Part shown: piece after piece, positions 1 to 64,000 of the stretch
Layout: every line of letters starts with the position of its first letter
Numbering within the stretch: the stretch's first letter is position 1
From: Paludibacteraceae bacterium
GTDB lineage: Bacteria; Bacteroidota; Bacteroidia; Bacteroidales; Paludibacteraceae
Length of the DNA: 64,000 nt
Reading direction: 5' to 3'
Assembly: GCA_024693065.1 (NCBI GenBank)
Contig: JAILLP010000011.1
Location: forward strand, 62,001 to 126,000
The notes under the pieces: model-generated
Seen by the model: the letters and a program-made list of their open reading frames with translations, nothing else
Database searches by the model: none
What the model was told of the DNA's origin: nothing
Program-made: the position numbers and the translations under genes

Positions 1-99
1 GATGATGGATACGAACTCACCCTTCTCGATGGAAAGGTTCACACCTCGTAGTGCGGTGAATTGCCCGAATGATTTCGTGATATTATTTGCTGTTATCAT
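1..99 (-). CDS. lolD: LolD-like ABC transporter ATP-binding protein, N-terminal fragment (cut by window edge)
   Basis: The 33 codons visible on the minus strand start with ATG at 99-97 and run off the window. They read like the N-terminus of a LolD/MacB-type ATPase: the first beta strand, then KSFG, then a strand of the type LRGVNLSIEKGEFVSII that normally leads directly into the Walker A loop, which would lie just outside. LolD energises lipoprotein release from the inner membrane with LolC/E permeases, and a LolC/E-type permease gene lies at 13350-14576. The gene overlaps the 3' end of cdaA by 17 nt, so folP, cdaA and this gene are probably co-transcribed. Another ATPase of the same superfamily cannot be excluded because the Walker motifs are not visible. 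Confidence 0.6.
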   Translation of the reverse strand, partial: MITANNITKSFGQFTALRGVNLSIEKGEFVSII

Positions 100-865
100 A
101 GTCCTCTTCAAACTTATTCGTCAGGATGGCTTCCAAATCCTCCGGTGAGATGTTGATCTTGAGCGATCCGTTTTGTGCGTAGGAGATTCTACCCGTCTCC
201 TCTGACACGATGATGACCAGTGCGTCCGTCTTTTCGGAGAGGCCTACAGCGGCCCTATGGCGCAGACCGATCTCTTTGGGGAGGTCGAAGTTGTGTGAGA
301 CGGGCAGGATGCAGCCCGCCGCTGTTATTTTATTTTTGGATATGATCATCGCCCCGTCGTGGAGCGGAGAGTTCTTGAAGAAGATGTTTTCGATGAGCCG
401 GGCGTTGATTTCGGCGTTGATGAAGTCGCCCGTCACCTCTATGTTTTTAAGGTCTTTGGTCTTTTCGAACACGATGAGTGCGCCTACCCGTCTCTTCGCC
501 ATGTTCTTGCAGGCGATGATGATCTGCATCACTTCGGCGTCGACTAACTGGGAAGGGTTGGCGGAGAATAGCTTGTTGATGAACGACGACACCTTGTCGT
601 GCCCGGTTCCGATTCGGGAGAGCGTTTGCCTAATTTCATCTTGGAACAATACGATGAGTGCGATGGCGCCCACGTTGACGATCTGGTTCATGATTCCTCC
701 CAACAGTTGCATTTGGAAGAGGAAGTTCACGACCAGCCATGCCACGACGAAAAAAAGGATGCCGATGAATACACGGATGGCCACTGTTCCCCGCAGGACT
801 TTGTAGGTCTTGTAGAGTATGCAGGTGACAAGAATGATGTCTATGTAATCAATCAGTCTAATCAT
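83..865 (-). CDS. cdaA: Diadenylate cyclase CdaA (DacA family)
   Basis: Makes the second messenger c-di-AMP from two ATP at the inner face of the membrane; in other bacteria c-di-AMP controls potassium uptake and cell-wall homeostasis. The 260-residue length fits CdaA. Roughly residues 5-75 hold three hydrophobic membrane segments, followed by a DisA_N cyclase domain. Both signature motifs are intact: DGA at residues 170-172 and RHR at 202-204, the latter within a GLRHRAAVGLSE stretch. It sits 12 nt downstream of folP and overlaps the next gene, so it is a middle gene of a minus-strand operon. A K+ transporter gene (trkH, 14605-16071) is in the same window, a possible but unproven target of c-di-AMP control. 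Confidence 0.95.
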   Translation of the reverse strand: MIRLIDYIDIILVTCILYKTYKVLRGTVAIRVFIGILFFVVAWLVVNFLFQMQLLGGIMNQIVNVGAIALIVLFQDEIRQTLSRIGTGHDKVSSFINKLFSANPSQLVDAEVMQIIIACKNMAKRRVGALIVFEKTKDLKNIEVTGDFINAEINARLIENIFFKNSPLHDGAMIISKNKITAAGCILPVSHNFDLPKEIGLRHRAAVGLSEKTDALVIIVSEETGRISYAQNGSLKINISPEDLEAILTNKFEEDYDNSK

Positions 866-877
866 TTATTTCCTTGT

Positions 878-1678
878 TTATACCTTATTATTGGAGTAGC
901 GTGTGAAAAGTTCGACACACTGCATCGCTTCCTTCACGTCGTGCACCCTTAGGATGTCCGCACCCTCGACCAAAGCCAACGTGTTCAGCACGGTGGTTCC
1001 GTTCAGTGCGTCGTCTGGCGTGATGTCTAAGGTTTGCCAGATCATTCTTTTCCTTGAGATGCCAACCAGCAGGGGATATCCCATGGATTTCAGTTCATGC
1101 ATCAGGGAGAATAGCTCGAAGTTTTGGTCCATTGTCTTTCCGAAGCCGAATCCGGGGTCAATGATGATGTGTTCGACGCCTTTCTCCCGCAATGATTTGA
1201 TTCCTTCTGCAAAGAAAGCGAAAATTTTTCTGATTAGTTCGCTTGGAGAGGATGAATCTACCTCAAAAGGGTGAGTATATACATAGGTGCATCCAAGATC
1301 CGCCACGGTATCCGCCATCGCGGGGTCACATCCGTATACGTCATTGATGATTTGTGCCCCGTATTCCTTGCCCGCCATCTGGGCGACGCTAGCCCGGAAA
1401 GTGTCGATGGAAAGACAGATGTCGGGGTGTGCCCCTCTGATGAGTTCGAGGGCGTTCCCTATTCTCGAAAGCTCCTCCTCCTCGCTGACGGGTGCGCTTC
1501 CCGGTCGGGTGGAGCAGGCTCCGATGTCGAAAATGGTGGCACCCTCCGCTTTGAATTGGTCGATTCTTGACAAGATAGCTTCCTTTGTTTCGCATCGGCT
1601 TCCTTTAAAGAAGGAATCTGGTGTAATATTTATGATCCCCATCACTTGTGGGTTCTTTTGGTCGTAAGTATTTGTCAT
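878..1678 (-). CDS. folP: Dihydropteroate synthase
   Basis: Condenses p-aminobenzoate with 6-hydroxymethyl-dihydropterin pyrophosphate in folate synthesis; cytoplasmic TIM barrel. The 266 residues carry the family signatures in order: NITPDSFF (about residues 17-24), DIGACSTRPGS (51-61), IDTF, INDVYGCD, IDPGFGFGKT and GISRKRM. Length is normal for the enzyme. The ATG at 1678-1676 is the natural start, just before the first beta strand. The next gene, cdaA, begins 12 nt downstream, indicating one transcript. No odd features were seen in the active-site loops. Confidence 0.95.
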   Translation of the reverse strand: MTNTYDQKNPQVMGIINITPDSFFKGSRCETKEAILSRIDQFKAEGATIFDIGACSTRPGSAPVSEEEELSRIGNALELIRGAHPDICLSIDTFRASVAQMAGKEYGAQIINDVYGCDPAMADTVADLGCTYVYTHPFEVDSSSPSELIRKIFAFFAEGIKSLREKGVEHIIIDPGFGFGKTMDQNFELFSLMHELKSMGYPLLVGISRKRMIWQTLDITPDDALNGTTVLNTLALVEGADILRVHDVKEAMQCVELFTRYSNNKV

Positions 1679-1910
1679 ACAAGTAAATATATAAAATTTA
1701 TTTCATTCTAAATCAGATGCAATATTAAAAAATGCAAAAAAATATCCCTAAAAACTTTTTTGCAAAAATAGAAAATATATATCTTTGTCCACTACTTCAG
1801 TCGCGAAATTGATTGTGCTGTTGAATTTTGAGGTTGAGTGGGGCAATAAAACTGCAAAAGAGAAGTTATATAATTATTAATGAAACATTATCTTATTTTA
1901 TTATAGTGCT
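1679..1910 (+). promoter_or_regulatory. Divergent intergenic region with promoter for the GldJ-like gene
   Basis: AT-rich 232-nt gap between folP (minus) and the lipoprotein gene (plus). For the plus strand, TATCTTTG at 1780-1787 matches the Bacteroidota -7 box TAnnTTTG, and TTTG at 1759-1762 could be the -33 box, though the 17-nt spacer is slightly shorter than the usual 19-20. Transcription would start near 1793, leaving a leader of roughly 115 nt before the ATG at 1911. No obvious minus-strand promoter for folP was recognised. Confidence 0.5.
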
Positions 1911-3476
1911 ATGAGACACGTAAATTTTTTGAAGACTGCGGCGTTGTTGATGTTAGCTGGTTTTACATTGGCTTCGTGCGGAGAAAAAAAGTTGAAAGAC
2001 TCTAAGGAATCAAACGCTACAGGTTGGAAATACAATGACAAGGAGAATGGCGGATTCCAGGTTGTGAATGGTTATGTACAGGAAACCCCTCCGGGAATGG
2101 TTTTCATTGAGGGTGGTACATTTACACAAGGTCGTGTGATTGAGGATGTGATCGGTGACTGGAACAATATTCCGAGACGTGTGACCGTCGCTTCCTTCTA
2201 TATGGATAAATATGAGATTTCAAATGTGAACTGGCGTGAGTACCTCTATTGGATGGGCAACGTGTTCCACAACACTCCTGAGTATGTAGAGAAGGCTTAC
2301 CCTGATACATTGGTATGGCGTGAGGAGTTGGCTTACAACGAGCCTTATTTGGACTTCTACTTCTCTCATGTGGCTTACAACTGGTATCCTGTTGTGGGTG
2401 TTAACTGGGAGCAGTGCTGTGATTATTGTATTTGGCGTACTGACCGTGTGAACGAGATGAGAATGGCTTCTAAGGGTGTTATCCAATACCCTGACTTCCA
2501 AGCTTTGAAGGGTAACACTGACCCTAACGATATTGCTCAGAACCAAGTGTTCAGTACTCAGAAATACTTGATGAAGGCTGATTATAAGCCAACGGATGGT
2601 AAGAAGCCTGTAACTGACGTTTATGGAAATGTTAGAAAGACAAATATGTCTGACGGTATATTGATGCCGAAGTATCGTCTCCCGACCGAGGCTGAGTGGG
2701 AGTATGCAGCTTACGGAACGAAGGCTATCGAGGGCGAGGAGAACTACCAAGAGAGAAAGATTTATCCTTGGTATGGTCACCAAATGCGTAACCCAAGCAA
2801 GAAGGTTAAAGGTCAGATGTATGCTAACTATGTTCGTGGACGAGGCGATATGATGGGTATGGGAGGTCACTTGAACGACCACGCTACTATCACGGCTCCA
2901 GTGGATGCTTTCTGGCCAAATGAGTTCGGCCTCTATTGTATGGCTGGTAACGTAAACGAATGGGTAATGGATGTTTATCGTGTATTGTCAAGCGACGATG
3001 TACAAGAGTACAACCCATTCCGTGGTAACGAATACAAGGTTCCTGTTAAGGAACAGACTACCATCGATGGTGTGGACGTGAAAGTTCCTCAAATTGATAG
3101 CTTGGGTCGTGTAGTGTTCGCTTATCCAGTTGACAAGGCTGAGGATCCTGCCGCTTACGCTAAATTGGATGTTCGTAACTACAAGGATGGTGATGCTGGT
3201 AGCGCACTGAACAGAGCAGATTGGACTGTCGTTACTGACCCAGACGTTTCTACTAAGAAATTGTACGATCCAGATCCTGAGAGTGATAGGGAGAGCTTCT
3301 TGGCCTCTAAGGTTTCTAATACCACTCGTGTTTACAAGGGTGGTGGTTGGAAAGACCGCTCTTACTGGTTGAACCCAGGTCAGAGAAGATATCTTGAGCA
3401 GACTGAGTCTCGTAGCGATCTCGGTTTCCGTTGCGCAATGAGCAAGGTAGGTGCTGAGGATGGAGATGTAAGATAA
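1911..3476 (+). CDS. gldJ: GldJ/GldK-type lipoprotein (formylglycine-generating-enzyme fold), gliding/T9SS-associated
   Basis: The 521-residue protein begins with a lipoprotein signal (LASC, Cys23) and has a sulfatase-modifying-factor (SUMF1/FGE-like) domain, recognisable from PPGMVFIEGGTF, YRLPTEAEWEYAAYG, MAGNVNEWVMDVY and a C-terminal RVYKGGGWKDR...LGFRCAM stretch. In Bacteroidota this fold is used by GldJ and GldK, lipoproteins of gliding and the type IX secretion apparatus. Placement directly before murF recalls gldJ-murF order in flavobacteria as I remember it, and no gldLMN follows, so GldJ is preferred over GldK/PorK. The gene uses a narrow codon set (GGT, CGT, AAC), suggesting high expression. 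It is monocistronic, with a promoter upstream and a strong terminator directly after. A generic SUMF1 lipoprotein is the alternative. Confidence 0.75.
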   Translation: MRHVNFLKTAALLMLAGFTLASCGEKKLKDSKESNATGWKYNDKENGGFQVVNGYVQETPPGMVFIEGGTFTQGRVIEDVIGDWNNIPRRVTVASFYMDKYEISNVNWREYLYWMGNVFHNTPEYVEKAYPDTLVWREELAYNEPYLDFYFSHVAYNWYPVVGVNWEQCCDYCIWRTDRVNEMRMASKGVIQYPDFQALKGNTDPNDIAQNQVFSTQKYLMKADYKPTDGKKPVTDVYGNVRKTNMSDGILMPKYRLPTEAEWEYAAYGTKAIEGEENYQERKIYPWYGHQMRNPSKKVKGQMYANYVRGRGDMMGMGGHLNDHATITAPVDAFWPNEFGLYCMAGNVNEWVMDVYRVLSSDDVQEYNPFRGNEYKVPVKEQTTIDGVDVKVPQIDSLGRVVFAYPVDKAEDPAAYAKLDVRNYKDGDAGSALNRADWTVVTDPDVSTKKLYDPDPESDRESFLASKVSNTTRVYKGGGWKDRSYWLNPGQRRYLEQTESRSDLGFRCAMSKVGAEDGDVR

Positions 3477-3490
3477 TGTAATCTCATAGA

Positions 3491-3521
3491 AAAAAAAGCC
3501 CCTCTTGTAGGGGCTTTTTTT
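3491..3521 (+). terminator. Rho-independent terminator after the GldJ-like gene
   Basis: A-tract, stem AGCCCC / GGGGCT with a TCTTGTA loop, and a run of seven or more T. The hairpin begins 15 nt after the TAA stop of the lipoprotein gene and separates it from murF, which starts at 3548. Confidence 0.9.
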
Positions 3522-3547
3522 GTTACTGAAAGTTTATTCTTTTTGTT

Positions 3548-4813
3548 ATGGATATTCAATGCATTTATGACATATTTTCCCGCTTCCCGCTTGTGACAAC
3601 CGACAGTAGGAGTTGCCCTATGGATTCTTTGTTCTTTGCCTTGAAGGGCGGAAACTTTGATGGTAATAAATTCGCCCGTGCCGCTATTGAACAGGGATGC
3701 GCCTACGCATTCGTGGATGAACCGGAGCATGCGGACGGCGATCGGATTTTATTGGTCGACGATTGCTTGAAGACCTTGCAGCGCCTGGCGGAGTACCATC
3801 GCAAGCAGTTGGGATTGAAAATTATCGGCGTTACGGGCAGTAACGGTAAGACGACGACCAAGGAGTTGCTCGCTTCTGTCTTGGGCAGGAAGTTCAACCT
3901 GACTTATACAAAAGGTAACCTGAACAACCAAATCGGTGTGCCGTTGACTCTCTTGTCCATCAAAAAGGAGCATGAACTGGCTATCGTCGAAATGGGTGCG
4001 AGCCACCCTGGAGACATCGAGGAGCTGGTGAACATCGCCCATCCTGACTATGGCTTGATCACTAACATCGGTACTGCCCACATCCTGGGCTTCGGATCCT
4101 TCGAAGGGGTGGTCAAGACGAAGTGCGAGTTGTATGATTACCTGCGGACTCATCACGGGAAGGTATTCTATCATTGCGCTAACCCTATCTTGGAGGAGAA
4201 ATCCTCGGGTATGGACCGTATCCCTTACGGGGCGGGCTCTCCGCTCTCCGCGGAACTGGTGGGTTGCGATCCTTTCCTGCATATCCGTTGGAATGGACAG
4301 GACATCCAAACACAGCTGATCGGTGCCTATAATTTCGAGAATGTGTTGGCGAGCATCGCGGTGGGTTCCTACTTCGGCGTCTCTCCGGAGGATATCGTGG
4401 AGGCTATCTCCCAATATGCGCCGACGAACAGCCGCTCCCAATATAAGAAGACGGCTTCCAATGATCTGATTATCGATGCTTACAACGCGAACCCGACGAG
4501 CATGTCGGCCGCACTCGATAACTTCAAGAGCATGGTCGCTGATAGCAAGGTGGTTGTCCTTGGCGATATGAAGGAGTTGGGCCATGTCAGCGAAGCGGAG
4601 CATCAGAAGATAGCAGATATGTTGCCTGCTCTGCACCTGAAACAGGCTTTCTTGATCGGTCCTGAATTCGCTAAGACGAACGCTGACGCACTGAAGTTCG
4701 ATTCGGTGGACCAACTGAACGAGTACTTGAAGGCGAACCCGGTAACCTCTTCGCTTGTTCTTGTGAAGGGATCCAATAGTATGAAGTTGACCTCTTGTGT
4801 CGATAATCTGTAA
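3548..4813 (+). CDS. murF: UDP-N-acetylmuramoyl-tripeptide--D-alanyl-D-alanine ligase
   Basis: Adds D-Ala-D-Ala to UDP-MurNAc-tripeptide in the last cytoplasmic step of peptidoglycan precursor synthesis. At 421 residues it is of usual MurF length. Visible are the N-terminal substrate domain (TDSRSCPMDSLFFALKG), the ATP-binding P-loop GVTGSNGKTTTKE near residue 100, the NLNNQIGVPLTLL and EMGASHPGDIEEL motifs of the Mur central domain, and a C-terminal ligase domain with DAYNANPTSM and VLGDMKELG. It follows a terminator, so it must have its own promoter between 3522 and 3547 or further upstream. It starts a run of plus-strand genes with small gaps (to 7352). Confidence 0.96.
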   Translation: MDIQCIYDIFSRFPLVTTDSRSCPMDSLFFALKGGNFDGNKFARAAIEQGCAYAFVDEPEHADGDRILLVDDCLKTLQRLAEYHRKQLGLKIIGVTGSNGKTTTKELLASVLGRKFNLTYTKGNLNNQIGVPLTLLSIKKEHELAIVEMGASHPGDIEELVNIAHPDYGLITNIGTAHILGFGSFEGVVKTKCELYDYLRTHHGKVFYHCANPILEEKSSGMDRIPYGAGSPLSAELVGCDPFLHIRWNGQDIQTQLIGAYNFENVLASIAVGSYFGVSPEDIVEAISQYAPTNSRSQYKKTASNDLIIDAYNANPTSMSAALDNFKSMVADSKVVVLGDMKELGHVSEAEHQKIADMLPALHLKQAFLIGPEFAKTNADALKFDSVDQLNEYLKANPVTSSLVLVKGSNSMKLTSCVDNL

Positions 4814-4825
4814 TGACCGGTTGCC

Positions 4826-5275
4826 ATGAAACAGATAGCCTTAGTGGTAATATTCTTCACGATATTCTTCTCGTATCTCTTCTATGTCCATAACCGTAAG
4901 AAGAAGGCTTTGCCTCCTGCCAAGGAGGAGACGGAGGAGGAACGGAAGGAACGTATACGACAGGAGAAAATCGCTTCGGGCGAGTGTTGTGGACAGCATG
5001 CGGTCTGCGAGCGTGACTCGCTCTTGAACACTAAACTGAAGGTGGTTTATTACGACGATGAGGAGTTGGACGCTTTCGCAAACAGAGAGCCTTCCAGCTA
5101 TACGGACGAGGAGATTTCGCAGTTCCAGAACGTGCTTTTTACCATGAAGGATTTTGATGTGGCTGGTTGGCTGAAAAGCCTTCAGTCTCGGGAGATACAG
5201 CTACCCGACGTGGTCCGGGAGGAGGCGCTGATGATCGTCTCCGAACGAAGGTCGAACGCAAGTGCGACTGTCTAA
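4826..5275 (+). CDS. Conserved small membrane-anchored protein of unknown function
   Basis: 149 residues, no function recognised. One N-terminal membrane segment (about residues 3-21) is followed by a highly charged K/E-rich stretch (about 30-50) likely to be helical, then a CCGQHAVCERDSLL segment with three cysteines and an acidic C-terminal domain. The Cys-rich stretch looks like a conserved signature that I recall from other Bacteroidales hypothetical proteins, but I know of no assigned function. The gene begins 12 nt after murF and ends 19 nt before the LTA-synthase-like gene, so it probably belongs to an envelope-related transcript. Confidence 0.75.
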   Translation: MKQIALVVIFFTIFFSYLFYVHNRKKKALPPAKEETEEERKERIRQEKIASGECCGQHAVCERDSLLNTKLKVVYYDDEELDAFANREPSSYTDEEISQFQNVLFTMKDFDVAGWLKSLQSREIQLPDVVREEALMIVSERRSNASATV

Positions 5276-5294
5276 CTTTTAATGAGGAGTCCCT

Positions 5295-7109
5295 ATGAAG
5301 TCCAGGTTGAAATCTCTTCTTTTCGTATACCTCTTTTGGGTGGTTCTTTTCATTTTGCAGAAACCTATCTTCTTGCTGTTCCATTGGAATAGCGCATGCC
5401 GCCATTCTTTCGGGGAGTGGTTGCTGACCAATGTCCATGGGTTCTCGATGGACCTCTCCATGGCGGGCTATTTCACCCTGCCGATATTAGTCGTGCTGCT
5501 GGTTTCATGTTTCTTTTCCAAGGATCGTCTCTTCGGAAATATCACGAAGGTCCTCACCATCATCTTCCTCTCTTTGGGCATGTTGGTTCTGGTCTCGGAC
5601 CTTTTTCTGTATAAGTACTGGGGCTTCCGTCTCGATGCCACCCCTCTTTTTTATTTGTCGTCGCCTAAGGATGCGGCGGCGAGCGGTACGGCGAAGGAGT
5701 ATCTTTCCTCCTTGCTTCTTTTCACGCTCTTCTTGGGCGGTTCCATGTATGCGTATCTAAAGTTGCACAAACGCTTTTTCTCCTTCTCGGGGAAGGCTTA
5801 CGTGGCATTGCTCCCCTTATTGCTTTTGGGGGGCGTGATGTTCATCGCCATCAGGGGCGGTGTGGGTGTCTCCACGATGAATGCGGGCAGATGCTATTTC
5901 AGCAAGGATATATTCCTCAATCATGCGGCGATTAACCCTACATGGAACTTCATTAGCGCTTGTTTCTCCTCCAAACGGTTCGACGACCAATATCGTTTCA
6001 TGCCGGACGAGGAGGCGCACGAGAGGCTCCTCCCTTTGCTTCCTGTCGAGGGGGATTCCACGACTATCCGTCTTTTGAGGAATACCCGCCCGGATGTTAT
6101 CTTCATCATCATGGAGGGAATCGGCTCGAATGTGATCGAAACGCTTGGCGGGGAAAAGGGTGTAGCGCCTAACCTTAACCGATTGATGGAAGAGGGTGTT
6201 TTGTTCACTCGTTTCTATGCGAATAGTTTCCGTACGGATAGGGGTTTGGTTTCGATTCTGAGCGGCTATCCTGCGCAACCGACCTCCTCGGTGATGAAAT
6301 ACCCCGCTAAGACGCAGAACATGGCTAAAATACCGCTTTCCTTGAAGCAGGCAGGGTACGATTTGGCGTTCTTCTACGGAGGGGATGATAACTTCACGAA
6401 CCTGCATTCGTATCTTGTCACTTCCGGTTTCGAGAAGATCATCACGGAGAAGGATTTCGGCCATTCGGAGATGTCCACCAAGTGGGGTGCTTACGACCAT
6501 GTGGTCTTGAACCGTCTCTTGAAGGATATTGACGAGGAGACGCGACGTCCGTTCTTTAAGGCTATATTGACGCTGAATAGCCATGAACCGTTCGATGTGC
6601 CTATGCGTCGGCTTGAAGAGCCATATTTGAATTCTGTCGCCTATACGGATAGTTGCCTCGGCGCATTTGTCGATCAGCTCCGCCAAAGGGAGTTGTGGAA
6701 CAATCTGCTGTTGGTGATATTGCCCGACCATGCGTACCGCTATCCCGCCGATCTCTCCAGCTCGTGTGTCGCACGGCATGAGATTCCTATGCTATGGCTG
6801 GGTGGAGCGTTAAATCAGCAGCCTATGCGTGTGGACACGGTATGCTCGCAGATGGATTTGGCCCGCACGTTGCTGTCGCAGATGGATTTGCCGGCGGACG
6901 ATTTTATATTCAGCAAGGATATATTCGGGCAGCGGACCCATAAGTTCGCATACTACGCTTTCCCGGACGGTTTTGGCATGATCGACCATCGTGGCGTGGC
7001 GATTTTCGACAATGCTTCCGGCGCACCGCAGGAGTGCGACAACGATACGCTTCTCCTTGCGGGGAAGGCCTTCCTGCAATGTCTGTATGATGATTTAGCT
7101 AAAAGATAG
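5295..7109 (+). CDS. LTA synthase family phosphoglycerol/phosphoethanolamine-type transferase (membrane sulfatase fold)
   Basis: 604 residues: five hydrophobic segments (about 8-28, 55-75, 82-105, 136-155, 168-187) and then an extracytoplasmic alkaline-phosphatase/sulfatase domain from about 260. Key LtaS-type residues are visible: metal Glu274 in IIMEGIG, nucleophile Thr314 in FRTDRG, His430 in LNSHEPFD, and Asp478-His479 in LPDHAYRYP. Enzymes of this family move phosphoglycerol or similar groups from phospholipids to surface acceptors outside the inner membrane. True LTA is not expected in a Gram-negative organism, so the acceptor is more likely a periplasmic glucan, lipid A or glycan. It is co-directional with murF and overlaps nothing; the zinc-ribbon gene follows 3 nt later. 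Confidence 0.85.
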   Translation: MKSRLKSLLFVYLFWVVLFILQKPIFLLFHWNSACRHSFGEWLLTNVHGFSMDLSMAGYFTLPILVVLLVSCFFSKDRLFGNITKVLTIIFLSLGMLVLVSDLFLYKYWGFRLDATPLFYLSSPKDAAASGTAKEYLSSLLLFTLFLGGSMYAYLKLHKRFFSFSGKAYVALLPLLLLGGVMFIAIRGGVGVSTMNAGRCYFSKDIFLNHAAINPTWNFISACFSSKRFDDQYRFMPDEEAHERLLPLLPVEGDSTTIRLLRNTRPDVIFIIMEGIGSNVIETLGGEKGVAPNLNRLMEEGVLFTRFYANSFRTDRGLVSILSGYPAQPTSSVMKYPAKTQNMAKIPLSLKQAGYDLAFFYGGDDNFTNLHSYLVTSGFEKIITEKDFGHSEMSTKWGAYDHVVLNRLLKDIDEETRRPFFKAILTLNSHEPFDVPMRRLEEPYLNSVAYTDSCLGAFVDQLRQRELWNNLLLVILPDHAYRYPADLSSSCVARHEIPMLWLGGALNQQPMRVDTVCSQMDLARTLLSQMDLPADDFIFSKDIFGQRTHKFAYYAFPDGFGMIDHRGVAIFDNASGAPQECDNDTLLLAGKAFLQCLYDDLAKR

Positions 7110-7112
7110 GAT

Positions 7113-7352
7113 ATGCGTTGCTATAATTGTGGATCGGAATTGCCTGAGGGTTCCAAGTATTGCTTGAGCTGCGGGCGTAAGGTGGGCGAGAAGAGCCAAC
7201 CCTCCTCGTCGAACGCGGAGGGCAGTGCCGAGCATTTGGACCCGAGCAAAAAGAAAGAGGGGAAACGTTTTAAGTTACCCCTCTTCCATCGTTGTATGAT
7301 TTTCCTCGTCCTACTCCTTTTGGTTGTTTTGGCTCTCACCCATGCGAAGTAA
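7113..7352 (+). CDS. Zinc-ribbon protein with C-terminal membrane anchor
   Basis: 79 residues. Two CxxC knuckles (CYNC at 3-6 and CLSC at 17-20) form a zinc-ribbon (DUF zinc_ribbon_2 type), followed by a polar serine-rich linker and a C-terminal hydrophobic segment (about residues 57-76) predicted to be a tail anchor. Function unknown. It starts 3 nt after the LTA-synthase-like gene, so it is likely translated with it. Its last 42 nt overlap the 3' end of nadB on the opposite strand. Confidence 0.75.
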   Translation: MRCYNCGSELPEGSKYCLSCGRKVGEKSQPSSSNAEGSAEHLDPSKKKEGKRFKLPLFHRCMIFLVLLLLVVLALTHAK

Positions 7353-8945
7353 TTCGTCCGTGTCGTAGAGGTTCATGTGCGAATTCTTCTTCGGATAATC
7401 TATCGTGTAGTGCAGGCCTCGGCTCTCTTTCCGTTGCGAAGCAGCTTTGATGACCAGGTATGCCGTGTTGATGATATTTCTCAGTTCACATATTTCCTTG
7501 GAGACGACGGATCTCTGGAATAGGTTCTCCGTTTCCCTGTAGAGTATTTCCAGACGGTCGTAGGCTCTTTTCAGACGCAGGTTGGACCGTACGATGCCCA
7601 CGTAGGCGTTCATGATTTGGTTCACCTCCTTTTCGCTTTGGGTGATGAGCACCATCTCCTCGTTGAGGGAAGTTCCTTCGTCGTTCCATTCAGGGATCTC
7701 CTCGTTCCATGAGATGGCTGGCAGGTATTTGAGCGCATCCTTTGCGGCTGCGTCGGCATAGACTACCGCCTCGATGAGGGAGTTGGAAGCCAGACGGTTG
7801 GCGCCATGCAAGCCCGTGCGGGAGCATTCGCCCGCCGCATAGAGGTTGTGGATGCTGGTCCTTGCGTTCATGTCCACCTTGATTCCTCCGCAGAGGTAGT
7901 GCGCCGCTGGCGCCACAGGAATATAATCCTTGGTGATGTCGATGCCGATGGAGAGGCATTTGTTGTAGATGGTTGGGTACTCCCTCTTGGTGGTCTCCGG
8001 GTCTTTGTGCGTCACGTCGAGGAAGACATGCTCGTCACCCGTGATTTTCATCTCGTTGTCTATGGCGCGTGCGACGACGTCACGCGGTGCGAGCGAACCT
8101 CTGGAGTCGTATTTCTTCATGAAGGCTTCGCCCTTCTTGTTGCGCAGGATACCTCCGTAGCCGCGCATCGCCTCCGTGATGAGGAAGGAAGGACGGTCGC
8201 CCGGATGATAGAGTGCGGTAGGGTGGAATTGCACGAACTCCATATCCTCCACCAATCCCTTGGCGCGGTAGACCATGGAAATACCGTCGCCCGTGGCTAC
8301 CGGTGGGTTGGTTGTCGTCTGGTAGATGTTACCGATACCACCCGTGGCCATCATGGTGATCTTCGAGAGGAAGGTGTGCACATGGTTGGTGCGTATGTTC
8401 AGGACGTACGCTCCGTAGCACTCGATGTTCGGGGTAGTGTGTTTCACCAATTGCCCCAGATGGTGCTGCGTGATGATTTCGATGGCGAAGTGCTGGTCGT
8501 ATACATCGATGTTCGGGTGGTTCTTGACCGCCTTGATCAGGCTCTTTTGGATCTCCTCGCCTGTATTGTCCTTGTGGTGGAGAATACGGAAGTCCGAGTG
8601 TCCTCCCTCTTTGTGTAGATCATAATCTCCTTTCTCGTTCTTGTCAAAATCGACGCCCCATGATACCAGTTGCTTGATCTGTTCAGGTGCGCCCTCCACC
8701 ACTTTGCGTACGACCGCTTCGTCGCAGATGCCGTCGCCTGCGATGAGGGTGTCGATTACGTGGTGCTCGAATTCGTCGGTTGGTTTAGTCACGGAAGCCA
8801 CGCCACCTTGCGCATAGTGCGTGTTCGCCTCCTCCATTTCGGTCTTGCATAAGATGGCGACCTTACCTTTGTGGGCCACCTTCAGGGCGAAACTCATGCC
8901 CGCAATGCCGGAGCCGATAACTAAGAAATCATATTTTTTCGTCAT
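7311..8945 (-). CDS. nadB: L-aspartate oxidase
   Basis: Oxidises L-aspartate to iminoaspartate with FAD, the first step of de novo NAD synthesis. The 544 residues show the FAD dinucleotide-binding motif GSGIAGMSFAL near the N-terminus, HYAQGGVASV, the substrate-loop FVQFHPTAL, RGYGG, the succinate-dehydrogenase/fumarate-reductase-family signature around APRDVVARAID, AAHYLCGGI, GLHGANRLASNSL and a helical C-terminal domain. Length matches NadB. No nadA or nadC lies next to it here. The 3' end overlaps the convergent zinc-ribbon gene by 42 nt, and no terminator is apparent between them. Confidence 0.95.
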   Translation of the reverse strand: MTKKYDFLVIGSGIAGMSFALKVAHKGKVAILCKTEMEEANTHYAQGGVASVTKPTDEFEHHVIDTLIAGDGICDEAVVRKVVEGAPEQIKQLVSWGVDFDKNEKGDYDLHKEGGHSDFRILHHKDNTGEEIQKSLIKAVKNHPNIDVYDQHFAIEIITQHHLGQLVKHTTPNIECYGAYVLNIRTNHVHTFLSKITMMATGGIGNIYQTTTNPPVATGDGISMVYRAKGLVEDMEFVQFHPTALYHPGDRPSFLITEAMRGYGGILRNKKGEAFMKKYDSRGSLAPRDVVARAIDNEMKITGDEHVFLDVTHKDPETTKREYPTIYNKCLSIGIDITKDYIPVAPAAHYLCGGIKVDMNARTSIHNLYAAGECSRTGLHGANRLASNSLIEAVVYADAAAKDALKYLPAISWNEEIPEWNDEGTSLNEEMVLITQSEKEVNQIMNAYVGIVRSNLRLKRAYDRLEILYRETENLFQRSVVSKEICELRNIINTAYLVIKAASQRKESRGLHYTIDYPKKNSHMNLYDTDELLRMGESQNNQKE

Positions 8946-9109
8946 ATACCTTGTGTGTTTTGATACTCTTTTTCTCTATTGTATTACAAATTTAATTTTC
9001 TTTTGTATCAAAATCTTCATGAATGCTTTTTTTTTCATAACTTTTTATATCTTTATGCATGTGATAGTAATAGCACTCTTTAAATGTTGAGTTTAATTAT
9101 TGAAGATTA

Positions 9110-9589
9110 ATGAGAAATTTATTTTTAGGACTCGTGCTGGCGCTTTCAATGGTGGCATGTACTGTTCCGGCGGATTATTTCGAGAAGGTTTCGAAAGAGG
9201 TTAGTTCGGTCGTGCAGGCGCATAACCGCTTCGTGGAGACTCTTTCTCCCCCGATTGATTACGGGAAGGTGAGTGAATCGTATACGGGGGGCTATGATGC
9301 GGCCAAGTCTTCGTTGGAGGCCCTTCAAGGCATGTCGGATTGCAGGGGGAACGATGCGTGTCGGCGGTCTGCCATGGATTTCGTCTCCACGTATGTCTCG
9401 TTTTATGAGAATGATTTCCCTCCGGTGCTGGATGCCATTAAGGCAGGTGAAAGTGGCGAATATTTGGAGAACCGTGTGAATTCGGTCAAGACGGATTTCG
9501 CGGTGCGGTCCGCAGAGAAGGAAAGGGTTTTCTTGGATAACATGAAGGCCTTTATGAAGGAGTTCGATTTGTATGAGTCCGGATTTTAA
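9110..9589 (+). CDS. Small lipoprotein of unknown function
   Basis: 159 residues starting with a lipoprotein signal peptide (LSMVAC, Cys17). The mature part is predicted mostly helical, with two cysteines close together (CRGNDAC) that could form a disulfide and no recognised domain. The ATG at 9110 is preceded by an AT-rich leader. A short terminator follows at 9595-9613, so it appears to be a single-gene unit between nadB (divergent) and the nucleoside kinase gene. Likely anchored in the periplasmic or outer membrane. Confidence 0.75.
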   Translation: MRNLFLGLVLALSMVACTVPADYFEKVSKEVSSVVQAHNRFVETLSPPIDYGKVSESYTGGYDAAKSSLEALQGMSDCRGNDACRRSAMDFVSTYVSFYENDFPPVLDAIKAGESGEYLENRVNSVKTDFAVRSAEKERVFLDNMKAFMKEFDLYESGF

Positions 9590-9594
9590 AGGGG

Positions 9595-9613
9595 AAAGAC
9601 GAGGTCTTTTTTT
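9595..9613 (+). terminator. Short hairpin terminator after the small lipoprotein gene
   Basis: Stem AAAGAC / GTCTTT with a GAG loop and a following T-run. The stem is only 6 bp and A/T-rich at its base, so termination may be partial. Confidence 0.55.
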
Positions 9614-9640
9614 GTTGAATGTAAGTAATTTGAGTTGATT

Positions 9641-11308
9641 ATGAGTAACATGGTTGATGTTTTTTGCGTGAATACGCAAAGGAAGTACAGCTACCCTATG
9701 GGTACAAGTTTGTTGGATGTATACAAGGATTTGAATGTGCCGTTGAATGGGAAGCCTTTCGTTGTTCAGGTGAACAATGTGACGCGCGATTTGAAGTTTA
9801 AGATATATAATCCGAAAAGAATAGAGTTCCAGAGCAATGATGTGCCAGCCGGTAGACGTGCCTACGTACGTTCGTTGTCTTTTATCTTGTGCAAGGCTTT
9901 TTACACTTTGTTCCCTGGGGCGGAGATCCGTCTGGACCACCCGATAGCCAACGGCTATTACTGCAAACTGTTAAGGTCTGATCAGAAGATCACTACGGAG
10001 TTGACGGAGCGTATCAAGGAGGAGATGCGGAAGATCATCGCGATGGACTACCCGTTCGTCATGCGAATGATTCCTACCGAGGAGGCGATTGCCGCATTCG
10101 AGAAGCGTGGGGCTACCGATGTTTCCCTCCTGCTGAAGTCTTTGGGCGAATTGTATACGAAGGTCTATGAGTTGGATGGACTGATGGATTGGTACATCGG
10201 TCCTTTGGCGCCTTCCACGGGTTATGTGGACGTCTTCGACCTGACCCCTTATAAGGATGGAATGTTCCTCCGTGTGCCGGATAGGAAGGACACGAAGAAG
10301 CTGAGCGAGGAGGTGAACCAGGACAAGTTGTTCGAAACCTTCAGCGAATATACCGAATGGAATGAGATCATGGGCCTCAGCAATGTGGGGAACATGAATT
10401 CGTTGATCCAGAAGAAGCGTGTCATGTCTGACGTGATAAAGATTGCGGAGGCTTTGCAGGAGAAGAAGATCACGAAGATAGCGGACGATATCTGTGAGCG
10501 AGGCACAGTGAAACTGGTCTTGGTTTCGGGGCCTTCCTCTTCTGGTAAAACCACTTTCAGTAAGCGTCTGAGTATTGCTCTTGCGGTGAATGGGAGGCGG
10601 CCTACGCCTCTCTCGATGGACGATTATTTCGTGTCACGCGACAAGACTCCACGGGATGAGCATGGCGACTATGACTTTGAGTCTCTCTATGCGCTCGATC
10701 TGGAACTTTTCAATGATCATCTGAAGAAGATGTTGGCGGGTGAGGAGGTGAGTCTCCCTACGTTCAATTTCGAGACGGGACAGCGAGAATACAGGGGCAA
10801 TACGATTAAACTGGGGCCGAATGATATCTTGGTGGTGGAGGGTATCCATGCCTTGAACCCGACCCTCACTTCGGAAATCCCTTCGGAGCGTAAGTTCAAG
10901 GTGTACGTGTCGGCGTTGACGACCATCTCGTTCGATAATCACAACTGGATACCGACGACGGATAACCGATTGCTTCGTCGTATTATCCGTGACTATAAGT
11001 ACCGTGGCTATTCCGCACTCGATACCATCAGCCGTTGGCCGAAGGTGAATGCGGGTGAGGAGAAGTGGATCTTCCCTTACCAGGAGAATGCGGATGCGAT
11101 GTTCAACTCGGCTCTGATTTTTGAGCTGAGCGTTTTGAAGAAGTTCGCTGAGCCGATCTTGTCGGAGGTTCCGCAGAATTGTGTGGAGTATTCCGAAGTG
11201 CATAGGCTGCAGAACTTCCTGAAGTATTTCAGCCCTATCCAGGAGACGGAGATTCCGTTCACCTCGCTGTTGCGCGAGTTCTTGGGTGGCAGTACGTTCT
11301 CTTATTAA
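9641..11308 (+). CDS. TGS-domain nucleoside (uridine) kinase
   Basis: About 555 residues. The N-terminus (MVDVFCVNTQRKYSYPMGTS) is a TGS domain, followed by a region resembling the second additional domain of threonyl-tRNA synthetase, then a uridine-kinase/phosphoribulokinase-type domain with P-loop GPSSSGKTT near residue 296-304, SMDDYFVSRD and VVEGIHALNP. This three-part architecture is common in Bacteroidota and some Firmicutes and is annotated as nucleoside kinase, presumably for pyrimidine salvage with an unusual RNA- or nucleotide-sensing N-terminus. ATG at 9641 is chosen over an upstream TTG at 9635; a second ATG lies at 9650. Confidence 0.9.
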   Translation: MSNMVDVFCVNTQRKYSYPMGTSLLDVYKDLNVPLNGKPFVVQVNNVTRDLKFKIYNPKRIEFQSNDVPAGRRAYVRSLSFILCKAFYTLFPGAEIRLDHPIANGYYCKLLRSDQKITTELTERIKEEMRKIIAMDYPFVMRMIPTEEAIAAFEKRGATDVSLLLKSLGELYTKVYELDGLMDWYIGPLAPSTGYVDVFDLTPYKDGMFLRVPDRKDTKKLSEEVNQDKLFETFSEYTEWNEIMGLSNVGNMNSLIQKKRVMSDVIKIAEALQEKKITKIADDICERGTVKLVLVSGPSSSGKTTFSKRLSIALAVNGRRPTPLSMDDYFVSRDKTPRDEHGDYDFESLYALDLELFNDHLKKMLAGEEVSLPTFNFETGQREYRGNTIKLGPNDILVVEGIHALNPTLTSEIPSERKFKVYVSALTTISFDNHNWIPTTDNRLLRRIIRDYKYRGYSALDTISRWPKVNAGEEKWIFPYQENADAMFNSALIFELSVLKKFAEPILSEVPQNCVEYSEVHRLQNFLKYFSPIQETEIPFTSLLREFLGGSTFSY

Positions 11309-11331
11309 TCTTTTAAAGTGCATTGACTGTT

Positions 11332-11721
11332 ATGAAACGTTTTAATTGGAAAACAGTTTGGGCTTTCTTCGCCTTTGTGTGCTGTGCCGCTTTCTCGTTC
11401 GCATCGGATAGAGCGGCTTCATTCCCGGGAGGAAACGATGCGTTGGCGAGTTATTTGCAAACCAACGTGACATACCCTGAATCGGCTATGAAGAACAACG
11501 AGATAGGCAAAGTGTTTGTCTCGTTTGTGGTTGAGAAGGATGGCTCCATTCAAAATGTGAAGGTGGAGAAGGGCGTTTCTTCCATCTTGGACGAGGAGGC
11601 GATGCGTGTGGTTCGCAACATGCCTAAGTGGATACCAGCCATGAAGGACGGCAAAGAAGTTAGGACTTCATTGACGTTGCCGATAGTTTTTCACTTGCCT
11701 AATAAAGTTCTAGAGAAGTAG
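11332..11721 (+). CDS. Short exported TonB C-terminal-domain protein
   Basis: 129 residues: signal peptide or membrane segment at about 8-25 (ending ...FSFAS) and a TonB_C domain covering most of the rest (YPESAMKNNEIGKVFVSFVVEKDG, then VVRNMPKWIPAMKDGKEV and a final strand). It lacks the long proline-rich spacer of a classical TonB, so it probably cannot span the periplasm. Such mini-TonB domains are common in Bacteroidota and of unclear role. ATG at 11332 is chosen because it starts directly before the signal peptide; a TTG at 11323 is in frame. It follows the nucleoside kinase by 23 nt and is followed by a shared terminator. Confidence 0.85.
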   Translation: MKRFNWKTVWAFFAFVCCAAFSFASDRAASFPGGNDALASYLQTNVTYPESAMKNNEIGKVFVSFVVEKDGSIQNVKVEKGVSSILDEEAMRVVRNMPKWIPAMKDGKEVRTSLTLPIVFHLPNKVLEK

Positions 11722-11741
11722 GCATGTTTCATGTGGATATT

Positions 11742-11782
11742 GCGGGGGACGTTGGGTAATCTCACAACGCCCCCCGTTTTTT
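11742..11782. terminator. Bidirectional terminator between the TonB-domain gene and dprA
   Basis: GC-rich hairpin (GGGGGACGTTG pairing with CAACGCCCCCC, one bulge) followed by TTTTTT on the plus strand. It lies between two convergent stop codons, ending 1 nt before the dprA stop, and may serve both genes. Confidence 0.8.
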
Positions 11783-11783
11783 G

Positions 11784-12896
11784 TCAATGCCTTGAAAGAA
11801 AGTAGCTGTTCCCTGGCGCCGAACAGACTAGGTCTTTCATCTCCATGTCGAATAATAGGGAAGATAATTGTCCGAACGGTATCTGTGTTTTCCTCACCAA
11901 CTGATTCATGTCCATCCTCTCATCTATTTGTAGGGCTTCGACGATAATCTTCTCCTGGTCGGTCAGTTGCATGAATCTGGAGATGCTCAGGTCGGTTTGC
12001 TCTTTCTCCATGATGTCCCAGTTCATCAGTCGTTCGATTTCTTCTGCAGTCTCCACCATGGTCGCCTGATTGTTCTTTATGAGCTTGTTACATCCTGCGG
12101 AGTAGAGGTCTCCTACACGCCCAGGTATGGCGCAAACATCTTTGTTGTACGAGTTGGCGAATTCTGCGGTGAAGAGAGCCCCTCCCTTCTCTCCGGACTC
12201 CACGACGAGGATGACGTCGCATAGTCCTGCGATGATACGGTTTCTGGAGACGAAGTTCTTCTTGTCCACGATGCATTCCGAGCGGAACTCCGTCACGATG
12301 CCACCTCTTTCCATCATTTTGTTGGATAAGGCCCTGTGCCTTGCGGGGTAGATCATGTCTAATCCGTGTCCGACCACACCGATTGTTTGGATGCCTAAAT
12401 CCACGGCTTTTTTATGGGCGCATCCGTCCACTCCGTAGGCCAACCCGCTGATGACACTCAGATCCGGGTATTTGTGCGCCAATGTGGATATGATCTCCTC
12501 GCAGATATTCTTCCCGTAAGGGGTCATTTTTCGTGTTCCGACGATCCCGATGAAGCGCCCCCCGTTCATCGACATCTCTCCTTTTGAGTAAAGGATGTAG
12601 GGCGCATCTATGCATTCCTTCATGCGTTGGGGGTATTCGTCGCTGTTGATGGGAATCGCCTTTGCGCCGGTCTTGTGAAGAAACTGTATCTCCTTTTCCG
12701 CTCGTTTCAAGAGTTGCGGGTCCTTTAGACTTTGGGCGGTGAAGGTGCCTATTCCTTGGATACCCTCCAATGTTTTTTTCGGACATTCGAACACCTCCTT
12801 TTCACTGCCTAATATGCTGACGAGTTTTCTGATGGTATGGGTGCCCACGCCTTTCGCCATCGTCAGGGCGATCTGATACAATAAATCTTGTTCCAT
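11784..12896 (-). CDS. dprA: DNA-processing protein DprA (Smf)
   Basis: Loads RecA on incoming single-stranded DNA during natural transformation and protects it. The 370 residues show an N-terminal helix-hairpin-helix region (GIQGIGTFTAQSL), the Rossmann-like DprA core (IVGTRKMTPYG, SGLAYGVDGCAHKKA, GVVGHGLDMIYP, FVSRNRIIAGL, KGGALFTAEFA, AIPGRV) and a C-terminal winged-helix DprA domain. It is transcribed divergently from rbfA across a short gap with a perfect palindrome. dprA alone does not prove competence; many Bacteroidota carry it. Confidence 0.95.
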   Translation of the reverse strand: MEQDLLYQIALTMAKGVGTHTIRKLVSILGSEKEVFECPKKTLEGIQGIGTFTAQSLKDPQLLKRAEKEIQFLHKTGAKAIPINSDEYPQRMKECIDAPYILYSKGEMSMNGGRFIGIVGTRKMTPYGKNICEEIISTLAHKYPDLSVISGLAYGVDGCAHKKAVDLGIQTIGVVGHGLDMIYPARHRALSNKMMERGGIVTEFRSECIVDKKNFVSRNRIIAGLCDVILVVESGEKGGALFTAEFANSYNKDVCAIPGRVGDLYSAGCNKLIKNNQATMVETAEEIERLMNWDIMEKEQTDLSISRFMQLTDQEKIIVEALQIDERMDMNQLVRKTQIPFGQLSSLLFDMEMKDLVCSAPGNSYFLSRH

Positions 12897-12970
12897 GATG
12901 TGTAAACAAATAGAAATTTCCGTATTTTTGGTAGTCTTGCCTCCGCTTTACCACAGATACGATTTTTATA

Positions 12971-12988
12971 TTACCTTTGCAAAGGTAA
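12971..12988. promoter_or_regulatory. Perfect 18-bp palindrome carrying a -7 box on both strands (dprA/rbfA)
   Basis: TTACCTTTGCAAAGGTAA is its own reverse complement and contains TACCTTTG, a match to the Bacteroidota -7 box TAnnTTTG, on each strand. On the plus strand it lies 30 nt before the rbfA ATG; on the minus strand 84 nt before the dprA ATG. No convincing -33 TTTG was found at the right distance on either side, so it could also be an operator. Confidence 0.45.
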
Positions 12989-13008
12989 TTATTAATGTTT
13001 AGAATGCG

Positions 13009-13353
13009 ATGGAATCAACAAGAAAAAACAAGATAGATAGACTCGTCCAGAAGGAATTGGGCGATATTTTTCAGAAGTTCACGAAGTCCCAGGGTGGGGT
13101 GCTGATTTCCGTGACTTCCGTGTCTGTTTCGCCGGACCTTAGCGTAGCCAAGGTGTATTTGAGCATCTTCCCTAGCGAGAAGCAGGCGGAGTTCCTGGAG
13201 ATGATACAAGGGGCCACGAAGTCGATTCGTTATGATCTTTCCCAACGTACCCGTTACCAATTGCGTCAGGTGCCTGAGTTGCATTTCTTCCTGGATGATT
13301 CGCTCGACTATCTGGAGAATATAGACCGCCTCTTAGGCTTGGATAAGAAATGA
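13009..13353 (+). CDS. rbfA: 30S ribosome-binding factor A
   Basis: 114 residues, normal RbfA length. The KH-like fold signature is visible: KIDRLVQKELGDIF, VSVSPDLSVAKVYLSIFP and YQLRQVPELHFFLDDSLDYLENIDRLL. RbfA assists late 16S rRNA processing and 30S maturation, notably in the cold. Its stop overlaps the start of the LolC/E-type permease gene by 4 nt, a rbfA-permease arrangement that suggests translational coupling. Confidence 0.94.
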   Translation: MESTRKNKIDRLVQKELGDIFQKFTKSQGGVLISVTSVSVSPDLSVAKVYLSIFPSEKQAEFLEMIQGATKSIRYDLSQRTRYQLRQVPELHFFLDDSLDYLENIDRLLGLDKK

Positions 13354-14576
13354 GGCTACAGTTATTCATAGCTTTAAGGTATCTTTTTTCGCGCAAGGAC
13401 CATAATGCCATCAATGTCATCTCCTCCATTTGTGCGGGTGGCATATGTGTGGCGACGATGGCCCTGATTTGTGTGCTCTCCGGCTACAATGGTTTTCAGG
13501 AACTGATTCAGGGCTTGTTCAATGCCTTTGACCCTGATGTTAAAATCACGGTTGCGGAAGGAAAGAGTTTCAGCGCTTTGGACGAGCGTGTCCAGAAGGT
13601 GAAGTCCCTCGATTTTGTGGAGGTCGCTTGCGATGTCATGGAAGAGAATGCCTTGATCCGGAATGATGAACGGCAGACGATGGTCACGGTGAAGGGTGTT
13701 TCCGACTCGTATGCTCGGCTGACGAATGTGAACGAGGTGATGCAGGTGGGGCAGTTTGTCCTACGGGAAGAAGACGACTATGGTATGGTTATTGGAGGAG
13801 CTTTGGCCAATCAGATAGATGTGGCGCTGGGCTTCACCCGTCCCGTCTCCTTGTATGTGCCTAAACATAATGTGCAGATCAACTTGGCGAATCCGGAGAA
13901 AGGGTTCGAGGAACAGCGCCTGTTTGTCGAAGGTATATATGGAACCAATCAGTTGGAGATCGACTCCAAATATGCTTTCGTGGATCTCTCTTTCGCCCGC
14001 AGATTGTTGGGGTATGCGGAGGATGAGGTGACGTCGTTGGAACTAAAATTGACTTCGAATGCCGATGTGGACGAGGCGTTGCGTGTGGTGTCCGAGACAA
14101 TGGGCCCGTCGTTCAATGTGCAGGGAAAGAAGCAGCAACATGAGGATTTCTATCGGATGATGAAGATTGAGAAGTGGATCTCTTTCCTCATCTTGGTCTT
14201 TATCCTGCTGATAGCGGTGTTCAATTTGGTGGGGTCTCTCACCATGCTGATACTGGAGAAGAAGGAGGATATCGACACCTTGCGTAATATGGGGGCAACT
14301 AACGGATTCGTCCGTCGGGTCTTCATGCTGGAGGGGTGGTTGATATCCGTGTTCGGAACGTTTATAGGTGTTTCTATAGGATTGATTCTTTGCGGTTTGC
14401 AGAAATGGTTGGGAATTATTAAACTTAGTAACGGTGATGAGGGCGGTTTCGTCGTGGACGCATATCCGATCAGCATCAGGTTCTCTGACGTCTTGATCGT
14501 TTTGCTCTCTTCCCTGCTGATAGGTTTGCTCATCTCATGGTTCCCGACAAAGTACATGGGACGGAAAGCCGCTTAG
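13350..14576 (+). CDS. FtsX-type ABC transporter permease of the LolC/LolE family
   Basis: 408 residues. One N-terminal membrane segment (about 20-45), a large periplasmic domain (about 46-265), then three more segments (about 275-300, 322-350 and 365-395), the topology of LolC/E and MacB permeases. The last domain carries the FtsX motif region (LEKKEDIDTLRNMGATNGFVRRVFMLEGW), which in LolCE couples to the ATPase. Such a protein extracts outer-membrane lipoproteins from the inner membrane with LolD. A LolD-like ATPase gene begins at 99 on the other strand. The gene overlaps rbfA by 4 nt. Confidence 0.88.
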   Translation: MRLQLFIALRYLFSRKDHNAINVISSICAGGICVATMALICVLSGYNGFQELIQGLFNAFDPDVKITVAEGKSFSALDERVQKVKSLDFVEVACDVMEENALIRNDERQTMVTVKGVSDSYARLTNVNEVMQVGQFVLREEDDYGMVIGGALANQIDVALGFTRPVSLYVPKHNVQINLANPEKGFEEQRLFVEGIYGTNQLEIDSKYAFVDLSFARRLLGYAEDEVTSLELKLTSNADVDEALRVVSETMGPSFNVQGKKQQHEDFYRMMKIEKWISFLILVFILLIAVFNLVGSLTMLILEKKEDIDTLRNMGATNGFVRRVFMLEGWLISVFGTFIGVSIGLILCGLQKWLGIIKLSNGDEGGFVVDAYPISIRFSDVLIVLLSSLLIGLLISWFPTKYMGRKAA

Positions 14577-14604
14577 TTTCTTTAAATGGAGTGCTGGTAA
14601 TAAG

Positions 14605-16071
14605 ATGAAAAAAAAGGTTTTTGGCGTTCTCCTTTTGATGGAGGCCATGTTCATGGCGATTTCCACTATCGTCTCGCTCTGTTACGGTGAGGCGGATTTG
14701 TTTGCTTTGCTGGTGCCTACGTGCATAGCTGGCGCTTGCGGCGGATTCCTCTTTTGGTCCGATAGGAAGAATAAGGGGTCTCTGACCAGAAAGGATTGTT
14801 ATGTCATTATTTCCGGGGCATGGGTGGTCTTTTCCCTCTTCGGTATGCTCCCTTTCCTGATTTATGGGACGACGGAGAACGTGGCGGACGCCTTCTTCGA
14901 GACGATGTCCGGCTTCACGACGACGGGCGCCTCGGTCTTGAATAACATCGAGGAACAACCCCACGGCATCCTTTTCTGGCGCAGTGTGCAGCAATGGATG
15001 GGTGGCTTGGGCATCATGCTGTTCTCCATCGCTTTGCTTCCTTCGTATAACCGAAACAATACGCAATTGTTCTCTACGGAGGCGACCAGCGTCGCTATGC
15101 GTAAGTTGCGCCCGAAGACACAAGAGACCGCAAGGGGTATTTTTCTGATATATGCTATCCTGACCGCAGTCTGTGTGCTCTTCTACTTCATCGGTCCGAT
15201 GTCCTTCTACGATGCGGTGTGCCATGCCATGACGACGGTCGGCACGGGCGGTTTCAGCACGCACCAGGCCAACTTCGCCTACTTCAATTCTCCCTATTTG
15301 GAGTATGTGGCGTCCATCTTTATGTTCTTGGCTGGTGTTAACTTCGCCTTGTATTTTATGGCGAGTGTGGGGGAGTGGAAGGTCTTCCGTGTCAATGAGG
15401 AGTTCCACTGGTATGGTATCTTCACGTTGGTGCTTGTCTTTATCTTTTATGTTATGCTGGTGGAAAACCCATGCCATGTGTTGACGGCGCAGATGCCTTC
15501 CTCTTATGAGGGCGCTTTCAGGGCGGCTCTGTTCCATGTGACGAGCATCTTCTCCTCTTGTGGCTATCAGGGTAGCTATTGCGACTATGTCGGTTGGGGC
15601 GCTCCTTTCTGGATTCCTACAGCCATTATGATGTTCAGTGGTGCATGTGCGGGTTCCTCCAGTGGAGGCGCCAAACTGATCCGCCTCATCATCGCCGTGA
15701 AGAATGCGGGGAACGAGTTGCGTCTGCACTCGCATCCTAACGCAGTATTGCCTTTGAAGGTCTCTTCCCGTTTGATGTCGATGGAATTGGTGGTGCGTGT
15801 GCTGGCATTCTTTTTCATATTCGCCTTGCTGTTCTTGGCGGGTACTTTCGCCTTGACGTTGACTGGCATGGATTTCGATTCTGCGCTCGGCTCTTGTCTG
15901 TCCGCCATCTCAAATAATGGCCCTGGTTTCGGTATCACAGGCCCTGCGGTCAATTATGCTGATGTGCCTATCGTCGGCAAGTGGATTCTTTCCGTATTGA
16001 TGTTGATTGGGCGTTTGGAGATTTATACTATTTTGTTGCTTTTCACTTCCCACTTCTGGAAGCTAAGATGA
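14605..16071 (+). CDS. trkH: TrkH-family potassium uptake membrane subunit
   Basis: 488 residues, mostly hydrophobic, with the four pore-loop repeats of the TrkH/KtrB family: SGFTTTGAS, TTVGTGGFST, SSCGYQGSY...SSSGGAKLIR and ISNNGPGFG. It forms the K+ pore of a Trk/Ktr system in the inner membrane and needs a TrkA/KtrA partner, not seen next to it. It lies 28 nt after the permease gene and ends at the repeat-bearing region. c-di-AMP often regulates such transporters through their RCK subunit; cdaA is in the same window. Confidence 0.93.
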   Translation: MKKKVFGVLLLMEAMFMAISTIVSLCYGEADLFALLVPTCIAGACGGFLFWSDRKNKGSLTRKDCYVIISGAWVVFSLFGMLPFLIYGTTENVADAFFETMSGFTTTGASVLNNIEEQPHGILFWRSVQQWMGGLGIMLFSIALLPSYNRNNTQLFSTEATSVAMRKLRPKTQETARGIFLIYAILTAVCVLFYFIGPMSFYDAVCHAMTTVGTGGFSTHQANFAYFNSPYLEYVASIFMFLAGVNFALYFMASVGEWKVFRVNEEFHWYGIFTLVLVFIFYVMLVENPCHVLTAQMPSSYEGAFRAALFHVTSIFSSCGYQGSYCDYVGWGAPFWIPTAIMMFSGACAGSSSGGAKLIRLIIAVKNAGNELRLHSHPNAVLPLKVSSRLMSMELVVRVLAFFFIFALLFLAGTFALTLTGMDFDSALGSCLSAISNNGPGFGITGPAVNYADVPIVGKWILSVLMLIGRLEIYTILLLFTSHFWKLR

Positions 16072-16080
16072 GGAGAATTT

Positions 16081-16119
16081 TGAAACGATAGTTCGACGAA
16101 ATCAATTTTGAATTAGTTG
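16081..16119. repeat. Direct repeat, copy A (39 bp)
   Basis: Begins TGAAACGATAGTTCGACGAA and ends TTTTGAATTAGTTG. Copy B at 16267-16305 differs at one position (A versus G). Confidence 0.85.
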
Positions 16120-16266
16120 TGGGGCTGGAAGACCCGTTGCGGTTTTGGGGGCTTATTTTTGCCTTCTGGTCGCATCATTCCCCTTCTGACGTGTAAGTGA
16201 CCACCTCGTGTGTTTGCGATTGAAATTGAGGCTCTGAAGGCCATGAAAATTTTGAATTAAGAATTA

Positions 16267-16305
16267 TGAAACGATAGTTCGACGAAGTCAATTTTGAATT
16301 AGTTG
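16267..16305. repeat. Direct repeat, copy B (39 bp)
   Basis: Same unit as copy A, 186 nt further on, one mismatch. The flanks differ in part, although both copies are preceded by an AGAATT-like sequence and followed by a G-rich run. Confidence 0.85.
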
Positions 16306-16440
16306 AGGGGGTGTTGGCTGGACTAACCCGCCCTCGCATGTGCACATACAACAAACAACTCTTAATTCTTAATTTTTAATTCTTAACTATTAATGAAGGG
16401 CTTGTATGGAAGGAGGACGCGATACTTCGCCACTGCGTAT

Positions 16441-16478
16441 AAAAAAAGCGGGAAAGCTAATGCAAGCCTTCCCGCTTT
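16441..16478 (-). terminator. Rho-independent terminator of the secreted-protein gene
   Basis: On the minus strand: stem AAAGCGGGAAGGC / GCTTTCCCGCTTT (one bulge) with a loop of about six bases, then a run of seven T. It lies about 20 nt beyond the stop codon at 16500. Confidence 0.85.
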
Positions 16479-16499
16479 CGTGTGTTATAATCTCAGAGA

Positions 16500-18023
16500 T
16501 TATTTCTTGATGAACTTACCAGTGATGTTCTTGTTGACGATGATGACATACTCACCAGCTGCCAAGTTAGAAACGTTCACTTTGTTGTTCACAACCTTGC
16601 AAGCGTTAACCGCACCGTTCAAGGAAACGATCTCTACGCTTTGGATATCCTCGATACCTGCGAATTCGATAGCCTCGCTTACTGGGTTAGGATATACTGA
16701 CAAAGTCTTGCTTTCGCCGTTGATAGTTGCAACTCCGACTTTTCCCTTGTAAGAAATTAAGAGCTTGTCTACAAGGTAAGATACAACAGGGTTTTGTTTG
16801 AATTCAATGACAACAGACTTCGCATTGTTAGGTATTTCGACCTCGCCGACTTCTTTTGTCCAGATACCATAGATGATGGAATCTTTAAATGCGTCGAAAG
16901 ATTCTCCTGTGTCGAACTTCACTTGGATAGGAAGCAATTCGTCTTGGTTGATGCCATCTACGTTTCCTACCAATGTATAGTTCTCGTCGTCCGCATATTT
17001 CTTTACGAAGCACTCGATTTTAATCTTGCCCTCTTGGATAGCCTCTTCTGGCAATGCGATTTCGTCAGTCCAGATAGAATATTCACCAGTTTCACCAACT
17101 TTTGGGTTGTTTGCTAAAATGAATACTGGGCTATAGATTGGCAATGCGGAGTACATTTGGCACATAGGAATTCCAGAGCCATCGTACCATACTACAGCTG
17201 CTGAGCTGTCACCGTCGTCGCTACTCTTATCCCAAATGAGGAGGATTTTAGCAACTTTGTTGTGGATCTCTTTGTTTGTTCTGTCCCATTCCATTCCAAT
17301 GCCGTTAGGGAAGTGCAGAGTGTCGTCGATGCTCTTCAAGTTGTCATCACGGTAGCAAACCTCTCCATCGAACTGACATCCGTAAATTGGATAGTTGTCT
17401 GCATCTGTTTCGAAGTACAAGTTCTTGATCTTCAATGTAGTTTGTGTGCTAGCTACAACCTCACGTTTGTATGAGATGAGGACTGACTTAACTTCTTTGT
17501 CCCTAAGTGCATAAGTATATTCTTTGAATGTTTGCCATTCCTTTTCGCATCCTGGCTTCTTTCCATCAATGAATGTTCTGCTGATCAAGTTACGAGAAAC
17601 ATATTCTCCACCCTTGAGTTCGGCCAATCCTTCACCACCGATGAATCCAGAATTCTCGTCTGCTAAACATTCGATGATGATAGTTGCCTTATCCATTTTT
17701 TCTGGTGTGGTTTCTGACACATTGTGTCTGATGTCCTTCTCGTCAACCATGTATTCGATGATCAATGATTTTGTTGCTACATGGAGACCATCCATACCTG
17801 TCAATCTGGTATCCAATGCTGAACTGAAACCACCATTGTGCTTGATCGTTGCGTAACCATCACCCTCTACTAATTCGTTGTTTGTTTTGTCTTCTGACTC
17901 GAATGGATCAAATTTTACGCCGTTTTGGAGCTTTCCATCCTTAATTAAGTAGAATGCGTCACCCGCGAACGCACTCGCGCAGCATGTAGCAAGCGCAAAA
18001 AAGAGTAAACCTACTTTTTTCAT
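16500..18023 (-). CDS. Secreted protein of unknown function with T9SS type A sorting domain
   Basis: 507 residues from ATG at 18023-18021, chosen because a clean signal peptide (MKKVGLLFFALATCCASAFA) starts there; a longer in-frame start at 18077 would put 18 odd residues before it. The mature part is mostly beta strands with two or three similar sandwich-like segments and no recognised catalytic motif. The last 80 residues match the T9SS sorting domain pattern: SVYPNPVSE, then VEIVSLNGAV and LAAGEYVIIV, ending in KK. It is therefore probably exported and secreted or surface-attached. It stands alone, with its own promoter, a 100-nt leader and a terminator. Confidence 0.8.
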   Translation of the reverse strand: MKKVGLLFFALATCCASAFAGDAFYLIKDGKLQNGVKFDPFESEDKTNNELVEGDGYATIKHNGGFSSALDTRLTGMDGLHVATKSLIIEYMVDEKDIRHNVSETTPEKMDKATIIIECLADENSGFIGGEGLAELKGGEYVSRNLISRTFIDGKKPGCEKEWQTFKEYTYALRDKEVKSVLISYKREVVASTQTTLKIKNLYFETDADNYPIYGCQFDGEVCYRDDNLKSIDDTLHFPNGIGMEWDRTNKEIHNKVAKILLIWDKSSDDGDSSAAVVWYDGSGIPMCQMYSALPIYSPVFILANNPKVGETGEYSIWTDEIALPEEAIQEGKIKIECFVKKYADDENYTLVGNVDGINQDELLPIQVKFDTGESFDAFKDSIIYGIWTKEVGEVEIPNNAKSVVIEFKQNPVVSYLVDKLLISYKGKVGVATINGESKTLSVYPNPVSEAIEFAGIEDIQSVEIVSLNGAVNACKVVNNKVNVSNLAAGEYVIIVNKNITGKFIKK

Positions 18024-18124
18024 ATAGTAAAATCTATAAAAATAAAAGGCGGGTTCTAAAAAACTCTCCCTCCTCATCGGAAGAACCCATTACCCGACTT
18101 CGGAGAGGTCGTTCGTGCGGAACG
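18024..18124 (-). promoter_or_regulatory. Potentially structured 5' leader of the secreted-protein gene
   Basis: Between the predicted start of transcription and the ATG, the minus strand can form TCGTTC-CGCAC-GAACGA, a small CCGA/TCGG-type hairpin, and a longer one closed by GGGTTCT and AGAACCC, followed by a T-rich stretch (about 18040-18050) that resembles an attenuator. The composition is much more GC-rich than ordinary leaders in this window. No known riboswitch was recognised. Confidence 0.4.
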
Positions 18125-18130
18125 ATTCCC

Positions 18131-18162
18131 CAAATTTAGTGCTTGTTCATTTCTGCGACAAA
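18131..18162 (-). promoter_or_regulatory. Bacteroidota promoter for the secreted-protein gene
   Basis: On the minus strand TTTG (18162-18159), a 20-nt spacer, then TAAATTTG (18138-18131), a full match to TTTG-N19/20-TAnnTTTG. Transcription should start near 18125. Confidence 0.75.
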
Positions 18163-18375
18163 TTTTTTCTGTCTGCTTTTTGTCCTCGGCGTTTATTTCT
18201 TGATTTTTTTTAATCTTTTATTCTGTGCCGTGGCATGTGTATCACTTTGCTGGTGCTGTGCTTCCCCATGGATCCCTAAAATTTTGCATTTATTGACTAA
18301 TGGGGCAAAACGAGCGTGCATATAATTTTTTTAAGGCAAAAGTTTTCGTACTTTCGCGCCAAATCGATTTATTTT
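18163..18375. other. Intergenic region upstream of the double-activase gene
   Basis: About 210 nt, AT-rich at both ends. A TACTTTCG at 18349-18356 is one base off the -7 consensus and may drive the downstream gene. An ORF starting with TTG at 18143 encodes a hydrophobic low-complexity peptide and is not considered real. Confidence 0.4.
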
Positions 18376-21300
18376 ATGTTAAATAACATATATCACATAG
18401 GCTTGGATGCTGGTTCTACCACGCTGAAGGTGGTGGTGACGGATGTGAATGGTGAGATTGTTTACACTAATTATGCACGGCATCATGCTGATATACAGGG
18501 GACTTTGCTCTCCTCATTGTCTGCCTTGATGGAAAATTTGTCGGATGTGCCTGTCCGTATCCAAGTGACTGGCTCTGCCGGAATGGGCTTGTCTGAGCGA
18601 TTTGGCTTGCCTTTCATCCAGGAGGTTGTGGCAGCGACCCAAGTAATCGAAAAGAGATACCCTGATACCCGTACGTTGGTGGACATCGGAGGAGAGGACA
18701 GTAAGATGATCTTCTTCAACAAGAATATGCAACCTGACATCCGTATGAACGGTAACTGTGCGGGCGGTACAGGCGCCTTCATCGACCAAATGGCAGTGAT
18801 CCTGGGCGTCGAGGTGGGCGAGCTGAGCGATATGGCGCTCAACGCCGATTCGGTCTATCCGATCGCCTCCCGTTGCGGTGTCTTCTCTAAAACGGATATT
18901 CAGAATCTTATCGCCCTCAATGTGAGGCGCGAGAATATAGCCGCCTCTATTTTCAATGCGGTGGCGACGCAGGTGGTCTCCGCACTCTCCCGTGGGTGCG
19001 ATATCCTGCCTAAGGTCTTCTTGTGTGGTGGCCCGTTCGCCCATATCCCCGCATTGCGGAAAATCATGCAGGAGCGTCTCGGACTCGCTTCCGAGGATAT
19101 CATCTTGACTGAACATGCTTCCGTGGTGCCGGCTTGGGGCGCTAGCCTCTCCATGAATGAAAAGGCTGAGGTGCGTAAACTGAGCGAGTTCATCACCTTG
19201 TTCCAAACGAAAAGCAAGAATGCTGGTGTTTCGGCTTCTTCCCTCTCTCCTCTATTCGAGAGCAAGGAGGCTTTCGAGGCATGGAAACAGGGCAAGGAAA
19301 AGAATAAGATCGAGAAGGTGGCAATGGCTGACATCGCCTCCGACAATTGTTACATCGGTATAGACTCCGGCTCCACGACCACGAAGGTGGTGGCTATGGA
19401 TGAGCAGGAGCGTATCTTCTTCACCTTCTATAAGAAAAATGGCGGTAGGCCGTTGGAGACGGTGAAGGAGGGCCTCTCCCTCTTGCTGGAGGAGGCGCGG
19501 AAGTGTGGACGTGACCTCAAGGTGGTGGGTAGCTGCTCGACGGGTTACGGTGAGGAGCTGATCAAGACGGCTTTCGGACTGAACTTCGGTATGGTCGAGA
19601 CTATCGCCCACTATACGGCAGCCTATAAACTGAACCCTAAGGTGTCGTTCATTTTGGACATCGGTGGACAGGACATGAAGGCGATCTTCGTGGAGAAGGG
19701 CGCCATCAACCGTTTGGAGATCAACGAGGCTTGCTCGTCCGGTTGTGGTTCTTTCATCGATAGTTTCGCACAGTCGTTGCAGTGTCCGATCACGGATTTC
19801 GTCCGCAGGGCTTGCGAGAGCCAACACCCGTGCGATTTGGGTACGCGTTGCACCGTCTTCATGAATTCTAAGGTGAAACAGTGCCTGCGTGAGGGTTCTC
19901 CGTTGGATGATATCTCCGCTGGTCTTGCCTATTCGGTGATCAAGAACTGCCTCTATAAAGTATTGAAACTGAAGGACACGAAGGATTTGGGTGACCATAT
20001 CGTGCTGCAGGGCGGTACGATGCGGAACTTGGCGGTGGTCCGCGCTTTCGAATTGTCCGTGGATAAGGAGGTCATCGTCTCCAACTACCCTGAGCTGATG
20101 GGTGCGTATGGTGCCGCCCTCTTCTCTAAGAAACGGATCGGTGCGGGAACAGAGCCTGTGGCTCTCACTCAATTGGTTGACCTGAAGGAGTATACATCCG
20201 AGCCTCTCCGTTGCGTGGGGTGTGAGAATAATTGCCAGATCTTGAAGAATGTCTTCGCCAACGGCAAGGTCTATTATTCAGGCAATAAGTGCGAGAAGGT
20301 CTATACCAACAAGGGAGAGAAGGGTAGGACCGCCTTCAACATGAGCTTCTACAAGAATGAGTTGGCCTTCAAGAAGGATAAGGCCGGCATGCTGGAGAAG
20401 CCTTATTTCACGATGGGTATCCCGCGTGCGTTGAACATGTACGAGAACTTCCCGTTCTGGTATACGCTCTTCACGCGTTGCAATATAGCTGTCAAATCCT
20501 CCGCCCGTTCCACTTTCTCGCTCTACGAGAAGGGGTTGAACACGGTGATGGCGGACAACATCTGTTTCCCTGCCAAGTTGTTGCACGGGCATGTGTTCGA
20601 TTTGGCGGAGAAGAAGGTGGACCGTATCTTCTATCCGTATGTCATCTACGAACGCATGGAGCCTAACTCCAACAATAGCTACAACTGCCCTGTGGTGGCT
20701 GGTTATTCGGATGTGCTGAAGAGCTCCATCAATGTGGAGGCCCGTTTTAATATTCCGCTCGACTCGCCGGTCATCAATTTCAAGGATGACGCTTTGCTGA
20801 AGAAGTCGTGCGCGACCTACATGAAGAGTATCCTCAAGGATAAATATGAGAAGAAGCGTTTCGAGGCGGCCTTCGCCGAGGCGCTGAAGGCGCGTGACAC
20901 GTTCTCGGAGACGGTGCGCAAAAAGGCGGTGAGCCTGCTCACGAAGGCGAGGGAGGAGAACCGTTTGGTGATTATTCTCGCAGGTAGACCGTATCATAAC
21001 GATCCGCTCGTGCAGCATAAGGTTTCCGAGATCATCACCTCGTTCGGGGTGGATGTGGTCACGGAGGATCTGGTGCGTGGCATGGACTCTGACCTGAAGG
21101 ATTCCCACATCATCCCGCAGTGGTCTTACATGAATAGGATCATGAAGGTGGCGAAGTGGGTCGCCCAGACGAATGAGAACGTGCACTATGTGCAGCTGAC
21201 CTCCTTCGGTTGCGGACCTGATGCGTTCATTGTGGATGAGATCATCGATATGATGAAGCGTTACGGCAAGAACGTTACCTTGCTGAAGGTGGACGACGTG

Positions 21301-22632
21301 AACAATGCGGGGTCGCTCCGCTTGCGTATCCGTTCGCTCATCGAGTCGCTGAAGTATAAGAGCGAGGAGGCGGAGCCGGTGGCTCATGCGTTCCAAAGCA
21401 CGCCTGAGTTTCTGAAGAAGGATGCGGGGAAGAAGATCCTCGTGCCGTTCTTCTCGGATTTCCATTCGCCTTTCGTGCCAGCCTTGTTTGAACTGATGGG
21501 CTATGAGTTCGAGAACATGCCACCGAGCGACGAGGCTTCGGTTCAGTACGGTTTGAAGTATGCGAACAACGAGATCTGTTACCCTGCCACATTGGTGGTC
21601 GGTGACTGTATACGTGCCTTGGAGTCCGGCAAATATGACTTGAATAACATTGTCTTCGCCATCACCCAGACGGGAGGGCAGTGTCGTGCGACGAACTACA
21701 TCGCCTTGATCAAGAAGGCCCTTTTGGCGGCGGGGTACGGGAATATCCCTGTCATCTCCGTCTCCATCATGGATACGATCAATGAGCAGTCCGGTTTTAC
21801 GCCTAATGTGAAGAAAATCATCAAGATAACCATGTACCTCCTCTATTTCTCCGATGCGATGTCGAAGATGTATTATTCGGCAGTGGTCAGGGAGAAGGTG
21901 CCGGGAGCCGCTCGTCAGATTTTGGACAAGTACATTGCTTTGGGCGTTGAGGCGGTCCGTCAGAAGAAGTCTAAGTTGATGATCAGCTATCTTTCCGAGG
22001 CTGCGAAGAAGTTCGAGGAGATAACGGAGACGAAGGATGTGCCTCGTGTCGGTATCGTGGGAGAGATTTTCATTAAGTATAATTCCTTCGGACACCAGCA
22101 CGTTGTGGATTGGTTGGTGAAGGAGGGCATCGAGCCTGTGATTCCTTCTCTGAACGAGTTCTTCGTGCAGTATTTCCCGAACGCTAAGTTCAACGAAGCG
22201 CATTATCTAGAGAAGAAACGTAAGTTCGTGGCCAGGTTGCTTTCCAGCCTAGGAGAGAAGTATCTGAACCACGTGGCGAAGAAGATAGACAAGGCGGCTT
22301 CCTCTTTCCGTTATTATGAGAAGATCGTGAACATCCACGATGAGGCGAAGCGTGCGGAAAAGATCACCAGTTTGGCCGCCCAGTTTGGCGAAGGGTGGTT
22401 GATTCCTGCCGAATTTGCGTCATTCGCAGAACATGGCATCAATGCCGCCATCAGTTTGCAACCTTTCGGCTGTATCGCCAACCATGTCATTTCCAAGGGT
22501 ATAGAGAAGAAGGTGAAGGATATCTATCCGGACATGAACCTTCTGTTCCTAGACTTTGACGGAGGTGTGAGTGAGGTGAATGTTTTGAACCGTCTCCACT
22601 TCATCGCGCGGGCAGCGAAACATGTCAAGTGA
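18376..22632 (+). CDS. Fused double 2-hydroxyacyl-CoA dehydratase activase / BcrAD-BadFG-type protein
   Basis: 1418 residues from ATG at 18376 (MLNNIYHIGLDAGSTT...), preferred to an in-frame ATG 60 nt upstream because the first ASKHA strand begins here. Two ASKHA ATPase domains are visible: about 6-265 (GLDAGSTTLK, CAGGTGAF, SRCGVF) and 325-600 (GIDSGSTTTK, CSSGCGSF, TRCTVF). Each keeps the two cysteines that hold the shared [4Fe-4S] cluster of activases. The rest (600-1418) has CVGCENNC and the DUF2229 / HgdB-like region (GIPRALNMYENFPFW, DNICFPAKLLHGH, NNEICYPATLVVGD, TQTGGQCRATNY). Such proteins couple ATP hydrolysis to very low-potential electron transfer. The reductase substrate is unknown. 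No CoA transferase or dehydratase genes lie next to it. Confidence 0.88.
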   Translation: MLNNIYHIGLDAGSTTLKVVVTDVNGEIVYTNYARHHADIQGTLLSSLSALMENLSDVPVRIQVTGSAGMGLSERFGLPFIQEVVAATQVIEKRYPDTRTLVDIGGEDSKMIFFNKNMQPDIRMNGNCAGGTGAFIDQMAVILGVEVGELSDMALNADSVYPIASRCGVFSKTDIQNLIALNVRRENIAASIFNAVATQVVSALSRGCDILPKVFLCGGPFAHIPALRKIMQERLGLASEDIILTEHASVVPAWGASLSMNEKAEVRKLSEFITLFQTKSKNAGVSASSLSPLFESKEAFEAWKQGKEKNKIEKVAMADIASDNCYIGIDSGSTTTKVVAMDEQERIFFTFYKKNGGRPLETVKEGLSLLLEEARKCGRDLKVVGSCSTGYGEELIKTAFGLNFGMVETIAHYTAAYKLNPKVSFILDIGGQDMKAIFVEKGAINRLEINEACSSGCGSFIDSFAQSLQCPITDFVRRACESQHPCDLGTRCTVFMNSKVKQCLREGSPLDDISAGLAYSVIKNCLYKVLKLKDTKDLGDHIVLQGGTMRNLAVVRAFELSVDKEVIVSNYPELMGAYGAALFSKKRIGAGTEPVALTQLVDLKEYTSEPLRCVGCENNCQILKNVFANGKVYYSGNKCEKVYTNKGEKGRTAFNMSFYKNELAFKKDKAGMLEKPYFTMGIPRALNMYENFPFWYTLFTRCNIAVKSSARSTFSLYEKGLNTVMADNICFPAKLLHGHVFDLAEKKVDRIFYPYVIYERMEPNSNNSYNCPVVAGYSDVLKSSINVEARFNIPLDSPVINFKDDALLKKSCATYMKSILKDKYEKKRFEAAFAEALKARDTFSETVRKKAVSLLTKAREENRLVIILAGRPYHNDPLVQHKVSEIITSFGVDVVTEDLVRGMDSDLKDSHIIPQWSYMNRIMKVAKWVAQTNENVHYVQLTSFGCGPDAFIVDEIIDMMKRYGKNVTLLKVDDVNNAGSLRLRIRSLIESLKYKSEEAEPVAHAFQSTPEFLKKDAGKKILVPFFSDFHSPFVPALFELMGYEFENMPPSDEASVQYGLKYANNEICYPATLVVGDCIRALESGKYDLNNIVFAITQTGGQCRATNYIALIKKALLAAGYGNIPVISVSIMDTINEQSGFTPNVKKIIKITMYLLYFSDAMSKMYYSAVVREKVPGAARQILDKYIALGVEAVRQKKSKLMISYLSEAAKKFEEITETKDVPRVGIVGEIFIKYNSFGHQHVVDWLVKEGIEPVIPSLNEFFVQYFPNAKFNEAHYLEKKRKFVARLLSSLGEKYLNHVAKKIDKAASSFRYYEKIVNIHDEAKRAEKITSLAAQFGEGWLIPAEFASFAEHGINAAISLQPFGCIANHVISKGIEKKVKDIYPDMNLLFLDFDGGVSEVNVLNRLHFIARAAKHVK

Positions 22633-22654
22633 TTCGTGTGAAAGAAAAAATATT

Positions 22655-22662
22655 TATATTTG
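22655..22662 (+). promoter_or_regulatory. -7 box for the PsbP-like lipoprotein gene
   Basis: TATATTTG matches TAnnTTTG. A weak -33 (TTCG at 22633-22636, 18-nt spacer) overlaps the stop region of the preceding gene. The predicted start lies about 20 nt before the ATG at 22686. Confidence 0.5.
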
Positions 22663-22685
22663 TTGCAAAGAAAAATTGTATGCAA

Positions 22686-23159
22686 ATGAAGAAGATTCTT
22701 ATTCTCACGGTAATATTATTCAGTGTAGTATTCACCGGATGTAAAAATGTGTATGAGAAATACAGCAGTAGTGAGTTCTCTATCGAATATCCGAAAGCGT
22801 GGGCTGCAGAGTATGACAGACGTCCGACCTGCCCGTTCGTCGCATCTAACGATAATCAGATAGTGGTGGTGAACACTAGGGAAATGTCAGACATATCGGT
22901 TGAGGATTTTGCGAAATCAAGAGTTGTAGCTTTCTCTGAGGAGATGGAAGGTTTCAATCTTATTAAATTCGATATGGAGAATGATTACGCACTCATTCAC
23001 TATTCAAGCGAAGATGAGGAGATCCCGGATTCTTATCAAGAGACGATTATGAAAATAGGCAAGAAGGGAAATAAACTTTATGGTGTGGATTGTTCTTTCG
23101 TCAATAACGCCCAAAAGGACACGGTGGAGCACATCATCAACTCCTTCCAGCTGAAGTAA
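22686..23159 (+). CDS. Small lipoprotein of unknown function
   Basis: 157 residues from ATG at 22686 (an ATG two codons earlier, at 22680, is equally possible). Signal peptide with lipobox FTGC (Cys19). The mature domain starts SSEFSIEYPKAWAAEYD, a pattern resembling PsbP/DUF1795-type alpha-beta domains, but I would not assign function. It is preceded by its own -7 box and its last 23 nt overlap the 3' end of the convergent symporter gene. Confidence 0.75.
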   Translation: MKKILILTVILFSVVFTGCKNVYEKYSSSEFSIEYPKAWAAEYDRRPTCPFVASNDNQIVVVNTREMSDISVEDFAKSRVVAFSEEMEGFNLIKFDMENDYALIHYSSEDEEIPDSYQETIMKIGKKGNKLYGVDCSFVNNAQKDTVEHIINSFQLK

Positions 23160-24567
23160 GCTGACGGACGCAAACAATACCCAGATAGGTAATCAAACCG
23201 TTTAACAACAATAATTCGTACCCCATGTCATAGCCACAAAAGACATGGAGCGCTTTTGACGTGCCATAAGAGAGCAACGGGGAGAGAATCGCCACCACCA
23301 CTACCCACACGGAATCCACCACACCCCCTCCGCGACGGAAGATGCAATAGGCGAACATTCCCAACAAAGGGCCATACAGATAGGAAACCAACTGGTATAT
23401 CACGTCAATGGCATGGTCGCTCCTGACAAAATCCAGCAACACGACCGCCAGACATACCGCCGCCGCCACGCCTAAATGGACACGATGGCGAAGCTTCGGG
23501 GATACCCGCTCCGCATCCTCGCCCAAGAGATCGGAAAGAAGGGATGTGGTCATGGCCGCCATCGCCGAATCGACACTCGAGAACGAAGAGGCCAACATTC
23601 CCACGGCAAAGCACATCAACACCGCCGGACCAGCCTCCTTCACGAAATAGGGCAAAAGAGCATCCCCCGTCGCCGGCAAAGCATCCACTCCGTAGTAGTT
23701 GGCCACCAAAAGACCTAAGGATAGGAACAACAGATTCACAGGAATAAAGAGTACGCCATACGACAACATGTTACGCCGAGCCTCCTTCAACGAACGGCAT
23801 GAGAGATTCTTTTGAATCATATCTTGGTCCAAACCCGTCATCACAACAACCACGAAGGCTCCACTCACAAAATGTTTCCAGAAGTAAGTACGTGTGCTCC
23901 AGTCGTCAAAATAAAAGATTCGGGACATGTCGGAGCCTATGATGAATTTCAATCCTGACCGCCAATCCAAGTCCATGAGGGATAGCGCCTTATGGAGCAA
24001 AAGCACCAAAGACAAGACCATCAGGAACGTCTGCAGGAGGTCCGTCCACACAATAGACCGGATGCCGCCCTTATAAGTGTAGAAATATACGAACGACACG
24101 CATAGCAAGGCAAACACGGGGAAAGGCAGGAAATCGATGTCCGACAGTTGGTACAGCACGTACGCCGCGACATAGAACTTCACAGCGGCGCCCATCAGCT
24201 TGTTCAGCAAGAAAAAGAGCGCCCCCGTCTTCCGTCCCGACTCTCCCAAGCGGGAGGTTAGGTACGAATAGATGGACACATTCCCGGAGTTGTAATAAAT
24301 GGGTAGCAAGAGATATGCGACGACGACGTAGCCCACCAAAAAGCCAAGCACCATCTGCATGTAAGAGAAAGAGGACGCCGGCACCCAACCCGGCACGGAG
24401 ACGAACGAGACGCCCGACACCGAAGCCCCCACCATGCCGATAGCAACCGCCCACCAAGGAGAGCGCCGATTCCCCAGAAAGAAATCGGCACCACTATCGT
24501 TTTTGCCCGTACGGTGAGAGACGTACGTAAGCAAACAAAAATATAATACAAGAAGTAAAATGAGCAT
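23137..24567 (-). CDS. Sodium:solute symporter family protein (SSS)
   Basis: 476 residues with about 13 hydrophobic segments. Recognised from the N-terminal GNRRSPWWAVAIGMVGASVSGVSF region (unwound TM1 sodium site), VPGWV, YYNSGNVSIYSYLTSRLG, KGGIRSIVWTDLLQ, GLDQDMIQKNLSCRSLKEA and SSFSSVDSAMAAM, all typical of SSS (PutP/SGLT-like) carriers. Substrate cannot be told from sequence. It starts 5 nt after yidC on the same strand, so they form an operon. The C-terminus overlaps the convergent lipoprotein gene by 23 nt. Confidence 0.9.
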   Translation of the reverse strand: MLILLLVLYFCLLTYVSHRTGKNDSGADFFLGNRRSPWWAVAIGMVGASVSGVSFVSVPGWVPASSFSYMQMVLGFLVGYVVVAYLLLPIYYNSGNVSIYSYLTSRLGESGRKTGALFFLLNKLMGAAVKFYVAAYVLYQLSDIDFLPFPVFALLCVSFVYFYTYKGGIRSIVWTDLLQTFLMVLSLVLLLHKALSLMDLDWRSGLKFIIGSDMSRIFYFDDWSTRTYFWKHFVSGAFVVVVMTGLDQDMIQKNLSCRSLKEARRNMLSYGVLFIPVNLLFLSLGLLVANYYGVDALPATGDALLPYFVKEAGPAVLMCFAVGMLASSFSSVDSAMAAMTTSLLSDLLGEDAERVSPKLRHRVHLGVAAAVCLAVVLLDFVRSDHAIDVIYQLVSYLYGPLLGMFAYCIFRRGGGVVDSVWVVVVAILSPLLSYGTSKALHVFCGYDMGYELLLLNGLITYLGIVCVRQLTSAGRS

Positions 24568-24572
24568 TCGGG

Positions 24573-26609
24573 CTAATCCTTCTTATCCTGCGAATTGGAG
24601 GAGTCATTCCCTTGCCCGATGCGTTTCTTCTGCTCTTCCGCCATCTGCTTCTGAGCCTCTGCCATCTGCGCCTGGAAATCGGCCATCTTCTTCCGGAATG
24701 AGCCGAACAAACCGCCACCTCCGTTATTGTCCGAAACAGAGATGTCATTGATGGCGCCGATCACGTCACCGCCGACAGACTTCCTCATGCGGTCCGCCTT
24801 GTCTTGTTGCTGCTTCAGTTCAGAACGCTTCTTGCGGTGTTCCTCGATACCCGCCAACAATTTCTCCTCATTAATGGATTTGCGGATAAGGTATGTTTGA
24901 AGGATTGTGATGAACAATGAAAGGAAATAGTAGTAGCACAAACCGGATGCTATCTTGTTGAACCAGAAGAAGAAATAAATCGGCATACCGTACATCATGT
25001 ACTTCATGAACTTCATCTGATCCATCTGAGCCGAATTGCTGTTCATTTGCATGTTGTACTTCGTGTATACGATGTTCACGACCGTCATCAACAAGCAGAA
25101 CAAACTGATATGGTCACCAATCAACGGAAGGTCCGCGTTCCACGAAACGATGGCATCGTAAGAGGAGAGATCCTTCGCCCACAAGAAAGGCACATGCCTC
25201 AACTCTATGGCGACAGGGATAAAGAAGTACACGGCCGTCAGGAACGGGAAGGAGAGCAACATCGGCAGACATCCTCCCGCAGGGTTCACACCCGCGTCCT
25301 TGTAGAATTCCTGCGTCTTCTGCTGACGTTCCATCGGCGACAAGGAAGCGTATTTCTCGTTGAGAGCATCCAATTGCGGCTTCAAGACACGCATCTTAGC
25401 GGAAGAGAGGTAAGACTTATACGTCAACGGTGTAAGGATCAACTTCACCGCAAGGGTCAGGAACAAGATCACAAGTCCGTAGTTGCTGAAGATGGATCCG
25501 AAGAAATCGAACAACGGGATGATGAAGATCTGATTCACCCAACGGATCAGGGAGAAACCAAGCGTCAGGAGACGGTTCAGATTCAATTTGTCACTTCCAC
25601 TCGTTCCCTCATTGAAAGACTTCAGCAGTTTATAGCTGTTCGGACCGAAGAAGAAGCGGAAGTTCGCTATGCCCTCCTCGAAAGGAATGGAGGTTTCCAT
25701 TTCATATCTCTTCAGATAGGTGGAGTCCGTCAACTGGGTAGACCTCAGGAAACTCTTCTCCATCAGGGCATTGTCCACGATGAAGATGCTGGAGAAATAT
25801 TGGTCCTTAAAGGCCACCCAGCGTAATTTGCCATTCACGTTGCATTCGTCGTTGGAATGTTCGCTCAAGTAGTCACGTCCCTCATCCGGATCATAGTAGT
25901 ACATCTGCGCATAGCGGTCCTCAAACTCACGACCCACCTCCTGCTGCGGGATACGCAGAGACCATGACGCGCGGAGCTCCTTCATGTCCGGAGCCAGCAG
26001 CAGGTTTTTATCCTTTGCCTCCACGTTGAATTGGAGCATATAGCTGTTCTTCGGCAGGACATAGGAGAAGAGCAAAGCGCCTCCGTTTGCGCCTGACAAG
26101 GAGAATACGACGGAGGTGTCGGTCTTGGCGGCGACCTTGAAGTTCATGTCGCTCGTCGTCAACTTACGGTTGCTCACCGTATTCAACACAAATCCGAAAT
26201 CGCCATCCTGCGGGCGGAACAACGTCAATATCTGTTTGTCCTTATCGAGGTATTGCTTCATGACCGCACTGGAAACCCGTGCGCCACGGGAGGAGAAATC
26301 CACCTTGACCAGTTCGTTCTCCAACGTCACGGTCGTCTCTTCCCCGAATGCGCCCGTGGCGAACTCTCCGTATGCGAGGGAAGCCTTGGCCATCTTCGCG
26401 GAATCTCCCTCCACGCCCTGGAACACAGGATTCTCATGTGGTTTCTCACGCTCAAGCGCCTCCTGTTCCTTCATTTTTTGGACTTGCGCGATTGAGTCCT
26501 GATAACGATTGCGGGCTTCAATCTGCTCTGGAGTGGGTCTGTTCCAGATAGAAAAACCGATAAACACAGCGATAATCAACAAGAAACCCGTAATAGTATT
26601 CTTATCCAT
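24573..26609 (-). CDS. yidC: Membrane protein insertase YidC
   Basis: 678 residues: N-terminal membrane anchor (about 5-22), a charged linker, a large periplasmic beta domain (about 75-345) and a C-terminal insertase core with five hydrophobic segments (from about 365), including SIFSNYGLVILFLTLAVKLILTPLTYKSYLSSAKM, GGCLPMLLSFPFL and the final YYYFLSLFITILQTYLIRKSI. It inserts proteins into the inner membrane with or without SecYEG. The C-terminal tail (about 600-678) is long, K/Q-rich and glycine-rich, a ribosome-binding type extension seen in Bacteroidota. The symporter gene follows after 5 nt. Confidence 0.95.
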   Translation of the reverse strand: MDKNTITGFLLIIAVFIGFSIWNRPTPEQIEARNRYQDSIAQVQKMKEQEALEREKPHENPVFQGVEGDSAKMAKASLAYGEFATGAFGEETTVTLENELVKVDFSSRGARVSSAVMKQYLDKDKQILTLFRPQDGDFGFVLNTVSNRKLTTSDMNFKVAAKTDTSVVFSLSGANGGALLFSYVLPKNSYMLQFNVEAKDKNLLLAPDMKELRASWSLRIPQQEVGREFEDRYAQMYYYDPDEGRDYLSEHSNDECNVNGKLRWVAFKDQYFSSIFIVDNALMEKSFLRSTQLTDSTYLKRYEMETSIPFEEGIANFRFFFGPNSYKLLKSFNEGTSGSDKLNLNRLLTLGFSLIRWVNQIFIIPLFDFFGSIFSNYGLVILFLTLAVKLILTPLTYKSYLSSAKMRVLKPQLDALNEKYASLSPMERQQKTQEFYKDAGVNPAGGCLPMLLSFPFLTAVYFFIPVAIELRHVPFLWAKDLSSYDAIVSWNADLPLIGDHISLFCLLMTVVNIVYTKYNMQMNSNSAQMDQMKFMKYMMYGMPIYFFFWFNKIASGLCYYYFLSLFITILQTYLIRKSINEEKLLAGIEEHRKKRSELKQQQDKADRMRKSVGGDVIGAINDISVSDNNGGGGLFGSFRKKMADFQAQMAEAQKQMAEEQKKRIGQGNDSSNSQDKKD

Positions 26610-26704
26610 ACCTTCTAAACAACAATTTTACAATTTAGTAATCAATCGATTATATATTTTGTGTCACCATAACCCGAAATCAGGGCGTCCGACGCCACAA
26701 ATGT

Positions 26705-26735
26705 TTTGCAAAGGTAAAAAAAAAATGTAAATTTG
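26705..26735 (+). promoter_or_regulatory. Perfect Bacteroidota promoter for the ABC exporter gene, very short leader
   Basis: TTTG (26705-26708), 19-nt spacer, TAAATTTG (26728-26735). The ATG is at 26743, only seven nt beyond the -7 box, so the mRNA would have almost no leader. Confidence 0.8.
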
Positions 26736-26742
26736 CGGTATT

Positions 26743-28557
26743 ATGAATTTGATACAATTATTCAAAAGCATCAAACCGTTTGTGATGCCCTACAAGTGGT
26801 TGGTTCTAGCAACCTTGACACTGACACTCATAGGGTCCTTCATGGCACAGGTCAACGCGATTGTCCTGGACTGGACGGTGGACTCCATCAACGACCACAT
26901 CCAAGCGGGCGGGAAATGGGGCAAGGAAGCGATTGAGATCGTCTCCTTCATCGCCATTGTCCTTTTGGGCAAGGAAGCCCTCTCCGCCATCATCACTTTC
27001 GCCCAAAGATATTTCGGGGAAAAGATGCGAATATTTGTATCCAAGGACTTGGCGCAGGCCGTCATCGAGAAGGTCCTCACCTTCAGGGTGGCGTTCTTCT
27101 CGGCCAACGACAACGAGGCAGGCAAGCTACAAACACGTATCGACCAGGGAGTGAGCAGCCTTTCCAGGACTGTGCAGAACTTCTTCATAGACCTATTGCC
27201 GCTCTTCACCAGCGCCATTCTGGCTTTGATCCTCATGTTCAAGGCCAACGTGTGGGTCGGACTCACCGCCCTATGCATCGTGCCGATCTACTTCTACATC
27301 ACCTATCGCCAAGCGGTGAAACTGAAAGGGTGGCGACGCGACATGCGGCACTTCAGGGAGTTGAAGAGCCATGGCATCATGAACATCATCGAATCCATCA
27401 ATGTCATCAAATCCTTCAACAGAGAAAGAATCGAGGGAGACAAACAGCTCGACATCCAAAACCGGGTGACGAACAACCAGATGGAGACACGCAAGGTGAG
27501 CTTCTTCTTCGACGGATTGAAAAGCTTCATGCAACAGATTGGCACCGTGCTTATCATCATCCTCACCGCCTACTTGGTGTTGGACGATTACCCGGGCATG
27601 AGCATCGGTAAGATCATGTACCACGTCATGCTCTTCAACAACGTGGCGGCGCCGATCAACCAGTTGCAACGCATCTTCGACGACATGAACGACGCGCTCA
27701 TCTACGCGGAAGGCTTCTTCGGCATCCTGGACTCCGACCAGGAAATCGAACCAACTGGCACCTATAAGCCTGAAAAAATCGAGGGCAATTTTGAAATATC
27801 AGGAGTGGACTTCACCTACCCGAACGGGACGAAGGCGCTGCATAACATCAACATGAAGATCGAGAGCGGGAAGATAACCGCCTTCGTCGGGCTCTCCGGC
27901 GCGGGCAAGAGCACGATCGTCAACCTCCTCGACAAATTCTACGAACCAGACTGCGGAAGCATCAAGCTGGATGGTGTAGACCTGAAGGAGTATGACACGA
28001 AATTCCTGAGAGACAACATCGGTCTGGTGCTGCAGAAGAACCATATCTTCGACGGAACCATCGCCGAGAACATACTATATGGCAACCCGAACGCCAGCAT
28101 AGACGAGGTGTACGAGGCGGCCAAGAAGGCTTACCTCTACGATCAGGTGATGGCGCTTCCTGACAAGTTCGACAGCAAGGCGACCCTCCTTTCCGGAGGC
28201 CAGCAGCAACGCATCGCCATCGCACGTATGTTCCTGAAGAATCCGCCTATCATCTTCTTGGATGAGCCGACAGCTAGTCTGGACGCTATTGCGACGGAGC
28301 AGATCAAGAACAGCATCGACGCCATTAAGAAAAATAGGACGGTCATCATCATCTCTCACAGTATATCCCAAATCATCGACAGCGACACGATTTATGCGCT
28401 GCAGAACGGACGTGTGGAGCAAGGCGGTGACCCAGACGAGGTCTACAAACAAGGCGGCATTTACAAAGACATCGTGGATGCTTCCGCACGTAGTCTGAAC
28501 ATCGAAAAAATATCCAAGGCAATTGAAGGGGACAACAAAAAGGAAACATCATTATAA
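26743..28557 (+). CDS. ABC exporter, fused membrane and ATPase domains
   Basis: 604 residues. The membrane domain (about 15-320) has six hydrophobic segments. The nucleotide-binding domain (about 345-590) has Walker A GLSGAGKST, the Q-loop, signature LSGGQQQRIA, Walker B IIFLDEPTASLD and the switch His in IIISHS. It probably works as a homodimer in the inner membrane, exporting a lipid, peptide or drug; the substrate is not evident. A strong promoter gives an almost leaderless mRNA. The HQLQN gene starts 11 nt downstream, so they may be co-transcribed. MsbA or a bacteriocin/peptide exporter are possible alternatives. Confidence 0.9.
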   Translation: MNLIQLFKSIKPFVMPYKWLVLATLTLTLIGSFMAQVNAIVLDWTVDSINDHIQAGGKWGKEAIEIVSFIAIVLLGKEALSAIITFAQRYFGEKMRIFVSKDLAQAVIEKVLTFRVAFFSANDNEAGKLQTRIDQGVSSLSRTVQNFFIDLLPLFTSAILALILMFKANVWVGLTALCIVPIYFYITYRQAVKLKGWRRDMRHFRELKSHGIMNIIESINVIKSFNRERIEGDKQLDIQNRVTNNQMETRKVSFFFDGLKSFMQQIGTVLIIILTAYLVLDDYPGMSIGKIMYHVMLFNNVAAPINQLQRIFDDMNDALIYAEGFFGILDSDQEIEPTGTYKPEKIEGNFEISGVDFTYPNGTKALHNINMKIESGKITAFVGLSGAGKSTIVNLLDKFYEPDCGSIKLDGVDLKEYDTKFLRDNIGLVLQKNHIFDGTIAENILYGNPNASIDEVYEAAKKAYLYDQVMALPDKFDSKATLLSGGQQQRIAIARMFLKNPPIIFLDEPTASLDAIATEQIKNSIDAIKKNRTVIIISHSISQIIDSDTIYALQNGRVEQGGDPDEVYKQGGIYKDIVDASARSLNIEKISKAIEGDNKKETSL

Positions 28558-28568
28558 CAGGCATTATT

Positions 28569-28925
28569 ATGATAGACACTAAAGAACTTCGAATCGGAAA
28601 CGTCATTTACCTGAATGGCAAGAAAACAGCGGTCAGTTCGGATGACATCGCCTTCTTGGCGAAATGTCAGCTGATGGGTATTGGTTGCGAGTCGACCCCT
28701 GTTAAAGTGACGGAGGAGATGCTCAATGGTTTAGGGTTCATGTTTGAATTCGAGAATGTTTCTAATAGGGTTTATTCAAAAGAGGGAATAAATATCTTAA
28801 TCCACCATTCGGATGGTTTGTCCCTATACAACAACGGTGAAAAAATAGGAAAGAGTTTCTTTTACATGCATCAACTTCAGAACCTGTGGTTCAGTCTATT
28901 AGGAAGAGAAATAACCAATCCATAA
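28569..28925 (+). CDS. Small conserved Bacteroidota protein with HQLQN motif
   Basis: 118 residues. It has the N-terminal ELRIGNVIYLNGK and the C-terminal YMHQLQNLWFSLLG that I recognise from a family of short proteins scattered through Bacteroidota genomes, phages and mobile elements; no function is known. The middle contains a VTEEMLNGLGF segment also typical of this family. It is 11 nt after the ABC exporter and its end is 21 nt before the NUDIX start. No signal peptide or membrane segment. It might be a remnant of a mobile-element gene that has been kept. Confidence 0.7.
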   Translation: MIDTKELRIGNVIYLNGKKTAVSSDDIAFLAKCQLMGIGCESTPVKVTEEMLNGLGFMFEFENVSNRVYSKEGINILIHHSDGLSLYNNGEKIGKSFFYMHQLQNLWFSLLGREITNP

Positions 28926-28945
28926 ATAACAAAAACAATATAGCA

Positions 28946-29704
28946 ATGCAAGAGAAAGAAGAAAAAAAGGTTGAGAGTACAGAGACGGGGATGGAGACGG
29001 AGGAGCAATTGAATTATTGTTACAAGCATCCTCATCCCGCAGTGTCGACAGACTGCGTGATTTTCTGTTTTGATAAAAAAGACTTGAATGTTCTTCTCAT
29101 CAAAAGGGGTGTGGAACCGTTCAAGGACGCATGGGCATTCCCGGGTGGCTTCCTCCGGATGGACGAGTCGGCAGAGGAGTGCGCGCTGAGGGAACTTAAG
29201 GAGGAGACGAACCTTATCCCTGGGCATATCGAGCAATTCTACACCTTCACGGATGTCAACAGAGACCCAAGGGAGCGCGTGATTACGATTGCCTATTTCG
29301 CTCTGATCAAGAAGTCGGAGGTTGCGGGTGGCGACGATGCTTCCGATGCTCAATGGTTTAAAGTGAAGGATCTCCCTCAGTTGGCATTCGACCACGATTA
29401 TATTTTCCAAAAGGCATTGACCGCTTTGAAGCAAAAAATACACTTCGAACCTATTGGATTCGATTTGCTGGAGGAGGAATTCTCTATTCCTGATCTTCAG
29501 CGCCTTTATGAAGGTATCCTCAATGCGCACTTCGACCGCAGGAATTTCCAAAAGAAGTTGCTCCAATTGGGTATCTTGGAGGAGTCGAAAAACAATGTGA
29601 AGAAGAAAAACAAGACCGGAAGATCTAAAAACAAGAAGTGGAGATTCGTCTTGAAAAAATATGAGGAGATGAAAACTAATCACCAATTCCGCATGGAATT
29701 CTAA
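28946..29704 (+). CDS. NrtR-like NUDIX-fold transcriptional regulator
   Basis: 253 residues from ATG at 28946, chosen over an upstream GTG (28886) that would overlap the preceding gene. A NUDIX domain (about 30-155) carries an intact Nudix box, GGFLRMDESAEECALRELKEE (split GX5EX7REUXEE). The C-terminus (about 170-215) looks like the winged-helix DNA-binding part of NrtR proteins (DLLEEEFSIPDLQRLYEGIL), and the end is basic (KKKNKTGRSKNKKW). NrtR regulators in Bacteroidota can control NAD or sugar pathways; no target gene lies immediately beside it. Because the Nudix box is complete, hydrolase activity is possible. Confidence 0.82.
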   Translation: MQEKEEKKVESTETGMETEEQLNYCYKHPHPAVSTDCVIFCFDKKDLNVLLIKRGVEPFKDAWAFPGGFLRMDESAEECALRELKEETNLIPGHIEQFYTFTDVNRDPRERVITIAYFALIKKSEVAGGDDASDAQWFKVKDLPQLAFDHDYIFQKALTALKQKIHFEPIGFDLLEEEFSIPDLQRLYEGILNAHFDRRNFQKKLLQLGILEESKNNVKKKNKTGRSKNKKWRFVLKKYEEMKTNHQFRMEF

Positions 29705-29794
29705 AACGGGTGGGGAATCCACGAAGATTCTGGCTTATCTTATCCGTTTGTTCTTCATTTTTAGGTTGAAAGTTAAATGGTAAAATAAAAAAAC

Positions 29795-29802
29795 TAACTT
29801 TG
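29795..29802 (+). promoter_or_regulatory. -7 box for the NlpC/P60-like gene
   Basis: TAACTTTG matches TAnnTTTG. No good -33 TTTG lies 19-20 nt upstream. The box lies 29 nt before the ATG at 29832. Confidence 0.45.
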
Positions 29803-29831
29803 CATAAGATTAGTAATTCAAATACAAAGAG

Positions 29832-30485
29832 ATGAAATGTAAATTATTACTCGTTACGGCTTTGGTTTCCTGCGCTTCTGCGTTTGCGGGAACGAGAGCT
29901 GACATTGTGAACGCTCCTTGCACCACAATAGACGCTATGATGGCTATTGTGCTTCGCCAACAACAGAAACCATTTGCGCCTGGTGCGAGCGGAAACGACG
30001 CATTCGACAATCCGGGGCTGGTTAGTTTCGCCTATCGTCAGTTGGGTCTTGATATTCCTGCAGACTTGACTGCCATTAGTACTCAAGGAAAGAAAATCAC
30101 TGTCTCCAAGAAAATGAGAAGAGGGGATATTGTTTTCTTCTCTAATTCCTTGAATCCGAAGGAGGTTTATCACGTGGGTATTGTGCAGCATATCAATGAG
30201 GATGGCACATTTAACTTTGTGTGTGTGTTCCCTGATCGAGGCGTCATCATCGCTAGTAGCACCGATCCTGGATTTAATGGCAATTTCATGTATGCGACCC
30301 GCATTACATCCGACGAGCAAATCAAGGAGATCCGTGCCGATTACCAGAGGGATTTGGCGGCTATTGAGAAAGCCAAGGCTGACTTGGAAAAGGCAAAGCA
30401 GGCTGTCATCAACGCGGAGAATAGAGTCCATGATCTGGAAAATGAATTCGCGAAGAATAACACCGCACCGTTGAAAGCGAAGTGA
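29832..30485 (+). CDS. Exported NlpC/P60-type protein with lost catalytic cysteine
   Basis: 217 residues. Signal peptide (residues 1-20), then an NlpC/P60-like domain (about 35-150): the usual FDCSG motif is replaced by FDNPG, with Asn60 where the nucleophile Cys should be; RRGDIVFF and YHVGIV are present, with the general-base-like His114. The third catalytic residue region (NFVCVFPDRG) has no clear His. It is therefore probably a non-catalytic binding protein derived from a peptidoglycan peptidase. The C-terminal 50 residues are a Lys/Glu/Ala coiled coil (about 161-212), which suggests oligomerisation or a periplasmic tether. The gene has its own -7 box and terminator. Confidence 0.7.
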   Translation: MKCKLLLVTALVSCASAFAGTRADIVNAPCTTIDAMMAIVLRQQQKPFAPGASGNDAFDNPGLVSFAYRQLGLDIPADLTAISTQGKKITVSKKMRRGDIVFFSNSLNPKEVYHVGIVQHINEDGTFNFVCVFPDRGVIIASSTDPGFNGNFMYATRITSDEQIKEIRADYQRDLAAIEKAKADLEKAKQAVINAENRVHDLENEFAKNNTAPLKAK

Positions 30486-30501
30486 TTGTGCCGTGAAAAC
30501 T

Positions 30502-30534
30502 AAAAAGGGGGGTGTTTTTTTAACGCCCCCCTTT
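30502..30534 (+). terminator. Rho-independent terminator after the NlpC/P60-like gene
   Basis: GGGGGGTGTT pairs with AACGCCCCCC (one G-T or mismatch) around a T-rich loop, followed by TTT. The short T-tract lowers confidence slightly. Confidence 0.75.
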
Positions 30535-30602
30535 GTCTAATTTATCCATACGTGGTTGTGCTCTAATATAGGCGACCAGATTGCAATGTTTTTTTAAAAC
30601 AT

Positions 30603-31313
30603 TTATTGCTTCAGTATTGAGCTGAATGCCTCTTTGGTATTCCTTGCCATTTCCTCTGCAAGTTTGATCTCTTCATCTTGGTAGAGATCGTTGATCTCTT
30701 TCTCTTTCTTCTTTTGCTCTATGGCGAGTTGGTGCAGGTCTACCGTTTGTCCATTTTGGTATATATTCCTGTAACGTGTTATATCCTCCTCGTCGTTTGA
30801 GTTTCCTCTTGAGAACAATAGAATCGTGAATAAGAGCATGAGCGTCAAAAGAAGGTTTGTCAGGTATTTCTGATTGTTGGTCAACTCCCTCTCTCTCCGT
30901 TGGGTTCCCCTTCTCGTTTCGACAGGGTGTTTTTCTTCTCCTTCAATCAAGAATCCCTCTTTTGGAATTTCCATGTCCGTCCGAGGCTCTTCCACTTCTA
31001 TGCCGAGCTTCTCCGCCCATGCCTTCAGCTTCGAGTAATCCTCGTCTGTCCATTGTACAACCATTTCAATTCTCTTGCCGTTCGCTAAGGCGAGTATGCC
31101 TGAGCCCGGCTTTTCTGTTCCGTTTGAGACCATACCATTTGTCTCTGCCGCGTCTCTGAAAATCCTGCCACCTTCCAGGGTAGCGTTCAATTCGTTCGGG
31201 AACACTTCGTTCAATTCGTCTAACGTAGCGTTGGGATGCGACGCCATGTAGGCGTTGGCGATCCCAAGAACAACGCGGTCACGGACTCTTCCGTAAACTT
31301 TTAACTTTGCCAT
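30603..31313 (-). CDS. Membrane protein of unknown function with N-terminal globular domain
   Basis: 236 residues from ATG at 31313 (MAKLKVYGRVRDRV...), preferred to an in-frame start 102 nt upstream that would add a basic N-terminus. Residues 1-110 form a soluble alpha-beta domain rich in conserved-looking turns (HPNATLDELNEVFP, GILALANGKRIEMVVQWTDEDY) that I cannot assign. A charged linker leads to a single membrane segment (about 149-168) and a C-terminal highly charged helical region (about 190-236) predicted to be coiled coil. The protein would lie mostly in the cytoplasm on one side of the membrane. No neighbours are obviously related. Confidence 0.65.
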   Translation of the reverse strand: MAKLKVYGRVRDRVVLGIANAYMASHPNATLDELNEVFPNELNATLEGGRIFRDAAETNGMVSNGTEKPGSGILALANGKRIEMVVQWTDEDYSKLKAWAEKLGIEVEEPRTDMEIPKEGFLIEGEEKHPVETRRGTQRRERELTNNQKYLTNLLLTLMLLFTILLFSRGNSNDEEDITRYRNIYQNGQTVDLHQLAIEQKKKEKEINDLYQDEEIKLAEEMARNTKEAFSSILKQ

Positions 31314-31508
31314 CCTTTGGATTTCGCAACTTTGTATCTCCAATATATGCTTTTTCGACCGTAAAAAAAAGTTTTTCGACGCCTTTTTTCGCGTTTGACC
31401 GCCCTTTCCGCACATCCCTTTTGGCTTTTGTCATATTTTTTTAGTTTATTGCTTTATGCGAAAATTATTGTCTATGCAACGTTTTTTAAGATTCGTTAAG
31501 ACAATCTT

Positions 31509-31522
31509 GTTGTTTAAACAAC
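31509..31522. promoter_or_regulatory. Perfect 14-bp palindrome, probable operator for the MarR-type repressor
   Basis: GTTGTTTAAACAAC is an exact inverted repeat that lies directly against the -7 box TATATTTG (31523-31530), and so between the expected -33 and -7 elements. Its place just upstream of a MarR gene fits an autoregulatory site. Confidence 0.6.
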
Positions 31523-31530
31523 TATATTTG
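31523..31530 (+). promoter_or_regulatory. -7 box of the MarR-efflux operon promoter
   Basis: TATATTTG matches TAnnTTTG and lies 20 nt before the ATG at 31551. The -33 region shows no good TTTG at 19-20 nt, as is common for regulated promoters. Confidence 0.55.
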
Positions 31531-31550
31531 TGGTGTTAATTTATAAGGAA

Positions 31551-32045
31551 ATGGAAGAGTTCATTCAGGACATAGAGTTGGCCTTTGCTGTGATAAGCGG
31601 TAAGGTGTCGAATGCTATCAATCGTAATTTGTCTCGCAGTTTCAAGAAGTCGGGTCTGGATATCACGCCCGAGCAGTGGTCAATCCTGATGTGTCTATGG
31701 TTGAAGATGGGAGGGGAGAGCCCTACCCAGAATGCGTTGGCGGAAGCTACGTTCAGGGATCGCCCGAGTGTGACCCGCCTTATCCATAACATGGAGAAAC
31801 AAGATCTGGTGACCCGCGAGATGAGGGATTCGGATAGACGGTCGAATCGTATCCGGTTGACGGAGAAGGGACTTGCCTGCCATAAGATTGTCAAGGATGC
31901 CACGTTGAACGCGATGAAGACGTGTTTCAAGGGCATGAGCGAGGCGGATGTGAAGACCGCCATTGAGATGCTGGGCCGTGTGTTCCGCAATTTGCGTGAG
32001 GTCGAGCAAGCCGAAAGTGAAAAAATAAATAAACTATCGATATGA
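31551..32045 (+). CDS. MarR-family transcriptional regulator
   Basis: 164 residues from ATG at 31551. The winged helix-turn-helix is visible: SGLDITPEQWSILMCLW, TQNALAEATFRDRPSVTRLIHNMEKQDLVTREMRDSDRRSNRIRLTEKG, typical of MarR proteins with the wing in RDSDRRSNRIRL. It probably represses its own operon through the palindrome at 31509-31522 and responds to a small ligand. Its stop overlaps the TolC gene start by 4 nt. Confidence 0.9.
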   Translation: MEEFIQDIELAFAVISGKVSNAINRNLSRSFKKSGLDITPEQWSILMCLWLKMGGESPTQNALAEATFRDRPSVTRLIHNMEKQDLVTREMRDSDRRSNRIRLTEKGLACHKIVKDATLNAMKTCFKGMSEADVKTAIEMLGRVFRNLREVEQAESEKINKLSI

Positions 32046-33556
32046 AAAAGAGATTATTGCTTGTGGCAATGTTGTGCCTGACTGCCTCTTCCGTGTGGTC
32101 CGAGCAGAAGGTGTACACATTGGAGGAGTGCCGGGAGTTGGCGCTGAGAAATAACAAGGGGCAGAAGATTGCCCGTGAGGAGGTGGAAAAAGCGACCTAC
32201 GAGCGGAAGGCGGCGCGCACGAAGTACTTCCCCGACCTTAGCCTCCGCGGTGCGTATGTGCGGAATGGCGACCAGCTGTCGTTGGTCTCCGAAGACATGT
32301 ACCTTCCTATCGGGACCTTGCTCAACGGAAGCTTCGGATTTGAGATGCCTACGCTCCAAGCCGACGGGACGATCTCAAGCCGGCAGTTGAATAACAAATG
32401 GGCTAACCTCAATGGCTCTGTTGTGCCGCTGGACAAGGACGGAAAACCGTTCGACCCGAGGAAGAACCCAGAGAAGTTGCAGTGGAAAGAATATACCATC
32501 ATCCCTAAAGACGAGCTGGAATTCGATACGAGGAATATCTATTTGGCCTCTTTGAATCTGACACAGCCGGTTTTCATGGGGGGTAAGATCGTCGCGTATA
32601 ATAAAATCACTGAATTGAAGAAGGAACTTGCGCAAAGCAAATTGCGTACGCTGAATGAGGATGTCATCGTCGAGGTGGATGGCGCTTATTGGCAAATCAT
32701 ATCGCTTAACAATAAACGGAAGGCAGTCGAGGCTCTTGTGGCATTGCTGGAGAAGATGCAGAAGGATGTGGAGGCCCTGATCGAGTCGGGTGTGGCTACA
32801 AAAGCGGACGAACTATCCGTCTCCGTGAAAAAGAATGAGGCGGAGATGACGCTCTTCAAGGTGGACAACGGCATCCGTCTCTCTAAGATGTTGCTGGCGC
32901 AGTATTGTGGTCTGCCGCTGGAGGAGGAATATTCTTTGCAGGATGAGACAAATGATGAGATCGCCATCGCGGATCCTGAACTTTACGATATCAATGAAGT
33001 CTACTCGAATCGTAATGAGGTGAAGAGCTTGGAGATCGCTAAATCCATATATGACCAGAAAGTGAAGGTGGAACGGGCTGCATTAATGCCTAATGTGGCA
33101 TTGTTCGGAACCTACGCGGGTACCAATCCTTCGACGAAGCACGGCTTTGAGAAGGAGTTCGGCTTCGATTGGCATGTCGGTGTTTTGGTGAACATCCCGT
33201 TGTTGCATTGGGGTGAGAATATCTACACCATGAAGGCCGCCAAGTGCGAGGCTAACATCGCCCAATACAAGGAGGATGAGGCGAAGGAGAAGATCGAACT
33301 CCAGGTTAGCCAATCTTCGTTCAAGCAATCGGAGGCAATCCGTAAGTGGGAGGTCTCCAAACGTAATTTGGAACGTGCGGAGGAGAACCTGCGTTATGCC
33401 ACCTTGGGATTCAAGGAGGGGGTCATCCCAGCTTCAAATCTGTTGGAGGCGCAGACTGCCTGGCTGGCGGCCAATTCCGACAAAATCGACGCCGAGATAG
33501 AGGCGAAGATGAGTGAGATCAATTATCAGAAAGCGGTAGGTAAAATTGGAAAATAA
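32042..33556 (+). CDS. TolC-type outer-membrane efflux protein
   Basis: 504 residues with signal peptide (about 1-20, MKKRLLLVAMLCLTASSVWS). The mature part has the repeated helical pattern of OEP (PF02321-like) proteins: CRELALRNNKGQKIAREEVEKA, LNLTQPVFMGGKI, SEAIRKWEVSKRNLERAEENLRYATLGFKEGVIPASNLLEAQTAWLAA. TolC forms the outer-membrane tunnel in a tripartite efflux pump with the HlyD-type adaptor and the two permeases downstream. It is coupled to marR by a 4-nt overlap. Confidence 0.9.
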   Translation: MKKRLLLVAMLCLTASSVWSEQKVYTLEECRELALRNNKGQKIAREEVEKATYERKAARTKYFPDLSLRGAYVRNGDQLSLVSEDMYLPIGTLLNGSFGFEMPTLQADGTISSRQLNNKWANLNGSVVPLDKDGKPFDPRKNPEKLQWKEYTIIPKDELEFDTRNIYLASLNLTQPVFMGGKIVAYNKITELKKELAQSKLRTLNEDVIVEVDGAYWQIISLNNKRKAVEALVALLEKMQKDVEALIESGVATKADELSVSVKKNEAEMTLFKVDNGIRLSKMLLAQYCGLPLEEEYSLQDETNDEIAIADPELYDINEVYSNRNEVKSLEIAKSIYDQKVKVERAALMPNVALFGTYAGTNPSTKHGFEKEFGFDWHVGVLVNIPLLHWGENIYTMKAAKCEANIAQYKEDEAKEKIELQVSQSSFKQSEAIRKWEVSKRNLERAEENLRYATLGFKEGVIPASNLLEAQTAWLAANSDKIDAEIEAKMSEINYQKAVGKIGK

Positions 33557-33570
33557 TAAAATAAAAGGAT

Positions 33571-34569
33571 ATGAATATTATGAATAAATCGGAGAAGGAC
33601 GTCAATATGCTGATAGCATTTGTCGTTTTGTTGGCCATTGTGGCTGTTGTGTCCCTGATTGGTATCTTTATGATGAAGCCTGAAAAGGATATCATCCAGG
33701 GTGAGGTGGAGTTTACTGAGTTGCGTATCTCGGGCAAGATTCCGGCGAGGATCGATAAGTTCCTTGTGAGGGAGGGCCAATATGTGAAGGAGGGCGACAC
33801 GCTCGTTTTGCTGAACAGCCCGGAGATCGAGGCGAAGCTCTCACAGGCCCGTGCGGCGGAGAAGGCTGCTTCGGCCGTAAACCAGAAGGCTTTGCGTGGG
33901 GCGAGCGAGGAGCAGATCAAGGCCGCCTATGAGTTGTGGCAGAAGGCGCAAGCCGGCTTGGACGTGGCGAAGAAATCCTTTGACCGTGTGCAGGCGCTCT
34001 ACGAGAAGGAGGTGGTTCCTGCCCAGAAACGTGACGAGGCGGAGGCTAACTACAAGGCGATGTTGGCGACCGAACAGGCTGCCAAGTCACAATACGACAT
34101 GGCTTTGCGTGGTGCCGACCAAGAGGATAAGGATGCCGCTTTGGCTCAATTGAGAAGGGCGAAGGGCGCTGTCGCTGAGGTCCGCTCATATGTGGAGGAA
34201 ACGATGTTGACCTCCCCAATCTCCGGTAAGATCAGTGAGATATTCCCTCAAAGGGGAGAGTTGGTCGGCTCCGGCGCGCCTATCATGAATGTGATCGATA
34301 CGGCGGACGTGTGGGTTACATTCAACCTCAGGGAGAAGGATTTGTCTGAGTTCTCCGAGGGTACGGAGTTCAAGGCTTTTGTCCCTGCCTTGGGTGACAA
34401 GGAGATCGCATTGAAGGTGAATTACGTGAAGGATATGGGTTCTTTCGCCGCATGGAAAGCTACGAAGGTGACGGGCGAGTTCGATTCCAAGACATTTGAA
34501 ATCCGCGCCGTTCCTACGGAGAAGGTTGAAGGTTTGGTTTCTGGCATGTCAGTTATCGTGAAACGATGA
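33571..34569 (+). CDS. HlyD/EmrA-type membrane fusion protein
   Basis: 332 residues. One N-terminal membrane segment (about 11-32), a biotinyl-lipoyl-like domain (RISGKIPARIDKFLVREGQYVKEGDTLVLL), a coiled-coil hairpin (about 85-200, Ala/Glu/Lys rich) and a barrel domain with TSPISGKISEIFPQRGELVGSG. It links the permeases to TolC across the periplasm. The start region has two near Mets (MNIMNKSEKD); the first ATG at 33571 is used. Its stop overlaps the first permease gene by 4 nt, so translation is coupled. Confidence 0.9.
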   Translation: MNIMNKSEKDVNMLIAFVVLLAIVAVVSLIGIFMMKPEKDIIQGEVEFTELRISGKIPARIDKFLVREGQYVKEGDTLVLLNSPEIEAKLSQARAAEKAASAVNQKALRGASEEQIKAAYELWQKAQAGLDVAKKSFDRVQALYEKEVVPAQKRDEAEANYKAMLATEQAAKSQYDMALRGADQEDKDAALAQLRRAKGAVAEVRSYVEETMLTSPISGKISEIFPQRGELVGSGAPIMNVIDTADVWVTFNLREKDLSEFSEGTEFKAFVPALGDKEIALKVNYVKDMGSFAAWKATKVTGEFDSKTFEIRAVPTEKVEGLVSGMSVIVKR

Positions 34570-35744
34570 ACAATAGGTTAGCGTCAAATAAGGTTTGGAT
34601 GGTCATGATGAGGGAGTGGCGGCAGATATTCTCCCGCAAGCTCTACATCGTGTCCATGGTCATCCTGCCGCTCTTCTTCATCGGCTTCTTCCTTACGCTG
34701 ATGCGAGACGGGTTGCCGAAGGATCTTCCTGCGGCGGTGGTCGACATGGACCAGTCCTCCGTCTCCCGACGCCTTGTCCGTCAGTTGGACGCCTTCAAGC
34801 AGACGAAGATTGTCGCCCATGCGAAGGATTTCAGTGAGGCGAGGGAAATGATGCAGCGGGGGGAAATCTATGGCATCTACTATTTGCCGGAGAATTTTGA
34901 ACGCGACGTGCTCTCTTTCCGCCAACCTAAGGTCTCCTTCTACACGAGCAACTCCTTTATCGTGGCGGGCTCCATGCTCTTCCGCGACATGAAGACGATT
35001 TCCATATTGGGCTCTGCCTCAGTGGGGCGTGAGTTGAGGCTCGCAAAGGGACAGACGATGGAGCAGGCGATGATCGACCTGCAACCGATCGTGGTGGAAA
35101 CGCATCCGTTGGGAAATCCTCAACTGAACTATGCAGTCTATCTCTGCAACGTCTTGTTGCCAGGCCTGCTGAGCGTGATGATTGTCCTCCTGACGGTCTA
35201 TGTGCTGGGCATGGAGGTGAAAGAGATGCGGTCACGCAAGCTCTTGGACATGGTGGACGACGATATCTTGTCGGTGATGGTGGGTAAACTCCTGCCATAT
35301 ACGCTGACGTTCATGTTGATGGCGACATTCTATGACGTCGTCTTGTACCGCTTCATGGGTTTCCCTTGCCATAATGGGTTGCCGAACATGCTGCTGAATA
35401 GCCTTTTGTTGGTGCTGGCTTCCCAGTCGTTGGGCGTTTTCCTCTATTCTCTGGTCCCGATCATGAGCATATCGTTGAGCCTTTCAGCCTTCATCACGAT
35501 GCTCTCTTTCTCCATCAGCGGCTTTACGTTCCCTGTGGGTGAGATGCCGGGGCTGTTGCAGACATGGGCGAATGTCTTCCCGTTGCGCCATTATTTCCTC
35601 ATCTATGCGAATAATGGCCTGAACGGCTATTCTAGCTATTACGTGTGGGGCTCGTACGTCGCCATGTTGCTGTATCTGTTCTTGCCGATACTGGTTTCGA
35701 TTAGACTGCGCAATGTTTACCGTTACGATACGTATAAACCGTGA
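34566..35744 (+). CDS. ABC-2 type transporter permease (YbhR/YhhJ-like), first copy
   Basis: 392 residues: N-terminal membrane segment (about 22-45), a large extracytoplasmic domain (about 46-190), then about five hydrophobic segments (from residue 195 to the end). The first segment and the domain VDMDQSSVSRRLVRQLDAF are typical of ABC-2 permeases of the YbhS/YbhR/YhhJ group. It would be half of a heterodimeric channel with the second permease. No ATPase gene lies in the operon. It overlaps the HlyD gene by 4 nt. Confidence 0.85.
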   Translation: MNNRLASNKVWMVMMREWRQIFSRKLYIVSMVILPLFFIGFFLTLMRDGLPKDLPAAVVDMDQSSVSRRLVRQLDAFKQTKIVAHAKDFSEAREMMQRGEIYGIYYLPENFERDVLSFRQPKVSFYTSNSFIVAGSMLFRDMKTISILGSASVGRELRLAKGQTMEQAMIDLQPIVVETHPLGNPQLNYAVYLCNVLLPGLLSVMIVLLTVYVLGMEVKEMRSRKLLDMVDDDILSVMVGKLLPYTLTFMLMATFYDVVLYRFMGFPCHNGLPNMLLNSLLLVLASQSLGVFLYSLVPIMSISLSLSAFITMLSFSISGFTFPVGEMPGLLQTWANVFPLRHYFLIYANNGLNGYSSYYVWGSYVAMLLYLFLPILVSIRLRNVYRYDTYKP

Positions 35745-35795
35745 TTGTGCGTTGTGTGGATGTTATTAGTGGAAACTGTCAAAGAATAAATTGAT

Positions 35796-36995
35796 ATGAA
35801 GATTATTCATTACTTTTGGAAACAAGTGAAGGAGGGCTTGGCGGATATATTCGTCGTCTGGCGTGACGAGTTTTCCCTCGTCATCCATGATGCGGCCATA
35901 TTGATGCTTTTCCTCGCCGCTCCTTTGCTCTATCCTATCGTTTATAGCTTGATATATAGCCATGAGGTGGCGCGTGAGGCCAAAATGGTGGTGGTGGATC
36001 AATGCAATTCCCCCGAGACCCGCGAGTTCCGCCGCATGTGCGACGCCACGCCGGACATTGAGGTGGTCGGACTCTGCGCCAATATGCAGGAGGCGCAGGA
36101 GGCGTTGCGCAGGAGGGAGGCGTATGGCATCATGGTCTTCCCGAGAAACTTCTCCAGCGCATTGGCGAATAAGGAACATGCCTATGTGCAGCTCTACTCC
36201 GACATGAGCAGTCTGCTCTACTATAAGTGTTTCCTCCTTAATCTGACGGAGGTCTCTTTGAAGATGAACAAGGATATTCAGGTCCAGGATATGAGCAATT
36301 CCACGGGAAGGGAGGAGGAGGTCGCCACGACTCCGATAGAGTATGAGGAGGTCGCTTTCTTCAATCCGAAGAGCGGTTTCGCCAGCTTCCTGATTCCTGG
36401 CTTCCTAATGCTTTTGATACAGCAGACGTTGGTCATTGGTATTTGCGCCTTGGCGGGCAGTATTTACGACAAGAAGATGTATCATGTGCTGGAACCTATC
36501 ATGCGCCATAAGCGTGGTTCGTTCAGAATCATTTTCGGTAAGGCTTTGTGCTACATGATGTTCTACGGACTGATGAGCGCTTACCTGCTTTGGGTGATCC
36601 CTTGGATGTTCAACTTGCCACGCATGGGTGACCCCTGGAATATCGTCGCCTTCATGTTGCCGTACCTTGCCGCTTGTATCTTCTTCGGTATGTCTGTCAG
36701 CGTCTTCATCAAAGAGAAGGAGACAGCCTACGTGTTGATCGTGGCCTCGTCGCTCATCTTCTTGTTCATCTCCGGACTCTCCTGGCCGGCCGCCGCTGTG
36801 CCTTGGTATTGGAAGGCGCTCAGCTACTTCTTCCCGTCCACTTTCGGGTTGCAAGGCTTTGTGAAAATCAATACGATGGGTGCGACGATCCCTGACCTGC
36901 AGACGGAGGGCATCGGACTGATCGTGCAGATCTGCGTATATTTCCTGCTCGCCACTCTGGTTTACCGCTATCGGGTGAAGAAGGAGTGCGCATAG
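35796..36995 (+). CDS. ABC-2 type transporter permease (YbhR/YhhJ-like), second copy
   Basis: 399 residues with the same layout as the preceding gene: one hydrophobic segment near residues 33-53 (AILMLFLAAPLLYPIVYSL), an extracytoplasmic domain with VVDQCNSPETREFRRMCDA, then a C-terminal membrane domain of about five segments. It likely pairs with the first permease. The gene starts 51 nt after it; ATG at 35796. It ends just before a terminator at 37024-37058. Confidence 0.85.
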   Translation: MKIIHYFWKQVKEGLADIFVVWRDEFSLVIHDAAILMLFLAAPLLYPIVYSLIYSHEVAREAKMVVVDQCNSPETREFRRMCDATPDIEVVGLCANMQEAQEALRRREAYGIMVFPRNFSSALANKEHAYVQLYSDMSSLLYYKCFLLNLTEVSLKMNKDIQVQDMSNSTGREEEVATTPIEYEEVAFFNPKSGFASFLIPGFLMLLIQQTLVIGICALAGSIYDKKMYHVLEPIMRHKRGSFRIIFGKALCYMMFYGLMSAYLLWVIPWMFNLPRMGDPWNIVAFMLPYLAACIFFGMSVSVFIKEKETAYVLIVASSLIFLFISGLSWPAAAVPWYWKALSYFFPSTFGLQGFVKINTMGATIPDLQTEGIGLIVQICVYFLLATLVYRYRVKKECA

Positions 36996-37023
36996 TGATA
37001 GCGTCTAAAATAGTGGAATAAAG

Positions 37024-37058
37024 AAGGGAGGACATGACCGAACGGTTTGTCCTCCCTT
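37024..37058. terminator. Bidirectional terminator between the efflux operon and the BspA-like gene
   Basis: AAGGGAGGACA pairs perfectly with TGTCCTCCCTT around a 13-nt loop. The flanks are T-rich when read on the minus strand (TTCTTTATT) and less so on the plus strand. It lies between convergent stop codons. Confidence 0.7.
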
Positions 37059-37079
37059 ACAATTCAGATTATTTGATGT

Positions 37080-39992
37080 TTATTTTCCGTAGAAAACTTT
37101 TCCTTCTTTGATGATGTGCTTATGTCCGTTCACAATGTAAAGTCCGTCCTGTAGATTCTCATACCAGTTGGTTGACTCCACATTTGTTTTGACGATTTGT
37201 CCCCAAAGATTAAATACGTTCACAAGACCGGATTGCACGGAAGAGGTCTCCTCCTGTGCGATTTCATCGAGTATGAATATCTCTTCGTCTGCAGGTAATG
37301 ACAATTTCCGCAATTGGCCATCCTCCGATTCTTTTTCTTCGATCGCATAGAGGTATTGCTTGTATTTCGCCCAATCAGGAGCGTTCTTGTAGCGTTGCAG
37401 GTATTGGGCAGGTACGTAAATCTTGAAATCGTCGGACACATCTCCAAACACGTCCTCTCCAAGGTTACACATTCCGGAAAGAAGCGTCACCTCTGTCAAT
37501 CCAGATTCTCTGAATGCGTCGTCCCCGATATATCGGAGTCTGCTAGGGAGTGTGATGTTCTCAAGTCGGATGCAACTGTAGAAAGCTTTTTCCCCGATGG
37601 TGTCGAGACGAGAATATTCTGAGAAACGGATTTCCTGAAGGAAGTAATCGGAGAGACAGACTTGGTCTGCTAATTTGCTGACCATTCGTGGCAATTCGAT
37701 ATATGTGACGTTACTGCATCGTGAGATGTCCATCAATCCAGATGAGGCACTGGTGACGGTGTATCTTTCTCCTTGATATAGGAAGGAAGCGGGTAAAACA
37801 ATCTTGCCTATGTTTTTTTCTCTTCCCACCAAATCTGCTGTTTTAGCAACTGTGTCGATTTTGAAGTAGTATTTGCCGGCATGTACTGTGTTTTTTTGCT
37901 CCATATACTTCATCGTCACATTGATGTGGAGGTCCTTTGTGATGTTTTCCAAATGGATGCTCTTCTGCTCTTCGGAGACTGGTAGGTATTTGCCGTCCAT
38001 AACGACTTGGTAGGCGAAATCCCCGAGATGGAGAGCTAACGGAATGTCCGTTTCGTTCCCGTAAACAATGTAAGACTTGTTCAAGACGTAGACATAGGAT
38101 CTCCAGTATTCCTCGTTGAATTGGTGCTGCTCAACATATATTGTATAGAAAGGAATTAATTTATCGGCATATTTCTTCCAATTCTCTGCTTTTTTGTATC
38201 GCTCCAAAGCGGAATATGGTACCCAAATGACAAGGCTGTCGTTGTCTCCAAATGCGTTTGGCCCAATTTCACAATGATCGGAGAGGATTTTGATTTCATG
38301 CAGAGAGGCACATCCGGCGAAAGCCTCTTCCCCAATGTAAGAGAGGGTGTTCGGCAAGGTGACTTCTTGTAGCCTACTGCAGTAGGCGAATGCCTGATAC
38401 CCAATCTTCTCTAAATTTGCCTGTTCCAGATCAAACTCTAGACTCTCCATGTATTCGAAATCGAAACAACAGATGTCTCCTATTTCTTTGACTGTTAAAG
38501 GAATGTGGAGTTTTGTTATTATCCCTGATTTGGGGTGTTCTCCGAGCAGACTCTCTATTGTCTCTACGGAATAGGTTTCGCCATTGTGCTCTATGCTGTA
38601 AGGCACCTGAAGATTTCCTCCACCTTGGAACATCCTTCTTCCTCTGATGAGTGCGGTGTGCTCCTCTGGGTTGATCGTGTACAGGATGCCATCTATCGAG
38701 AGGTAGTTTTTCTCTGCTTCCTCTTTGGTGAGATATCTTAGAAGATGGTCACTATCCACGTTCTCTAGCGTGAATATGGTGATGTTGTTTTTCTCCACGC
38801 TGTCTCTCAGGTTTCTTCCGTCCAAACTGATTTCATCCACGATGGTGGAGGTTGTTTTCCTGAGCTCAAATTGGATATCTTTTCCTTCTCCGTAGATGAA
38901 GGTGTTTATGTCATAGGATCCATCTTCCATCATCCCTTCATACCAATCTTCTCTGTAATATCTTGGCTGTAGGATAATACGGTAGTATGGGTGTATTTTG
39001 TCGGCTTGCTTGTTCCAATTCGGAGCTGATTTGTATTTTCCCACTTCCGTGTGGCTCACATATATGTTGAAACGTGAGTTCGTGTTGTTGAAGACGTTTT
39101 TCCCTGATGGAATAGGCTCTCCCTCGTAGTTGAGTCCGGGGTCGAGGATTCCGAACTTGCCTCTATAATCCAAGATCTTAACAGTGTCCAAGGCTGTACA
39201 TCTCATGAAACAACTGTCCCCGATGATTGACTCTTGGTCATCCCATTGTTTGATGGTGATGTTTTGAACTGACTGACAATACATGAAACATTTGCTGCGG
39301 ATAATCTTAGGGGAATTGATTTCCAAGTTTTTGATGTTTCTGCAGTTGTAGAAGGCATATGTGCCGAAGTCGCAGTTGAATGAGAATGTGATGTCTTCGA
39401 TCGAGGTGCAGTTGTAGAATGCTTTCTCTCCGAATGCTTTTACATATGACAGATCAAAGGCTCCTTCCAAACTTGTGCAGTTGGCGAAAGCGTAGGCTCC
39501 AATCGTGTCGCGCGGTGTATATCCTTCGATGGACTTCAGTTTCTTGCAACCATAGAAGGTGTAATCTTTGATGGTTACATTTCTGTTCCTGTTAAATATT
39601 ACCCTCTCGATGTTTGCGCAACCGTAGAATGCCCCTTCTCCAAGGTGTTCCAATTCCGGACGAAGGGAAACGAATTGCAGTTGAGCGCAGTGCCCGAATG
39701 CGTAGTCTTCTATTGATTTTACACTTTCCGGCACGTTCACTTCCTTTATGCTCGGGTTTCTGTAAAATGCTTTGGACGTGATTTCCGTAACGGTGTAGGT
39801 GCCGCTATTGCATTGAATGGATGAAGGAATGTAGTAAATCTCCTGATCCACATTCCTGCCGTTGATGAGAGCGGCGGTCATTTTCCTCTCGTCGATGTCG
39901 TACTTGACATTCTCTACGGTGACGACCTTCGCCGCCATAGATTGTGCCACAAGTGTTACCATGAGGCACATGATCGTTTTTTTTAAATTCAT
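37080..39992 (-). CDS. BspA-like leucine-rich-repeat surface protein with three repeated modules
   Basis: 970 residues with signal peptide (about 1-21). LRR_5-type (BspA/Treponema-type) repeats occur in three modules: about residues 24-335, 430-617 and 704-883. Each module has an opening strand (for example VKYDIDERKMTAALING), LRR repeats such as IGEKAFYSCIRLENITLPSRL and a closing cap (I-V-P-x(n)-RYK-x-A-x-x-W-x-K-Y). The modules are joined by beta-rich spacers. BspA-type LRRs bind host or partner proteins in oral and gut bacteria. The C-terminus (about 921-970) resembles a short T9SS-type sorting domain with VFNLWGQIV and LQDGLYIVNG, so surface export is likely. The terminator at 37024-37058 follows. 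Confidence 0.82.
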   Translation of the reverse strand: MNLKKTIMCLMVTLVAQSMAAKVVTVENVKYDIDERKMTAALINGRNVDQEIYYIPSSIQCNSGTYTVTEITSKAFYRNPSIKEVNVPESVKSIEDYAFGHCAQLQFVSLRPELEHLGEGAFYGCANIERVIFNRNRNVTIKDYTFYGCKKLKSIEGYTPRDTIGAYAFANCTSLEGAFDLSYVKAFGEKAFYNCTSIEDITFSFNCDFGTYAFYNCRNIKNLEINSPKIIRSKCFMYCQSVQNITIKQWDDQESIIGDSCFMRCTALDTVKILDYRGKFGILDPGLNYEGEPIPSGKNVFNNTNSRFNIYVSHTEVGKYKSAPNWNKQADKIHPYYRIILQPRYYREDWYEGMMEDGSYDINTFIYGEGKDIQFELRKTTSTIVDEISLDGRNLRDSVEKNNITIFTLENVDSDHLLRYLTKEEAEKNYLSIDGILYTINPEEHTALIRGRRMFQGGGNLQVPYSIEHNGETYSVETIESLLGEHPKSGIITKLHIPLTVKEIGDICCFDFEYMESLEFDLEQANLEKIGYQAFAYCSRLQEVTLPNTLSYIGEEAFAGCASLHEIKILSDHCEIGPNAFGDNDSLVIWVPYSALERYKKAENWKKYADKLIPFYTIYVEQHQFNEEYWRSYVYVLNKSYIVYGNETDIPLALHLGDFAYQVVMDGKYLPVSEEQKSIHLENITKDLHINVTMKYMEQKNTVHAGKYYFKIDTVAKTADLVGREKNIGKIVLPASFLYQGERYTVTSASSGLMDISRCSNVTYIELPRMVSKLADQVCLSDYFLQEIRFSEYSRLDTIGEKAFYSCIRLENITLPSRLRYIGDDAFRESGLTEVTLLSGMCNLGEDVFGDVSDDFKIYVPAQYLQRYKNAPDWAKYKQYLYAIEEKESEDGQLRKLSLPADEEIFILDEIAQEETSSVQSGLVNVFNLWGQIVKTNVESTNWYENLQDGLYIVNGHKHIIKEGKVFYGK

Positions 39993-40389
39993 TTTAGTTT
40001 AATTAATAGAATAATTAATGATAGGGAATAACTTAACGCATCGATATACAACCAATTATCAGTTTGGTAAGCGAATGGCTTGTGCCTTTATGGTATTAGC
40101 GATAGATAAAGTAACACTGAATTTTGTCGCTAAATCTAAACTGAAAAATCGTGCGCAAGTTAATGAATATCTTATAAATACACAATGGTTAAATTGAAAA
40201 AACTCATTTTGTCATATTGGAATTGTCAAGAGCGTATGAAATGCTTTATATTGTTGGTGGTAAGAATATTGTATGTTCTGGAATCGTGTATGTCGTAAAA
40301 AAAACAGGTTGCTTCAATTTTAAAACGGAAGAAAATATGAGATATTAAAAAAAAACTATATATTTGTTATATTCGTTAACAAATCAAAA
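39993..40389. other. AT-rich divergent intergenic region
   Basis: About 400 nt between the BspA-like gene (minus) and the beta-propeller gene (plus). For the plus gene, TATATTTG at 40359-40366 is a -7 box, with no clear -33. No complete promoter for the minus gene was found and no gene or repeat is visible. Confidence 0.45.
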
Positions 40390-42249
40390 ATGTATATGAG
40401 AGGAATTTTTACTGCCACAATGTTGGCTTTGGCTGCTTTTGCGAATGCGCAGACAGTAGCATGGGAGGTGCCGGTTAATGGCAAAGCGGAAAGGATCTTC
40501 TTCAATGGATTCACGCAAACTCCAATCGTTGAAATGAGTGACAATTTCGTGGGAATCGATGCGGAGAAGAGTACGACCGCATGGACAATCCAGAAGGCTA
40601 AGGGAAACGAGAATTTGAAGAAGGCGGCGAAGGTCGCTGCGTTGACTGGTAACAGTAGCGAGGCGAGTATGATGAACAAGTTCGAGAAACAAATCTACCA
40701 GGAAGTTGACTGGACGCATTTCGTGTTCGTAGGTGACAGGGTGATTGATGTTGTGACCGGCGAGACGATCATCGAAGGTGTTCGTGAGATTCAGGCAAGC
40801 GATGTTATCCCTGAACTGAATATCGCACTTGTCCGCATAGATGGCACAGATAAGAATGTGTCACTCCATGCGATAGATATCGCATCGAACAAGGTGCTTT
40901 GGAAGTTCCCGCTGCCTAAGCCAAAGAAGGCAATCGCGGCTAACTTGCTTCTAGACATGGCGATGGTTCAGTGTAGACCAGGTCTCTCCGCTGATGGAAA
41001 TGTTATCTACGGTTTCGACCAGTTCCTATATCTGATCGATGCGAAATCGGGAAGCAAGAAGTGGGAGAACCAATCCAAGCCGGAAGTTTATCTGATTGAT
41101 AATTCAGGCAAGTATATCTTCTCCATCGAAAGCGGCTTGAAGAAAATCCATTTGGTGGACGCTAAGACGGGTAAGGATGTGTGGGCTCAGCCTATGAAAC
41201 TTTCCGCACCATTCGCGGAACTTATTCAAATTGACAACACGCAGGCGATCATCGCTTCGGATGCGGAGGTGAACATCATCGACATCAAGGCTGGTAACAA
41301 GAAGTGGAAGAAAAGCTTCTCTGCGCCATTCTATAAGAGCGCTGAGGTGACGAATGAGGGTATCCGTGTCTGCTACGGTAACAAGATCCAGATGCTCGAC
41401 AAGTCAACAGGTGAGAAGGCGTGGAAAAAACCAATCGAACTCGATGGTGTCGACGAGAGCAAGTCTCCTCAGGTTGAAAAGCAATATAAGAGCACTTATT
41501 CCATCATGACGAACAATCGTCTGTTGGTTTATGATAAGGAGACTAACAAGCGTAAGTTCAAATTGGATCTTTCTCCTACAGATCGTGTCGCATATGACGA
41601 TGCTACCGGCAAGATCGTCGCATTGAGCGGAAAGAAGGTATATGTGATCGATCCGGACGCTGATGCGAAGTTGCCTGCTGTTGTCACTAAGGTGGATGAT
41701 CCTTCCACGATCTCTGGCCTTAAGGTATCGGATAACGGATACTTCATCTATGGCGCCAAAGAGTATGTCATGATCGGTAAGGATAAGAGCGTGATCGCTC
41801 AGAAGGTGTTCCCTCAGTTGAAGACGGGTCGTGGCGCTAATGCCGCTTTGCTCGCCGCATCTATCTATAACGGAATCAAGAGCGTTAAGATTACTGCTAC
41901 AGACGGAAATGGTCAGGTGGTGGCTGAGTCTGGATTGTTCTGCTCCGCGGCTGAGGCTGATCAACACGGACGTGCTTGGGAGGCTCAGAAAAACTTACGC
42001 CATAAGATGAAGGATAACGAGAAGGCGAAAAAGGCTGCTAGAGCAACTGATGACTTGTCTATCTTCATGACTTCCGAGAAGGTGAACGGCGACGAGTTGG
42101 TTCAGCTGGTTGTGGTTGACCAAAATACTGGTAAGGAAGTTAAGTCATTCCGTTTGAGCGATGACAAGAATGTAGTATACGAAATCGATTTCAACTCTAA
42201 CACTGTTTATGCGGTAGACGGAGGAAAGCTGAGGGCTATCAAGTACTAA
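40390..42249 (+). CDS. Exported PQQ-like beta-propeller protein of unknown function
   Basis: 619 residues from ATG at 40390; ATG at 40396 is equally plausible. Signal peptide about 1-21 (ALAAFANAQ). A WD/PQQ-like propeller (about 130-420) shows repeated blades with D-x-x-[TS]-G-x-K-x-W: KSGSKKWENQ, KTGKDVWAQP, KAGNKKWKKS, KSTGEKAWKK. The C-terminal part (about 430-619) has a helical, basic stretch and a final beta pair. Such proteins are often periplasmic binding or assembly scaffolds; I have no specific role. Its codon use is strongly biased, suggesting high expression. A bidirectional terminator follows. Confidence 0.75.
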   Translation: MYMRGIFTATMLALAAFANAQTVAWEVPVNGKAERIFFNGFTQTPIVEMSDNFVGIDAEKSTTAWTIQKAKGNENLKKAAKVAALTGNSSEASMMNKFEKQIYQEVDWTHFVFVGDRVIDVVTGETIIEGVREIQASDVIPELNIALVRIDGTDKNVSLHAIDIASNKVLWKFPLPKPKKAIAANLLLDMAMVQCRPGLSADGNVIYGFDQFLYLIDAKSGSKKWENQSKPEVYLIDNSGKYIFSIESGLKKIHLVDAKTGKDVWAQPMKLSAPFAELIQIDNTQAIIASDAEVNIIDIKAGNKKWKKSFSAPFYKSAEVTNEGIRVCYGNKIQMLDKSTGEKAWKKPIELDGVDESKSPQVEKQYKSTYSIMTNNRLLVYDKETNKRKFKLDLSPTDRVAYDDATGKIVALSGKKVYVIDPDADAKLPAVVTKVDDPSTISGLKVSDNGYFIYGAKEYVMIGKDKSVIAQKVFPQLKTGRGANAALLAASIYNGIKSVKITATDGNGQVVAESGLFCSAAEADQHGRAWEAQKNLRHKMKDNEKAKKAARATDDLSIFMTSEKVNGDELVQLVVVDQNTGKEVKSFRLSDDKNVVYEIDFNSNTVYAVDGGKLRAIKY

Positions 42250-42304
42250 TCTTTTTCGAGATAGGTCCCGCTATTTTAGGGAATCTTTTCGGAATTTTCA
42301 TGGA

Positions 42305-42339
42305 AAAAGGGGATGTGTCATGATTGACACATCCCCTTT
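42305..42339. terminator. Bidirectional terminator between the beta-propeller gene and the xylanase gene
   Basis: AAAGGGGATGTGTCA pairs perfectly with TGACACATCCCCTTT around a 5-nt loop. It lies between convergent stops, with A/T-rich flanks on both sides. Confidence 0.85.
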
Positions 42340-42362
42340 CGTTTGTTTTCAAAATTTGGAGT

Positions 42363-44411
42363 CTATTTACAGATGAACTTGGAAGTCTTGCCTGTTGTGG
42401 TGTTTCTCAGGGCATAGACTCCTTTGCTACCTGTTGTTTGTTTTACTTCTTCGTTTAAGTCGCCCCCGTTGTAGTTCACCTCGCCGAGGATTTCACCCAT
42501 CATGGAGATGATGGTGTATGTGCCGGTCTCCATTTCGCTCGGGGTAAGCTCGATTCCTGTGGTAGTGCAGTTCGGGCAGGCGAACTTGACCTTGTCGATG
42601 TTGACATAGTCGCCCGTGATGGTGAATCTGATGGTTTGCTCACCTTCGTCATAGAGTTCCATGTCGGTCTTTACGTCGGTGTAAGTATTCCAATCTTCTC
42701 CTGCTGGTACGCTGATCTTCACGGAAGAGTTCCCGCAGCTGATCCTGAAGCCAGAGTTGCTTGATCCGGAAGATACGGTCGCCGATACGGTATATGTGCC
42801 GGCTTGCTCTACGTTCACCGTATATTCCAACCACTCGTTGCTCTTTGTGTAGCCGATGGCGTAACCTCCGTTCCCTTTTACGATGTCCACACCTCCATTG
42901 TCGGAGCGGTAGCCCTTGCTGTCACCCTCGTCGGTGCCGTCGGAGTCGTATGATGCCACACCGCTACATCCCTTGTCGAAGTCTTCCGCCTCGATTGTTC
43001 CTGGGATTGGTATGGCTGATCCTGAGAATGGGGACCTTGCCTCGCATACGGTGATGGATTTTTTGATCTCTTTGCTATCTCCGTTGGTGCTTTGTACAGT
43101 TACTAGAATCTCCAGATTGCCGGCCTTATCAGCCACGTATATCCATTCACCGTTCTCGTTGTTCACGGTATTCCCATCCACCTTCACTGTGATGTTGCTG
43201 ATGCTTCCTTCTGTGGTTGATGCTTCTACGTTGATGGTCAGTATGTCACCTACGGAAATAGCATCCGCTGAGAGTTCCACGTTTGCCTTGAGTTTTGATG
43301 CTGTACCGCAGAACGGGCTCTGTGCGTTCTTGGCGGCGTCGGTCTTCATGTAGTTCTCCAACCATGTAAATGCTGAACGTTTCTTGCAATCCCTAACCAA
43401 TCCGGAGGATCCGTTGGCAACCCATGTGTGTCCGTAGATCCAACCCCAGAGGGTGACACCGGCCACGTAGTCGGCCTCCCACATGATAGGGAACTGCTCC
43501 TTGTAACGCGTCTCGAATGTGGCGTCGTCGCTTTTGGCGATATCATACTCGGTGATGTACTGAGGCAATTGCGTCTTGTTGTGGATCTCTTCCAATGCGC
43601 TCCTGAATTGACTGCCGCCCATGTCGTTCAAGTCGTGTGCCTGGTTACCCGCCGCATCGATCGGTGCGCCGCAAGCCTTCAAACCGTTGACGAGGTTGAT
43701 GAACTCGGTCTTTTGCCACTGGAACGTGTTGTAGTCGTTGTAGATGAGGATGGCGTTCGGCCAACGGTCACGCGCCAGACGGAACGCTTCTGCGATCCAT
43801 TGGTAGGAGTTGGTGTTAGGGTAGCCATTCGTGTTGCAGTTGTAGCTAGGCCTTGTGCCGGTCTCCTTTTGTGCCCTATCCTCCGCAAGAGAACCCAATG
43901 CCTGGATAATCTTTGTGGATTTGTATGGGGAGTGGTAATCTCCGCCGGAATAGATGGCCTCGTTCACCACGTCTATGATCTCGAGGTTCGGGAAGTGTTT
44001 CTTGCACTCGTCGTACCATTCGATAATGGCCTTCTTGGTGTCGTCGACGCTTAGACTCTCGATCCAGTTAGGATGTTGGCTTCCCCAGATGAGGGCGTGG
44101 AATTTGAAGATGATTCCATGCTCTTGACAATACTTGTAGGTCCTGTCAGGACTTGACCAGTTGAATCTTCCCCAACCACTGTGCACGGAGCCCCATTTGG
44201 TGGCGTTCTCGCACGTGATTTGATTCCAGTAGTCAGCGAAAACAAGGTTGCAGTCGCTGTAGTCGCACTGCTCTCCCGTGCTCCAATCTTTGGTCGTCGT
44301 GATGTTACCTAAGAACTTACACGGATTGTCCTTCGCCAGTTGCGCCATGGCGCAATTGACCATCATTATCCCCATTGCCGCTAAGACGGCTTTCATGTAA
44401 TACTTTTTCAT
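42363..44411 (-). CDS. GH10 endo-1,4-beta-xylanase with CBM6 and T9SS-type C-terminus
   Basis: 682 residues: signal peptide (about 1-23), GH10 domain (about 27-355), an Ig-like segment (about 375-455), a CBM6 domain (about 468-620, IEAEDFDKGCSG, NGGYAIGYTKSNEWLEYTVNV) and a short C-terminal sorting-type domain ending VYALRNTTTGKTSKFICK. GH10 catalytic residues are in place: acid/base Glu151 in DVVNEA and nucleophile Glu288 in ITEYDI. The enzyme cleaves xylan chains; CBM6 binds xylan or cellulose ends. It would be secreted by T9SS to the cell surface. The terminator is shared with the convergent beta-propeller gene. Confidence 0.93.
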   Translation of the reverse strand: MKKYYMKAVLAAMGIMMVNCAMAQLAKDNPCKFLGNITTTKDWSTGEQCDYSDCNLVFADYWNQITCENATKWGSVHSGWGRFNWSSPDRTYKYCQEHGIIFKFHALIWGSQHPNWIESLSVDDTKKAIIEWYDECKKHFPNLEIIDVVNEAIYSGGDYHSPYKSTKIIQALGSLAEDRAQKETGTRPSYNCNTNGYPNTNSYQWIAEAFRLARDRWPNAILIYNDYNTFQWQKTEFINLVNGLKACGAPIDAAGNQAHDLNDMGGSQFRSALEEIHNKTQLPQYITEYDIAKSDDATFETRYKEQFPIMWEADYVAGVTLWGWIYGHTWVANGSSGLVRDCKKRSAFTWLENYMKTDAAKNAQSPFCGTASKLKANVELSADAISVGDILTINVEASTTEGSISNITVKVDGNTVNNENGEWIYVADKAGNLEILVTVQSTNGDSKEIKKSITVCEARSPFSGSAIPIPGTIEAEDFDKGCSGVASYDSDGTDEGDSKGYRSDNGGVDIVKGNGGYAIGYTKSNEWLEYTVNVEQAGTYTVSATVSSGSSNSGFRISCGNSSVKISVPAGEDWNTYTDVKTDMELYDEGEQTIRFTITGDYVNIDKVKFACPNCTTTGIELTPSEMETGTYTIISMMGEILGEVNYNGGDLNEEVKQTTGSKGVYALRNTTTGKTSKFICK

Positions 44412-44626
44412 GTGTTTATGCTTTTAATGGTAATTAATATAAAAGTACTGCTCGTCATTCCAGACCACGTTGGTCTGAATAATAGTTGTCGAATAACCTA
44501 TGCTTACGGTTGCAAATGTAGAGGTAAATGGTTGCTATGGATGTGAATTTAGCGTCAAATAAGTGGATTTTTGTTCCATTTGTGTGTGGTAGATTCCTAG
44601 GCTATGCGGGGTGAAGCGGTGTCCCC

Positions 44627-45904
44627 CTAGTGGAAATTGTAACTAAACCCAAATGATAGTTGCTCTTTGATTTGTATTTTCGATTTTTTGTCTATCCGAG
44701 CGTTGTCGAAGATCATTTGTAGGGAGAGTCGGGTGCTCAGGAAACGATTGATGTTGAATTTCCCGATGGTCTTCCAATCGAGGTCGATGTGCTTAAAATT
44801 GTAGGAATTGAACAAATCGAAGCTCGAGGTGATCTGTATTTCTTTGGAGAGCCTCCAATTTAGACTCGTTTGGATGATATATCCGGAAAACCATCTGTGG
44901 CATTGGGTGCTGTCGAATCCCGACTTGAGGTGGTCCACCTCTGAATTGGGCAGAACAAAGATGAGTTTGTAGCTCCATGGGTAGATGCTTAATCTTGTGT
45001 GTTTGTTATGCTTGTAGTCTAGTCCGATGATGCCGAAATATAATTTGGATGGGGATAGGAAGGATGCGGATACCTCCTTGGAGTTGGTTTTCGTGTAACT
45101 TTTGAGGAGTGGAGTCTTGAGCACTATATGGGTGCTATAATAGAGCTTCTTGGACATGGAGGTCTGGTAGCCTAAGCGTGTGGGTACCCTGATTTCGTCG
45201 CTATTGACACGGATGGCATGGACAGTATCTATGTCGGTGTTATAGAACCCGATTTCTGCTTCGATGTCATTTTCCCATAACCATCTGTTTTTTTCGTAGT
45301 GGATGGAGTATTCCAATATGGAGAGAAAAGTTGCGTTGGGTGTGCCTCCTTTTTCCCAGTTGTCCGTCACGTAGTATTGGGAGAATTGAAGGGATAGATT
45401 CCCTTTAAAGCTCCAAGGTGCATTCTCTTTCGATTTTTTAGGCTGTTCTAGGGTGAAAGGCATTGGAATCAATTCGGGTTCTTCCACACCTTCCACGTGA
45501 AACTCCTTCCTTCCTCCCTTTATGCTGTTCAGCGTCTCGTCGAACTGTTGTAATCCGTAGAAATCAATTAAGTCTGGTCGGCTGACGGCGATGTTGTAAA
45601 CTGACCTTCTTGTCAGTTTGTCGTGGATCATCATGCTGTCGTAGGCGATCTCCAAGGAGGTTTTCTTCCTGGCAGGCATCGCTTTCCAATATGTGATCTC
45701 GTAGGGGAGTGAGAGGGGCACCAAATCGATTGCCCGCATGGAGTCAAACACGATGACTGGCAACTGACGGGAGGTGCTCATTGTGATGGAGTCAGAGAAA
45801 TCCAGTTGGAATAACGACGCCTCCTTGTCCGCCTTCACTTGGAAGAAGGAAAAGAGAAAGGTGAAAAAGATGATCGCTCTGAAATGGAATAAACCCCGAC
45901 GCAT
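44627..45904 (-). CDS. DUF3078 outer-membrane protein
   Basis: 425 residues with signal peptide (about 1-25). The C-terminal two thirds has the DUF3078 signature: strands with QYYVTDNWEKGGTPNATFLSILEYSI, NDIEAEIGFYNT and a closing strand LSFGFSYNF, with a terminal aromatic His as the last residues. This family is predicted to be a beta-barrel in the outer membrane; its function is unknown. The N-terminal third is a charged helical segment. It lies between the xylanase and cellulase genes but on the opposite strand from the latter. Confidence 0.8.
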   Translation of the reverse strand: MRRGLFHFRAIIFFTFLFSFFQVKADKEASLFQLDFSDSITMSTSRQLPVIVFDSMRAIDLVPLSLPYEITYWKAMPARKKTSLEIAYDSMMIHDKLTRRSVYNIAVSRPDLIDFYGLQQFDETLNSIKGGRKEFHVEGVEEPELIPMPFTLEQPKKSKENAPWSFKGNLSLQFSQYYVTDNWEKGGTPNATFLSILEYSIHYEKNRWLWENDIEAEIGFYNTDIDTVHAIRVNSDEIRVPTRLGYQTSMSKKLYYSTHIVLKTPLLKSYTKTNSKEVSASFLSPSKLYFGIIGLDYKHNKHTRLSIYPWSYKLIFVLPNSEVDHLKSGFDSTQCHRWFSGYIIQTSLNWRLSKEIQITSSFDLFNSYNFKHIDLDWKTIGKFNINRFLSTRLSLQMIFDNARIDKKSKIQIKEQLSFGFSYNFH

Positions 45905-46012
45905 CGCTACACATTAACTGATTACTGATTCAGTCGCGAATTTAATTATTATATTTATGAGTTCCACTTTCCAGTTCGTAAAAAGAAATGTGTTTCTGTA
46001 TTGTTTTTTTCT

Positions 46013-46020
46013 TATATTTG
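46013..46020 (+). promoter_or_regulatory. -7 box of the GH9 cellulase gene
   Basis: TATATTTG matches TAnnTTTG. A weak -33 (GTTTC around 45992-45996) is 16-17 nt upstream. It gives a leader of roughly 85 nt before the ATG at 46109. Confidence 0.45.
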
Positions 46021-46108
46021 CCGATTGTAACTCCTTTTGTGTTAGGAGTAGTTTATTCAATGTGAGGAATAGACGGATTAAGTATATAATGTTTTAAAGC
46101 AGTATTGT

Positions 46109-49072
46109 ATGATGAGATTTAAATTTACGATTTTAGCGCTGATATGCTCTTTCGCTGGTGCCTTCATGGCTTCCGCGGCGGACTTGTCGTTCGATAAGGA
46201 GCAATATCAAAAGGCTTTGTGGATGACCGCAAGGTTTTATGGGGCTCAACGTATGGGCGAGGGCGTGAATTGGCTGGTGGCGGACCACGAGCCGAACGGT
46301 GTATCCAATGGTATGTCTTTCTCTGAGAGGAATTTTGTCAAGGGGAAATCATACTTGAAGGATGCGGATGGTTCTTATGATCTGACGGGTGGCTGGTTCG
46401 ATTGCGGCGATTTTGTCCTCTTTGGTCAGACCTTCTTCTATTCCGCCTATATGCTGGCGTTGGGTTATTCGGAGTTCCCTGAAGGATATGATGATTATTA
46501 TTCTTTTGATTATAATGGATATGTCTCTTCCGGTGATTACACGTGGGAAGGCAAAAAGGGTGTGCCGAATGGTATCCCTGATATCTTGGACGAGGTGAAG
46601 TATGCGACCGATTTTATCTTGAAGGCTGTCCGTGATGATAATACATTCTATTACCAGAAGGGCGATGGCGACGCTGACCATATGGTGTGGTGTACCTCTC
46701 CTGTGAAATCCGCTATGCCAAAGGCGCAAGGAGGTGAGTCGGACGGATCCAGAGAAATCAAAAAGGCGAGTGGTAACGTGACCTCCATGGCTGCTCTCGG
46801 AGGTGCCGCATTGGCTGTGATGTCCCGTGTGTATAAGAAGTTCGACCCGGTTTATGCGCAAAAGTGTCTGGAGAAGGCTAAGGTCGCTTATGACTTCGTT
46901 AATGGGACCTCGAAGGGCAATACGGGTGGGGGAACGTTCTATGGGGCGAAGCCTAAGTATGTGCCGGACATGGTCATCCTCGCGGCGGAGTTATACCGCG
47001 CCACGAATGATTCCAAATACCTGAATAATGCGGAATCGAATTGTATTTGGATGGATGCTCAGAGAGACTATAATTACAATTACACGTTGTGCTATAACAA
47101 CACGGAGGACTTGGCCGCATACCTGATGGCTTCCATCAAGGAATCCTCCTATAGCGAGAAGGCGATGGCCGTGATGGATTTCTATGTGAATTCGATGTAC
47201 AAGCCTTCCTCTGGCTATATCCTGAGAAAACCTGGCCATTATGACGCTCAGTGGGGCTCTCTTCGTTACCCTGCTAACCAAGCCTTCACATATGGCTTGT
47301 ATTCTAAACTGGTGAGTGACAAGGAACTGAATCCTTATTCGTTGGCCACCATCGAATTTATCATGGGTAAGAATTCATCTAACATGTCTTTCATCGTGGG
47401 ATTCGGCAATAAATATCCGGTGATCCCGCATCATCGTAATTTCTTCCGCTATGATGGCAATAATATGAGCATGGTGCCTATACCTGACAAGAATTATAAG
47501 TTCATACAGTTGGGTTTCATGGTGGGCGGTAGTGGCGCTACTTTGGAGTCTGCCTCCTATTCGGAGTCGTTGGACAATTACCAGATATCTGAGGGCGGTA
47601 TCGACTACAATGCGGGTCTGGTATGCGCCTTAGGTTATATCAACTCTGTCGTTAACCCTGTCAATGTCAATAAGTTCGGTCATCCATCTCCAGATCTTGG
47701 CAATGCGATTTCTCTTTGTGGCATGAGGTCTGTTACTTTGGACTCTAAGGTGCCTGCCGACGGAAAGAAGACTTTTACTTGGTATAAGGATGGACAGAAG
47801 GTGGAATCGTCGACTTCGGCTTCTTCTTATCAGGTGTCCGCACCTGGCGAGTATGTCTGCGAGATCGATTCCGCCGGCGAATGGACTACCAGTGGTAGCG
47901 TCGTGGTGATGGCTTCCTTGCCTGAGTTCGAACCTATACCGGACATGGAGCTCTGTAACCCTTCTCAGATAGAAATGAACTTCGAATTGCAGGATGTGCC
48001 GGCATCCTACCAATGGTACAGGAATGGCGAGGCGTTGAAAGGCGCTACTTCCCCTAAGTACCTTATCACGAAGGGTGGCGAGTACGTTTGCGAAATCTCC
48101 GCTTCTAATTGTAAATCGACGGGTGTCTCCTTCAAGGTGACTTCCTTGTTGCCGGAGGCTGAGGATGCCGTTTCTGATGTGAGTGGCAATGTGACCCTGA
48201 CGGTGAAGGGGGATGGAGAGTACGAGTGGTATGATCAGTTGGAGGGCGGTTCGCCGCTTGCCACGGGCTCTTCCTACAAGACTACAATCTCCGCTGACAA
48301 GACCTTCTACGTGCAGGATGCCGGCGCCATGGATATCGTGGTGGGCCCGACCCAGAAGGACTTCACCTCCACGGGTGTGAACTGGGGTAATATCTCCGCT
48401 AACTTCAAGGCCTCCAAGGCATGTAGCATTACAAGTGTCTATGTCCATATCGAAGGCAACCCTTACAACCAAGGCGAGACTACCGTGAAGGCTGAGCTGG
48501 GTGGTGCGAAGAAGGCGACGTTCACTTCCGACCCAATCCAGGTATCCAAGGGTAACCAGTTCGTGAAGGTCACTTTCTCAAACCCAATCGAAATCCCTGC
48601 GGAGGGAGACTATACGTTGACCTTCTCTTCCGGTGCATTCGCCGTCTCCTATTATGAGAACATGAACAAATATTCCTCCTTCGCGCATCAGGGTGAACCG
48701 CTCACGTTCACCAGTGCGGGCGATGGCAAGCAGGGCTTCCCTGGCATCGCTGATTGGAGCGTGACGACAGGCTCGGGATGTGCCCGCGCCGTGGTGTTGG
48801 CTAAGTATGGCAAGACCTCAGGTGTGGATGATGTGGAGAACTCTCTCTGCGCATTCTATCCTAACCCAGTGTCTGATCTCCTGACCGTCAGACTGAATAC
48901 GGTTGTGCCGGCTACTGCTCAACTCTTCGACCTTATGGGAACGGTTGTGGCTGAGAAACAGTTGAACGCTTCTGACATGACGCTGGATCTGCGTTCTTTG
49001 CCTGCGGGCGTCTATGTGGTGCGTGTCATCGCTGGCGATTCGATCTATACGGGAAGAATCGTGAAGGAGTAA
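46109..49072 (+). CDS. GH9 endoglucanase (cellulase) with Ig-like domains and T9SS sorting domain
   Basis: 987 residues: signal peptide (about 1-23), GH9 (alpha/alpha)6 domain (about 25-510), two Ig-like domains (about 555-690), a beta-sandwich segment and a C-terminal T9SS type A sorting domain (about 905-987, FYPNPVSDLLTVRLN ... GVYVVRVIAGD). Conserved GH9 motifs: GGWFDCGD (Asp98, Asp101), PHHR (His441-Arg443) and SEGGIDYNAG (catalytic acid Glu495). Cys replaces Ala in the usual DAGD motif. It hydrolyses cellulose or mixed glucan chains at the cell surface. Biased codon use suggests high expression. A terminator follows. Confidence 0.93.
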   Translation: MMRFKFTILALICSFAGAFMASAADLSFDKEQYQKALWMTARFYGAQRMGEGVNWLVADHEPNGVSNGMSFSERNFVKGKSYLKDADGSYDLTGGWFDCGDFVLFGQTFFYSAYMLALGYSEFPEGYDDYYSFDYNGYVSSGDYTWEGKKGVPNGIPDILDEVKYATDFILKAVRDDNTFYYQKGDGDADHMVWCTSPVKSAMPKAQGGESDGSREIKKASGNVTSMAALGGAALAVMSRVYKKFDPVYAQKCLEKAKVAYDFVNGTSKGNTGGGTFYGAKPKYVPDMVILAAELYRATNDSKYLNNAESNCIWMDAQRDYNYNYTLCYNNTEDLAAYLMASIKESSYSEKAMAVMDFYVNSMYKPSSGYILRKPGHYDAQWGSLRYPANQAFTYGLYSKLVSDKELNPYSLATIEFIMGKNSSNMSFIVGFGNKYPVIPHHRNFFRYDGNNMSMVPIPDKNYKFIQLGFMVGGSGATLESASYSESLDNYQISEGGIDYNAGLVCALGYINSVVNPVNVNKFGHPSPDLGNAISLCGMRSVTLDSKVPADGKKTFTWYKDGQKVESSTSASSYQVSAPGEYVCEIDSAGEWTTSGSVVVMASLPEFEPIPDMELCNPSQIEMNFELQDVPASYQWYRNGEALKGATSPKYLITKGGEYVCEISASNCKSTGVSFKVTSLLPEAEDAVSDVSGNVTLTVKGDGEYEWYDQLEGGSPLATGSSYKTTISADKTFYVQDAGAMDIVVGPTQKDFTSTGVNWGNISANFKASKACSITSVYVHIEGNPYNQGETTVKAELGGAKKATFTSDPIQVSKGNQFVKVTFSNPIEIPAEGDYTLTFSSGAFAVSYYENMNKYSSFAHQGEPLTFTSAGDGKQGFPGIADWSVTTGSGCARAVVLAKYGKTSGVDDVENSLCAFYPNPVSDLLTVRLNTVVPATAQLFDLMGTVVAEKQLNASDMTLDLRSLPAGVYVVRVIAGDSIYTGRIVKE

Positions 49073-49094
49073 TTGTTTTTTATGATAATATGAT

Positions 49095-49128
49095 GGGGGA
49101 TGGACGTGTGTCGTTCATCCCTCTTTTT
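49095..49128 (+). terminator. Rho-independent terminator after the GH9 gene
   Basis: GGGGGATGGACG pairs with CGTTCATCCCTC (one wobble and one mismatch), loop TGTGT, then TTTTTG. It starts 23 nt after the stop codon and ends 32 nt before the menA ATG. Confidence 0.8.
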
Positions 49129-49159
49129 GTATATTCGCGAGACCAATAGACTCTATCCG

Positions 49160-50062
49160 ATGGAAGAAGTTAGACAGAACTCTGTGCGGGCGTGGCTTTT
49201 AGCTGCCCGTCCGAAGACATTGGCTGCGGCGATTGCGCCGGTGGCCGTGGGTTGCGCCTTGGCATACTATTTCAACGCTTTTCAGTGGGTGCCGGCTTTG
49301 TGTTGCCTTCTGTTCGCTGTCGCCATGCAGATTGCGGCGAACCTGATCAATGATTTGTATGATTTCCTGAAGGGAAGTGACGGGGAGGACCGCTTAGGAC
49401 CGCCTCGTGCCACGGCGCAAGGGTGGATTACGCCTGATCGCATGAAGATTGGTATCCTTGTGGTGGTGGCGATGGGTTGTCTCTTCGGCTCGGTGCTGAT
49501 GCTCTATGTGGGCTGGTGGCTCGTCGCTGTGGGTATCTTTTGCGTATTGTTCGCCTACTTCTACACCTCCGGTCCGTTCCCTTTGGCCTACAATGGCTTG
49601 GGCGATGTGGCGGTGGTGGCTTTCTTCGGACTGGTCGCCGTCGGCTTCACGGCTTACGTGCAGATTCTTTCGTGGCCTGTGGCGCTGACGTTGGCGGGCA
49701 TTGCCACGGGTTTGGCGGTCAATGTGTTGCTCGTCCTGAATAATTATCGTGACGTGGAGAATGACGCGAAGTCCGGGAAACGTACGGTCGTGGTGTTGTT
49801 CGGCAAACGGTTCGGCCTCTACTTGTACCTGTGTTCAGGCTTGGCCGCCGTGCTTCTCGCGGGTGTCTCCTGTTATTGGCTCGGGCTAAAACCTTATGCG
49901 TTCTTATGGATGGTACCCTATCTTCTTTTGCATTTCCTGACGTGGGGTAAGATCCGTAAAATCGACCAACCAGCTATGCTGAATGCGTTGATCGGGGAGA
50001 CGTCTAGGAATATGCTGCTGTTTGCGGTGCTTCTCTCCGCCATGTTGGTGCTTTCCCGTTGA
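49160..50062 (+). CDS. menA: 1,4-dihydroxy-2-naphthoate polyprenyltransferase
   Basis: 300 residues from ATG at 49160; an in-frame ATG at 49100 is rejected because it lies inside the terminator hairpin. UbiA-superfamily signatures are intact: NLINDLYDFLKGSD (first Asp-rich motif) and NNYRDVENDAKSGKRT (second), with about nine membrane segments. MenA attaches the isoprenoid tail in menaquinone synthesis in the inner membrane. The other men genes are not nearby. The downstream lipoprotein gene has its own promoter. Confidence 0.93.
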   Translation: MEEVRQNSVRAWLLAARPKTLAAAIAPVAVGCALAYYFNAFQWVPALCCLLFAVAMQIAANLINDLYDFLKGSDGEDRLGPPRATAQGWITPDRMKIGILVVVAMGCLFGSVLMLYVGWWLVAVGIFCVLFAYFYTSGPFPLAYNGLGDVAVVAFFGLVAVGFTAYVQILSWPVALTLAGIATGLAVNVLLVLNNYRDVENDAKSGKRTVVVLFGKRFGLYLYLCSGLAAVLLAGVSCYWLGLKPYAFLWMVPYLLLHFLTWGKIRKIDQPAMLNALIGETSRNMLLFAVLLSAMLVLSR

Positions 50063-50118
50063 TTCGTCCATAAAAAGTCGCTAACTTGTGTGGTAAAGTG
50101 ATTGATTCGTCGATGTGA

Positions 50119-50150
50119 TTTGGTTCTGAGGAAAACATTGGTTACCTTCG
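50119..50150 (+). promoter_or_regulatory. Promoter of the acidic lipoprotein gene
   Basis: TTTG (50119-50122), 20-nt spacer, TACCTTCG (50143-50150), one base off TAnnTTTG. It gives a leader of roughly 33 nt before the ATG at 50188. Confidence 0.6.
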
Positions 50151-50187
50151 TTTCATTGATTGTTTAATGTAAAAAAAATTTAATGTT

Positions 50188-50649
50188 ATGAAGAAATTAT
50201 TTTCAACAGTGCTGTTTTCTATTTTGATGGTTTTCCCTGTCGTGTTCATGAGTTGTGGTGATGATGACGACGATAATAAGGACCAGGGACAAAGTAACGC
50301 ATTGATCGGTACGTGGATGTCAAAAGATTCCACAGAGATTTACGAAGGTTTTTATTGGTACGAGGATCAATACCAGAAGTTTGAGAAGGACTATTACTAT
50401 GACGTCTATGTTAAGCAACAGGGTCAGGTACAGACCGTAACGGTTTATCGCTACGCTTACTCTTTTGACGGCCAGAAGATAACATTGGCTAGTTTCCCGA
50501 CTTTCCCGGTCAGTGTGACAGTTGAGGGCGATACCTATAAGACTCCTACAACCGTATTTACTCGTGTTGCCGATTTGCCTCAGGTTGCGTTGGATAAGAT
50601 CGCCGCTGGTGATTTCGAGGACATGGACGCAGACGATGAGGAAGAATGA
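50188..50649 (+). CDS. Probably surface-exposed lipoprotein with acidic export signal
   Basis: 153 residues. Lipoprotein signal peptide with FMSC (Cys23), directly followed by GDDDDDN, the sort of acidic stretch that in Bacteroidota directs lipoproteins to the outside of the outer membrane. The mature domain (about 38-140) is beta-rich with LIGTWMSKDSTEIYEG, reminiscent of small lipocalin-like domains, but I do not assign function. The very acidic C-terminus (DMDADDEEE) is another unusual feature. The gene has its own promoter and terminator. Confidence 0.78.
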   Translation: MKKLFSTVLFSILMVFPVVFMSCGDDDDDNKDQGQSNALIGTWMSKDSTEIYEGFYWYEDQYQKFEKDYYYDVYVKQQGQVQTVTVYRYAYSFDGQKITLASFPTFPVSVTVEGDTYKTPTTVFTRVADLPQVALDKIAAGDFEDMDADDEEE

Positions 50650-50722
50650 AGTTTTTGATGTTCAGTAATTGTACTTCCCCCTTGTACATGAAGGGATAGA
50701 TCTACGGTTAGTAAAACTTGTT

Positions 50723-50764
50723 GACCCTCTTATTCATCCGTCTGGGCTGGTGATTAGGAGGGTC
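50723..50764 (+). terminator. Terminator after the acidic lipoprotein gene
   Basis: GACCCTC pairs with GAGGGTC, and the inner bases (TTATTCATC with GGTGATTA) extend the stem with a few mismatches; TCTTTTTC follows. It lies about 75 nt beyond the stop codon. Confidence 0.75.
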
Positions 50765-50961
50765 TCTTTTTCGCTTATTAATGTTTAGAAGGGAATTGGA
50801 TGCGTAACGGAATGTAACGCATACGAAACGGAGGTGTGAGTTTTTGCTTGGGCAGGAAATGTTCATTTATGCCTTCCTTCAAAAATAGTTTTATGTTGGA
50901 TAACATCTTTTTGATGTTTTTTTATAACTTCGCGACTTGAAAATTTTTAAGTAATACAGAG
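50765..50961. other. Upstream region of bipA with an inverted repeat
   Basis: AT-rich stretch of about 200 nt. An imperfect inverted repeat (ATGCGT at 50800-50805 and ACGCAT at 50817-50822) contains two GTAACG words. TAACTTCG at 50925-50932 is one base off the -7 box and may drive bipA, but no -33 is at the right distance. No gene seen. Confidence 0.35.
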
Positions 50962-52764
50962 ATGCAAAAGATTAGAAATGTTGCGATTATCGCTCACGTT
51001 GACCATGGTAAAACAACGTTGGTGGATAAAATGTTGTTGGCAGGAAACCTGTTCAAGGATCACGAGAAACCAACTGACCTGATTCTGGACAATAATGATT
51101 TGGAGCGTGAGCGAGGTATAACCATCGTTTCTAAGAATGTCTCTATCCGTTATAAGGACTATAAAATCAATATCATAGATACTCCGGGTCACTCCGACTT
51201 CGGTGGCGAGGTGGAGCGTGTGCTCAACATGGCGGATGGTGTGTTGCTCCTGGTGGACGCTTTCGAGGGCCCGATGCCGCAGACGCGCTTCGTCTTGCAG
51301 AAGGCCATCCAATTGGGTCTGAAGCCTATCGTGGTGATCAACAAGGTGGATAAACCGAACTGCCGCCCAGAGGAGGTGCAGGAGGAGGTCTTCGACCTGA
51401 TGTTCAACTTGGACGCCACGGAGGAGCAGCTCGATTTCCCTACCATCTATGGTTCCGCTAAGAATAACTGGATGTCGGACGACTGGAAGAAGCCTCGTGA
51501 GAACGATATCACGCCGGTCTTGGACGCTATCATCAAATATATCCCTGAACCTCGTATGAATCAGGGTACGCCTCAGATGCTAATCACTTCTTTGGATTTC
51601 TCCTCCTACGTGGGACGTATCGCCATCGGTCGTATCCACCGTGGTACCTTGCAGGAGTCCCAGAACCTCTCGCTTGTGAAGCGTGACGGTTCCGTGAAGA
51701 AGGTGCGCATCAAGGAGTTGCGTGTGTTTGAGGGCTTCGGACAGGCGACGGTACGCGAGGCGCATTGCGGTGAAATTTGCGCATTGGTGGGTATCGAGGA
51801 CTTCGAAATCGGTGATACTATCTGCGACTTCGAGAATCCTGAGCCGTTGCCGCCTATCGCGATCGATGAGCCTACCATGAGCATGGTGTTCGCCATCAAC
51901 GACTCGCCGTTCTTTGGCAAGGAGGGTAAGTTCGTCACTTCAAGGCATATCAATGACCGTTTGGAGAAGGAGTTGGACCGCAACTTGGCTCTCCGTGTGG
52001 AGAAGAACCCTGATTCTGATAAATGGATCGTCTATGGTCGTGGTGTGCTCCACTTGTCTGTCCTGATCGAGACGATGCGTCGTGAGGGCTATGAGTTGCA
52101 GGTGGGCCAGCCTCAGGTCATCATCAAGGAGATCGATGGCGTGAAGTGCGAACCGGTCGAGCAGTTGACCATCGATCTGCCGGATGAGGTGTCCGGTAAG
52201 GTGATTGAGATGGTTTCTGTCCGTAAGGGTGATATGGTCTCCATGGAGCGTAAAGGCGACCGTGTGCATCTGGAGTTCGTCATCCCTTCCCGTGGTATCA
52301 TCGGACTTCGTACGAATGTCCTGACCGCCACTGCAGGTGAGGGTGTGATTGCTCACCGATTCTTGGAGTACCAGCCTTATAAGGGTGAGATCGAGCGTAG
52401 AACCAATGGCTCCCTGATCGCTATGGAGACGGGTACGGTCTTCGCTTACGCCTTGGATAAGTTGCAGGATAGGGGCCGTTTCTTCATCAGTCCGCAGGAC
52501 GAGGTCTATGCGGGCCAAGTGGTCGGCGAACACTGCAAGGACAATGATATCGTCATTAACGTGACGAAGTCCAAGCAGTTGACCAACATGCGTTCGAAGA
52601 GTTCAGACGAAAAGGCTCGCATCATCCCGCCTATCATCTTCTCCCTGGAGGAGGCGCTTGAGTATATTAAGGAGGATGAGTATGTCGAGGTGACTCCGAA
52701 GAGCATGCGTATCCGTAAGATTATCTTGGACGAGACCGAGAGAAAACGCGCGAACAGGGTCTGA
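50962..52764 (+). CDS. typA: Translational GTPase BipA/TypA
   Basis: 600 residues, normal for BipA. G-domain motifs are intact: [13 protein letters not shown] (G1), RERGITI (G2), [14 protein letters not shown] (G3), NKVDK (G4) and SAKNN-type G5, followed by EF-G-like domains and the BipA-specific C-terminal region ([35 protein letters not shown]). BipA is a ribosome-associated GTPase that helps 50S assembly at low temperature or under stress. Biased codon use suggests good expression. pbpC starts 30 nt downstream with no terminator between. Confidence 0.96.
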
Positions 52765-52793
52765 TAGACCTTTGACCCCTAATACCTACAAGG

Positions 52794-55130
52794 ATGAAAA
52801 AGTATTTTCGTAGTTGGAAAGCGAGGATTTTTTTCATCCTTTTTGTTTTTTTCGCAGTGCTCTGCCTGCTTCGTTTCCAACTCTTCCCGAGTGATTATTC
52901 CACGGTCGTTTTCACGGAGAAGGGCGAACTGGTGGGGGCTCGTCTGGCGAACGATGGGCAGTGGCGCTTCCCTCCGATGGATACGGTGCCGTATAAGTTG
53001 AAGAAGGCCACGCTGTGCTTCGAGGATAAACATTTCTACCGCCATCCGGGTGTCAATCCGGTCTCCATTTTCCGTGCGTTGAGGCTTAACCTCTCCGCCG
53101 GCAGGGTCGTTTCCGGCGGCAGCACCATCTCCATGCAGGTGATCCGTATGAGTCGCAACCATCGGAAGCGTGTCTTCACCGAGAAGATTATCGAGGCGTT
53201 CGGAGCCGTATGGCTTGAACTGCACTATTCGAAGGAGGAGATCCTCTCCATGTATGTCTCCAATGCGCCGTATGGTGGCAATACGGTGGGCGTTCAGACC
53301 GCCTCGTGGCGTTACTACCAGCGGGCGGGGAAGGATCTATCCTGGGCGGAGGCAGCCCTCTTGGCCGTGTTGCCGAACGCACCTTCCATGATCCATGTGG
53401 AGCGGAACCGTGAGTCGCTGAAACGCAAGCGTGACGCGCTCCTGCGGACGATGTGCGAGCGGGGCGAGTTCGACGAGGAGACGCTTTCCCTTTCGATGGA
53501 TGAGCCATTGCCGGAGCAGGTTTTCTCCTTGCAGGTGATGGCGCCCCATCTGGTGGATCGCATGAACAGGGAAAAACGTGGACAGATTGTACATGTCACG
53601 TTGAATGCCACGTTGCAGAAGAATGTGGAGGAGATCGCTTCCCGCTACAAGAGCATATACTCCCAAAATGGGGTGCAGAACTTATCCGCAATGGTGATGG
53701 AAGTTTCCACGGGCAACGTCCTGTGTTATTGTGGCAACGCTGCCTATGATAACAATGACGACAACCAGGTGGATATGATTCTTGCTTCTCGTAGTACGGG
53801 TAGCATTCTGAAACCTTTTCTCTATTGTGCGATGATTGAGGATGGTCAGGTTACCCCGCATATGTTGGTGCCCGATGTGCCGATTCAGATTGCTGGTTAT
53901 AAACCTCAGAATTTCGATCGGACCTTCGATGGGGCAGTCCCTGCCAACGAGGCTTTGGTTCGCTCTTTGAACATCCCTGCTGTGCTGATGTTGCGTAAGT
54001 ATGGTATACCAATGTTCCAAGATTATCTGTGTCGGGCGGGTATCTCTACGCTCAAATACTCGCCTGATCATTACGGTTTGACGTTGATCCTGGGTGGTGC
54101 GGAGGCTACGCTTTGGGATGTGGCGGGTGTCTATGCATCCATGTCCAGAGTACTGAACCGCTATAACCGTGATTTCTTGTACGACGAGGGCGATATCCAT
54201 GCGCCTCGGATTTGTCGGCAGGATGAGATGCATAAGGTGGTCGATAAACCTGTCTTATTTCATGCAGGGTCTGTTTGGCACACCATGGATGCCATCAAGG
54301 AATTGAACCGACCGAACGTGACCGATTGGCGTATATTCTCCTCTTCCCGCAAGGTTGGTTGGAAGACTGGTACCAGCTTCGGTAATAGGGATGCGTGGGC
54401 GGTGGGCTCCACGCCGGAGTATGTGGTGGGTGTATGGGTTGGTAATGCGGATGGTGAGGGTCGCCCTGATTTGACTGGGGTAGGATATGCTGCCCCGCTG
54501 ATGTTCGCCATATACAATATTTTGCCTAATACAACGTGGTTTGCTGCTCCTCAGAAAGATTTCGTCCCGATGGAACTTTGCCGCCAAAGTGGTTTCCTGC
54601 GAGGAAAAGATTGCCCGCAAGGGGACTCTGTGATGTTATATGCGCCGTGTGCCAAGAGTGAACCTTGTCCATATCATCAGGTGATCCACCTCACCAGTGA
54701 TGAGAAATACAGGGTGTCGGCGAAGTGTATGTCACCTCTGGATATGGTGCATAAGCCTTGGTTTGTCCTACCTCCTACGATCGAAAGTTTCTATCGTATG
54801 CATAATACATCTTATTTGCCGTTGCCCCCTTTCAAACCGGGATGTGAGGACGAATCCTCTTCCGTAATGGAATTCATCTATCCGAAGGAATCCCGGACGC
54901 TGTATATTCCGAAGGAGATGGATGGCAAGAGGGGTGAGGTCATCTTCGAGGTGGCGCATCGCCAAGCGGACGTGACGCTCTATTGGCATTTGGACAACAC
55001 ATATCTTGGCGAAACGAAACGATTCCATCAGAAGGGAATCAGCACCACAGAGGGTGAACATACGATTACCGTGGTGGATGAAGCTGGAAATCAGATGGAA
55101 AGGAAATTCAAGGCGATTGTGACGGAGTGA
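52794..55130 (+). CDS. pbpC: Penicillin-binding protein 1C
   Basis: 778 residues. N-terminal membrane anchor (about 10-27), GT51 transglycosylase domain (about 60-230) with catalytic Glu77 in FEDKHFYRHPG and the SGGSTISMQV motif, transpeptidase domain (about 280-560) with SILKP (Ser340), SLN and KTGTS near 524, and a BiPBP_C domain (about 690-775) at the C-terminus. It polymerises and cross-links peptidoglycan in the periplasm. In many bacteria pbpC is paired with an alpha-2-macroglobulin gene; none lies beside it here. It follows typA closely. Confidence 0.94.
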   Translation: MKKYFRSWKARIFFILFVFFAVLCLLRFQLFPSDYSTVVFTEKGELVGARLANDGQWRFPPMDTVPYKLKKATLCFEDKHFYRHPGVNPVSIFRALRLNLSAGRVVSGGSTISMQVIRMSRNHRKRVFTEKIIEAFGAVWLELHYSKEEILSMYVSNAPYGGNTVGVQTASWRYYQRAGKDLSWAEAALLAVLPNAPSMIHVERNRESLKRKRDALLRTMCERGEFDEETLSLSMDEPLPEQVFSLQVMAPHLVDRMNREKRGQIVHVTLNATLQKNVEEIASRYKSIYSQNGVQNLSAMVMEVSTGNVLCYCGNAAYDNNDDNQVDMILASRSTGSILKPFLYCAMIEDGQVTPHMLVPDVPIQIAGYKPQNFDRTFDGAVPANEALVRSLNIPAVLMLRKYGIPMFQDYLCRAGISTLKYSPDHYGLTLILGGAEATLWDVAGVYASMSRVLNRYNRDFLYDEGDIHAPRICRQDEMHKVVDKPVLFHAGSVWHTMDAIKELNRPNVTDWRIFSSSRKVGWKTGTSFGNRDAWAVGSTPEYVVGVWVGNADGEGRPDLTGVGYAAPLMFAIYNILPNTTWFAAPQKDFVPMELCRQSGFLRGKDCPQGDSVMLYAPCAKSEPCPYHQVIHLTSDEKYRVSAKCMSPLDMVHKPWFVLPPTIESFYRMHNTSYLPLPPFKPGCEDESSSVMEFIYPKESRTLYIPKEMDGKRGEVIFEVAHRQADVTLYWHLDNTYLGETKRFHQKGISTTEGEHTITVVDEAGNQMERKFKAIVTE

Positions 55131-55207
55131 TGGGGAATGCCATATTTTGATGGAAAAAAGTTTGCGATATCGTATTGACATCTCTTTATTTTCTACAAGT
55201 TTGTTTC

Positions 55208-55238
55208 TTTGAAGATTGAGATTTTTGTCTTACATTTG
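55208..55238 (+). promoter_or_regulatory. Perfect Bacteroidota promoter facing the glycan cluster
   Basis: TTTG (55208-55211), 19-nt spacer, TACATTTG (55231-55238). Expected start near 55244, about 500 nt before the first synthase copy. Confidence 0.75.
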
Positions 55239-55259
55239 CGTGTTATTCGTTGGTGGCGT

Positions 55260-55382
55260 ATGTTACTGACGGGGCGAAGCTTTGGGGGATATGTTTTCTC
55301 CGTAGTGTTTGCTTTAGGAATGAGATGCGCAGATGCCGTGGACAAATGCCTTGGACTTTGTTTTTCATGGTGGTTCAGTTAA
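55260..55382 (+). other. Weak small ORF in the long leader
   Basis: 40 codons from ATG, just downstream of the promoter; the peptide is Phe/Cys/Trp-rich with no recognised similarity. It could be a leader peptide, or chance. Confidence 0.2.
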
Positions 55383-55741
55383 TGGATGAACTATTATGAG
55401 AGTGTGGACAGATGATGATCCCTTGGATGAGGAGATGATCTATCGTCGTAAATGTTGATTGTATTGCTGATAGGGTTGAGAGACTTGGCAATCGAGAAAG
55501 TGTGATGGGGGTGTGTGAAATTTATATTCGTACATGGATATAAAGCATATGACGGAAGGTGCCCGGTTTTTTGGAGAAATCCGAGGAAGTGTCGGTGTGA
55601 TAACTGTAATATAATTTTGGGAATTTATTAGTAAATAGGTTACCCCTTTATCCCTCTCCATTGAGGAAGCCTATATATTGCTTTTTGATATTGGTCGTTT
55701 TTCACGTGCGCTATTTGAGTCATTTAAAAAGTTAGAATAAT

Positions 55742-56794
55742 ATGGTAGATAAATTTTATTGTATGAGTTCATATCTCGCATTTAGATTTATTGAATGCGA
55801 TGAAAAAGATTTTTATGAAAATCTACATCATAAAAATATAGATTTGTTACCCGATGGAGATAGAATACCGGTCAAGACTGCGGATGAGATAGGATTGGCG
55901 ATAGATAAGCAGATGGCCATGTTTAGTGGGAAAAAACGAGGAATATTGCTTTCGGGGGGGATGGACAGTGCGATAGTAGCTTCATATATGAATGGAGGAG
56001 AAGCGTATACATTTAGATTCTTGGGTGGTGATTTCCAAAAAGAGGAACTTTCTCGTGCAGAGTGTCATGCTAAATATTACAACCTTAATCTTCATTATGT
56101 TGATATCGAATGGGAATCGATTGAGAAACTTGTTGATGATTGTATGAAGTCGAAATGCGCACCGGTTCATTCTATTGAGCCTCAAATACTTAAAGCAGCT
56201 TTGCAGGCAAAGAATGATGGAGTAGAAATCATGTTTGTGGGGGATGGTAGCGATTATATTTTTGGGGGCATGGATCAATTACTTTCGAAAGATTGGAATT
56301 TTGATGATTTTGTTGAAAGATACTATTCTATAAAACCAAGTGAGATTTTGAATGATCCCGTTGATATGACTTATCCATTTGAACCTTTTAGATTACCCAA
56401 TAATAAGATTGATTTCCAAGGTTTCATGGCGGGATTGATGACAAGGGAAAGTTTTAATTCGTATCACAATGCTTTTTCAGTTGCGCATATGCCGTATTAT
56501 GATCCATATGCCCATCTGAAGATGGCAGAAAAGCTTGATTTGAAACGTATTAGAGGTGGTGAGCCTAAGTATCTAATCCGTGAACTTATGTCCAAACGTT
56601 ATCCGGGTATTCCTGTCCCAAATAAAAATCCCATGCCACGTCCTGTCGATTTTTATTTTAAAGATTGGATAGGTCCTACTCGCCCTGAATTTAAAAGAAA
56701 TATTGATATGTCTCGTTATTCGGGTAATCAAAAATGGCAGATGTGGTGCTTGGAACGTTTTTTAAACATGCATGAACCCATTAAAATTGGATAA
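55742..56794 (+). CDS. Asparagine-synthase-like protein, first tandem copy (C-terminal cytidylyltransferase lost)
   Basis: 350 residues, homologous along its whole length to the first 349 residues of the next gene. The ATP-pyrophosphatase core has LSGGMDS near residue 70, GDGSDYIFGG (the Asn-synthase GEGSDE-type motif) and conserved C-terminal KYLIRELMSKRYP. It lacks the N-terminal glutaminase domain of asparagine synthetases, so it would use free ammonia or a partner glutaminase. It ends with a TAA at 56792-56794 created by a 1-nt deletion (GGATAACAACGG versus GGATATACAACGG in the second copy). The cytidylyltransferase part survives only as a remnant downstream. AT-rich codon use differs from the housekeeping genes. 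The substrate is unknown. Confidence 0.7.
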   Translation: MVDKFYCMSSYLAFRFIECDEKDFYENLHHKNIDLLPDGDRIPVKTADEIGLAIDKQMAMFSGKKRGILLSGGMDSAIVASYMNGGEAYTFRFLGGDFQKEELSRAECHAKYYNLNLHYVDIEWESIEKLVDDCMKSKCAPVHSIEPQILKAALQAKNDGVEIMFVGDGSDYIFGGMDQLLSKDWNFDDFVERYYSIKPSEILNDPVDMTYPFEPFRLPNNKIDFQGFMAGLMTRESFNSYHNAFSVAHMPYYDPYAHLKMAEKLDLKRIRGGEPKYLIRELMSKRYPGIPVPNKNPMPRPVDFYFKDWIGPTRPEFKRNIDMSRYSGNQKWQMWCLERFLNMHEPIKIG

Positions 56795-57000
56795 CAACGG
56801 TGAGTATGATTGCATGGTCACTTGAATTTATTGAATAAGGCAAAGTTAATGTGTAATCGTTTAATTGTTGGTGTGCCTGCGGATGACTTGGTTGAGTATA
56901 AGGTGGAAGTTCAGTTATTCCGTTTGAAGAGCGTAAATTCATTGCGGATGCTTTAAAAATTGTTGATGAGGTTGTTGCCCAAGAGGATGTCGCATGTGCT
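56795..57000 (+). pseudogene. Remnant of a cytidylyltransferase domain
   Basis: Matches 58080-58285 of the intact second copy by eye (for example CATTTGAATTTATTGAATAA, GATGACTTGGTTGAGTATAA, CAGTTATTCCGTTTGAAGA) but with a 1-nt deletion near 56794, a deletion of several bases around 56812 that destroys the HIGH motif, and further changes. The similarity stops near 56990, where the sequence passes into a copy of the cluster's upstream flank (TGTGCTATTTGAGTCATT). It is not translatable as a domain. Confidence 0.85.
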
Positions 57001-57029
57001 ATTTGAGTCATTGTAAAATTTAAAATAAT

Positions 57030-58484
57030 ATGATAGATAAAAGTTTTTGCATGAGTTCATATCTCGCATTTAGATATATTGAATGCGATGAAAAAGATTT
57101 TTATGAAGATTTACATCATAAAAATATAGATTTGTTGCCCGATGAAGATAAGATGCCAGTCAAGACTGCGGATGAGATAGGATTGGCGATAGATAAGCAG
57201 ATATCCATGTTTAAAGGGAAGAAACGAGGAATATTGCTTTCGGGGGGAATGGACAGTGCGATAGTAGCTTCATATATGAACGGAGGAGAAGCGTATACGT
57301 TTAGATTCTTGGGTGGTGATTTCCAAAAAGAAGAGTTGGCGCGAGCTGAATACTATGCAAAATATTACAATCTTAATTTACATTATGTAGATATTACTTG
57401 GGATACGGTTTTAGATTATGTTGATGCATGTATGAAAGCAAAATGTGCTCCTGTCCACTCTATTGAACCTCAGATCTTACAAGCAGCTTTACAGGCAAAA
57501 AATGACGGTGTTGAGGTAATGTTTGTCGGTGAAAGTAGCGACTTGGTATTTGGCGGGATGGACAAACTTTTGTCTAAGGATTGGATGTTTGATGAGTTTA
57601 TGAACCGCTATATGTTCACAGATCCGAACGAAGTTCTCAAAAATCCTGTTGATATGTCATATTTGTTTGAGCGTTATCGCCAAGGCAAAAATATTGATTT
57701 CTTGTCATTTATGGATAATGTGTTTTCAATTGAAAGTTCCAGTTCATATTGGAATGCTTTTGCTATTGCAAATATGCCATATTATGACCCATATGCACAC
57801 TTGAAGATGTCAGAACCTCTTGATTTATATAGAGTGCGTAACGGTGAACCGAAATACCTGATTCGAGAACTTATGGCGAAACGCTATCCGGACATTCCTG
57901 TTCCAGATAAAAATCCTATGCCACGTCCCGTTGACTTTTATTTTAAAGATTGGACGGGTCCTACTCGCCCTGAGTTTAAGAGAAATATTGATATGTCTCG
58001 TTATTCAGGTAATCAAAAATGGCAGATGTGGTGCTTGGAACGTTTTTTGAATATGTGCGAACCCATTAAAATTGGATATACAACGGGCGTGTATGATTTG
58101 TTCCATATTGGTCATTTGAATTTATTGAATAAAGCAAAATCAATGTGTGACTATTTAATTGTAGGAGTGTCTACAGATGATTTGGTTGAGTATAAAGGGA
58201 AACGCTCAGTTATTCCGTTTGAAGAACGAAAATCCATCGTGGGAGCTTTAAAATGCGTTGATGAAGTTGTTACCCAGGAGAATATGAATAAGTTGGAAGC
58301 TTGGCATAAATATGGGTTTAATGTGATGTTTGTGGGAGATGATTGGAAGGGAACGGAAAAATGGAACAGGATTGAGGAGGAGATGAAGTCAATTGGTGTT
58401 GAAGTTGTTTATTTCCCATATACAAAGGGTACGTCTTCAACTTTAATTAATGAAACTTTGCGTCGATTGAGAGGAGATAAATGA
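57030..58484 (+). CDS. Fused asparagine-synthase-like / TagD-type cytidylyltransferase
   Basis: 484 residues, two domains. Residues 1-345: ATP-pyrophosphatase of the asparagine-synthase type (LSGGMDS at 70-76, GESSDLVFGG) without a glutaminase domain. Residues 350-484: CTP-transfer domain of the TagD/GCT type, GYTTGVYDLFHIGHLNLL with HIGH at 359-362, GVSTDDLVEYKGKR, RKSIVGALKCVDEVV, GDDWKG and YTKGTSST. The second domain would make a CDP-activated alcohol or amino alcohol (CDP-glycerol, CDP-choline or similar); the first may amidate or adenylate the same substrate. It overlaps the LicD gene by 4 nt, so the CDP compound is probably the LicD donor. I know of no characterised enzyme with this domain order. 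Confidence 0.8.
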   Translation: MIDKSFCMSSYLAFRYIECDEKDFYEDLHHKNIDLLPDEDKMPVKTADEIGLAIDKQISMFKGKKRGILLSGGMDSAIVASYMNGGEAYTFRFLGGDFQKEELARAEYYAKYYNLNLHYVDITWDTVLDYVDACMKAKCAPVHSIEPQILQAALQAKNDGVEVMFVGESSDLVFGGMDKLLSKDWMFDEFMNRYMFTDPNEVLKNPVDMSYLFERYRQGKNIDFLSFMDNVFSIESSSSYWNAFAIANMPYYDPYAHLKMSEPLDLYRVRNGEPKYLIRELMAKRYPDIPVPDKNPMPRPVDFYFKDWTGPTRPEFKRNIDMSRYSGNQKWQMWCLERFLNMCEPIKIGYTTGVYDLFHIGHLNLLNKAKSMCDYLIVGVSTDDLVEYKGKRSVIPFEERKSIVGALKCVDEVVTQENMNKLEAWHKYGFNVMFVGDDWKGTEKWNRIEEEMKSIGVEVVYFPYTKGTSSTLINETLRRLRGDK

Positions 58485-59278
58485 TGATGTGCGAGGACTT
58501 TTCTATGTATAACGGAGATGGTACGCAGTTGCGTAAGGCTCAATTAGTGATGTTAGAAATACTAAAACAGGTCGATCTTGTGTGCAAAAAGCATAAAATC
58601 GATTATTTGTTGGATGGAGGCACTTGTTTGGGGGCCGTTCGTCATGGAGGGTTTATTCCGTGGGATGATGATATTGATATTAATGTCAAACGAAGCGATA
58701 TGAAGCGACTGCGCAAAGCACTTCAGTCTGAACTGCCTGACAATCTTTATTTCCAGGATAAGAGTACGGATAAACATTATTGCTGGGAATTTGCAAAAGT
58801 ACGAGACCGTAATACGATTTTTCAGGAAGAAGGGAATGATAGAGAGGAACATCAGGGGATCTTTATTGACATCATACCTGTTGAACCATTTTTTTCTCTG
58901 AAAAGTAAAAAGATGATAGATTATTTTTATGCTCGTTGTTGTAGAGGTATTCGCCATTTTTATACTTACAAAAAGAAGGATATTGTCATCGCATATTTAT
59001 TGTGGCTTCCTTTCCGGACTATTGTCGCTGTCTACAGATTAATGGTCAGAATTTTTAAACCTAAAATGTGGGGACATGTATTTGGTTGGGAGTCATACAA
59101 CTGCGTAGAAGAAAAATATATGTTTCCTGTTAAAAATATGTTGTTTGAAGGTGTTGAAGTGTTAGGACCGAATAATCCTGATGCGTTTTTGTCGGCTCTT
59201 TTTGGTGACTATATGCGTATTCCCCCTAAAGAGGAACGTGTAACGCATGCAATGAAAATTGTTTTTCTTAATGAGTGA
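58481..59278 (+). CDS. LicD-family phosphotransferase
   Basis: 265 residues. The LicD motif LLDGGTCLGAVRHGGFIPWDDDIDI (split) is complete, with the Asp-rich metal site, and the rest follows the family plan (KVRDRNTIF, GIFIDIIPVEPF). LicD proteins, like fukutin and FKRP, move phosphocholine, glycerol phosphate or ribitol phosphate from a CDP donor to a sugar. Three start codons (58481, 58484, 58487) are close together; the first overlaps the stop of the fusion gene, so translation is coupled. It presumably uses the product of the fused cytidylyltransferase. The acceptor is likely a surface polysaccharide built by the next genes. Confidence 0.88.
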   Translation: MMMCEDFSMYNGDGTQLRKAQLVMLEILKQVDLVCKKHKIDYLLDGGTCLGAVRHGGFIPWDDDIDINVKRSDMKRLRKALQSELPDNLYFQDKSTDKHYCWEFAKVRDRNTIFQEEGNDREEHQGIFIDIIPVEPFFSLKSKKMIDYFYARCCRGIRHFYTYKKKDIVIAYLLWLPFRTIVAVYRLMVRIFKPKMWGHVFGWESYNCVEEKYMFPVKNMLFEGVEVLGPNNPDAFLSALFGDYMRIPPKEERVTHAMKIVFLNE

Positions 59279-59281
59279 GTG

Positions 59282-60487
59282 ATGCGTATCCTTTTTATGA
59301 CCGATAAAGATTGTGCGCCCCAAAATGGAGGCATTGAAAGAGTTGTCTCGGCTTTGTCTAACGGCTTTTCTCGGGAGGGAGTGACTTGTTTTTTGTTGTT
59401 TGCAGGTGAACCTCTCATCTCGGGGAAGGGTTCGTTTGAGGAGAAATATCAGTTGGACCGGAATAATGCATATAGTCAGATTCGATCAGTGGTTGAGCAG
59501 GAAAACATCGATGTGCTTTTTAGTCATTTTATGACGAAATCTAATCGTAGTGTGGTCTTGCCTGCGATTAATCGAATCAAGAAGGATTCTCCAAATATTA
59601 AGCATGTTGCTTTGTACCATAGTCAACCAGGCGTGGAGTTGGTGCGGATACCACTTCCTGTTTTTAGCCGTCGTATAATTCATGGTGTACAGATTAAGGC
59701 TAATCTGATTACGTTGGCTAAGCAGTTATTGTTACGTCTCGTTGGGAAGAATGTGTTTAAAAGATTTATTGCTCGAAAATGCCAGATATTGTATGATAGT
59801 GCGGATAAGTTGGTGCTGTTGAATGAGAAATATATTTCTGTGTTTAACAGCTTGGTTGACGGTAGGTGTATGGACAAATATTGTGCGATTGGGAATCCGT
59901 TGCCATTTGATGACGTAACTAGGGTGGACCTTGAAAAGAAGGATAAGGTGTTGCTTGTGGTTTCTCGTATGGAGGAGGAAACGAAGAAATTGTCTAAGGT
60001 TCTGAACTTTTGGAAGGAAGTGGAGCCTCTCTGCATGGACTGGAACCTTGAAATCGTTGGCGATGGACCTGATAAAGTCGTATATGAGTCCATGTCAAGG
60101 TCCATGGGTCTTCGCAGAGTGTCTTTTTGTGGGAAACAGAATCCTCGCCCATATTATGAACGATCTTCTCTTTTTTTAATGACCTCTGATACGGAAGGAT
60201 GGCCTATGGCTTTGTTGGAGACAATGCAATTTGGTTGTGTTCCGATTGTTTTTAATACGTTTTATTCCGCATCCTTGATTGTTGACGATGCTGTCGATGG
60301 TTTGTTGATTCCGCCTGAGGACAATAAGACGTATATGGATAGTATGGTACATTTGATGAAAGATGAAGCTAGGAGAAAGGGAATGGCCTTGTCTGCGATG
60401 CGGAATTGTCAAAGGTTCTCGCAAGAGAGAATCGTGGGGGAATGGATGGATTTATTTAATGACTTGATTAGAAATGAAAACGCCTAA
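59282..60487 (+). CDS. Glycosyltransferase family 4
   Basis: 401 residues from ATG at 59282 (an in-frame GTG one codon earlier is possible). Two Rossmann domains of GT-B fold: N-terminal MRILFMTDKDCAPQNGGIERVVSAL, C-terminal MTSDTEGWPMALLETMQFGCVPIVF, the signature of retaining GT4 enzymes. It transfers a sugar from an activated donor to a growing glycan in the cytoplasm. Specificity is not evident. It starts 3 nt after the LicD gene and overlaps the GT2 gene by 14 nt. Confidence 0.9.
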   Translation: MRILFMTDKDCAPQNGGIERVVSALSNGFSREGVTCFLLFAGEPLISGKGSFEEKYQLDRNNAYSQIRSVVEQENIDVLFSHFMTKSNRSVVLPAINRIKKDSPNIKHVALYHSQPGVELVRIPLPVFSRRIIHGVQIKANLITLAKQLLLRLVGKNVFKRFIARKCQILYDSADKLVLLNEKYISVFNSLVDGRCMDKYCAIGNPLPFDDVTRVDLEKKDKVLLVVSRMEEETKKLSKVLNFWKEVEPLCMDWNLEIVGDGPDKVVYESMSRSMGLRRVSFCGKQNPRPYYERSSLFLMTSDTEGWPMALLETMQFGCVPIVFNTFYSASLIVDDAVDGLLIPPEDNKTYMDSMVHLMKDEARRKGMALSAMRNCQRFSQERIVGEWMDLFNDLIRNENA

Positions 60488-61493
60488 GGTTTCGGTAATA
60501 TTGCCAGTTTACGGTGTTTCCCAATATGTTGAGAAATGTGTCGGTAGTTTATTGTCTCAGACATTGGATGAGATGGAGTTCATTTTCGTAGATGATCATG
60601 GTCCGGATGATAGTATTGAAAAGGTGAAAAATACTATAAAAGGGCATGCGAGAGAGTCTCAGTTTAAGTTTATTAAACCTGAACACAATTTAGGTGCTGG
60701 TATGGCTCGTAATTTTGCTTTCCAATATGTCGAGGGAGAGTATGTCGCTTTCGTTGATAGTGACGATACCATTGAACCAACCATGTTCGAGGAATTGTAT
60801 AATGAGGCTGCCAAGTATGGTAAAACCGATTTGTGTTACTGTCATGCTTTTAAGGATTATGTGGATGGGAAAACCACGGAGATACTGAGAAATCCAATTG
60901 TTGACAACGGGCCTTTCACCCCACAAAACAGAAGCTATTTCTTGCGGAATTACGTTTCCTTGTTTTGGTCGTTCATTTATAAAAAGGATCTGTTAGAGAA
61001 GTATCACATTTTTTATCCCGAGGAGCGATCTGCAGATGATAGTTACTTTGTCTCGTGTTGTTTGATGACTGCAGACAGTATCGCTCATGTGGATAAACCT
61101 TTTTATCATTACCTGATTCGCCCGGGTTCTATTTGCACTACAAAGGTGAGCGATAAGTATAAAAAAAGATTGGCTACATTCGCCAAGTTGATGAGATTCT
61201 CCAAAGAGAGCGGAGTGTATGATACGTATAAGGCGGAAGTGGATTATGTATACATGAAGAAGGGATATGTTTCTTCTGTGCTTAACTTCTTGTACAATTC
61301 TTCCTCCCCGATGGCCCCTGTATTGAGGGAAATTGACATGGAACTGGAATCCCAAATTCCGGATTACACTGATAATGTGTATTTTAAGAGCGATTTTAAA
61401 TTAAGGTGTCTGACTTTCCTGTTCAAGAATTGTCCTTGGCTGACTACCCAGGTAATGGCTCGAATTGTTAGGAGGATGAATTTGGTTGTGTAG
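60474..61493 (+). CDS. Glycosyltransferase family 2
   Basis: 339 residues. GT-A fold: VSVILPVYGVSQYVEKCVGSLLSQT, FIFVDDHGPDDS, GAGMARNFAF, VDSDDTIEP (metal-binding DxD), then RSADDSYFVSC. The C-terminal 110 residues are helical and specific to the subfamily. It probably adds another sugar to the same surface glycan. It overlaps the GT4 gene by 14 nt. No terminator is obvious before the YfhO-type gene, which starts 112 nt later. Confidence 0.9.
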   Translation: MKTPKVSVILPVYGVSQYVEKCVGSLLSQTLDEMEFIFVDDHGPDDSIEKVKNTIKGHARESQFKFIKPEHNLGAGMARNFAFQYVEGEYVAFVDSDDTIEPTMFEELYNEAAKYGKTDLCYCHAFKDYVDGKTTEILRNPIVDNGPFTPQNRSYFLRNYVSLFWSFIYKKDLLEKYHIFYPEERSADDSYFVSCCLMTADSIAHVDKPFYHYLIRPGSICTTKVSDKYKKRLATFAKLMRFSKESGVYDTYKAEVDYVYMKKGYVSSVLNFLYNSSSPMAPVLREIDMELESQIPDYTDNVYFKSDFKLRCLTFLFKNCPWLTTQVMARIVRRMNLVV

Positions 61494-61605
61494 GGTGCAT
61501 CCCTTGCGGGGCGATAGTTGATGAAATGATAAAATGATTTGATAAGATATATTCGTGTGTAAAAGAGATAAAATCCATAATGTTTAATAAGTAAAGAAGA
61601 AAGAA

Positions 61606-64000
61606 ATGGATCAGAAACGTTTTTCGGTGAAAAGTGTGCTGCCGTATGGAGTTGCATTAGTTATTTTTCTCGCACTGACATTGGTGTACGCATCTCCTGT
61701 GCTGATGGGGAAAGTCGTGCAAGCTGGTGATCACGTAAGTTGGCAAGGTATGGTGCATGAGGCGATGATGTCAAAAGATAGTGGAAACCCTACTTGGTGG
61801 ACAGGTTCTATGTTTTCTGGAATGCCTTCTTATCAGATAGGTGGAGGCAGTTACCTCCCTGTGGATTTGACTTTGCCTTTCACGAAGATATCCCGTTTCT
61901 TTTTGGGCAATGAAACACTATTCTATTTGATGGGCTACTTCTTTTGCTTTTTCCTTATGCTTAAGTGTTTCCGTTTGAAAACCAATCTTGCCATCGCTGG
62001 TTCCATCGCGATAACCTTCTCGTCGTATTTTTTTATTATTATTGCGGCGGGACACAATACGAAGGTGGAATCAATCGCATTGCTCGCTCCTGTTGTTGGC
62101 GGATTTTTCCTGATTTTTCGGAAACGTTATCTTTGGGGCGCATTGCTGACGGCTGTCTACGTGATGTTAGGGGTGATGAAGCATCCTCAGATCGCTTACT
62201 ATTATTGTATTATGATTGCGGTTTTAGGATGCGCTGAGTTGTATATCCACATTAAGGAAAAACGATATAAGGACCTGGGATTAGCTTGTTTGGTCTTCTT
62301 GGGCGCTTTTTTAGTGGGTGTAGGAGCTTGGTATCCAAAATACAAAGCGAATATGGAGTATATGTCTGAAACTATGCGTGGCGGGCATTCGGAGTTGGTG
62401 AAGGAAAACGATGAAAAGAACAAGACGGAGGGTCTTGACTTGGATTATGCGACCGCATGGAGTTATGGAGTGGGCGAGACGTTTACCTTATTGGTCCCTG
62501 GATTTATGGGAAATGCGTCTGGCTATGATGTGGGTGTGGACTCTGAAGTCTATAAAAGCCTTGTCGACCATGGTGTTTCTCGCCGTGAAGCAGCTCAATA
62601 TGCTAAGCATATGCCAACTTATTGGGGAGATCAACCGTTTACTGCTGGTCCTGTCTATGTGGGTGCGATTGTGTGCTTCTTGTTTGTCTTGGGCCTCTGC
62701 ATAGTTGAGGGCCCATACAAATGGGCGTTGCTGGCTGCTACGGTGATGTCTATCATGCTCTCTTGGGGCCATAACTTCATGCCTCTTACGGATTTCTTCT
62801 TCAAGTATTTCCCAATGTATAATAAGTTCCGTGCGGTCTCCTCTATATTGGTCGTGGCTGAAGTGACAATGCCTCTTTTGGGTTTCTTGGCTCTGAAGAA
62901 AATAATGGATGGAGAGATGGAAAAGAAAGACCTGCTGAAGAAGATGTGTATTTCAGCGGGCGTGACGGGTGGACTCTGTCTTATTTTCTCTTTGTTGGGT
63001 GGTGCCTTATTTGACTTCTCCTCGGTGAATGATGCGCAAAACTTCAAGAACCTGCCTGATTGGTTGGTCTCTTCGATCATGGATGAGCGTGAGTCTATGT
63101 TGAGGTCGGATGCTTTCCGTTCCTTCTTGTTCATTGCGGCGGCGTTTGCCCTGCTGTGGTTGTATGTGAAGGATAAGCTGAAGGCGAATATCTTCGTGTT
63201 GTTGTTGGGAGTGTTCGTCTTGTTAGACATGTGGCCGATTAATAAACGCTATTTTAACAACGACAATTTTGTTACGGTGAAGGAGGAAAAGAACTATTTT
63301 AAGAAGTTGCCTTGGGAGGAACAATTGCTTTCTTCGGAGACGGATATAAACTATCGTGTCTTGAACTTGACGACAAATACCTTCAACGAATCTCGCACTT
63401 CCTATTATTTCAAGTCGATAGGTGGATATCATGCGGCGAAGTTACGTCGCTATCAGGATTTGATCGAAGAGCATATTTCGAAGTTTAACATGCCTGTGCT
63501 GAATATGTTGAACACAAAATATGTGATTACAAAGGGGCAAGATGGCCAGGCTATTCCCCAACGTAATCCGGATGCGATGGGGAACGCTTGGTTCGTAGAC
63601 TCTATCGTCGTGGCTAACACTCCAAACGAGGAGTCTGATGCCCTTAAAACAATCAATGTGAAGAATACTGCTGTCACTGATGTGAAGTTCTCCGAATTCG
63701 TGAACAGTAATTTGTCTCATGATAGTTCTGCGGTAGTCAAGGAACTGACTTATGCTCCGAACAAGTTGGTGTATGAGTCTCAATCGGAAAAGGATGGTAC
63801 GATTGTATTTTCTGAGGTTTATTATCCATATGGATGGAAGGCCTATATTGATGGTCAGGAAACCCCTCATTTTAGGGTGAACTATCTGTTGAGGGCGTTG
63901 AATGTCCCTTCTGGTAAACATTCCATCGAGTTTATTTTCGATCCAGATAGTATTAAAAATGCTAGACCTATTGCATATATCTGTTTCGCAATATTATATG
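61606..64000 (+). CDS. YfhO-family multi-pass membrane protein (cut by window edge)
   Basis: At least 798 residues are open from ATG at 61606 to the end of the window without a stop. About 12 hydrophobic segments (from MDQKRFSVKSVLPYGVALVIFLAL) with a motif typical of the family near the first extracytoplasmic loop (GDHVSWQGM ... GMPSYQIGG), then a soluble segment (about 560-780) and, at the edge, the start of another membrane segment. YfhO-type proteins, GT-C-like in fold, are implicated in glycosylation of teichoic acids in Gram-positives; here it may modify a glycan on the outer side of the membrane. It is co-directional with the glycosyltransferase genes but separated by 112 nt. Confidence 0.85.
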   Translation, partial: MDQKRFSVKSVLPYGVALVIFLALTLVYASPVLMGKVVQAGDHVSWQGMVHEAMMSKDSGNPTWWTGSMFSGMPSYQIGGGSYLPVDLTLPFTKISRFFLGNETLFYLMGYFFCFFLMLKCFRLKTNLAIAGSIAITFSSYFFIIIAAGHNTKVESIALLAPVVGGFFLIFRKRYLWGALLTAVYVMLGVMKHPQIAYYYCIMIAVLGCAELYIHIKEKRYKDLGLACLVFLGAFLVGVGAWYPKYKANMEYMSETMRGGHSELVKENDEKNKTEGLDLDYATAWSYGVGETFTLLVPGFMGNASGYDVGVDSEVYKSLVDHGVSRREAAQYAKHMPTYWGDQPFTAGPVYVGAIVCFLFVLGLCIVEGPYKWALLAATVMSIMLSWGHNFMPLTDFFFKYFPMYNKFRAVSSILVVAEVTMPLLGFLALKKIMDGEMEKKDLLKKMCISAGVTGGLCLIFSLLGGALFDFSSVNDAQNFKNLPDWLVSSIMDERESMLRSDAFRSFLFIAAAFALLWLYVKDKLKANIFVLLLGVFVLLDMWPINKRYFNNDNFVTVKEEKNYFKKLPWEEQLLSSETDINYRVLNLTTNTFNESRTSYYFKSIGGYHAAKLRRYQDLIEEHISKFNMPVLNMLNTKYVITKGQDGQAIPQRNPDAMGNAWFVDSIVVANTPNEESDALKTINVKNTAVTDVKFSEFVNSNLSHDSSAVVKELTYAPNKLVYESQSEKDGTIVFSEVYYPYGWKAYIDGQETPHFRVNYLLRALNVPSGKHSIEFIFDPDSIKNARPIAYICFAILY

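Follow-up and report, generated by a model that had tools for sequence, protein, structure and literature searches.

Enzymes of the TagD fold make CDP-activated donors for LicD or for PF04464 transferases, as in the TagD–TagF route and in the gct–LicD route, by which glycerol phosphate is placed on teichoic acids and capsules. In Fom1, a cytidylyltransferase of this fold is fused to a partner from the same pathway, a PEP mutase. The ATP-pyrophosphatase fold with the SGG.DS site is found in AsnB, in the beta-lactam and carbapenam synthetases and in the hydroxyamidotransferase TsnB9. The locus described here combines features of all these systems and differs from each of them. It shares the donor-making arrangement with TagD–TagF and gct–LicD, but here the cytidylyltransferase, which carries YTKG instead of RTEG, has an Asn-synthase-like protein fused to it or next to it. 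It shares YTxGxSST with Fom1, but the partner is an Asn synthase relative and not a PEP mutase, and in contrast to AsnB, the fusion lacks the greater part of the N-terminal glutaminase domain.

In Paenibacillus alvei, the adaptor saccharide bears glyceric acid 2-phosphate, for whose attachment the glycerophosphotransferase domain of WsfC has been put forward (PMC2943079). The figure legend of the S-layer glycosylation (slg) clusters lists wsfA, an asparagine synthase homologue, and tagD (PMC2943079); this legend mixes genes of two species, and the assignment of tagD to P. alvei is our reading of it. A role of WsfA in S-layer glycosylation of P. alvei was given in a later paper (PMC3355101). 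The earlier note on this DNA knew of no characterised pathway with such an enzyme fusion. This statement needs a qualifier in view of the slg cluster, in which an asparagine synthase homologue likewise occurs with a CDP-glycerol-type transferase and a glycan containing glyceric acid 2-phosphate, although the transferase here is LicD and the group reported for P. alvei is the acid and not an amide (PMC2943079). WsfA is a putative counterpart of the AsnB-like part, judged by its published description. D-glyceramide 2-phosphate is a constituent of the O-antigen of P. alcalifaciens O22 (PMC6222762). CDP-glycerate, the intermediate proposed below, is the product of Caulobacter CpgD, a CTP:phosphoglycerate cytidylyltransferase, which belongs to another fold family and resembles inositol-1-phosphate cytidylyltransferase rather than TagD; the available text of that paper mentions no Asn-synthase partner (PMC12275187). 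Our literature search, mostly at title level, retrieved neither a described route to an amide donor nor the combination of an AsnB-like enzyme with TagD.

The fusion protein and its operon

The window, i.e. the whole stretch of 64,000 nucleotides analysed here, contains at 57030–58484 on the plus strand a real open reading frame of 484 amino acids, in which an Asn-synthase-like ATP-pyrophosphatase is fused to a TagD-type cytidylyltransferase (Table 1). The earlier note had read the first part as an ATP-pyrophosphatase of the asparagine-synthase type lacking a glutaminase domain and the second as a TagD-type enzyme, and both readings were confirmed. PF00733 (Asn_synthase) is matched at residues 63–187 with 61.5 bits and PF01467 (CTP_transf_like) at residues 350–473 with 64.1 bits, the gathering cut-off being 21 in each case; the HxGH site is HIGH at residues 359–362, and Pfam lists no glutaminase family for the fusion at E up to 0.01. 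In the rows shown for structures of the AsnB family, the alignment to the fusion begins at chain residues 137–178.

Table 1. Features of the locus, in coordinates of the window
Feature	Position	Strand	Remarks
pbpC-like gene	52794..55130	+	left border of the variable site, outside the module; named by similarity, by eye
Second, free-standing Asn-synthase-like protein, type 2	55742..56794	+	PF00733; 350 aa; motif GDGSDYIFGG
Decayed cytidylyltransferase (TagD) remnant behind the type 2 gene	about 56795..56989	+	in-frame stops, gaps; ~195 bases
Asn-synthase-like ATP-pyrophosphatase domain, type 1	57030..58067	+	fusion residues 1–346; motif GESSDLVFGG
TagD-type cytidylyltransferase domain	58068..58484	+	fusion residues 347–484; motifs HIGH, GDDW, YTKGTSST
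LicD-family phosphotransferase	58481..59278	+	PF04991; E 8e-40, 137.7 bits (cut-off 22.6)
GT4 glycosyltransferase	59279..60487	+	PF00534; directly 3' of LicD
GT2 glycosyltransferase	60474..61493	+	PF00535; overlaps the GT4 gene
YfhO-like membrane protein	61606..63999	+	PF09586; right border; extends beyond the window, complete in L038

For the entire fusion protein, AlphaFold2 gave a model with a mean pLDDT of 90.6 and a pTM of 0.88. B. subtilis TagD is the top Foldseek match among solved structures and is also among the best by Z, such fold matches not giving function. The fusion scored below the cut-offs of TIGR01536, the profile of glutamine-hydrolysing asparagine synthase (44.8 versus 267.1 bits), and of TIGR01518, the TagD equivalog (92 versus 165.4 bits). 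RTEG.STT of B. subtilis TagD is replaced by YTKGTSST, and no PEP_mutase domain is listed for the fusion by Pfam. Loss of conserved ATP-site residues from the Asn-synthase domain would, according to the earlier note, speak against its reading. At the positions that we take to be catalytic in AsnB, LSGG, D75, S76, D171, K294 and R299 are kept in 99–100 of 100 aligned Asn-synthase-like domains, and position 168 is Glu in 76 and Asp in 18 of them, counts that are raised by kinship among the sequences.

The stop codon of the fusion and an ATG of licD overlap by four bases in the ATGA at 58481–58484, as had been noted earlier; the exact coupling of the two genes is uncertain, because ATGs at 58484 and 58487 are other possible starts of LicD. 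Elsewhere in the window, a 987-aa protein encoded at 46109–49072 resembles by eye a glycoside hydrolase whose C-terminus forms a sorting tail.

Linkage of the two genes across genomes

A scan of a genome collection yielded 283 relatives, of which the best 80 were kept, a sample that leans to close relatives. L106 was left out on account of a wrongly picked, overlapping reading frame, so that 79 loci were counted. With a TagD limit of 120 bits on either strand, the AsnB-like gene and TagD are fused in 22 and adjacent in 45 of these 79 best-match loci (67 with fusion or adjacency), TagD is two ORFs away in four, and it is absent above 120 bits in eight, one of which, L101, has a partial TagD. 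Adjacency in 45 of the 49 unfused loci with TagD in this sample compares with 9.4 expected and a maximum of 19 in 10,000 shuffles. A same-strand count gave 23 fused and 43 adjacent pairs for the same best-match loci, the difference including L101 and L048, whose TagD lies on the opposite strand. Of the 44 same-strand gaps measured in the count with the 120-bit limit, 37 are at most 20 bases long. A relative of LicD or PF04464 lies within four ORFs in 45 of the 79 loci, none being found by the same test in the other 34, and PF04464 is matched at E up to 1e-5 by 16 of the 237 further neighbour proteins scanned from these best-match loci (249 were listed). YTKG is present in 65 of the 71 cytidylyltransferase homologues of the same loci and missing from six. 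Both orders of fusion exist, namely AsnB–TagD and, in L089 with both Pfam domains, TagD–AsnB; a divergent AsnB–TagD group comes from four small genomes. The possibility raised in the earlier note, that the two domains are unfused and unlinked to LicD in all relatives, is thus not borne out.

Among the 61 genomes of the first survey, the full fusion was found in the genome of the window (G000), in G024 of the same family (72% identity) and in G012 of the same genus (69%), these copies being orthologous. The two genes are separate in G029, with one small ORF between them, and in G017 LicD and TagD are lined up with a truncated AsnB-like ORF, another AsnB-like fragment lying on a second contig. 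A strong match occurs in two of 16 genomes of the genus, and matches beyond E 1e-100 were limited to G000, G372 and G261 among 393 genomes of the order. G372 carries a tandem AsnB-like pair (L182), without TagD in the 19 kb looked at. The titles of the best 80 of the 283 relatives include Bacteroidales, Lachnospiraceae, Selenomonadaceae, Synergistaceae and one Methanomethylophilaceae archaeon, most of them MAGs whose taxonomic labels may err. On L. plantarum plasmids, TagD stands beside the AsnB-like gene in all six records carrying the latter. One of these plasmids has a compact cluster in the order Wzz, kinase, phosphatase, sugar transferase, glycosyltransferases, EpsG, glycosyltransferase, PF04464, TagD, AsnB and flippase, followed by a 66-aa fragment of the amidohydrolase family. 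None of 115 matching phage records covers 80% of the fusion.

Three loci with Synergistales or Synergistaceae titles (L079, L094 and L109) have an Asn-synthase-like gene without TagD located after a TypA/BipA gene, and in L094 and L109 the Glu of the motif is replaced by Ala. In G012, too, TypA is found upstream of the Asn-synthase-like gene, and so it is in the window, with pbpC in between.

The upstream paralogue and other donor modules at the site

The type 2 gene upstream of the fusion and the remnant behind it were not in the earlier note. The protein keeps the catalytic residues listed above except for Glu168, which is Asp. Nucleotide identity to the fusion copy is 84–95% in the first 300 bases and 87–96% in a late stretch, but only 57–81% in the middle, and dN/dS between the two copies is 0.15 overall with a saturated middle segment.

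We distinguished type 1 proteins with GESSDLxFGG, type 2 proteins with G(D/N)(G/A)(S/A)DYxFGG and, as type 3, eight rows that form a distant clade. Each of the 12 AsnB-like pairs seen side by side or fused, including that of the window, joins two different types; the chance figure of 3e-5 for this is post hoc, with types entered by hand and relatedness ignored. L113, which has two non-adjacent type 2 genes in one locus and is outside the 12 pairs, speaks against a strict rule of different types. Two proteins of about 700 aa (L056:2869-4971 and L096:3073-5196) contain two Asn-synthase-like domains of different types, and DUF362 proteins directly follow type 3 genes in L046 (10149-11378), L115 (10136-11365) and L026 (5965-7185), assigned by Pfam in L046 and L026 and by sequence likeness in L115.

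In the tree of residues 150–285, the best split, with a support of 0.95, groups all 18 type 2 rows with ten others, namely the eight type 3 rows, L111 and L120; the last two were missed by the motif pattern, and the motif of L111 is type 2-like. The best-scoring split in the trees of residues 1–90 and 286–342 holds four type 2 rows, and monophyly of the motif types was not found in the full-domain tree. These sequences would be most simply explained by recombination between paralogues in which a central segment for specificity is exchanged or preserved. A recent tandem duplication was dropped as the sole account of the upstream gene in view of the divergent middle and of the grouping by motif type that the central segment shows and the ends do not. 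We likewise consider it improbable that the upstream gene is a decaying recent tandem copy without function. Its ends are 91% and 88% identical in nucleotides to the fusion copy and its cytidylyltransferase part is broken, but its Asn-synthase frame is intact, its middle and its dN/dS do not fit, and its type 2 motif is found in other tandem pairs. Decay of the cytidylyltransferase beside an open Asn-synthase part is expected if one cytidylyltransferase serves both, and the type 2 paralogue probably serves this enzyme with a second specificity for the acid or the amine.

A pbpC match is present in 12 of 16 genomes of the genus, three of these being just 43–44% identical. The site was examined in nine genomes, i.e. 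the window, G001 (L035) and seven others, with G002, G004 and G014 left out. LicD is clear in four of the nine (window, G015, G007 and G001) and weak in G005 (23 bits); none was found in G008, G009, G010 and G011, the contig of G011 ending early. In G015 (L187:10026-14442), the site holds a fusion of a cytidylyltransferase with PEP mutase, Fe-ADH, phosphonopyruvate decarboxylase and LicD, with TIGR02320 (PEP mutase) and TIGR03297 (phosphonopyruvate decarboxylase) above their cut-offs. A matching set, read from translations, lies beside LicD in G007 (L189:9231-13911). The two sets resemble the opening of fosfomycin synthesis and are likely to serve phosphonate (HEP-type) glycan decoration, judged from their sequences. 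G001 (L035:6012-8941) has a third donor module at this site, consisting of a TagD–MocA fusion, an SDR and LicD, and genes reading by eye like acidic-sugar synthesis are found in G008, G010 and G011. Identity of the window's LicD is 44% to that of G015, 38% to G001 and 33% to G007, and the window's GT4 and GT2 are 68% and 55% identical to those of the G015 cassette. Given that other donor modules accompany LicD at the same site, AsnB and TagD most likely make the donor of LicD, and as they sit where complete donor pathways sit, they most likely form a complete pathway starting from a common metabolite.

A proposed amide donor and its alternatives

The earlier note had proposed that the two domains and LicD deliver a cytidylyl-activated small group. 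As a unit of this kind they are well supported by adjacency, by fusions in both orders, by the recurrence of LicD or PF04464 and by the donor modules at the same site. Our preferred reading, to which we give slightly less than an even chance, is that the AsnB-like and TagD-like parts act as one donor-making module for LicD on a route to CDP-glyceramide. The TagD domain would join CTP to the phosphate of a small hydroxy acid, 2-phosphoglycerate being the most probable one, to give CDP-glycerate and PPi, while the AsnB-like domain would adenylate the carboxyl group with ATP and an amine would then make the amide, CDP-glyceramide; cytidylyl transfer and amidation may occur in either order. Free ammonia would be the simplest amine, because a glutaminase domain is absent. 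LicD would place glyceramide phosphate on a sugar within a glycan that the downstream GT4 and GT2 help to build, and elsewhere a TagF-type (PF04464) transferase would act instead of LicD. A CDP-amide is a fairly probable product. That the acid would be phosphoglycerate is more tentative, with somewhat less than an even chance. Against the reading as a whole count the eight loci without TagD above 120 bits, the 34 without a nearby LicD or PF04464 relative, the AsnB-like pair of G372, the clear LicD in no more than four of the nine pbpC sites, the six homologues that lack YTKG, the variation at position 168 and the free acid reported for P. alvei. No enzyme for an unusual precursor lies beside the pair in the window operon or in the L. 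plantarum cluster, which suggests a central metabolite, and by analogy the published glyceric acid chemistry makes CDP-glyceramide the leading guess.

The amide might instead be formed with an amine other than ammonia, in the manner of beta-lactam and carbapenam synthetases and TsnB9, an example being an amino acid or amino alcohol joined to the donor. This is unlikely in our judgement. Still less weight is given to a merely co-inherited pair, in which the donor that LicD receives from TagD is ordinary CDP-glycerol and another target, e.g. a uronic acid of the glycan, is amidated by the AsnB-like protein. The structural similarity to B. subtilis TagD would fit this, as would a related TagD beside a PF04464 transferase in G010, where no AsnB-like profile match was obtained, and the AsnB-like genes of G372 without TagD nearby. 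However, it is specifically AsnB-like and TagD genes that are repeatedly fused or tightly adjacent, the compact L. plantarum cluster has no annotated uronate genes (in an incomplete gene table), and both the change from RTEG to YTKG and the low TIGR01518 score argue against CDP-glycerol. A phosphonate route was considered for the window on account of the YTxGxSST shared with Fom1 and was rejected, the operon having no PEP mutase; PEP_mutase was also not among the 25 families displayed, out of a larger number, in each of two neighbour tallies covering 112 and 125 proteins. A choline or ethanolamine donor was set aside for the window locus but keeps some chance; Pfam lists no kinase for the genes of the operon.

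Beyond the preferred route to CDP-glyceramide, a wider proposal, which we regard as rather unlikely in its full form, is that a CDP-linked amide of a hydroxy acid, CDP-glyceramide or one like it, is a widespread and undescribed donor made by AsnB-like and TagD-like enzymes and attached by LicD or TagF-type transferases, and that the alternative central specificity modules of paired paralogues recombine, allowing two decorations per locus with one cytidylyltransferase. Glyceric acid 2-phosphate and D-glyceramide 2-phosphate are already known in surface glycans, and the module, if correctly interpreted, would name candidate enzymes for the amide donor. It would also offer a signature by which amide phosphates may be predicted in bacteria of the gut and the rumen as well as in lactic-acid bacteria, and would point to a chromosomal site at which relatives carry varied LicD donor modules of the phosphonate, TagD–MocA and amide types.
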